From positions 1 through 26,353 of the IMG/VR virus record IMGVR_UViG_3300012936_002456: a stretch of DNA of 26,353 nucleotides; one strand, given 5' to 3'. The notes beneath the pieces are model-generated. The model was not told where the DNA came from. It saw nothing but the letters and a program-made list of their open reading frames with translations, and ran no database searches. This DNA comes from a virus. This document shows positions 1 to 26,353 of this stretch, in pieces. The position numbers and the translations under genes are program-made. Every line of letters starts with the position of its first letter. The first letter of the stretch is position 1.

Positions 1-1
1 A

Positions 2-142
2 AGGTGCTCATCGGTTCGGATATACCGAAACCCTGTTGGTGAGGATAAACCCCCTTGGATATTCACAACGGAAATTGTGTCTTACTCCGTTACAAACTGT
101 CAGAATGTTGGGTGTGATGCCCCACAGCAAGCATTCGGATAA
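2..142 (+). CDS. 3' end of a truncated unidentified gene
   Basis: This reading frame is open from the left edge to a TAA stop at 140-142, giving the last 46 residues of a protein whose start lies outside the window. The visible tail is mixed polar and aromatic, with a Pro-Pro-Trp stretch, an [14 protein letters not shown] segment and an end in QQAFG, which reads like a real C-terminus rather than random sequence. The neighbouring frame stops at 40-42, so this is the only long frame here. It ends 11 bases before tRNA-Thr. I do not recognise the family. A virion or other late protein would fit the context but is inference. Confidence 0.55.
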
Positions 143-153
143 GTGTAATGTAT

Positions 154-228
154 GCCCCTATAGCTCAGTGGTAGAGCAACGCTTTTGTAAAGCGTAGGTC
201 GTTGGTTCAAATCCGACTGGGGGCTCCA
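154..228 (+). tRNA. tRNA-Thr (UGU)
   Basis: Full cloverleaf. The acceptor arms 154-160 and 218-224 pair, with one G-U. The anticodon stem ACGCT/AGCGT holds the loop TTTGTAA, giving anticodon TGT, which reads ACA. The T-loop is TTCAAAT. The discriminator base 225 is followed by an encoded CCA at 226-228. It lies one base before tRNA-Val, so both probably come from one transcript. Confidence 0.95.
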
Positions 229-300
229 GGGTGAATAGCTCAGCGGTAGAGCATCTCCTTTACACGGAGGCGGTCGGGGGTTCGATCCCCTCTTCACCCA
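229..300 (+). tRNA. tRNA-Val (UAC)
   Basis: The acceptor arms GGGTGAA and TTCACCC pair perfectly. The anticodon stem TCTCC/GGAGG encloses TTTACAC, giving anticodon TAC, which reads GTA. The T-arm has a GGGG/CCCC stem with loop TTCGAT. The discriminator is A at 300 and the CCA is only partly encoded. It directly follows tRNA-Thr. Confidence 0.95.
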
Positions 301-329
301 CTACTCTTAAAGAGGTTAAATGCAAAAAA

Positions 330-578
330 ATGTTATCCATTCGATGCAAAGTATGCAATACAGAGTTAGTAAGTTCTAGTAAAACCCAGTGTTGTGGTTG
401 TCCAAACATGGCAACTATAAAAGGTGAAACTGTGACTGCTAAGGACTTAAGTAAAGTTTTGTTACTTAATAATAATAGCAATATAAAGAAACAACCTTTG
501 TTATCAAATGATGACTTAAAATACCAGGAGGAACGGCGGAAACGCCGTGTCCGAAAAATAAACTACGAGGAACGATGA
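330..578 (+). CDS. Conserved cyanophage-type zinc-ribbon-like protein
   Basis: An 82-residue protein. The frame is open upstream through tRNA-Val, but the ATG at 330 has AGAGGTT 12 bases ahead, so I start there. The N-terminus carries CKVC (residues 6-9) and a CCGC cluster near residue 25, a Cys spacing that could bind zinc. The C-terminal third is very basic (EERRKRRVRK). Small proteins of this form recur in T4-like cyanophages by my recollection, but no function is known to me; nucleic-acid or protein binding is inference. The stop overlaps the start of the next gene in ATGA, suggesting coupled translation. Confidence 0.75.
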   Translation: MLSIRCKVCNTELVSSSKTQCCGCPNMATIKGETVTAKDLSKVLLLNNNSNIKKQPLLSNDDLKYQEERRKRRVRKINYEER

Positions 579-814
579 TCAATTTGCACGAACTTTTCAA
601 CCACTATTTGAACACTGACAAAAAACTGGATCTCCAAGATGTAAATGAAAGGTTGATTAGTTATGGGTGGGTTGATGATGGAAAGAATCTAACTGGTTAC
701 TATGTCTTGACGGAAAACTTTGAGTTAGTGTATGATTTAAAAGGTAACTTTCAATACAAAGTTCCCAGAAAATCTGAGGCAAGTGTAAAGAAATCATCGT
801 TAGTAACTAAATAA
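575..814 (+). CDS. Hypothetical small protein
   Basis: A 79-residue soluble protein starting at an ATG that overlaps the previous stop in ATGA, with GAGG six bases upstream. It is rich in Asp, Asn and aromatic residues, with a Gly-Trp-Val-Asp-Asp turn and a Lys/Ser-rich tail. There is no signal peptide or membrane segment. I do not recognise a family. The coupled start and clean ribosome binding site make it a likely real gene. Confidence 0.65.
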   Translation: MINLHELFNHYLNTDKKLDLQDVNERLISYGWVDDGKNLTGYYVLTENFELVYDLKGNFQYKVPRKSEASVKKSSLVTK

Positions 815-817
815 TGT

Positions 818-1024
818 ATGTGGCGATTGTGGTGTTACGCTTTAGGTAGAAAAGAAGGTAGGTCTGATAGCGAAGCAAATAGTATCGCTATCATTCGTAC
901 TTTTGTTCTTGCTACTTATCTGATTACAAACTGTTTTATCGTTGCTGGTGTTATTAGACATTGGAACGATGTTCCGAGGAAGGTCAATCCGATTGGCGAC
1001 GGAACCGCTCTTGAAAAGCGTTGA
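818..1024 (+). CDS. Small membrane protein whose 3' end runs into tRNA-Ser
   Basis: A 68-residue protein with a short basic N-terminus (MWRLWCYALGRKEGR) and one hydrophobic segment at about residues 28-47. The motif 'WRLWCYALG…' followed by a single membrane span matches a small protein type I recall from cyanophages. The last 16 codons lie inside tRNA-Ser, which begins at 978, and the stop at 1022-1024 is in the tRNA extra-arm region. The tail is therefore dictated by tRNA sequence and may have replaced an original C-terminus. Only three bases separate it from the previous stop. Function unknown. Confidence 0.6.
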   Translation: MWRLWCYALGRKEGRSDSEANSIAIIRTFVLATYLITNCFIVAGVIRHWNDVPRKVNPIGDGTALEKR

Positions 1025-1064
1025 GGTATTAAAGCCCTTGGGAGTTCGACTCTCCCACCTTCCG
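978..1064 (+). tRNA. tRNA-Ser (UGA)
   Basis: A class II tRNA with a long variable arm. The acceptor arms GGAAGGT (978-984) and ACCTTCC (1057-1063) pair perfectly. The anticodon loop CTTGAAA gives TGA, which reads TCA. The outermost anticodon-stem pair looks weak. The T-arm GGGAG/CTCCC has loop TTCGACT. The discriminator is G at 1064, followed by a run of seven T that may help end transcription. Confidence 0.95.
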
Positions 1065-1091
1065 TTTTTTTAAAGTATTTCTTAATTTTTG

Positions 1092-1124
1092 TTTTGACAT
1101 TCGCACAAAAATGTGTTGTCAAAA
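1092..1124. repeat. Imperfect inverted repeat upstream of a promoter
   Basis: TTTTGACA (1092-1099) is matched by TGTCAAAA (1117-1124), with an inner CACA/TGTG pair around AAAA. It could be a hairpin or an operator. Its right arm overlaps the -35 box of the promoter at 1116-1144, and a similar TTTTGAC/GTCAAAA pair occurs at the promoter near 2841. Confidence 0.5.
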
Positions 1125-1144
1125 TGATCGAGATAAAGTATCAT
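1116..1144 (+). promoter_or_regulatory. Sigma-70-type (early) promoter
   Basis: A TTGTCA box at 1116-1121 is followed after 17 bases by TATCAT at 1139-1144. It would start transcription about 20 bases before the ATG at 1172, after the preceding tRNA-Ser unit. T4-like cyanophages use host-type promoters of this kind for early genes. Confidence 0.5.
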
Positions 1145-1171
1145 ATAGATACACAATAGCTCTGTGCCTTA

Positions 1172-1396
1172 ATGGACCCATCTACTTACGGATTTTACTT
1201 AGTATTATTAGTTTTTGTTCTCATGGTCTGGTACGCTGGATTTGAGGGTACTATGAGGTTGTTTAGATATGTTGACCTACAGTTGCAACACACTGTGGTC
1301 AGAATCAGAATGTGGAGGATGCAACGAAAGTTGGAGAAGGGGCTAGGTCTTCCACCCAAAAACTATCAAAAAACTCCTGGAGGAACACAAGAATGA
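1172..1396 (+). CDS. Small membrane protein
   Basis: A 74-residue protein with one strong hydrophobic segment at residues 7-22 (FYLVLLVFVLMVWYAGF) and a basic cytoplasmic-type tail rich in Arg, Gln and Lys. This fits an inner-membrane protein with the N-terminus outside. No enzymatic motif is visible. It is the first gene after the sigma-70-type promoter at 1116-1144 and overlaps the next gene in ATGA at its stop, so the two are probably co-translated. Function unknown. Confidence 0.65.
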   Translation: MDPSTYGFYLVLLVFVLMVWYAGFEGTMRLFRYVDLQLQHTVVRIRMWRMQRKLEKGLGLPPKNYQKTPGGTQE

Positions 1397-1659
1397 CCAA
1401 TGACAAGGAACTGTCTGATCTATCAATGAGTAGAGCAGAATGTCCCAAGTGTGGTGCTCTTTGGATTAATGGGCAGCACTACTGGTCTGGAACAGGTAGG
1501 AGGGGTAGCGATCTAGATCTTGCAGGTCTGGTTTGCAATAAACTTGGTAATCATCAATGCATCAATCCCGCCAAAGGTCAAGAAGGCGGCATGACCTGGG
1601 AGGAGCGACTCGTAACTTTAGAAAAGGATTTCCCCAACGATGAAGATGCCGCAAGTTGA
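1393..1659 (+). CDS. Zinc-ribbon-like conserved cyanophage-type protein
   Basis: An 88-residue protein. The frame opens earlier, but the ATG at 1393 has GGAGGA nine bases ahead and overlaps the previous stop, so it is the likely start. Residues 16-19 are CPKC, followed by GALWINGQHYW, and two further Cys lie near residues 50 and 57 (LVCN and HQCINP), so four Cys could hold one zinc. The C-terminus is acidic. I recall small Cys-rich proteins of this layout from cyanophages; no function is known to me. Confidence 0.7.
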   Translation: MTNDKELSDLSMSRAECPKCGALWINGQHYWSGTGRRGSDLDLAGLVCNKLGNHQCINPAKGQEGGMTWEERLVTLEKDFPNDEDAAS

Positions 1660-1876
1660 TTTTAGCAAGTGGGGGAAAGATATTGAACCTCCAAATCACG
1701 TAACCAAAGAAGAAGTCCAAGAGATGATTGATACTGCTATACGCAGACACAATCGTAATGCTGGAGTGATCAGTATGTTCGTTGGTTTTTTCATTCTTGG
1801 ACTTTTTTCTGAAGGTCTTCTTAGACTTATTGGAGTGATACCACCACTACTACCATGGCTCAAGATCACATTATAG
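1640..1876 (+). CDS. Small membrane protein
   Basis: A 78-residue protein. The N-terminal 40 residues are soluble and charged, with a short predicted helix (KEEVQEMIDTAIRRH). They are followed by a long hydrophobic stretch at about residues 44-75 with two possible membrane passes divided by a Pro-Pro turn. It overlaps the previous gene by 20 bases. The ATG at 1646 is an equally good start. No known family is recognised. Confidence 0.65.
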   Translation: MKMPQVDFSKWGKDIEPPNHVTKEEVQEMIDTAIRRHNRNAGVISMFVGFFILGLFSEGLLRLIGVIPPLLPWLKITL

Positions 1877-1906
1877 AATGGAACTGTACGAAAATGATAA
1901 ACGTGA

Positions 1907-1913
1907 ATAAATA
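1907..1913 (+). promoter_or_regulatory. Candidate T4-type late promoter (ATAAATA)
   Basis: ATAAATA matches the T4-like late core. It lies only five bases before the ATG at 1919, so a transcript from it would have almost no leader. The match could also be chance in AT-rich sequence. Confidence 0.35.
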
Positions 1914-1918
1914 TTACT

Positions 1919-2128
1919 ATGGAAGAAGATCTACCAGCGATTATAACATTTGACTTTGAGATACAGGACGTTCGCCTTGTTCATAAGGCAATGACTGTTC
2001 TTAAAGAAAGATGGGCGGGAGGTGATCCCAGCGAACAAGAACATATAGATGTTCTTAAGCAGGCTTTCTATCGCGCCATTTTAGAGTATACTTATCAGGA
2101 AGTTGATCATGATGTTCAAGATGAATGA
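1919..2128 (+). CDS. Hypothetical acidic protein
   Basis: A 69-residue acidic protein, predicted mostly helical, with no membrane segment or signal. It contains a hydrophobic-heptad-like stretch (residues 16-30) and a Gly-Gly-Asp-Pro turn. No ribosome binding site is visible; instead an ATAAATA late-promoter core ends five bases ahead of the ATG. It overlaps the next gene at its 3' end. I do not recognise the family. Confidence 0.6.
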   Translation: MEEDLPAIITFDFEIQDVRLVHKAMTVLKERWAGGDPSEQEHIDVLKQAFYRAILEYTYQEVDHDVQDE

Positions 2129-2384
2129 CCACACCGACGCTCTCAGGAACACTGACTGGAGGTACAGCGAAGAAAGGATGCTTCTTCGCGCAGAAATCTT
2201 TCGTGCCCTTCAGCATCACCTAGAAGACCACTGTAGGGCAGTCTATGAGTTCTGTAATGATTGGGTCAGTCAAGGCAACAAAGGATCTGATAACCTTGAG
2301 CAGCACTTTCAGGATTATCTCAGAACCGTAGTAGAAACCAGTTATACACTAGAACCGATTGACAATCATCCTTTGGTGGGGTAA
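2109..2384 (+). CDS. Conserved cyanophage-type helical protein
   Basis: A 91-residue protein. AGGA lies eight bases before the ATG at 2109; ATGs at 2112 and 2121 are also possible, and the last gives the shorter MNDHTDALRN start that I recall from relatives. The body is helical and charged (YSEERMLLRAEIFRAL, then AVYEFCNDWV), without membrane segments. It overlaps the previous gene by 20 bases and is followed by tRNA-Pro after 14 bases. Function unknown. Confidence 0.65.
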   Translation: MMFKMNDHTDALRNTDWRYSEERMLLRAEIFRALQHHLEDHCRAVYEFCNDWVSQGNKGSDNLEQHFQDYLRTVVETSYTLEPIDNHPLVG

Positions 2385-2398
2385 GATATAAAAGTAAT

Positions 2399-2472
2399 CG
2401 GGGCTTAGCTCAGCTTGGTAGAGCGCCGTCTTTGGGAGGCGGATGCCACAGGTTCAAATCCTGTAGCCCCGA
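2399..2472 (+). tRNA. tRNA-Pro (UGG)
   Basis: The acceptor arms CGGGGCT (2399-2405) and AGCCCCG (2465-2471) pair perfectly. The anticodon stem CCGTC/GGCGG encloses TTTGGGA, giving anticodon TGG, which reads CCA. The T-arm has loop TTCAAAT. The discriminator is A at 2472 and CCA is not encoded. Confidence 0.95.
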
Positions 2473-2494
2473 TTGAATATACATATTATCAACT

Positions 2495-2665
2495 ATGCAG
2501 TTTTATTCCGTGGAGTATTGGCAGGAAAACTGGGAAACTCTTATGGAAAGAGTGGAGAATGGAGAGACTATAGGTGTAGAGAATGATAATGGGGAAAGGG
2601 CAGTGATGGTCCCAGCGGATGATGAACTCATACGCATATACACTGAACACAACGAAGCTCCTTAA
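2495..2665 (+). CDS. Phd/YefM antitoxin-like small protein
   Basis: A 56-residue protein between tRNA-Pro and tRNA-Ile, with its stop ending one base before the tRNA. The layout resembles the Phd/YefM antitoxin N-terminal domain: a YS-x(6) start, a helix (WETLMERVENGE), a beta turn with Asn-Gly, and AVMVPADDELIRI, comparable to the 'VVLMS.DEY' strand of that family. It is acidic, like most antitoxins. No toxin gene (Doc, YoeB or similar) is next to it. The family assignment is by eye and therefore moderate. It might act as a stand-alone DNA-binding regulator or neutralise a host toxin, which is inference. Confidence 0.6.
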   Translation: MQFYSVEYWQENWETLMERVENGETIGVENDNGERAVMVPADDELIRIYTEHNEAP

Positions 2666-2737
2666 GGGACTATCGCATATTGGTTAATGCCCTCTGCTTA
2701 TAACGGAGTGAACCGAGTTCAATTCTCGGTAGTCCTA
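2666..2737 (+). tRNA. tRNA-Ile (UAU)
   Basis: The acceptor arms GGGACTA and TAGTCCT pair with one terminal G-U. The D-stem is GCAT/ATGC. The anticodon stem CTCTG/CGGAG encloses CTTATAA, giving anticodon TAT at 2699-2701, which reads AUA. The T-arm is CCGAG/CTCGG with loop TTCAATT. Bacteria usually read AUA with a lysidine-modified CAU tRNA, so a plain UAU is unusual. Confidence 0.9.
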
Positions 2738-2739
2738 TT

Positions 2740-2812
2740 GGGGGTCTAGCAATCTGGTGAATGCACCGAACTCATAATTCGGCTAAGGCGAGTTCGATCC
2801 TCGCGACCCCCA
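2740..2812 (+). tRNA. tRNA with CAU anticodon (Met, or Ile2)
   Basis: The acceptor arms GGGGGTC and GACCCCC pair perfectly. The anticodon stem CCGAA/TTCGG encloses CTCATAA, giving CAT at 2773-2775. The T-arm GCGAG/CTCGC has loop TTCGATC. The acceptor stem is fully paired at position 1, unlike a bacterial initiator. Elongator Met is the default reading, but a lysidine-type Ile tRNA cannot be excluded. It lies two bases after tRNA-Ile. Confidence 0.9.
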
Positions 2813-2813
2813 T

Positions 2814-2837
2814 GGACAGATAATAAACTGTCCTTTT
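2814..2837 (+). terminator. Terminator after the tRNA genes
   Basis: GGACAG (2814-2819) pairs with CTGTCC (2828-2833) around an eight-base AT loop, followed by TTTT. It would end the Pro/Ile/Met tRNA transcript, and the next promoter begins in its T-run. Confidence 0.6.
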
Positions 2838-2840
2838 GAC

Positions 2841-2869
2841 TTGACTCCTCTGGGTCAAAACCTTATAAT
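2841..2869 (+). promoter_or_regulatory. Strong sigma-70-type (early) promoter
   Basis: TTGACT at 2841-2846 is followed after exactly 17 bases by a perfect TATAAT at 2864-2869. It sits 22 bases before the ATG at 2892. An overlapping inverted repeat TTTTGAC (2834-2840) / GTCAAAA (2854-2860) could be an operator, as near 1116. Confidence 0.7.
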
Positions 2870-2891
2870 AACAAGGTCAACACACAAGACG

Positions 2892-3107
2892 ATGACTCTT
2901 ACAACTAAGTTCAAGAAAGACATTCAAACTCTTCGGGGCGCTGTAAACGGTGACTTTTTCCTTGATGTGAAGAATCCGAAACTTCTCAAAAAGGTCCGTC
3001 GTTATTATGAGAACAACGGTGTCGTTTTTTCTGGCGATCCTCTTGATGATTATGATATTTTGATGGAGCAAGTTGCTACTGATCTTGAATCTGTTGAGGT
3101 AGCATGA
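2892..3107 (+). CDS. Hypothetical early protein
   Basis: A 71-residue protein. The frame is open upstream, but the promoter at 2841-2869 makes the ATG at 2892 the first usable start. It is charged, with a Lys-rich first half (KFKKDIQTL, KLLKKVRRYY) and an acidic C-terminus. There are no Cys clusters or membrane segments. It overlaps the next gene in ATGA, so the two form a small early operon. Early expression in a T4-like phage suggests a role in host takeover, which is inference only. Confidence 0.7.
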   Translation: MTLTTKFKKDIQTLRGAVNGDFFLDVKNPKLLKKVRRYYENNGVVFSGDPLDDYDILMEQVATDLESVEVA

Positions 3108-3334
3108 AAGTTCTTCTAGAACGTTTTCCCTATCGTTATGTTGAATCGGGAACCCTAGATAATGGGTTCCCTGACTACAGAATCCAAAAAGCAGACAGTT
3201 GGACTAAGCGTTATAAGGACATGTATCTTCTAGACAATCAGATGCAACTTCTGACTGCCATGGAAGATTTTGAATACACGAAATGGTTAGATCCTGATCG
3301 TGTTCCTTGTTATGTGAGAGACGTAGTATCCTAA
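3104..3334 (+). CDS. Hypothetical early protein
   Basis: A 76-residue soluble protein starting at the ATGA overlap with the previous gene. It is rich in Tyr, Asp and Arg, with a Trp-Thr-Lys-Arg-Tyr stretch and a Tyr-Val-Arg-Asp tail. No motif is recognised. Its TAA stop lies inside a CTAAATA late-promoter core that serves the next gene. It shares the promoter at 2841-2869. Confidence 0.65.
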   Translation: MKVLLERFPYRYVESGTLDNGFPDYRIQKADSWTKRYKDMYLLDNQMQLLTAMEDFEYTKWLDPDRVPCYVRDVVS

Positions 3335-3337
3335 ATA
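3331..3337 (+). promoter_or_regulatory. Candidate T4-type late promoter (CTAAATA)
   Basis: CTAAATA contains the stop codon of the preceding gene (3332-3334). It lies 25 bases before the ATG at 3363, a normal distance for a late promoter with a short leader. Confidence 0.55.
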
Positions 3338-3362
3338 CTGATGAAGAATTAAGTATTTAACT

Positions 3363-3602
3363 ATGGCAACATCAGCTAGACAAGCTGCCGCTAAAACTGC
3401 AGCAGCGGATGCATCGAAAAAGACAGTTCATATGTCCCAGTACGATAAGCAAGTAGAAATACGCCTTCAGGCGTTGGAGCAAACGGCACACAAGAAGTGT
3501 GATGGTGGTTCCACAGGTGGTGCTAGCGAAGAGAGAATCGCTGCTCTTGAAGCAAAACTGGATGATCTGATTCGTCGTTTAAATAATAAGTTCAACTTCT
3601 GA
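3363..3602 (+). CDS. Ala-rich protein with C-terminal coiled coil, probably late
   Basis: A 79-residue protein. The first third is Ala/Lys-rich and likely flexible. The middle holds a Gly/Ser linker (DGGSTGGASEE). The last 25 residues (RIAALEAKLDDLIRRLNNKF) form a clear heptad pattern suited to a coiled coil. The late promoter at 3331-3337 and the coiled coil suggest a small structural or assembly protein, which is inference. The stop is immediately followed by the hairpin array at 3603. Confidence 0.65.
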   Translation: MATSARQAAAKTAAADASKKTVHMSQYDKQVEIRLQALEQTAHKKCDGGSTGGASEERIAALEAKLDDLIRRLNNKFNF

Positions 3603-3849
3603 GTTTCCTGTTTTATCAAAAACAGGTGGTGGAGTCAATCTGACCCAAGACATGGAGAGTCTGTAAAAACCCTGGTCGGGATGGGTCAACGACCCCTCGG
3701 GTTTCCTGCTTCCTAAAAGTAGGTGGTGCGGATGGGAATACTCTCCCGCCTGGTTTCCATTTTCCAGAAAAAGAAATGGTGGTGCGTCGAAATTCCCCTT
3801 CCGTGTGGTTGGTTTCTTGGTTCCATCTGAATAAAAACTAAGTGGCGGG
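3603..3849 (+). ncRNA. Array of four tandem hairpins with conserved flanks
   Basis: No gene is visible between 3603 and 3918. Instead there are four units of the form GTTT, a roughly 7-bp stem, a loop, then TGGTG or a close variant. The stems are CCTGTTTT/AAAACAGG (3607-3626), CCTGCTT/AAGTAGG (3705-3723), CCATTT/AAATGG (3757-3779) and CTTGGTT/AACTAAG (3816-3842). Stem sequences differ between units but pairing is kept, which argues for a structured RNA. A further GGGTC/GACCC hairpin is at 3683-3695. The region could be a leader of gmd, a 3' UTR of the gene before it, or a separate RNA. The wcaG RNA motif, known from cyanophages upstream of nucleotide-sugar genes, is a possible match I cannot test. 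Confidence 0.55.
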
Positions 3850-3859
3850 CATGTGTCCG

Positions 3860-3890
3860 AAAAGGGTAGTTGCATAAACTGCCCTTTTTT
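3860..3890 (+). terminator. Strong terminator before gmd
   Basis: A 12-pair stem with one G-U (AAAAGGGTAGTT against AACTGCCCTTTT) and a five-base loop, followed by further T. It closes the hairpin-array transcript 28 bases before gmd. No clear promoter lies between it and gmd, so gmd may depend on readthrough (attenuation) or on a weak CTAAATT element at 3907. Confidence 0.75.
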
Positions 3891-3918
3891 GATAAACTGA
3901 AATGAACTAAATTGTAGC

Positions 3919-4929
3919 ATGAAAAAAGTTGCTCTTATTACTGGCATTACTGGGCAAGATGGTTCTTATCTTGCAGAGTTATTGCTTGAGAAAGGATATG
4001 AAGTTCATGGTGTTGTTAGACGTAGTTCTTTGATCAACACTCACAGGATTGATCATATTTACAAACAAATCAAACTGCATTATGGAGATCTGACAGACTC
4101 CACTAATGTAGTCAATGTTATTAAGAAAGTAGAACCAGATGAGATCTATAATCTTGCTGCTCAGAGTCATGTGAAGGTGTCTTTTGAACTTCCTGAGTAC
4201 ACTGGTAACGTTGATGGACTGGGAACTCTTCGCATTCTTGAAGCAGTCCGTCTCCTAGGACTGGAAGATAAGGTTCGTGTCTATCAAGCATCTACATCTG
4301 AGATGTTTGGTAAGGTTCAAGAGATTCCTCAAAAAGAAACTACTCCTTTCTATCCGCGATCTCCTTACGGTTGTGCAAAGGTTTATGCATATTGGTTGAC
4401 TAAGAACTACCGTGAGTCCTATGGACTTCATGCAGGTTCTGGTATTCTTTTTAACCATGAATCTCCTCGTCGGGGCGAGACTTTTGTTACTCGTAAAGTG
4501 ACTATTGCACTCAAGAATATTGTAGAAGGAAAGTGGGATACTCTTTACCTTGGTAATCTAAACTCTCTGCGTGATTGGGGTCATGCAAGAGACTTTGTTG
4601 AAGCGATGTGGATGATGCTTCAGCAGGAGAATGGTGATGATTATGTTGTATCTACAAATGAACAACACTCCGTTCGTGAGTTTGTAGAAAAGTGTGCTCC
4701 TTATTTCAATATGAATATTGAATGGCAAGGTGAAGGACTTGATGAAGTTGGTATAGATACTGTTTCTGGTAAGACTATTGTTAGAGTTAATGAGAAGTAT
4801 TTCCGTCCTGCAGAAGTAGACACTCTTCTGGGAGATGCTACAAAAGCAAGAGAAGTTTTAGGTTGGTATCCTAAGACATCATTTGATCAACTAGTAGAGG
4901 ATATGTGTAAAAATGAAAAAGGGATCTAG
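3919..4929 (+). CDS. gmd: GDP-mannose 4,6-dehydratase
   Basis: Converts GDP-D-mannose to GDP-4-keto-6-deoxy-D-mannose in the cytosol, the shared precursor of GDP-L-fucose and GDP-D-rhamnose. The 336-residue length is normal. The N-terminal Rossmann motif is G9-x-x-G12-x-x-G15, followed by the RR pair at 34-35 typical of an NADP-binding loop. The catalytic set T126, E128, Y150 and K154 has the same spacing as in E. coli Gmd, and [15 protein letters not shown] is a family signature. No good ribosome binding site precedes the ATG. It overlaps fcl by 17 bases, so the two enzymes are made together. The product feeds both fcl and the RMD-like gene at 14986. Confidence 0.95.
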
Positions 4930-5842
4930 AATTTTTGTTGCAGGTCATAAAGGACTGGTTGGATCTTCCATCATTAGGCAGTTGAAATCTGCGGGACATA
5001 CTAATATCTGGACTATTGATAGATCAGATGTTGATCTCACGAATCAGAAAGAAGTGAACAAATGGTTCAAAGCACATGAACCAAAGTATGTCTTTAATGC
5101 TGCTGCTAAAGTAGGAGGTATTATCGGCAATCAGAATCATAAGGCAGAGATGATCTATCAGAACCTTATGATTGAGAGTAACTTGATTGAAGCTGCATAT
5201 CGCAATGGATGTAAGAAGTATCTGTTCTTAGGATCTTCATGCATCTATCCAAAAGAACCTCAACTACCTATCACTGAAGATCAGTTGATGACTGGTAAAC
5301 TTGAACCTACTAATGATGCTTATGCAGTAGCAAAGATCGCTGGTATCTATCTTTGCAAGTCTTATCGTCAGCAGTATGGATTTGATGCTATTAGTGTGAT
5401 GCCATGTAATCTGTATGGTCCTGGTGATAACTATCATCCAGAAAACTCTCATGTGTTGCCTGGTTTGATTCGTAGATTTCATGAGGCAAAGATTAACGAT
5501 TCACCAACTGTAACTTGCTGGGGTGATGGAACTCCTCTTAGAGAGTTTCTCTATACCGATGATCTTGCTGATGCTTGTGTATTTTTGATGAACACCTATG
5601 ATGGTGAAGACCCTATCAACGTTGGATCTGGAACTGAGATTAGTATCAAAACTCTTGCTGAAACCATTGCAAAAACTGTTGGATACACAGGAGAAATCAA
5701 GTGGGATACATCTAAACCAAATGGAACGATGCGAAAGGTGATGGACGTATCTAAGATAAAATCTCTTGGGTGGAGTCCGCAAGTTCCTTTTGAAGCAGGA
5801 GTCACAGTTTCATATGGAGATTTTATAACGAGATTCGGATAA
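4913..5842 (+). CDS. fcl: GDP-L-fucose synthase
   Basis: A 3,5-epimerase/4-reductase that turns the Gmd product into GDP-L-fucose using NADPH (also called wcaG). The 309 residues are a normal length. The Rossmann motif is G11-x-x-G14-x-x-G17. The catalytic residues S108, C110, Y137 and K141 sit one residue later than in the E. coli enzyme. GSSCIYPK and the substrate segment [17 protein letters not shown] are family signatures. The start overlaps the end of gmd. The likely users of GDP-fucose are the two GT11 proteins at 6965 and 7819. A terminator follows eight bases after the stop, so gmd and fcl form their own unit. Confidence 0.95.
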
Positions 5843-5849
5843 CACCACA

Positions 5850-5873
5850 GGGGTTGCGAAAGCACCCCTTTTT
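5850..5873 (+). terminator. Terminator between fcl and the long operon
   Basis: GGGGT…GC pairs with GCACCCC around a GAAA tetraloop, with one bulged T, followed by TTTTT. It separates gmd-fcl from the late promoter at 5881. Confidence 0.8.
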
Positions 5874-5880
5874 CTGTATA

Positions 5881-5887
5881 ATAAATA
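5881..5887 (+). promoter_or_regulatory. T4-type late promoter (ATAAATA) for the sugar operon
   Basis: ATAAATA directly after the terminator, followed by an AAGGA ribosome binding site at 5901-5905 and the ATG at 5910. No other promoter or terminator is obvious before 18499, so this element may drive the 17-gene block. Confidence 0.65.
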
Positions 5888-5909
5888 TCGGGTAATAATA
5901 AAGGAAAGA

Positions 5910-6968
5910 ATGTCTGAGTTTACAAAAACAGCATTGGTTCTTGGTGCTGGTGGTTTTATTGGTAGTCACATGGTAAAACGCCTGGTGTCTGAAGGATACT
6001 GGGTTCGTGGCGTAGACCTTAAAAATCCAGAGTTTTCTGAGACCGCAGCTCATGAGTTTATCGTGGGTGATCTGCGTGATATGAAGTTCACTGCTTCATG
6101 CTTGCAGTTCAAGGGATATCAAGGAAACTTTTATCAACTTGTCCCTGATAATCATATTCAGTCGTTTGATGAGATCTATCAGTTTGCTGCTGATATGGGC
6201 GGTGCAGGATTCGTCTTTACTGGAGAGAATGATGCAGATATCATGCATAACTCTGTTCAGATTAATCTGAATGTCCTTGAGTGTCAGCGGTTGCGTAACG
6301 AACGTGATGAAGTAAATAAGACTAAGATTTTCTATTCTGGTTCTGCTTGTATGTATCCAGAGCACAACCAAATGGACCCCGACAACCCAGACTGCCGTGA
6401 AGAATCAGCATATCCAGCAAACCCAGATTCGGAATATGGATGGGAGAAACTCTTTAGTGAGCGACTCTACCTTGCATACAATCGCAATCATGATATCCCT
6501 GTTCGCATTGCTAGGTATCACAATATTTTTGGACCAGAAGGAACCTGGGAAGGTGGAAGAGAGAAAGCTCCAGCTGCAATCTGCCGTAAAGTCGCTTACC
6601 TCCCAGAGGTCGGTGGAGGCATCGAGGTGTGGGGAGATGGCTTACAGACTCGTTCCTTCCTGTACATTGATGAATGTATTGAAGCAACTCGACGATTGAT
6701 GGATAGCGATTTCCTTGGACCTGTTAATATCGGTTCTGAAGAAATGGTGCAGATTAACCAACTTGTGGAAACTGCTGCTAAGATCTCTGGTAAAGTAGTA
6801 AGGAAGATTCATAAACTTGATGCACCTCTGGGTGTGCGTGGACGTAACTCCAATAATGATCTTATTCGTGAAAAACTTGATTGGGACTACTCTCAAAGTC
6901 TTGAAGAGGGTATCCGTAAGACATACGAATGGATCTGTGAACAAATCAAACTGAAAGGAGAACAATGA
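5910..6968 (+). CDS. GDP-mannose 3,5-epimerase (GME-like)
   Basis: Predicted to turn GDP-D-mannose into GDP-L-galactose and/or GDP-L-gulose. The 352-residue protein has the Rossmann motif G12-x-x-G15-x-x-G18, followed by ADMGGAGFV, SGSACMYPE, ARYHNIFGP and GGREKAPAA, which are hallmark segments of plant GME. C147, Y176, K180 and K219 are each exactly two residues on from the Arabidopsis GME catalytic residues C145, Y174, K178 and K217, so an active enzyme is likely. It has its own late promoter and ribosome binding site and overlaps the next gene in ATGA. GME is best known from plant ascorbate synthesis; here the neighbours point to polysaccharide use. Other nucleotide-sugar epimerases fit less well. 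Confidence 0.85.
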   Translation: MSEFTKTALVLGAGGFIGSHMVKRLVSEGYWVRGVDLKNPEFSETAAHEFIVGDLRDMKFTASCLQFKGYQGNFYQLVPDNHIQSFDEIYQFAADMGGAGFVFTGENDADIMHNSVQINLNVLECQRLRNERDEVNKTKIFYSGSACMYPEHNQMDPDNPDCREESAYPANPDSEYGWEKLFSERLYLAYNRNHDIPVRIARYHNIFGPEGTWEGGREKAPAAICRKVAYLPEVGGGIEVWGDGLQTRSFLYIDECIEATRRLMDSDFLGPVNIGSEEMVQINQLVETAAKISGKVVRKIHKLDAPLGVRGRNSNNDLIREKLDWDYSQSLEEGIRKTYEWICEQIKLKGEQ

Positions 6969-7822
6969 CGATTGGTTATAACCGACTTGGATCTAACGGC
7001 AGACTAGGTAATCAGATGTTTCAATATGCTGCTCTTCGCGGCATTGCGACTCAACGTGGATTTAACTTCATGATTCCACCTGCAGATGACAAGTATGAGG
7101 CAAACTATGGTTTGTTTGACTGCTTTAACATGGGCAGTGTAAAACCAGAAAACTTTGGTTTTGTACCTCACAAATTCCCCTCGTATAAACTTCCTGAGTT
7201 TAGATTTTACGAGGACTTCTTTAATGAATGTCCTGATGATTGCAATCTTGATGATTACTTTCAAAGTGAAAAGTGGTTTAAGAATGTAGAGGATCTGATT
7301 CGCTCAGATTTTACTTTCAAGGATGAGATTCTTGAACCTTGTAAAGAAATGATTGAAGATGTTGGTGAGTGTATTGCTCTCCATGTTCGTCGTACTGATT
7401 ACGTGAATCTTGAGAACTATCATCCAACTTGTTCTCTGGAATATTATGCTGCTGCTCTTGAGGAGTTTCCTGAAGACATGCCCGTTCTTGTTTTCTCTGA
7501 TGATATTGAGTGGTGTGGGCAGCAAGAAGTATTTTCTAGCGATCGTTTCTTGCTCTCTCAGAATGAGGAACGCTATAGTCATCTACATAAAGATGCTGAT
7601 GGACAAATGCGACATTCACTGGTTCCCAATACTGACCTGTGTTTGATGACATTGTGTAGTCACAATATTACTGCTAACTCATCTTTCTCATGGTGGGGTG
7701 CTTGGTTGAATAGCAATCCAAACAAGAAGGTTGTTGCACCAAACCAGTGGTTTGGACCTGCAGCAGGTATTGATGACATTTCAGATCTTGTTCCCTCTGA
7801 TTGGATTAGAAAACCGATATGA
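6965..7822 (+). CDS. GT11 fucosyltransferase-like protein 1
   Basis: Glycosyltransferase family 11 (alpha-1,2-fucosyltransferase type), which moves fucose from GDP-fucose to a sugar acceptor. The 285-residue protein opens with the GT11 motif GRLGNQMFQYA (residues 12-22). It has the donor-binding HVRRTDYV at about residue 139, where most members have H-x-R-R-G-D, so T replaces G here. It ends with NSSFSWWGAWL near residue 238. It is soluble, with no signal peptide. GDP-fucose would come from gmd and fcl upstream. GDP-L-galactose from the GME-like enzyme is a possible alternative donor, since it differs from GDP-fucose only at C6; this is inference. ATGA overlaps link it to both neighbours. Confidence 0.85.
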   Translation: MTIGYNRLGSNGRLGNQMFQYAALRGIATQRGFNFMIPPADDKYEANYGLFDCFNMGSVKPENFGFVPHKFPSYKLPEFRFYEDFFNECPDDCNLDDYFQSEKWFKNVEDLIRSDFTFKDEILEPCKEMIEDVGECIALHVRRTDYVNLENYHPTCSLEYYAAALEEFPEDMPVLVFSDDIEWCGQQEVFSSDRFLLSQNEERYSHLHKDADGQMRHSLVPNTDLCLMTLCSHNITANSSFSWWGAWLNSNPNKKVVAPNQWFGPAAGIDDISDLVPSDWIRKPI

Positions 7823-8622
7823 TTTTTCTAGATTATCTTGGTAAGATGGGGCAACTGGGCAATCAAATGTTTCAGTATGCCTCTTTACGTGGTATTGCAA
7901 AGCATAAAGGATATGATTTTGGTATCCCAGATCATGATGAGTTGATTGTAGATGTTTTGGGTAATAGACTTAGGATTGAACTTCACGTTCCATTCAAACT
8001 CAGTCACCTCAAGAACAGAGGAGTAACTTCTTCTGGGCAACTTGTTCAGGAGAGGTTTTTTGAGTTTGATCAACAACTCTTTGATGAACTTCCAGATAAT
8101 GTAAGTATCGCGGGGTATTTTCAAACTGAGAAATACTTTTTACATATCAGAAATGAGATTTTAGAGGATTTTTCTTTTAATGATACTATTGTAAAAGAGT
8201 GTGAGGAAGCGTTAGAATTATGCTCTGAGTCTGTTGCCCTACATATACGTAGAGGTGATTTCTTGAGGAACAGTGGAAATCACCATAACCTTTCACTTGA
8301 TTGGTATGAGAAGGCACTGAAGGAGTTTGATGAGGATAGGCAAGTAGTCATATTTTCTGATGATACAAAGTGGTGTAAAGATCAACCATTATTCGCAAGT
8401 GATCGTTTCTTAGTCTGCGAGACAGACAGTCCTTATCATGATCTTTATTTGATGAGTAAGTGTAAAGATTTCATTATCGCTAATAGCACTTTTTCTTGGT
8501 GGGGCGCTTGGTTGTGCCAGAATGATAATAAGAAAGTTGTGGCACCCTCTATATGGTTTGGACCTAATAATCAACATCACAACATTAAGGACTTGTTCCC
8601 TGAAACTTGGACGGTATTATGA
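7819..8622 (+). CDS. GT11 fucosyltransferase-like protein 2
   Basis: A second GT11 protein, 267 residues, with GQLGNQMFQYA (residues 12-22), the canonical HIRRGDFLR in the donor site, and NSTFSWWGAWL near the C-terminus. It keeps the standard RGD that its neighbour has lost. The two are clearly related but divergent, which suggests an older duplication or two acquisitions with different acceptor or donor preference. It starts at an ATGA overlap and its own stop overlaps the next start in the same way. Confidence 0.87.
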   Translation: MIFLDYLGKMGQLGNQMFQYASLRGIAKHKGYDFGIPDHDELIVDVLGNRLRIELHVPFKLSHLKNRGVTSSGQLVQERFFEFDQQLFDELPDNVSIAGYFQTEKYFLHIRNEILEDFSFNDTIVKECEEALELCSESVALHIRRGDFLRNSGNHHNLSLDWYEKALKEFDEDRQVVIFSDDTKWCKDQPLFASDRFLVCETDSPYHDLYLMSKCKDFIIANSTFSWWGAWLCQNDNKKVVAPSIWFGPNNQHHNIKDLFPETWTVL

Positions 8623-9512
8623 AACACGATTTAAAAAACGTAACTTTTATTATTCCACTTCAGATTGAGACTGATGATCGTTTGAGGAATATTATTCTTA
8701 CTACATCATTTCTTTTGAATACGTTTGATACTAACGTAATCATCAAAGAAATTGATGATGAACCAGTGTTCAGACAGTGGGCATTGCCTGCTATCAAACG
8801 CATTGTTGATGATACAAGTGGACTGAACTATATCTTTGAAAAGCACAGTCGCAATGATGATGCTTTCCATCGCACCAAAGTCTTGAATGACATGGTGATG
8901 TTGGCAGAAACTGAAATCGTTGTTAACTATGATAGTGATATCATTCTTCCAGTTCCTAGTTATCTTGAGGCAGTAGAAAAACTTAAGACTTGTGATGTTG
9001 TTTACCCATATCGTTTTGGTGAAAGGGGTGAGCGTAAAGTCAAGTTAGATACTAACTTTGAACATGCACTTGCTATCGAAAACTTTGAGAAGCATCCAGA
9101 AATCAAAACATATATTGAATCTGGTTATGATGAGAGAGCATTAGAAGGCAAATACTTCTACTATCCTCATCAGCAGGGTGAAGGTTGGGCAGAATATGGT
9201 ATGTGCCAGTTCTTTAAGAAAGAAGCATATGTCAAGGGTGGACTGGAGAATGAAGGATTTATTGCATATGCTCCAGAGGATTTAGAACGTCATCACCGCT
9301 GGACAACTCTAGGATATGATGTTCAGAGAGTTGACAACTATGCTTATCACTTTGAGCATAAGAGAACACCAAACTCATGGTTTAATAACCCACATATGCA
9401 ACGCAACTTTGAGTTGTGGGAACAGTTGAAAACCTTGTCAAAGGATCAACTCTTGGAGTATTATAAGAATCAGGATTACGTGAAGGAGCGTGGATTATGT
9501 CTTGGAACCTAG
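8619..9512 (+). CDS. GT-A-type glycosyltransferase (GT2/galactosyltransferase-like)
   Basis: A 297-residue protein beginning at the ATGA overlap; a longer TTG start is less likely. An N-terminal strand (VTFIIPLQI) is followed at residues 104-108 by YDSDI, a D-x-D motif that binds metal and the nucleotide sugar. The C-terminal part (GFIAYAPEDLERHHRW, then a His-rich HFEHKR) resembles the acceptor/catalytic half of galactosyltransferase-like GT-A enzymes. Donor and acceptor are unknown. It sits in the middle of the operon and overlaps the next gene by 16 bases. Confidence 0.7.
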   Translation: MKHDLKNVTFIIPLQIETDDRLRNIILTTSFLLNTFDTNVIIKEIDDEPVFRQWALPAIKRIVDDTSGLNYIFEKHSRNDDAFHRTKVLNDMVMLAETEIVVNYDSDIILPVPSYLEAVEKLKTCDVVYPYRFGERGERKVKLDTNFEHALAIENFEKHPEIKTYIESGYDERALEGKYFYYPHQQGEGWAEYGMCQFFKKEAYVKGGLENEGFIAYAPEDLERHHRWTTLGYDVQRVDNYAYHFEHKRTPNSWFNNPHMQRNFELWEQLKTLSKDQLLEYYKNQDYVKERGLCLGT

Positions 9513-10267
9513 TAACATTTGCAGATGAGAACTTCTACAAGCGACAAGATTTTCTCAACATGTTTGCAAAGCAGAAATGCAAAATGAATACTCATCCATA
9601 TACTTGGGAGGAGATTCAAAAGACTGATTTTTATGAAGAGAACAAAGGGATCTTTGAAGAGGCAGTTGGAAAGGGGTATTTCCTTTGGAAACCATATATT
9701 CTCCTTGATGCAATGAATAAACTTGATGATGGTGACATCATCATGTATTGTGATACTAATGACATGTTCCATCCCCAACTGCCTCAAGCAGTTGAGCAAC
9801 TCATGGGCGGCGATGAATGTCTTCTTCTGCTTGGTGGATTCCCCAATAAAGATTGGACTAAGCGTGATTGCTTTGTTTATATGGATTGTGATTCTGAGGA
9901 CTACTGGGATGTTACTCAACTGGAAGCTGGTGTTTGCTTCTGGAAAGTTTGTGATAAGTCCAAGCAAGTTCTTGAAGAGTGGTTAAAGTATTGCACGGAT
10001 CGTCGCATCTTGACTGATGATGATAACGTTTCTGGTGAAGAAGATTTCCCTACATTCCAACATCATCGTCGTGACCAAAGTATTCTAACAAATCTTGCTG
10101 TTAAGCATGAGTTATCAGTTGTTGGTCCAGAGATTCGTGGTTATCTTGAGTGTAACGTTGATTACTGGTATGAGCGTAATGCTGCAACTGGGTACACTCT
10201 TGGGCGTCCTATCGATAAGTTTCTAACGGATATGAAAGTTCATATGGAGGACTTGATCGATGCATAG
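9497..10267 (+). CDS. Glycosyltransferase-like protein
   Basis: A 256-residue protein with the pattern GYFLWKPYILLDAM, then DGDIIMYCDTND (D86-T-N-D89), then HRRDQSIL near residue 190. This layout, a Trp-Lys-Pro segment, an acidic metal-binding cluster and a late DQS motif, is seen in predicted GT-A transferases of phages and other organisms. Metal-dependent sugar transfer is therefore the likely role, but I cannot name a CAZy family. It is soluble and overlaps both neighbouring genes. Confidence 0.6.
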   Translation: MSWNLVTFADENFYKRQDFLNMFAKQKCKMNTHPYTWEEIQKTDFYEENKGIFEEAVGKGYFLWKPYILLDAMNKLDDGDIIMYCDTNDMFHPQLPQAVEQLMGGDECLLLLGGFPNKDWTKRDCFVYMDCDSEDYWDVTQLEAGVCFWKVCDKSKQVLEEWLKYCTDRRILTDDDNVSGEEDFPTFQHHRRDQSILTNLAVKHELSVVGPEIRGYLECNVDYWYERNAATGYTLGRPIDKFLTDMKVHMEDLIDA

Positions 10268-11066
10268 TATCATTCTGACTGTTCACAATAAAGGATGGTT
10301 AGTTGAGGATGTGATGAAAGGGATCTATGAGAACACTCATGGTGACTATGAACTGATCGTTGTTCTTGATGGATGTTCTGATAACTCAGAGGGATTAGTG
10401 TTATCTAACATGAAAAAAGAGAACACTACGATTATCTACGAGGATGATGTCTTTGAGACTAAAGCAAATAATGCTGGTCTTAGGATTGCAAAGGGTGAAT
10501 ATGTCATCATTGTTCAAGATGACATGATTATTAGAGAAGATGGTTGGAACAAAAGAATGGAAAAACCATTCTGTGAGTTTGATGATGTTTTTGCAGTAAC
10601 CTCAAGGACAGCACACAACTGGGTTATTAATCCTGCGAGTCAGCATGTTCATATGAAAGAACATCTTGACAACTGCTGGTCTGACATTGTGATTCATACA
10701 GATCATGCTCAAAATGGTAAGATTCCTAGAGACATCTTTGCAGTCAGAGCAACTGTTAATCGTGGACCACTTATGATTGATCATACAGATTTGAAGAAGA
10801 TGAACTACTTTGATGAAGAGTTCTCTCCTCAGGACATGGATGATCATGATCTAATGTATAGAATGCATAAAGAACTTGGAAAGGTTTGTGGTTGCTATTG
10901 GATTGATTTTGAAACTAGAGATGAATGGGGAGGAACTCGTGAAGAAACAGGATCTCCCGCAGCATGGCTCTTGAAAGCAAATCAAAAGAATGCTAAAATA
11001 TTCTACTCAAGGCATAAAGATCTTCTTACTATGCAATATGAAAATGAAGATAGGTACTTACCATGA
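10260..11066 (+). CDS. GT2 family glycosyltransferase
   Basis: A typical inverting GT2 protein of 268 residues. HSIILTVHNKGW at the N-terminus is the nucleotide-binding strand, VVLDGCSDNS (residues 34-43) is the GT2 acidic motif, and IIVQDDMI (residues 83-90) is the metal-binding DxD-type motif. MDDHDLMYRMH further on matches the catalytic-base ED region. There is no membrane anchor. Donor and acceptor are unknown. It overlaps the previous gene by eight bases and the next by four. Confidence 0.85.
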   Translation: MHSIILTVHNKGWLVEDVMKGIYENTHGDYELIVVLDGCSDNSEGLVLSNMKKENTTIIYEDDVFETKANNAGLRIAKGEYVIIVQDDMIIREDGWNKRMEKPFCEFDDVFAVTSRTAHNWVINPASQHVHMKEHLDNCWSDIVIHTDHAQNGKIPRDIFAVRATVNRGPLMIDHTDLKKMNYFDEEFSPQDMDDHDLMYRMHKELGKVCGCYWIDFETRDEWGGTREETGSPAAWLLKANQKNAKIFYSRHKDLLTMQYENEDRYLP

Positions 11067-11776
11067 AAAGAGATTTGTTAAATGTTGATCTTATTTCGAT
11101 CAATTGTGTAAATCCACAAGCATCAATTGCTGCCATTAACTATTGCCAAAAGTTTTTCAACTTTGGTAAGTCAATCCTTGTTACTCATATTGAACCATCT
11201 GAGTGTTATGGTATTGAGTTACATCAACTTGAAGAGAAGATTAGTTGGAATGGTTATAATGATCAGGTTCTGAACTTGAGTCAGCATTCAGATAATGATT
11301 TTGTTATGGTCATTCAAGAGGATGGTCATATAGTTAATCCTAATCTTTGGGATGATCAATTCTTAGAATATGATTACATTGGTGCTCCTTGGCCAACAGA
11401 AGAGAGTTGGATTCAAATGCAACATGCAGAACTCCAACCATATCTGAAAGAAAATCTTCCTAAGAATCGTGTGGGTAATGGTGGATTTTCGATTCGCAGT
11501 AAAAAGTTTCTTGAGTTCTCTAGTCAGTTCAGTGAAACTGGTATTCTTGGGGAAGATATCTTTCTCTGTAATCGTAAATATGATGAGGCGATTGAATATG
11601 GAATCAAGTTTGCTCCATTTGAACTAGCAGTCAAGTTCTCCTATGAGAATCCTTGCTTTGAGTATGATGGAAATCATTGGGATCAATTTATTAACTACGA
11701 TCCTGAAAAACATTTTGGTTGGCATGGTAGTCAGTTTGCCAATAAACCACAGTTATTATCTTTGAAATATCAATGA
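11063..11776 (+). CDS. DUF5672-like putative glycosyltransferase
   Basis: A 237-residue protein. The segments VMVIQEDGHIVNP, YDYIGAPWP, VGNGGFSIRSKKFLE and ILGEDIFLC appear in the order I associate with DUF5672, a family usually found with polysaccharide genes and thought to be GT-A-like transferases. The QED motif may bind metal. Biochemistry for the family is little known to me, so sugar transfer is inferred from context. ATGA overlaps are present at both ends. Confidence 0.7.
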   Translation: MKRDLLNVDLISINCVNPQASIAAINYCQKFFNFGKSILVTHIEPSECYGIELHQLEEKISWNGYNDQVLNLSQHSDNDFVMVIQEDGHIVNPNLWDDQFLEYDYIGAPWPTEESWIQMQHAELQPYLKENLPKNRVGNGGFSIRSKKFLEFSSQFSETGILGEDIFLCNRKYDEAIEYGIKFAPFELAVKFSYENPCFEYDGNHWDQFINYDPEKHFGWHGSQFANKPQLLSLKYQ

Positions 11777-12762
11777 AAATATTCGTAACAGGATGTGCAG
11801 GTCTTCTTGGATCTAACTATGCAAGACACCTGCTAGAAAATGGACACAATGTAGTTGGCATTGATAATCTCTCTGGAGGGTACAAAGCATTTGTGCCTAA
11901 AGGGGAGAACTTTGAGTTTGTAAAACTCAATCTTGAGAATCGAAAGAAAGTAGTTGATCTTTTTGAAAAGCATAGACCAGAAGTTTGTATTCACTTCGCT
12001 GCATATGCTGCTGAAGGTCTGTCTCCCTTTATTCGCAACTTTAACTATAGAAATAACTTAGTTTGTTCTGCCAACCTGATCAATGAGTGTGTTACTCACA
12101 GTACTAAGATCTTGTTTACCTCCACAATGGCAGTCTATGGTGATCAGGAACCTCCTTTCAATGAAGAGATGAGACCTTCACCTATTGACCCATATGGAGT
12201 TGCTAAGTATGGTGTAGAGGTTGATCTTGAACTTGCTAGAAAGCAGTTTGGACTGAGATATAATATCATTCGTCCTCACAATGTTCTCGGTAAGTATCAA
12301 AACATTTGGGATCGCTATCGTAATGTGATCGGTATCTTTATCCGCAAGACTCTGAACGGACAACCTATTCTTGTTTATGGTGATGGCGAACAAACCCGTG
12401 CGTTCTCTGATATCAAATACTACATGGAACCCTTTGATTGTCTTTTGACAGATCATGATGGTGAGACATTTAATATTGGAGCAGATAAGCACTTCACTCT
12501 GAATCAAGTCGCAGAGACTGTACAAGCGATTGGATTGAAGTATGGGTATGATGTACCCATTGAGCACGGAGAGGCACGTCACGAGGCGAAGCACGCCTAT
12601 TGTGATCACACAAAGGCAAAGACCTTGCTTGGGTTTGAGGACAACACTAATCTTCAAGAACTGATTGAAGAAATGTTTGTTTGGGCAATGAAGCAACCAA
12701 ATCGTAAGGTGAAGGATATGCCTTATGAGATTACAAAAGACATTTACGATTATTGGAAGTGA
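11773..12762 (+). CDS. NAD-dependent nucleotide-sugar epimerase (GalE-like)
   Basis: An extended short-chain dehydrogenase of 329 residues. The Rossmann motif is G7-x-x-G10-x-x-G13, with D31 (GIDNLSGG) suited to NAD. The catalytic set is the TST-MAVYG segment and YGVAK (Y and K four apart). RPHNVLGKYQN and the DIKYYMEPF region resemble UDP-glucose/UDP-GlcNAc 4-epimerases. It could interconvert UDP-glucose and UDP-galactose or related sugars; the exact substrate cannot be read from sequence. The stop shares a base with the next start (TGATG). Confidence 0.8.
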   Translation: MKIFVTGCAGLLGSNYARHLLENGHNVVGIDNLSGGYKAFVPKGENFEFVKLNLENRKKVVDLFEKHRPEVCIHFAAYAAEGLSPFIRNFNYRNNLVCSANLINECVTHSTKILFTSTMAVYGDQEPPFNEEMRPSPIDPYGVAKYGVEVDLELARKQFGLRYNIIRPHNVLGKYQNIWDRYRNVIGIFIRKTLNGQPILVYGDGEQTRAFSDIKYYMEPFDCLLTDHDGETFNIGADKHFTLNQVAETVQAIGLKYGYDVPIEHGEARHEAKHAYCDHTKAKTLLGFEDNTNLQELIEEMFVWAMKQPNRKVKDMPYEITKDIYDYWK

Positions 12763-13562
12763 TGAAAACAGTAGGAGTTATCGGTAACGGATTTGTTGGT
12801 AATGCAATCTATCAAAATTTTAAAGAAAGAGAAGTTCCAGCAAAAGTATTTGATGTTCTTCCTGAGAAGGCAGTAGATTCTTACGAAGATGTTCTGTCAT
12901 CTGATTACATCTTTGTGTGTTTACCGACTCCTATGATGGATAGTGGAGAGTGTAATGTTTCTTACGTAACATCATTCTTTGAAGAAGTTGCTCAAAATCA
13001 GAAAGGAGTATTTGTTCTTAAATCCACTGTCCCCATTGGGACAACCAGAAAGATTTCTGAAAGTAGACCCGACCTTAAGATCATACACAATCCAGAGTTT
13101 CTCACAGCAGAGAATGCAAAGGATGATTTCTTCAACTGTGATAGAAATATCTTCGGCGGAAACAAAATAGATTGTCTTGACCTAGCTAGTTTTCTATTCA
13201 CTGTTTTTCCTGAATGGAGAAAGTCTCCTTACTACATGGTTTCTAGTGATGAATCTGAAACAATCAAATATTTTTCAAACTGTTATTTGTCAGTCAAGAT
13301 CTCATACTTCAACAATGTTTTTCAAACGTGTGAGAAACTTGGAATGGACTATGAAACAGTGAGAAGTGCAATCACTGATGATATTAGAATCAACAAACAT
13401 CATACCAAAGTTCCTGGTCCTGATGGGAACCTTGGGTATGGCGGGTATTGTTTCCCTAAAGATATTAACGCCCTTATACATACCCTGAATGAAATGGGTA
13501 TTAACTCTGAACTTCTCTCCTCTTCGTGGAGTTACAACCAAAAAATTAGAAAGGACTCATGA
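12762..13562 (+). CDS. Short UDP-glucose/GDP-mannose dehydrogenase-like protein
   Basis: A 266-residue relative of the UDP-glucose 6-dehydrogenase family, which oxidises nucleotide sugars to uronic acids. The N-terminal NAD-binding motif is G8-N-G10-F-V-G13. The middle carries KSTVPIGTT, NPEFL and the KYFSNCYLSVKISYFNN helix. The catalytic Cys is C230 in GYGGYCFPKD. It stops about 36 residues after that Cys, whereas full-length family members continue for over 100 residues with a UDP-binding domain. It is therefore naturally short or truncated. Catalytic residues are kept, so a distinct or reduced substrate-binding mode is possible. The ATG at 12762 is preferred over a TTG nine bases earlier. 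Confidence 0.8.
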   Translation: MKTVGVIGNGFVGNAIYQNFKEREVPAKVFDVLPEKAVDSYEDVLSSDYIFVCLPTPMMDSGECNVSYVTSFFEEVAQNQKGVFVLKSTVPIGTTRKISESRPDLKIIHNPEFLTAENAKDDFFNCDRNIFGGNKIDCLDLASFLFTVFPEWRKSPYYMVSSDESETIKYFSNCYLSVKISYFNNVFQTCEKLGMDYETVRSAITDDIRINKHHTKVPGPDGNLGYGGYCFPKDINALIHTLNEMGINSELLSSSWSYNQKIRKDS

Positions 13563-14266
13563 AAAAGATTCAAGTATTGATGCGACAGTGCTTTTATTCT
13601 CCTAATCAAGCACTTGCAAATAGAAGGAGACCTGATTGGTTTGACAAGATCAAGATCTTTGAAAACTTCAAGAAGACGATTAATCCAGAACTTGCAGACT
13701 TTAAGATTATCTACGATGAAAAGTTTGGTCCTCTGGAGAATACATTTCTCAAGGATGAACCAAATGTTGAGGTAATCAACTTCGGGTATGAGGCAGGCAG
13801 CTTTTCCAAGACAGTGGATATTGCCGTTGCACTGGATGCTCCTGACGACACTATTATTTACTTTTTGGAAGATGACTATCTTCATCGTCCTGGTTGGTGT
13901 GAGATTCTCCTAGAGGCATTTGAACTTGATACTAACTATGTTTCTTTGTATGATCACTTAGATAAGTACATTGATAGAGGATATGATGATCTTGTTTCTA
14001 AGATCCTTGTAAGTAAGTCGGTTCATTGGAGAACGGTTCCTTCAACTTGTAACACATACGCTGCTACTTTAGGAACCCTGAAAGCAGACTATGGTATACA
14101 CAAACATTTCAGTGATGCGTCTCCAGATGGTATTTCAATGGATCATTCTAAGTTCTGTCATCTTGGAAGCATGGGACGTAGATTGATCACCCCAATGCCT
14201 GGATATGCAACTCATTGTGATCATTTGCAGTCACCTACGATTGATTGGGAACAGTATAATGGATGA
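13559..14266 (+). CDS. Glycosyltransferase-like protein
   Basis: A 235-residue protein. The central TIIYFLEDDYLHRPGW (E104-D105-D106) resembles the metal-binding acidic motif of GT-A enzymes, and the C-terminal half is rich in His and Asp (SDASPDGISMDHSKF). The N-terminus differs from GT2 proteins, with an Arg-rich stretch at residues 21-24. I do not know the family; sugar transfer is suggested by the EDD motif and the operon. It overlaps both neighbours (ATGA upstream). Confidence 0.55.
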   Translation: MKKIQVLMRQCFYSPNQALANRRRPDWFDKIKIFENFKKTINPELADFKIIYDEKFGPLENTFLKDEPNVEVINFGYEAGSFSKTVDIAVALDAPDDTIIYFLEDDYLHRPGWCEILLEAFELDTNYVSLYDHLDKYIDRGYDDLVSKILVSKSVHWRTVPSTCNTYAATLGTLKADYGIHKHFSDASPDGISMDHSKFCHLGSMGRRLITPMPGYATHCDHLQSPTIDWEQYNG

Positions 14267-14984
14267 TGTATTTTTGAAAGCATTTCATGGTGGGTTGGGT
14301 GACTGCTTGCAGTTCTCAACTCTCCCAGAAGAGTTTTCTAAACAGCAAGGTAGAAAAACATATATTCTAGAAAGTGCTCCTTTTAGAAACCCTGAGATCT
14401 ATGACTTAGTTTGGGGTAAGAACCCATATGTTGAGGGTAAGAAAGAAGGACCTTGGAATGCAGGAGATCTTCCAGGTCTCTATTCTAATGTAATGGGCAA
14501 TGCTATTCAAAACTGGGAGAAACTTCATGGTCTAAATCCAGTGAATATTCTGCCAAAAGTTTATTATGAACCCGAGATACATAGTGATGTAAAAGATATT
14601 TTCATTGTTGATTTTACGTCGATTAGTATTGACTATGATCAACAGCAACTTAAAAATATTCTTGAAAAAGTAAAGACTGAGTATCCCGATAAAAAGTTTG
14701 TATCGGTTCAGTTTTCACAAAAGGTTTCCGATGGGAAACATAATGACTATGATGTTGGTATTGATGGATATATTGAAATTGAAAATATATTCAGATACTG
14801 TGATTTAATCTCTTCTGCTCATGGTCTTTTGGCTTTGAGTAGTGGTGCGAGTCATCTAAGTTCTGCTCTGAAGCAGTATGCCCCAGATCTTCAAAGTATT
14901 TGTGTAATGCCACAAGAGTGGTATAATAATCATAAAGACAGAGGTCTGTTCCTTTTCGACAACATTAACTATCTAACCTATTGA
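14259..14984 (+). CDS. GT9/heptosyltransferase-like protein
   Basis: A 241-residue protein starting at the ATG at 14259. The N-terminal AFHGGLGDCLQFSTLP (GGLGD at residues 11-15) and the C-terminal LALSSGASHLSSAL are typical of GT-B enzymes of the GT9 type, which include ADP-heptose:LPS heptosyltransferases. It is shorter than the usual roughly 320-350 residues. The split HldE, kinase and phosphatase genes 1-3 kb downstream would supply an activated heptose, supporting this reading. The true donor is unproven. It overlaps the previous gene by eight bases. Confidence 0.65.
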   Translation: MDDVFLKAFHGGLGDCLQFSTLPEEFSKQQGRKTYILESAPFRNPEIYDLVWGKNPYVEGKKEGPWNAGDLPGLYSNVMGNAIQNWEKLHGLNPVNILPKVYYEPEIHSDVKDIFIVDFTSISIDYDQQQLKNILEKVKTEYPDKKFVSVQFSQKVSDGKHNDYDVGIDGYIEIENIFRYCDLISSAHGLLALSSGASHLSSALKQYAPDLQSICVMPQEWYNNHKDRGLFLFDNINYLTY

Positions 14985-14985
14985 T

Positions 14986-15966
14986 ATGGCAAAGTTTTTA
15001 ATCACTGGTATCACTGGATTTGCTGGTGCTCACCTTGCAAATCTTCTTCATGAAGAGGGTCATAAAGTGTACGGTTTGATCCGTCGCACCAATGGAATGG
15101 AAAGTGATATTCGTGACGTGGTTTCTGATGATGCTTATGAAGCGATTACCTTTGTATATGCTGACCTGACTAACTATCGTTCTTTGAGAACTATCTTCGA
15201 GAAGAATGAGTTTGATGGTGTGTTCCACCTTGCAGCACAGTCACATCCTCCTACCAGTTTCATTGATCCTATTGGTACAATGGAAACCAATGTTATGGGT
15301 AGTGCTAATCTGATTCAGGTTATCCAGGATCATCAAGAGGATTGCAAACTGATGTTCTGCTCTACCTCTGAGGTTTATGGAAACGTTGGTCAGGATGGGC
15401 GTAAGATTCATTGGGAAGATCATATTGTTCCCTCTAATCCTTATGGTGCTTCTAAGGCAGCAACAGATGTGTATCTGCAGGAACGTATGAACAATGGATT
15501 CATCAAAGGATTCATCACTCGCGCATTCTCACACACAGGTCCTCGTCGTGGACGTATCTTTTCTATCTCCTCTGATGCATATCAGATTGCACGAATGATG
15601 AAAGGTTTCCAAGAACCTGTTCTTAAGATTGGCAACCTCTCTACTACTCGTGTAGTAATGGATGTTCGTGATACAGTTCGTGCATATTACCTGGCAATGA
15701 TTAATCCAGATGTAACTAACCATGTGTTTAACATCTGTGGTGACACTCCTCGTAAGATGCAATATTTCACTGATAAACTAATCGAACTCTCTGGGTTGGA
15801 TCATGTTGAGCAAAAGATTCATGATCCATTCTGGCGTCCTCATGAGATCTACTATCAGCATGGAGATTCTACTAATCTGGTAGAAATGACAGGATTCAAA
15901 GAAGAATATGATATTGATACTACTTTGAATGATCTCTTGATGTATTGGTACAACAAGATTTCATGA
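14986..15966 (+). CDS. GDP-4-dehydro-6-deoxymannose reductase-like (RMD)
   Basis: A 326-residue extended short-chain dehydrogenase. The Rossmann motif is G8-x-x-G11-x-x-G14, with RR at 33-34, as in NADP-dependent GDP-mannose enzymes. The catalytic set is S126-T-S128, Y153 and K157, and AFSHTGPRRG resembles the FNHTGPGQ signature of RMD. RMD reduces the Gmd product to GDP-D-rhamnose, so this would be the second branch from Gmd. A second dehydratase (Gmd paralogue) is the main alternative, as SHTGPRRG also resembles the Gmd segment. It starts two bases after the previous stop and overlaps the next gene in ATGA. Confidence 0.75.
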   Translation: MAKFLITGITGFAGAHLANLLHEEGHKVYGLIRRTNGMESDIRDVVSDDAYEAITFVYADLTNYRSLRTIFEKNEFDGVFHLAAQSHPPTSFIDPIGTMETNVMGSANLIQVIQDHQEDCKLMFCSTSEVYGNVGQDGRKIHWEDHIVPSNPYGASKAATDVYLQERMNNGFIKGFITRAFSHTGPRRGRIFSISSDAYQIARMMKGFQEPVLKIGNLSTTRVVMDVRDTVRAYYLAMINPDVTNHVFNICGDTPRKMQYFTDKLIELSGLDHVEQKIHDPFWRPHEIYYQHGDSTNLVEMTGFKEEYDIDTTLNDLLMYWYNKIS

Positions 15967-16361
15967 AGACAGTATTCACTAATGGATGCTTTGATATTCT
16001 CCATCCTGGACACATTGAGTTGTTCAAGGTGGGGAAATCTCTTGGTGATACTTTGATTGTTGCTATTGATAGTGACGAAAAAGTAAGAAAGGCAAAAGGA
16101 GCATCCAGACCTATTAATAATATACATTATAGGAAGTCTATGTTAGAGTCTATCAAATACATAGACCTAGTACTGACGTTTGATTCCAAAGAAGGATTGG
16201 AGCAGTTGATAGAACTTTATACTCCAGATGTTCTTCTGATTGGTGGAGACTGGAGAGGTCGTGAAGTTGTAGGAGAAGAGTATGCTAAACAAGTCAAGTT
16301 TTTCAACAGGGTTGGGGACTACTCAACCACCAGAGTCATACAAAATATTAGTGATCGGTGA
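15963..16361 (+). CDS. HldE/RfaE2-like sugar-phosphate nucleotidyltransferase
   Basis: A 132-residue cytidylyltransferase-fold protein matching the C-terminal domain of HldE, which activates heptose 1-phosphate as ADP-heptose. FTNGCFDILHPGHIELF contains the HxGH nucleotide site (H14-P-G-H17). VLLIGGDWRG and YSTTRVIQ (the ISSTR-like motif) complete the active site. In bacteria this domain is usually fused after the kinase; here it is a separate gene placed before it. It could also activate another sugar phosphate or use another nucleotide. The ATG at 15963 overlaps the previous stop. Confidence 0.85.
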   Translation: MKTVFTNGCFDILHPGHIELFKVGKSLGDTLIVAIDSDEKVRKAKGASRPINNIHYRKSMLESIKYIDLVLTFDSKEGLEQLIELYTPDVLLIGGDWRGREVVGEEYAKQVKFFNRVGDYSTTRVIQNISDR

Positions 16362-17067
16362 TAGTTGCCTAGACGAATATGTCTATGGCAACTGTTCTCG
16401 TTTAAGTCCAGAGGCACCTGTGCCTGTGATGGATTACACTCGGAGAGAACCCCGAGGTGGTATGGCTTTAAATGTCTACAATAATCTCAAAGCATTTGGA
16501 TTAGATGTGGATATGATTACTAATGAAGAGTCCCTTATCAAGACTCGGTATGTTGATGAAAAATCTAATCAGCAGATACTTAGAGTTGATAGGGGTGGTC
16601 CATTGAAACCATTTATGGGTAACATTGATGACAAATATGATGTCATTGTTATTTCTGATTATGATAAGGGGTTCTTAAGTCCCACTAAGTTGTTTGACAT
16701 TGTTCAAGCAGCAGAGTGCCCTGTCTTCATTGATAGTAAGAAACCAGAACTTCCAAAGTATAACTGCATAATCAAACTAAACGAAGAGGAGTCTAAGAAC
16801 ATTAAAAGTGATAATCACAATGTGATTGTTACTCGCGGTGCTGCTGGTGCCGAGTTTGCAGGACAACTTTTCCCTGGAACAAAAGTAAGCGTGCATGATG
16901 TTGCGGGAGCAGGAGATACTTTCCTTGCTGGACTGGTTTACTTTTATCTACTTTATGGTAAGATAGAAGAGGCAATACCATACGCAAATAAAGCAGCAGG
17001 TGTTGCTGTGCAAAACACGGGGACTTATGTATTATCTGAGGATGATGTAAATGAGATATGTGATTGA
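16282..17067 (+). CDS. HldE/RfaE1-like sugar kinase (PfkB family)
   Basis: A 261-residue PfkB-family kinase matching the N-terminal domain of HldE, which phosphorylates heptose 7-phosphate at C1. ILVIGDSCLDEYVYG, LSPEAPVPV and GGMALNVYNNLKAFG are RfaE1 signatures, and DVAGAGDTFLAGL holds the catalytic Asp and anion hole. It is shorter than the usual roughly 310-320 residues. The only in-frame ATG, 16282, overlaps the nucleotidyltransferase gene by 80 bases, so about 20 N-terminal residues are unlike the family; a GTG at the start of the core is an alternative. It overlaps the HAD gene by 17 bases. Confidence 0.8.
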   Translation: MLNKSSFSTGLGTTQPPESYKILVIGDSCLDEYVYGNCSRLSPEAPVPVMDYTRREPRGGMALNVYNNLKAFGLDVDMITNEESLIKTRYVDEKSNQQILRVDRGGPLKPFMGNIDDKYDVIVISDYDKGFLSPTKLFDIVQAAECPVFIDSKKPELPKYNCIIKLNEEESKNIKSDNHNVIVTRGAAGAEFAGQLFPGTKVSVHDVAGAGDTFLAGLVYFYLLYGKIEEAIPYANKAAGVAVQNTGTYVLSEDDVNEICD

Positions 17068-17386
17068 TATTGATGGGACTATCTGTACTCCAGGTCCCAC
17101 GGAGGAGATGAGATATGAACAGGCAATGCCAATTCAGCATAGAATCGATAAAATAAATAAACTATACGACGAGGGTCATTCCATCGTATATCTTACTGCC
17201 AGAGGAATGGGTCGGTATAAGAATAATGCAGACCTGGCAAAGCAAGAATTCTATGAATTTACAGAGATACAACTAAGTTTGTGGGGATGTAAGTATCATC
17301 AACTGTTCCTTGGTAAACCATCAGCTGACTTCTATATCGATGACAAAGCTATTAACGACAAAGGATTCTTCCAAGATTGTCCCTAA
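17051..17386 (+). CDS. HAD-family phosphatase-like protein
   Basis: A 111-residue small HAD protein with the four motifs in order: D6-I-D8-G-T, T49 in YLTARG, K89 in LGKPSADF, and D97-D98. It has no large cap domain, like small sugar-phosphate or capsule-type phosphatases. Between a heptose kinase and the rest of the operon, it may supply the GmhB-like step that removes the 7-phosphate before nucleotidyl transfer, though it does not look like a GmhB orthologue. This role is inference. Confidence 0.75.
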   Translation: MRYVIDIDGTICTPGPTEEMRYEQAMPIQHRIDKINKLYDEGHSIVYLTARGMGRYKNNADLAKQEFYEFTEIQLSLWGCKYHQLFLGKPSADFYIDDKAINDKGFFQDCP

Positions 17387-17711
17387 AGGATGGGGACATG
17401 AAGTATGGATTGTTAATAAACCAGAATATTGTGGGAAACTTCTTTTTATCAAAGAGATGAAGAAGTGCTCTTGGCATTATCATAGTTTAAAAGACGAAAC
17501 CTTCTATTTACAGTCGGGAAGAATTTTGTTAAAATACTCTGAGGATGATGATAGAGACAAAGCACAGGAGGTTGTTTTACTTCCTGGAGATAGTTTCTAC
17601 ATCCCTATTGGGTTAAGGCATCAAATGCTTGCCCTAGAAGACTCAGAACTCTTTGAGTTCTCGACTGAACACTTTGATGAAGATAGTAACCGCGTGATTC
17701 CTGGAGACTAA
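17340..17711 (+). CDS. Cupin-domain protein, possible sugar-phosphate isomerase
   Basis: A 123-residue single cupin. Motif 1 is CSWHYHSLKDETFYLQSG, with H46, H48 and E53 as metal ligands, and motif 2 is PGDSFYIPIGLRHQM, with H94. This resembles the C-terminal domain of mannose-1-phosphate guanylyltransferase/mannose-6-phosphate isomerase type II proteins and other sugar isomerases. I chose ATG 17340 over 17310 because it cuts the overlap with the HAD gene to 47 bases; both are possible. It may isomerise or epimerise a sugar phosphate for the island, but that is inference. Its stop shares a base with the next ATG. Confidence 0.75.
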   Translation: MTKLLTTKDSSKIVPKGWGHEVWIVNKPEYCGKLLFIKEMKKCSWHYHSLKDETFYLQSGRILLKYSEDDDRDKAQEVVLLPGDSFYIPIGLRHQMLALEDSELFEFSTEHFDEDSNRVIPGD

Positions 17712-18499
17712 TGACAGCAACACTGAGAGACAAGAACAAATCCGCATATAAACTTGATGGATTTGGTCCGCTATATCTGATTAATCTAGATGGTCAACCA
17801 GAACGTCTTCAGTATATGGAGGACCAATTTGACTATTGGGAGATTAAGGACTATACTAGAATCTCTGCCTATGATGGTAGAGATGATGACCTGAGTGATG
17901 TTATTCACGGTCAATATCCAAATATCACCTCTGGTGAGATTGGTTGCGTTACCTCTCATTTGAAAGCGATTAAGCATTTTTATGAAGAGACTGATGCCCC
18001 ATACGCAATCATTATGGAAGATGATTGTGACCTGGATACTGTACGCTACTGGCCATGGGACTGGAGGACTTTCATTGCAAAGGCTCCATATGATTTTGAC
18101 ATTCTTCAACTTGCTGTCATCAATCCCCGTAAACTTGTCGCAAATATTCATCCCAGATATATTGACGACTTCTCCACAGCGTGCTATGTTATTACACGTC
18201 ACCATGCAGCAAAAATGATGAAGCTGCACATCCGTGGTGACAAGTATAAACTGGATAATGGAGTACGCCCTCGTCCAGTTGCAGACGATCTGATCTATAA
18301 TGCAGGTCGTTCCTTTGCTATTCCACTGTTTCTCTACAAGTTAGAGATGGGTTCTTCTATTCACCCAGAGCATGTGGATGTATTCCATAAAGGTCCTAGA
18401 GACGCACTTTATGGATGGTGGGCAAATGAATCTAATACGGTCAATCCAGATTCATTGCTTACCTGGGAGACTCATGCACTTGATGCTCCTGATACTTGA
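17711..18499 (+). CDS. GT25 family (LPS-type) glycosyltransferase
   Basis: A 262-residue protein of the GT25 type, common in lipooligosaccharide synthesis. GPLYLINLDGQPERL (residues 19-33) is the family start, SGEIGCVTSHLKAIK (residues 74-88) is the central signature, and IIMEDDCDLD (residues 100-109) is the acidic catalytic segment. It is soluble. As the last gene of the island it follows its neighbour without a gap. No terminator is obvious after it; the next late promoter begins 22 bases downstream. Confidence 0.87.
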   Translation: MTATLRDKNKSAYKLDGFGPLYLINLDGQPERLQYMEDQFDYWEIKDYTRISAYDGRDDDLSDVIHGQYPNITSGEIGCVTSHLKAIKHFYEETDAPYAIIMEDDCDLDTVRYWPWDWRTFIAKAPYDFDILQLAVINPRKLVANIHPRYIDDFSTACYVITRHHAAKMMKLHIRGDKYKLDNGVRPRPVADDLIYNAGRSFAIPLFLYKLEMGSSIHPEHVDVFHKGPRDALYGWWANESNTVNPDSLLTWETHALDAPDT

Positions 18500-18521
18500 C
18501 AAGATTCTAAAACTAGTCTAG

Positions 18522-18529
18522 TATAAATA
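18522..18529 (+). promoter_or_regulatory. T4-type late promoter (TATAAATA)
   Basis: A perfect TATAAATA, identical to the T4 late consensus, 128 bases upstream of the ATG at 18658. It would give an unusually long leader that contains the hairpin at 18539-18576. Confidence 0.75.
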
Positions 18530-18538
18530 AGTGTTACG

Positions 18539-18576
18539 ACTGTCACAAGCATTTATACTTACTTGAGTGTGACAGT
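18539..18576 (+). promoter_or_regulatory. Leader hairpin
   Basis: ACTGTCACA (18539-18547) and TGTGACAGT (18568-18576) pair perfectly over nine bases around a 20-base loop. It lies just after the late promoter, within the leader of the 18658 gene, and has no T-run, so it may affect mRNA stability or translation rather than termination. Confidence 0.5.
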
Positions 18577-18657
18577 TGCAACAAAACGAGACAAATGTCG
18601 TTGTCTCTTTCATCTGCGGGTAATCACTCCGCAAGTAAACAACCGAGGTTTAAACAA

Positions 18658-19029
18658 ATGATCAAATCTGTATTCGCAGCTGCTGCTGCTCTGTCAATGT
18701 CCGCAGGCGCTGCCCTTGCAGGTCCCTACGTGAACGTAGAAACCAATGCAGGTTGGACTGGTTCTGAGTACACTGGTGCTGGAACCGATCTGCACGTAGG
18801 TTACGAAGGCGATCTGGGCGAGAACGGTTCGTACTACATCCAGGGTGGTGCTACTGTTCTGACACCCGATGGCGGTGACGCTGATACCGTTCCTTCTGGT
18901 AAGGCAGGTCTGGGTCTGGCTCTGACCGATTCACTGGGTGCCTATGGTGAAGTCTCATTCGTCGGCAGTGGCGATAAGGACCTTGACCGTGGATACGGTG
19001 CTAAACTGGGTCTGAAGTACAACTTCTGA
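18658..19029 (+). CDS. Secreted, small outer-membrane-barrel-like (porin-like) protein
   Basis: A 123-residue protein with a clear signal peptide (FAAAAALSMSAGAALAGP, cleavage after ALA at about residue 21). The mature part alternates polar and hydrophobic residues in short Gly-rich strands and ends in LKYNF, the aromatic C-terminus typical of outer-membrane barrels. I recall similar porin-like proteins in cyanophages. The frame is open for 21 more codons upstream, but GAGG before ATG 18658 and the signal peptide place the start here. It may sit in the host outer membrane or in the virion; both are inference. It is expressed late from 18522 and ends in a strong terminator. Confidence 0.8.
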   Translation: MIKSVFAAAAALSMSAGAALAGPYVNVETNAGWTGSEYTGAGTDLHVGYEGDLGENGSYYIQGGATVLTPDGGDADTVPSGKAGLGLALTDSLGAYGEVSFVGSGDKDLDRGYGAKLGLKYNF

Positions 19030-19049
19030 TCTAATTCTCTGCTATACTG

Positions 19050-19077
19050 GAGGGGTCTTGAGACCCCTCTTTTTTTT
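19050..19077 (+). terminator. Strong terminator after the porin-like gene
   Basis: GAGGGGTC pairs perfectly with GACCCCTC (eight G/C-rich pairs, four-base loop), followed by eight T. The T-run ends directly at the ATG of the next gene (19078). Confidence 0.9.
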
Positions 19078-19257
19078 ATGCGCTTTCTTTGGCATCCCCT
19101 CACACTATTCAATCTGGCACTGGTAGGATCACTGGGGTTCATTGAGTTCCTCCATGTCCGTGCTCACCGTACCTATGAACTAGATGTTCATGGTCATGCC
19201 CGTCAGTTTTGTAGAGCAAACCCAGATGAATGTAAGAGATTTCTATCAGACTATTGA
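19078..19257 (+). CDS. Small membrane-associated protein starting at a terminator T-run
   Basis: A 59-residue protein. The N-terminal half is hydrophobic (residues 7-24, LTLFNLALVGSLGFIEF), giving one probable membrane segment. The C-terminal half is His-rich and polar with two Cys (FCRANPDEC). The ATG directly follows the eight-T run of the terminator, with no ribosome binding site, so expression needs readthrough or an unseen promoter. Codon use and a composed end (RFLSDY) suggest a real gene. Function unknown. Confidence 0.6.
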   Translation: MRFLWHPLTLFNLALVGSLGFIEFLHVRAHRTYELDVHGHARQFCRANPDECKRFLSDY

Positions 19258-19277
19258 TTTAAGTATAACTGACTACA

Positions 19278-19305
19278 CAGCAGCCCTTGACAAGGCTGCT
19301 GTTTT
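19278..19305 (+). terminator. Terminator before hli
   Basis: CAGCAGCC (19278-19285) pairs with GGCTGCTG (19294-19301), followed by TTTT. The hairpin loop contains the TTGACA box of the hli promoter. Confidence 0.75.
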
Positions 19306-19315
19306 ACTATATAAT
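19287..19315 (+). promoter_or_regulatory. Perfect sigma-70 consensus promoter for hli
   Basis: TTGACA at 19287-19292 and TATAAT at 19310-19315 are separated by 17 bases, an exact match to the bacterial consensus. It would transcribe hli (19343) and the genes after it early in infection. Its -35 box is embedded in the preceding terminator. Confidence 0.85.
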
Positions 19316-19342
19316 ATGTAAAGATTTATAACAGAGTGTATC

Positions 19343-19570
19343 ATGACTGTAACACGATCCAATAGCGTGACAACTGAAGATGGTGGACGTACAAATCTGT
19401 GGGCTACTGAACCACGTATGTATGTTGACCAAACTGCAGCAGAACGCTATGGTTATGAAACGTATGCAGAGCGTGCAGAAAAACTCAACGGTCGCACTGC
19501 GATGATGGGTTTTGTATCTGCCTTGCTTTCTTACGCATTTACTGGTAAACTTTTCTTCGGTGTAATCTGA
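19343..19570 (+). CDS. hli: High-light-inducible protein
   Basis: A 75-residue Hli (small CAB-like) protein, which binds chlorophyll and carotenoid in the thylakoid membrane and protects photosystem II under stress. The membrane helix at residues 42-66 contains the signature E46-x-x-N49-G50-R51-x-A-M-x-G56, followed by FVSALLSYAFTG. The polar N-terminal 40 residues are typical of longer cyanophage Hli forms. It is driven by the consensus promoter at 19287-19315, which suits early expression. Confidence 0.93.
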   Translation: MTVTRSNSVTTEDGGRTNLWATEPRMYVDQTAAERYGYETYAERAEKLNGRTAMMGFVSALLSYAFTGKLFFGVI

Positions 19571-19577
19571 AGAAAAC

Positions 19578-19895
19578 ATGAAGAAACCGTATGTTGGCGT
19601 CCCTGCCCCAGAAGTTCTTGAAGACGATCCTTGGTTCGGTCCAGCACCGCTGACTGAAAAACGTATTGCTATCCAAGAAGCAGAATCTGCTTTTCAAGAG
19701 GCAAAGAAACTGGGTCTCCTCATTGAGGAAGAACCAGAGTCCAAGGAATCTGAAGACATCCATCAAGTGATGTATGAGATGGCAACTAAAAATGTTGCTA
19801 CCACTATCGCACTTGATCCTATGCCACCTCTCGGTGGTGGGTCTGAGAACTTCCAAGAAGGTTGGATGTCAGGTGCGGGTCCACAGTTCTTTTAA
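19578..19895 (+). CDS. Conserved-type hypothetical acidic protein
   Basis: A 105-residue soluble protein. It opens with a Pro-rich segment (VGVPAPEVLEDDPWFGPAP), continues with an acidic helix (residues 27-60, many Glu and Lys), and ends in Gly/Met-rich PMPPLGGGSENFQEGW. No Cys, signal or membrane segment is present. It follows hli by seven bases and precedes a membrane microprotein and ferredoxin, so it is probably co-transcribed. Function unknown. Confidence 0.65.
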   Translation: MKKPYVGVPAPEVLEDDPWFGPAPLTEKRIAIQEAESAFQEAKKLGLLIEEEPESKESEDIHQVMYEMATKNVATTIALDPMPPLGGGSENFQEGWMSGAGPQFF

Positions 19896-19900
19896 CTAAA

Positions 19901-19987
19901 ATGGCAGAATCAGTTTTCACAATCACCGCTATTGCCTTCTTTGTATTGTTGGCATATTCGGTAAATAAACTTGCAGATACTTATTGA
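19901..19987 (+). CDS. 28-residue single-pass membrane microprotein
   Basis: A very short ORF, MAESVFT then a hydrophobic run at residues 6-21, ending in VNKLADTY. It starts five bases after the previous stop and ends four bases before the ferredoxin ATG, so it fills the gap almost exactly. Its form, a single membrane helix under 40 residues, is like the small subunits of photosystem II or cytochrome b6f, but I see no specific match. No clear ribosome binding site. A real gene is plausible, not certain. Confidence 0.5.
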
Positions 19988-19991
19988 TCTA

Positions 19992-20282
19992 ATGATTTTC
20001 AATGTTACTTTAAAAACTCCAGAAGGTGATCAAGCGATCACCTGTGAAGACGATCAGTACATTCTTGACGCCGCTGAAGAAGCAGGTGTTGATATGAACT
20101 ACTCCTGCCGTGCAGGTGCCTGTTCATCTTGTGCTGGTAAAGTCATTTCAGGAACAGTTGATCAATCCGATCAGTCTTTTCTTGATGATGATCAAATTGA
20201 AATAGGGTTTGTTCTTACTTGTGTAGCATACCCTACAAGTGATTGTGTTATTCAAACTGACCAGGAGGAAGCTCTTTACTAA
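19992..20282 (+). CDS. petF: Plant-type [2Fe-2S] ferredoxin
   Basis: A 96-residue soluble electron carrier. The iron-sulfur ligands are C39, C44, C47 and C77, in the plant-type order C-x4-C-x2-C-x29-C, with [12 protein letters not shown] around the first three. In cyanobacteria it takes electrons from photosystem I to FNR, nitrogen enzymes, thioredoxin or bilin reductases. Phage ferredoxins probably feed such reactions during infection. I start at ATG 19992, which gives normal ferredoxin length; a longer frame is open upstream. The stop overlaps the next ATG. Confidence 0.93.
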
Positions 20283-20524
20283 TGGAAACTTCTTTGATTG
20301 AACTTTTGACGCAAACTGAGTTTGCATGGACTGCTAACCACACGATTGCCGAATTTTTGGCAGGGTATGTATTTGGAGCAGCACTTATTATCGGAGCACC
20401 TGGAGTGTTTTTCTTTATTGCCTTTATGCCAGCGATTCAAAACACAAAGGGTCGTATGGTTGGTTATAAAGACCATAAAACCTATGGTGACTCTACTATA
20501 TACGAAGTTAATAGAACTACTTGA
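20282..20524 (+). CDS. Small membrane protein next to ferredoxin
   Basis: An 80-residue protein with one or two hydrophobic segments between residues 22 and 49 (AEFLAGYVFGAALIIG, then APGVFFFIAFMPAI) and a polar C-terminal tail rich in Lys, Tyr and Asp. It shares a base with the ferredoxin stop (TAATG), which implies coupled translation, so its product may work with ferredoxin or near the thylakoid membrane. I do not recognise a family. Confidence 0.65.
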   Translation: METSLIELLTQTEFAWTANHTIAEFLAGYVFGAALIIGAPGVFFFIAFMPAIQNTKGRMVGYKDHKTYGDSTIYEVNRTT

Positions 20525-20525
20525 T

Positions 20526-20687
20526 ATGCCAGATCCTGATGCACTTTGGAGAGATCTACAAAAAATCGACGACTTATACGAAGAACTTTTATGGCACCCC
20601 GATGATGAATTACAGTTCAACATCGAATACTATAAAGGTAATGGTAGAGTCGTTATTACAAACAAAACTTTAGAGGAAAAACAATGA
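20526..20687 (+). CDS. Small acidic hypothetical protein
   Basis: A 53-residue protein starting one base after the previous stop. It is acidic and helical in the first half (DALWRDLQKIDDLYEELL) with a beta-rich end (NGRVVITNKTLEEKQ). The frame stays open for 68 codons upstream, but that is antiframe of the membrane gene. I recall small cyanophage proteins of this form; function unknown. Its TGA overlaps the ATG of the second hli gene. Confidence 0.65.
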   Translation: MPDPDALWRDLQKIDDLYEELLWHPDDELQFNIEYYKGNGRVVITNKTLEEKQ

Positions 20688-20791
20688 ACGAAAACGCAGA
20701 ACGTATTAATGGTTGGGCAGCGATGATCGGAGTCGTCGCAGCAATGGGTAGTTATGCAGTCAGTGGTCAGATCATTCCTGGTATCTGGTGA
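20684..20791 (+). CDS. hli: Short high-light-inducible protein
   Basis: A 35-residue Hli that is essentially only the pigment-binding helix: ERINGWAAMIGVVAAMGSY carries E6, N9, G10 and the A-A-M-I-G core, followed by AVSGQIIPGIW, the normal Hli C-terminus. It overlaps the previous stop in ATGA and shares a base with the next start (TGATG). Short Hli forms of this kind are known in marine cyanobacteria and their phages. With the longer Hli at 19343 the cassette has two. Confidence 0.88.
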   Translation: MNENAERINGWAAMIGVVAAMGSYAVSGQIIPGIW

Positions 20792-20856
20792 TGGGATTCT
20801 TAGTAGCAGCAGTGCTGATGCTAATTCCTATTGCAGTAGTAGCAAGAAGATCATGA
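20791..20856 (+). CDS. 21-residue membrane microprotein, PsbM/PetM-like pattern
   Basis: MGFLVAAVLMLIPIAVVARRS: a single hydrophobic helix with Arg-Arg-Ser at the end. It starts in the TGATG overlap with the short hli and its TGA overlaps the next ATG (ATGA), so it is tied on both sides into a coupled chain. The G-F-x3-A-x3-L-I-P-x-A order resembles the membrane helix of PsbM and, less so, PetM. At 21 residues this may be chance; the overlapping starts and stops are the better evidence that it is translated. Confidence 0.5.
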   Translation: MGFLVAAVLMLIPIAVVARRS

Positions 20857-20996
20857 CTTACGATTGGACTCTATTACAAACGTTGATCTTTATCATCACA
20901 CCTTACTTTCTTATGCTTGCCCTTGCTAAAAGGGATGAAGATGATGATGATGATATGGGTCCTGGTATGATGATTCCCGCACACAATCCTATTTGA
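20853..20996 (+). CDS. Small membrane protein with acidic loop
   Basis: A 47-residue protein. Residues 6-25 form one membrane helix (LLQTLIFIITPYFLMLAL), followed by KRDEDDDDDMGPGMMIPAHNP, a run of six acidic residues and a Met/Pro tail. The start overlaps the previous stop in ATGA. I recall this protein type from cyanophages without a known function. It ends the photosynthesis-linked cassette five bases before a terminator hairpin. Confidence 0.7.
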   Translation: MTYDWTLLQTLIFIITPYFLMLALAKRDEDDDDDMGPGMMIPAHNPI

Positions 20997-21000
20997 TCTC

Positions 21001-21034
21001 AATACTCTGCTCTAAATAGGGCAGAGTATTTTTT
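21001..21034 (+). terminator. Terminator with a late promoter in its loop
   Basis: AATACTCTGC pairs perfectly with GCAGAGTATT (ten pairs), followed by T. The ten-base loop contains CTAAATA, a late-promoter core. Confidence 0.85.
21012..21018 (+). promoter_or_regulatory. Candidate T4-type late promoter (CTAAATA)
   Basis: CTAAATA in the terminator loop. A transcript from it would start in the 3' arm of the hairpin, so late transcripts would not form the terminator, and the ATG at 21038 would have a leader of about a dozen bases. Confidence 0.5.
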
Positions 21035-21037
21035 ATT

Positions 21038-21202
21038 ATGCCAAGAGGGAGATTGCTCAAGATTGATATTCTTGCAAAAGTTCTCAATAAAAAGAAAGAA
21101 CTTGGAGAAGGAAGATACGATGATCAATCATATGAATGGCGTGAAGGATACAATAACGCTCTGAACCAAGTATTAGATGATCTCAATGAATATTCAAACT
21201 GA
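21038..21202 (+). CDS. Small charged hypothetical protein
   Basis: A 54-residue protein with a basic N-terminus (MPRGRLLKIDILAKVLNKKKE) and an acidic C-terminus. The ATG follows the terminator T-run by three bases, with no ribosome binding site. Similar small proteins with the ILAKV…W…G…LN pattern occur in cyanophages by my recollection. It overlaps the next ORF by 17 bases. Function unknown. Confidence 0.65.
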   Translation: MPRGRLLKIDILAKVLNKKKELGEGRYDDQSYEWREGYNNALNQVLDDLNEYSN

Positions 21203-21314
21203 AACAACACAAAAAGATTGGGAGGACTTTTGGTATTCTCCTGAAAAGTTTGGAACATGGTATCCAGAAGATTTTGTAGAGAAAGATGAACCTGATACTG
21301 AGACCGCTGAATGA
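21186..21314 (+). CDS. Small acidic protein
   Basis: A 42-residue protein, very acidic and aromatic (EDFWYSPEKFGTWYPEDF). It overlaps the previous gene by 17 bases and the next by 29. There is no membrane segment. It has no known function and no recognised relatives, but coherent composition and packing suggest it is translated. Confidence 0.5.
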   Translation: MNIQTETTQKDWEDFWYSPEKFGTWYPEDFVEKDEPDTETAE

Positions 21315-21441
21315 TGTCAATGATGTAACTTGGAGTATTATTATTTCCTTACTGATACTTCTTGCTGGAGTTACTTATTACATATATACCATTATGAAAC
21401 TTGCTTATGAGGAGTTGGAAGATGAGCGACCTAACGAATAA
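21286..21441 (+). CDS. Small membrane protein
   Basis: A 51-residue protein with a single membrane helix at about residues 17-37 (SIIISLLILLAGVTYYIY) and an acidic C-terminus ending in ERPNE. It overlaps both neighbours. A later start is possible but no other ATG precedes the helix. Function unknown. Confidence 0.5.
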   Translation: MNLILRPLNDVNDVTWSIIISLLILLAGVTYYIYTIMKLAYEELEDERPNE

Positions 21442-21811
21442 GGATGCCGAACAAGATTCCAAACTTGCAGTACTAGAAAGTAAGATTGAAAGTTGTCGTG
21501 AAAGAATTCATGCACTTGAGGCAGAAACCTCAAGTGTTTCTGTTATTGACAGCACTTTAGAGAATGCTATTCGTCGTATTGAGATGGTTCATAGTCGTAT
21601 AGATAAGACTGAGGAAAAACTCAAAGCACTTGATAATGAGTTGCGTGGAAGAATTCGTAAAGCAGAAATGTGGATTGCAGGTGCTGGAGCAATCATCGCT
21701 GCAGCAACAACAATCATAGGAATTGCCGTATCAGTAGAATCACAGGAGATCAATCATGGGCGCAATGGTTCCCCCCAACAGGAAGTCGTGTTACAACTTC
21801 CGCGTAGTTGA
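21422..21811 (+). CDS. Coiled-coil protein with one membrane helix
   Basis: A 129-residue protein starting at ATG 21422 behind an AGGAG ribosome binding site. Residues 12-88 are charged heptad repeats, a long coiled coil with no prolines. Residues about 90-110 (WIAGAGAIIAAATTIIGIAV) form one membrane helix, and a short polar tail follows. The arrangement resembles small phage membrane or holin-accessory proteins, but I cannot assign it. It overlaps the nuclease gene by 56 bases, an unusually long overlap. Confidence 0.7.
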   Translation: MSDLTNKDAEQDSKLAVLESKIESCRERIHALEAETSSVSVIDSTLENAIRRIEMVHSRIDKTEEKLKALDNELRGRIRKAEMWIAGAGAIIAAATTIIGIAVSVESQEINHGRNGSPQQEVVLQLPRS

Positions 21812-22217
21812 GATCAACAGAGTCCTTGATGGTGACACGATTGATGTCACTATCGATCTTGGATTTGATCTCTTTAAAAAAGAAAGAGTCAGAGTCGCAG
21901 GCGTAGATACACCAGAAAAACGCACTAGAGACTTAGAGGAGAAAGCCCTTGGAATCGACGCAACAAACTGGCTCAAAGCGAAACTGGAGGGTGCTCTGGC
22001 TGGTGACGATGATCTTGTTATCCGTACTGAACTTGTTGGCGGTGTCGGGAAGTACGGTCGTCTTCTTGGCTGGTTATACCTTGGGGACGCGGCAGTGTCT
22101 CTCAATGAAAAAATGATTGAAGAGGGATATGCTTGGGCGTATGATGGCGGCACAAAACAAAAAGATTTTGAGGAACTAAGAGAGATTAGGAGAGCACATG
22201 GTACGCTTATTGACTAA
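21756..22217 (+). CDS. Thermonuclease (staphylococcal-nuclease) family protein
   Basis: A 153-residue SNase-fold nuclease. DGDTIDV carries D27, VRVAGVDTPE carries R46, D51 and E54, and KYGRLLGW carries R102. These match D21, R35, D40, E43 and R87 of the staphylococcal enzyme in order and spacing, so Ca-dependent phosphodiesterase activity is likely. There is no signal peptide, so it would act in the host cytosol, perhaps on host DNA or RNA, which is inference. The ATG lies well inside the previous gene. Confidence 0.88.
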   Translation: MGAMVPPNRKSCYNFRVVEINRVLDGDTIDVTIDLGFDLFKKERVRVAGVDTPEKRTRDLEEKALGIDATNWLKAKLEGALAGDDDLVIRTELVGGVGKYGRLLGWLYLGDAAVSLNEKMIEEGYAWAYDGGTKQKDFEELREIRRAHGTLID

Positions 22218-22338
22218 AATTAAAGATTGGGATAAGGCAATGGCAAAGAAGATTCAGGACAAGTTTAACTTGACTGATTATCAAATGCTTTGTCTTGCGT
22301 TTGGAAAAGGATTTATTATCGGAGCAATTTTACTATGA
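22198..22338 (+). CDS. Small hypothetical protein
   Basis: A 46-residue protein with AGGAG six bases before its ATG. It has a basic N-terminus (Lys-rich, residues 7-22) and a weakly hydrophobic C-terminus (MLCLAFGKGFIIGAILL) that may insert in the membrane. I recall small cyanophage proteins with this 'LTDYQM' pattern. It overlaps the nuclease gene by 20 bases and the next gene in ATGA. Function unknown. Confidence 0.65.
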   Translation: MVRLLTKIKDWDKAMAKKIQDKFNLTDYQMLCLAFGKGFIIGAILL

Positions 22339-22538
22339 GATCACAAATTCTTTCAGCACTTCGTTCAGAAGCACTGGGTAACATTGAGAAAGCGAGACTT
22401 AATGTTGAGATTTATTTGAGGAATCCTGTGGGCATTGGTGAGCACCCTGACGTGCTCGCTGCCATTCAAGATCAACTTGATATTATTGCTCATGAAGAAG
22501 AACGTTTAGATGTTATGGCAAAACACTTCAAAGATTGA
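22335..22538 (+). CDS. Small helical hypothetical protein
   Basis: A 67-residue protein from the ATGA overlap at 22335. Two charged helices (residues 1-27 and 42-66) are joined by a Pro/Gly turn (NPVGIGEHP), suggesting a helical hairpin. There is no motif or membrane segment. Function unknown. Confidence 0.65.
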   Translation: MRSQILSALRSEALGNIEKARLNVEIYLRNPVGIGEHPDVLAAIQDQLDIIAHEEERLDVMAKHFKD

Positions 22539-22548
22539 GGAGAAACTA

Positions 22549-22713
22549 ATGCTTGAGTTTGATCTGAGTATGGAGGATTACACAATAATCCTTAATGCAC
22601 TTCATTATTATAAAAAGGTAGAGAAAAAAGGAAACTTTCAACAGTACGATGATAAGAAGATAAATGATCTTCGGGATCGTATGGCAAAGCAGGTTACAAA
22701 CTACTTTGGATAA
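22549..22713 (+). CDS. Small hypothetical protein
   Basis: A 54-residue protein from ATG 22549 with AGGAG ten bases upstream. It is charged and helical, with a Tyr-Tyr-Lys-Lys patch. Its TAA stop (22711-22713) lies inside the ATAAATA late-promoter core for the next gene. No family recognised. Confidence 0.65.
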   Translation: MLEFDLSMEDYTIILNALHYYKKVEKKGNFQQYDDKKINDLRDRMAKQVTNYFG

Positions 22714-22716
22714 ATA
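22710..22716 (+). promoter_or_regulatory. Candidate T4-type late promoter (ATAAATA)
   Basis: ATAAATA overlaps the stop codon of the preceding gene and lies 23 bases before the ATG at 22740, followed by three probable late genes. Confidence 0.6.
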
Positions 22717-22739
22717 AGTTGATCCTATGCCTCTCCAAA

Positions 22740-23177
22740 ATGCCAGAAGAAGTAAAAAAGGATGACCCTAAAAAGAAGGGTCCTATCGGAAAACTCAAAG
22801 AAAAGGTTGAAGATTCCGAAGAGCAACTTGCTATCCTCTCTACTTTTGTGCGCTTGGGAATTTTAGTATGGTCTGGTGGTATTTTAACTCTCGCGTACAT
22901 TAAGTTACCACCTGCTCTGGGCATTCCAGAACAGAAGCTCGATCCGACATTCATAGCCTCTGTCTTTACTGGGGTTTTAGCTACGTTCGGGGTTCAGACC
23001 GCCAAGAAAAATGGCGAAAAGAGTGGAGGTGGTGGGAGTGGTATCAGCAAAGCTGATATGGAAAGATTGATTGAAAAGGCGTCACAAACTGCTCCTGCCC
23101 AAACAATCAGAATCGAACAGGGACCTGTGCAACTAACACAGGCACCTCCAAAATCAGATGACACTTACAAGATGTAA
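22740..23177 (+). CDS. Late membrane protein
   Basis: A 145-residue protein. A Lys/Pro-rich N-terminus (residues 3-25) precedes two hydrophobic helices at about 35-60 (FVRLGILVWSGGILTLAY) and 72-90 (FIASVFTGVLATFGV). A Gly-rich linker (GGGGSG) and a polar tail follow. Two helices in a small late protein could fit a holin or a virion membrane-contact protein, but nothing is decisive. It is expressed from the late promoter at 22710. Confidence 0.65.
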   Translation: MPEEVKKDDPKKKGPIGKLKEKVEDSEEQLAILSTFVRLGILVWSGGILTLAYIKLPPALGIPEQKLDPTFIASVFTGVLATFGVQTAKKNGEKSGGGGSGISKADMERLIEKASQTAPAQTIRIEQGPVQLTQAPPKSDDTYKM

Positions 23178-23179
23178 TC

Positions 23180-23461
23180 ATGCAAAAAATCATTAACGTA
23201 TTAGCACTTCTATCATTCACTGGTGTCGCAGGCATCGTGGGTGGTGGATACTATGTTTATTCTCAAAGAGATGCCATTATTGATGGTGTCAAGGAACAAG
23301 TTACTAAACACGCTACAGAGGCAATCTCAGGCGCTCTGCCTGGGATGTTAGACTCTGCTATGCCCGAACTACCTAGTATGACTGGTGGTGCCATTGGTGC
23401 TCCTGCTGGTATTGGTGGCGGCGCTCCTGCTGTAACTGGACCTGCTATTCCTTCTTTTTGA
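23180..23461 (+). CDS. Late Gly/Ala/Pro-rich membrane protein
   Basis: A 93-residue protein two bases after the previous stop. The N-terminus (residues 5-28, VLALLSFTGVAGIVGGGYYV) is a membrane anchor or uncleaved signal. The C-terminal 45 residues are Gly, Ala and Pro-rich with a repeat of MP, AP and GG turns, probably flexible. Context suggests a virion or lysis-stage protein, which is inference. Confidence 0.65.
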   Translation: MQKIINVLALLSFTGVAGIVGGGYYVYSQRDAIIDGVKEQVTKHATEAISGALPGMLDSAMPELPSMTGGAIGAPAGIGGGAPAVTGPAIPSF

Positions 23462-23471
23462 GAAATGATTG

Positions 23472-24275
23472 ATGGCGATACCCGACATCAACATCAGCAA
23501 CAACCAAATTAAACCTATCAGAATAGAGGATCTGAATATTAATCAGGTCCTCTCTTCACCTTCATCGACACTGCCACCAGTTCCGCCTGTGGTGGTGAAC
23601 ATTGGAGTGCCTTTGATTGACATCCCTGGATGTGTTGAAGCGCATGAGGTTAATGAAAATAATATGTTGGAGCAAGATGATCCAAAGGGGACGGAAGTAT
23701 TTTGTGATGGTAATATGCCATCATTTAATCCAATAGATTATAATGCCGACAAACTGAAGTTTGAATATGAGGAACCAATACCACCTGTATCTCCACCTCC
23801 AGAGACACCAGAAGTTCCTGAGGCACCAGAAGTAACTCCACCATCACCTAAGACAGCAAATATAGAATGTCCTACCAAAGTGCAGCAAGCACAGGAACCT
23901 GTAGGAACTTATGTCAATGGGTTTAGAGAGGTTGTTACTGGTTACGAACTCATTGACAAGACTTGTGTTCAGATAACAGAAAAAGTCCCACTACCTACAC
24001 AAATAGTAGCGGGACTTCCTAGTGGTGGACAAGTTGTTCAGGTTGGTGGCGTTGCTGTTATTGCGACAACTTCGGCACTGCTTGCAAAACCGCTTGCTGA
24101 TCTTTTGTTAAAAGCGGTGAAACCTGCTGTGAAGAAAGTGATGAAGAAGATTGCTGCCTTAAGGGGGAAGAAACCCCCAGTCTTGTCTGAAGGGGAGCGC
24201 CGAGCTGAGCAGCGTCAGATGAACCACGCTGTGAAGGAGCTTCGTTCTGTGTTCCCGAGGAAGAAGAAGGGATAG
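23472..24275 (+). CDS. Late proline-rich protein with C-terminal membrane segment
   Basis: A 267-residue protein. Residues 1-90 are polar with a Pro-rich stretch (LPPVPPVV). Residues 95-125 are a Pro/Glu linker (IPPVSPPPETPEVPEAPEV). A Gly/Ala hydrophobic segment lies near 185-205 and a Lys-rich amphipathic tail (KAVKPAVKKVMKKIAAL, then RRAEQRQ) follows. Such architecture is common in cyanophage virion or envelope-interacting proteins, though I cannot assign a function. Its last 218 bases are also coding on the minus strand. The ATG at 23472 is chosen over an adjacent TTG. Confidence 0.75.
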   Translation: MAIPDINISNNQIKPIRIEDLNINQVLSSPSSTLPPVPPVVVNIGVPLIDIPGCVEAHEVNENNMLEQDDPKGTEVFCDGNMPSFNPIDYNADKLKFEYEEPIPPVSPPPETPEVPEAPEVTPPSPKTANIECPTKVQQAQEPVGTYVNGFREVVTGYELIDKTCVQITEKVPLPTQIVAGLPSGGQVVQVGGVAVIATTSALLAKPLADLLLKAVKPAVKKVMKKIAALRGKKPPVLSEGERRAEQRQMNHAVKELRSVFPRKKKG

Positions 24276-25065
24276 CGTGGACGTGTGGATGGGTATGACC
24301 TGGTGGATTGTTCACCACAACATCTGCACATACAGAATAGTACGGGCTCTTGGGGTGAAACTGAATTCCACGGAGTTTCAAATCTCCACAATTCTTGAGT
24401 CTCGCGATCTCAAAATCTAACCTCTTATTGGCAGTCAACTGTTGCTGTAGTGCAATCTGTGTTGCTGCCGCCTGTTTACATTGATCTTGTAACTTCTTAT
24501 CTAATGGACGAGACCATGTAGCAGAGAAACCTACTGATAGACTAGTATTATTTTTTTGACCTGTACGTGTCGGTTGATACCAGAGAATATTGCCTGGATT
24601 ATCGGGTGCGCCATCTTCATCTAGATCTCGCATGTCATAAACAGGAGTATCATAATATGCCTCATATGGATGTTGTTGACTAAACGCTCCAGTTATATAT
24701 GGGGTAAAGTTTACAGTGGGACCCTGACACTGAATTCCGTTCCCGTAAGTATTAGTAATATATGGACCTTGTAAAACCTGGATCGCCTGGTTTGTGACTG
24801 AGCCTGAACTATTAGCTACAGGGGCAGCAGTCGCACTTACACCGCCCACGGTCTCTGCACGAGCAGGAAGTGCAGTTGCAAGATTGAGTAGACATAATCC
24901 TATTGTTGGAAGATACTTGTAGTGTCGGTTACGCTTGTAACCTCGGTTGTTCTTTGGATAATCGTATGATTTTGTAAACCAGGTCCTGAGTAAGTTTCGC
25001 TGAACTGAAACGCTGCCCCTGGTGTCGTTTGTGTGAATGTTGGTTTGCTGGTTATTCCTGTCCAT
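24058..25065 (-). CDS. Secreted cyanophage-type protein, uncertain start, antisense overlap
   Basis: A 335-residue frame. The recognisable body (about residues 70-260: QVLQGPYITNTYG, QCQGPTVNFTPYITG, a DLDEDGAPDNPG Asp-rich turn, ANKRLDFEIARLKNCG, FHPKSPYYSVCADVVV) is a protein type I recall from cyanophages. A signal-like LPTIGLCLLNLATALPARA sits at about residues 52-70, far from the first ATG. That ATG lies 165 bases inside the preceding gene, and no ATG, GTG or TTG is nearer. The last ~72 residues are Ser/Gln-rich and antisense to the converging gene. Four Cys could form disulfides. Function unknown. Confidence 0.65.
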   Translation of the reverse strand: MDRNNQQTNIHTNDTRGSVSVQRNLLRTWFTKSYDYPKNNRGYKRNRHYKYLPTIGLCLLNLATALPARAETVGGVSATAAPVANSSGSVTNQAIQVLQGPYITNTYGNGIQCQGPTVNFTPYITGAFSQQHPYEAYYDTPVYDMRDLDEDGAPDNPGNILWYQPTRTGQKNNTSLSVGFSATWSRPLDKKLQDQCKQAAATQIALQQQLTANKRLDFEIARLKNCGDLKLRGIQFHPKSPYYSVCADVVVNNPPGHTHPHVHAIPSSSSGTQNEAPSQRGSSDAAQLGAPLQTRLGVSSPLRQQSSSSLSSQQVSPLLTKDQQAVLQAVPKLSQ

Positions 25066-25337
25066 GATGAGGTCACCCCGTTAATAGTTACATTGTTGGC
25101 ACCTGTTCCTGGTGACAGGTTCCCACTTGCTGTTACTCCACTTCCAGTAGTAGAGTATTGATAACCCGTGGAATAATCCATCGAGTTAATAGTTTCAGTA
25201 ATACTTTGTGTAGTCTCTGTGTGGCTCGTCATTGAGCCCTGGGTAAAATTTGGGACTACTGGGACTGCACTTGCGACAGTCCCATGTAAAGCACCAAGAA
25301 TCAACCCGAGACCGATTGCTTCTTGTAGTCTGGACAT
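24900..25337 (-). CDS. Secreted Ser/Thr/Gly-rich protein
   Basis: A 145-residue protein with a signal peptide (GLGLILGALHGTVASA, cleavage near residue 24). The mature part is rich in Thr, Ser, Gly and aromatics with no Cys, suited to beta strands (NVTINGVTSSWTGITS, FQFSETYSGPG). Its ribosome binding site GAGG overlaps the stop of the upstream minus-strand gene, 12 bases away, so the two are coupled. It may be a virion surface or secreted protein, which is inference. Confidence 0.7.
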   Translation of the reverse strand: MSRLQEAIGLGLILGALHGTVASAVPVVPNFTQGSMTSHTETTQSITETINSMDYSTGYQYSTTGSGVTASGNLSPGTGANNVTINGVTSSWTGITSKPTFTQTTPGAAFQFSETYSGPGLQNHTIIQRTTEVTSVTDTTSIFQQ

Positions 25338-25349
25338 GACTATTTAACC

Positions 25350-25856
25350 TCAGTCGATTACAGTTATTTCAGAAACGTATTGTCCCGTAGCAGATGAACC
25401 AGATCCGCCAGCTGTTACTGTGAGAGCACCTGCTGTGGTTACAGTACCTGCCAGATTACCAGCAGTTCCTGCAGTGTAAGAAGTCTGATTGGAGAACGCA
25501 CTGACATCACCTACAGTAGGAGCAGTTGTGATTGCTGTATCACCTGCTGTGAAGGAGTTGCTGAACGAAAAAGCGTTTCCTGAGGTTGCTTGAGTTGCAG
25601 TTGGAATAGATCCAGCAGCAGCACCATTAGTAAGAGTGCCAAGACCACCAACACTAAGGTCAGCAGTTCCACTGCCACCAACGTCAGTGACGACGCCACT
25701 ACCAGATACAGAATAAGAGTTACCCATTCTGGTAGACACAGTTCTCGCAGCATCAACGGTGAGTTGAACGCTTGATGCGTGTTTGGTCACTAGTCCACCT
25801 GCATAAGCTGGTGATGCCATCATAAACATTGCCAAAGCAATGAATGTCTTTTTCAT
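25350..25856 (-). CDS. Secreted Gly/Ser/Thr-rich protein
   Basis: A 168-residue protein with a textbook signal peptide (MKKTFIALAMFMMASPAYA, cleavage after residue 19). The mature protein is low in charge and made of repeated Gly, Ser, Thr and Ala patches (GSGVVTDVGGSGTADLSVGG), probably a beta-rich fibrous or adhesive surface. Composition resembles the next minus-strand gene, so the pair may be related. It is expressed from a minus-strand late promoter at 25888-25882 with AGG before the ATG. Confidence 0.75.
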   Translation of the reverse strand: MKKTFIALAMFMMASPAYAGGLVTKHASSVQLTVDAARTVSTRMGNSYSVSGSGVVTDVGGSGTADLSVGGLGTLTNGAAAGSIPTATQATSGNAFSFSNSFTAGDTAITTAPTVGDVSAFSNQTSYTAGTAGNLAGTVTTAGALTVTAGGSGSSATGQYVSEITVID

Positions 25857-25881
25857 TTCTTACCTAATAAAACTATATTGC

Positions 25882-25888
25882 TATTTAT
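25882..25888 (-). promoter_or_regulatory. Minus-strand T4-type late promoter (ATAAATA)
   Basis: Reading on the minus strand, ATAAATA lies 25 bases before the ATG at 25856, the same spacing as plus-strand late promoters here. Confidence 0.6.
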
Positions 25889-25960
25889 CAAAAGCTTCCT
25901 CAGATGAAGAATGTAATGTTCGTAGGTATACCAGACACTTTTGGGGGTGGCACACGAGGG

Positions 25961-25994
25961 TTGACTAGGTGCGGAAACCCGTGTATTATAAATA
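25961..25994 (+). promoter_or_regulatory. Overlapping early (sigma-70) and late promoters of psbA
   Basis: TTGACT at 25961-25966 and TATTAT at 25984-25989 are 17 bases apart. TATAAATA, the T4 late consensus, lies at 25987-25994 and shares three bases with that -10 box. Together they could transcribe psbA both early and late with nearly the same start point. Confidence 0.7.
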
Positions 25995-26082
25995 CATCAA
26001 CGACACAGAAGTTCACATTTCTTCACCGTTGGACCACACCCCAAACCGAGACCTATAGGGTGTCAAAATTACGTCTCTCATA

Positions 26083-26103
26083 CCTCTGCTAAGGGTGCAG
26101 AGG
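26083..26103 (+). promoter_or_regulatory. Hairpin in the psbA leader
   Basis: CCTCTGC pairs perfectly with GCAGAGG around a seven-base loop, about 50 bases before the psbA ATG. It could belong to one of the psbA leader RNA motifs (PhotoRC) described from cyanobacteria and their phages, which I cannot test here. Confidence 0.4.
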
Positions 26104-26152
26104 AATAGTAACTCCACCATTTCCCTGATGGTCTTACTTTTTTTCGATAACA

Positions 26153-26353
26153 ATGGCTCAGTCTATTATTTCTCGCCAGCAAGGCGAGTCTACCTGGGAA
26201 CAGTTTTGTAACTGGGTAACTTCCACAAACAACCGTCTCTATGTCGGTTGGTTCGGTGTGCTTATGATTCCAACTCTGTTGGCAGCAACCGTATGCTTCA
26301 TCACTGCATTTGTTGCAGCACCTCCCGTCGATATCGACGGCATCCGTGAACCC
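26153..26353 (+). CDS. psbA: Photosystem II D1 protein, 5' part
   Basis: The first 67 codons of D1, open to the right edge on a codon boundary. D1 is the reaction-centre subunit of photosystem II that is destroyed fastest by light; phage copies replace it during infection so that photosynthesis continues to power replication. The N-terminus ([15 protein letters not shown]), the [16 protein letters not shown] stretch and the first membrane helix ([20 protein letters not shown], about residues 37-56) are unmistakable. [11 protein letters not shown] begins the lumenal loop. It has a leader of about 155 bases with a hairpin and no clear ribosome binding site. Confidence 0.97.

Follow-up and report, generated by a model that had tools for sequence, protein, structure and literature searches.

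Is an array of RNA hairpins that lies directly in front of a phage sugar gene the leader of that gene, or does it belong to the transcript that precedes it? The question is raised by the window analysed here, a single IMG/VR virus contig of 26,353 bases with cyanophage genes, in which such an array precedes gmd (3919-4929; PF16363, E value 1.1e-148), the GDP-mannose 4,6-dehydratase gene with which a sugar cassette begins. The array, the genes that flank it and their transcription signals all lie on the plus strand. An earlier note on this DNA had described four tandem hairpins at this place, with stems selected for structure rather than sequence, and had offered a cis-regulatory leader, a small RNA or a 3' UTR array as possible roles and the wcaG RNA of cyanophages as a candidate family.

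Architecture of the array

The four hairpins were located at 3603-3631, 3701-3728, 3754-3784 and 3813-3847, and each consists of UUU, a stem of 6-8 bp, an A-rich loop and a final UGGUG or UGGCG. Scanned against the 26-kb window, a covariance model of this H-type unit (model R2) returns precisely these four (31.6-43.6 bits, E values of 2.6e-7 to 6e-11; next-best match, E 0.15), of which only the fourth (E 2.6e-7) is an independent match, as the model was trained on the other three. The Rfam wcaG model (RF01761) provides independent evidence, matching positions 3697-3793 over its entire length (1-98 of 98) at 86.5 bits against a gathering cut-off of 42 (E 3.2e-15), which bears out the proposed family. 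The cmscan alignment contains zero mismatched pairs and includes the hallmarks of wcaG, namely outer hairpins with UUU, A-rich loop and GUGG and a central GGG/CCC hairpin, and the contig and its relatives are cyanophage-like, as expected for an RNA of cyanophages and marine virus DNA. The picture of four tandem units needs correction in that the second and third hairpins are the two outer hairpins of one wcaG RNA, while the first and fourth do repeat this type of hairpin; the first also carries a weaker wcaG match that stays below the threshold (3599-3666, 27.5 bits). Moreover, the units are separated by linker hairpins, and the earlier description had overlooked both these and a fifth unit, which is of the B type, so that the module order in the window is H-B-H-H-H.

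Read from its 5' end, the array begins with the H-type module X1 (3603-3631; R2 match 3600-3631, 38.4 bits), whose stem CCUGUUUU/AAAACAGG is followed by UGGUG and which has no clear conserved stem S1, and with the linker hairpin Y1 (3632-3647), which is of the GUCA/UGAC type in relatives. The B-type module X2 (3648-3678; model R1, 40.3 bits, E 1.3e-11) comprises S1 AGAC/GUCU, the loop AUGGAGA and the tail ACCC, then UGGUCG, and is followed by the linker hairpin Y2 (GGGUC/GACCC, 3676-3698). The wcaG RNA itself is made up of X3, Y3 and X4. X3 (3699-3728) is an H-type module and R2 match with S1 GGG/CCU and S2 CCUGCUU/AAGUAGG, then UGGUG; Y3 (3728-3750), identified from the wcaG alignment, is the P2 hairpin of wcaG, GCGGAUGGG..CCCGCC; and X4 (3750-3784), which is supported by the wcaG alignment, an R2 match and covariation, is the T form of H with S1 CUGG/CCAG and S2 CCAUUU/AAAUGG, again followed by UGGUG. 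A putative linker, Y4 (3785-3809), precedes the last module, X5 (3810-3847; 31.6 bits, the match outside the training set), an H-type unit with S1 UGG/CCA and S2 CUUGGUU/AACUAAG that ends in UGGCG. Beyond it lies an intrinsic terminator (3860-3890) with a stem of 12 positions, the loop GCATA and a T run at its end, about 28 bases before gmd as had been noted. It is overlapped by a possible gmd promoter, TTGCAT-17-TAAACT (3870-3898), which is weak here (8 of 12 bases) but strong in most relatives. The 301 bases from 3600 to 3900 fold better than all of 100 shuffled versions (z -2.7).

The array thus shares with wcaG RNA the full-model match, the cyanophage origin and the sugar gene downstream, but the Rfam annotation lacks its two additional H-type modules, its B-type module and its linker hairpins. 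Rfam scans of the relatives likewise mark the central wcaG alone; the Rfam model covers only the middle of a larger modular element. We claim no novelty for pseudoknots within the wcaG core, since the Rfam seed may already carry them, as gap characters in its structure line suggest. The best match to any other Rfam family at 3550-3960 falls on the terminator; it is to STnc390 and, with 24.3 bits, stays below that family's cut-off of 50. ARAGORN finds no tmRNA. PhotoRC, whose model had also been suggested for a scan, is represented elsewhere in the window, at 26023-26116, by PhotoRC-II (RF01717, 76.8 bits); this too is a cyanophage RNA with a possible H-type pseudoknot (GAGAC/GUCUC, by eye) and a hairpin, but it is without UGG-ended units.

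Module grammar and covariation in relatives

Over 100 stretches of IMG/VR, a few chance matches among them, were retrieved with a DNA pattern for the wcaG core, and another 80 loci came from the search for close relatives of the gmd protein. The flanks of these relatives show a recurring grammar of an X module, UGG and a Y hairpin. Four types of X module can be told apart: H (GUUUC-stem-A-rich loop-stem-GUGG), which is the unit of the earlier note; T, the form that H takes at the 3' hairpin of wcaG; B (AGUC-xYGGRxx-GACU-UAAAA-..-UGGU), with more than 80 distinct sequences; and C, a plain H-type pseudoknot with, for example, S1 GUCCC/GGGAC and S2 GCAAG/CUUGC, recognised by eye and then by script. 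About 110 wcaG loci are mosaics of one to five recognised modules, the commonest strings among 110 arrays being HHH (26), BBHH (22) and HH (15), and the modules are 61-86% alike at most and of differing types. Each unit is, as judged from these alignments, an H-type pseudoknot-like fold with an unpaired UGG at its end, usually followed by a linker hairpin. The search patterns themselves contained UGG, so that the main evidence for its invariance is the independent consensus of Rfam.

Strong stem covariation across cyanophages is found in all three module types tested (H, T and B), in agreement with the earlier proposal of selection on RNA structure. Among 50 distinct T modules of 36 nt, S1 reads CUGG/CCAG in 38, CAGG/CCUG in 6, CUAG/CUAG in 4 and CCUG/CAGG and CCAG/CUGG in one each, and all 50 pair at all four positions. 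In an alignment of 26 T sequences pairing across S1 and S2 is complete (100%) and 51 cells are double-changed, as compared to 11.9 (sd 3.1) in shuffles and at most 7 in slid controls, and H modules are 97% paired with 55 double changes against 16.5 in shuffles; these counts come from related sequences that were chosen for being distinct, and do not represent independent events. In B modules, S1 is accompanied by a short second helix whose pairs 6-24 and 9-23 are 100% paired, with two pair types each, and a GG is bulged between them. Within the window itself, the stem of X3 differs from that of the related locus L123 by a compensatory change from C-G to U-A.

The region is not protein-coding in relatives: in 48 of 82 arrays neither strand contains an open frame, and the minus-strand ORF at 3579-3947 of the window is interrupted by a stop in the relatives L123-L125.

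Occurrence in cyanophage isolates

The 301-base array matches 172 phage records. Searches of 15 complete cyanophage genomes revealed B modules in 12, H modules in 14 and wcaG in 14, clustered in essentially one array per genome; outside the arrays there are one extra B match in S-SCSM1 and one weak H match in ACG-2014f, and in the genome of P-SSM2 neither modules nor wcaG were found. Recurrent genes upstream of the isolate arrays are the T4-GC 250 and 860 genes and a Phd-like antitoxin gene. On the downstream side, a tRNA comes next in S-PM2, S-RSM4, S-H9-1, S-WAM2, S-CAM1, S-CREM1, S-H35 and DSL-LC02; in Syn1 a 2OG-Fe(II) oxygenase gene takes this place, while S-SKS1 and DSL-LC03 have gmd there. 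By eye, the hairpin that follows the array in S-RSM4, S-PM2 and S-CAM1 is without a T run, and read-through into the tRNA is thus likely in these phages.

Several annotations at these loci deserve comment. The annotated gmd start of DSL-LC03 lies inside the wcaG array (L203:3020-3125) and is probably a wrong gene call, as are probably the small CDSs that overlap the array in Syn1 and S-RSM4. S-CREM1 contains a manA RNA (L214:3043-3257) flush between two tRNA genes, so that its annotation as a 5' leader, too, merits a second look; by eye it is without the UGG-unit pattern, and we rejected the idea that manA is built from array modules. Matches to abiF RNA occur in a tRNA-rich stretch (L023:13624-13660) and likewise in S-CREM1 (L214:3359-3395). 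A host origin of the element was also considered and dismissed: the tight wcaG pattern has four matches in the genome_contigs collection, with one convincing array, in a Rhodobacteraceae MAG contig (L218:6200-6520), and this array matches the cyanophage locus L107 and is probably misbinned virus DNA.

The modules appear to be exchanged between phages. The gmd gene of locus L124 shares 93.8% of its bases with that of the window and X1 to Y2 are nearly identical, whereas X3 to X5 are strongly different and X5 of L124 is chimera-like by eye, with stem halves that no longer match. Module exchange by recombination would be the simplest reading of these differences.

Position between stop codon, terminator and promoter

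In the window the array directly follows a small gene (phrog_35121, 79 aa, 3363-3602; ORF list and PHROGs), whose stop codon TGA (3600-3602) adjoins the array start, as had been observed before. It is preceded by another small gene (phrog_481, 76 aa, function unassigned, 3104-3334; PHROGs E 2.8e-45), and a probable sigma-70 promoter of this operon, TTGACT-17-TATAAT, is predicted at 2841-2869 from its match to 11 of 12 consensus bases. Together with the terminator this makes a transcript from about 2875 to 3890 plausible. Among the relatives, arrays lie on the same strand as the upstream feature in 100 of 108 cases in which one was detected, and 82 of 107 (77%) start between -10 and +25 nt from the stop codon of an ORF that is 60 codons long or longer, as compared to 6.9% of random positions. 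An intrinsic terminator, often with the loop GCATA, follows the last module in 93 of 111 loci, the search for one having found none in about 18. Downstream of the array or terminator, 62.5% of loci contain TATAAT and 51.9% a -35/-10 pair, the figures for control stretches being 15.9% and 7.5%; before the array TATAAT occurs in 2.1%, below the background of 5.6%, and the late-promoter motif TAAATA is not enriched there (4.2% against 3.7%). The sigma-70 promoter of the next gene, as predicted from these motifs, thus usually overlaps or follows the terminator. Gene families vary on both flanks of the array.

Some neighbouring features of the window are recorded here for completeness. A Phd-like antitoxin gene (phrog_375, E 3.1e-13) is located upstream of the array at 2495-2665. 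At 2814-2869 a terminator-like hairpin directly after tRNA-Met is followed by the strong promoter match, forming a second terminator-promoter junction that resembles the one at the array's end. The sugar cassette ends with a cyanophage outer-membrane-protein-like beta-barrel gene (PF24653, E 1.2e-50; 18595-19029).

How does this arrangement agree with the view that wcaG controls the downstream gene in cis, as a 5' leader or riboswitch, with attenuation at the following terminator? This role was proposed by Weinberg et al. (2010; PMC2864571) and is the Rfam view; in line with it, a terminator follows the array as in attenuators, and in metagenomic loci sugar-nucleotide and glycosyl enzymes predominate among the downstream families, with some high-light-inducible genes besides, which fits the wcaG name and the earlier functional guess. 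Yet the arrays begin at upstream stop codons, lack a promoter signal before them, are separated from the next gene by a terminator and usually by that gene's own promoter, and are followed by a tRNA in eight isolates. A leader is therefore the least supported of the roles offered in the earlier note and in our opinion quite unlikely, whereas its small RNA and 3' UTR options may still hold. An antitermination element that acts on RNA polymerase in the manner of put or EAR and favours read-through into the long sugar operon would account for a structured RNA just before a terminator and such operons, but the downstream operon usually has its own promoter and arrays also precede single tRNAs, which makes this reading very improbable indeed. 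Transcription may also run through the terminator into the sugar genes in a regulated manner.

Possible function of the array

We propose, with a probability of roughly 0.6, that the element is a wcaG-centred five-unit mosaic at the 3' end of the upstream operon and that gmd is served by a promoter of its own. The five-unit array would be transcribed as the 3' end of the small-gene operon, the operon transcript would end at the terminator and gmd transcription would start anew from its own promoter; alternatively, the array may be transcribed from a promoter inside the upstream gene. Its position makes a 3' UTR or a 3'-derived noncoding RNA the most likely identity of the array. The mainly open-access literature that we searched contains no test of wcaG RNA function, no mapping of its transcript ends and no description of an extended array, and in that on cyanophage transcripts we found nothing on wcaG.

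But why would a phage carry a chain of diverse pseudoknots at the end of an operon? The chain might block 3'-to-5' exonucleases and stabilise the upstream mRNA during infection, for which its place between stop codon and terminator, its stable predicted fold and stems that vary freely while the structure stays would be well suited. A general protector of this kind would, however, be expected at many operon ends rather than in essentially one array per genome, and it would not need an invariant unpaired UGG or a bulged GG; we regard it as rather doubtful. Tentatively, and with somewhat less than even confidence, we suggest instead that the array acts in trans as a multivalent platform on which each pseudoknot-UGG unit would bind a single molecule of some factor from host or phage, the whole serving as a decoy or scaffold. 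We prefer this to a switch or a 3' protector because of the single array, its varied neighbours, the exchangeable stems and the shared UGG. A CsrB-like decoy was noted as well, from GGA in loops.

Known systems offer partial parallels. Like ToxI (PMC8860590), the array, whose folds are predicted by covariation, consists of tandem H-type pseudoknots of similar size, a terminator being preceded by 2-5 of them, each of 25-36 nt, and by this analogy it could be a decoy RNA that, like a type III antitoxin, neutralises a host defence nuclease; a Phd-like antitoxin gene is nearby in the window and in isolates. The repeats of ToxI are near-identical, though, whereas the array modules are diverse and separated by hairpins, and no toxin gene was recognised beside the array; directly downstream lie gmd in the window and sugar genes, tRNAs or others elsewhere. 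A ToxI-like role appears distinctly improbable. The tRNA cluster of phage T4 encodes the stable RNAs species 1 and 2. These resemble the arrays as noncoding RNAs of a T4-like phage near or among tRNA genes.

Going further, wcaG could be the visible core of a so far unrecognised class of noncoding RNAs in cyanophages that serve as trans decoys against host defence or capture a partner through UGG, a reading that we consider speculative and unlikely. Such RNAs would be chains of pseudoknots at operon 3' ends with swappable modules and a decoy action like that of type III antitoxins, and the partner of UGG would be an RNA or protein, for example the CCA ends of tRNAs; many arrays lie among tRNA genes.

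Since 2010 wcaG has stood in the catalogues as a possible riboswitch that would control phage sugar or light genes. The sequence signals described here place it, by contrast, before a terminator and promoter; searches for ligands that are aimed at the downstream genes may therefore be misdirected. Since the larger modular element is present in many cyanophage isolates, including the cultured S-PM2, Syn1 and S-RSM4, expression and deletion tests of its role are feasible now.
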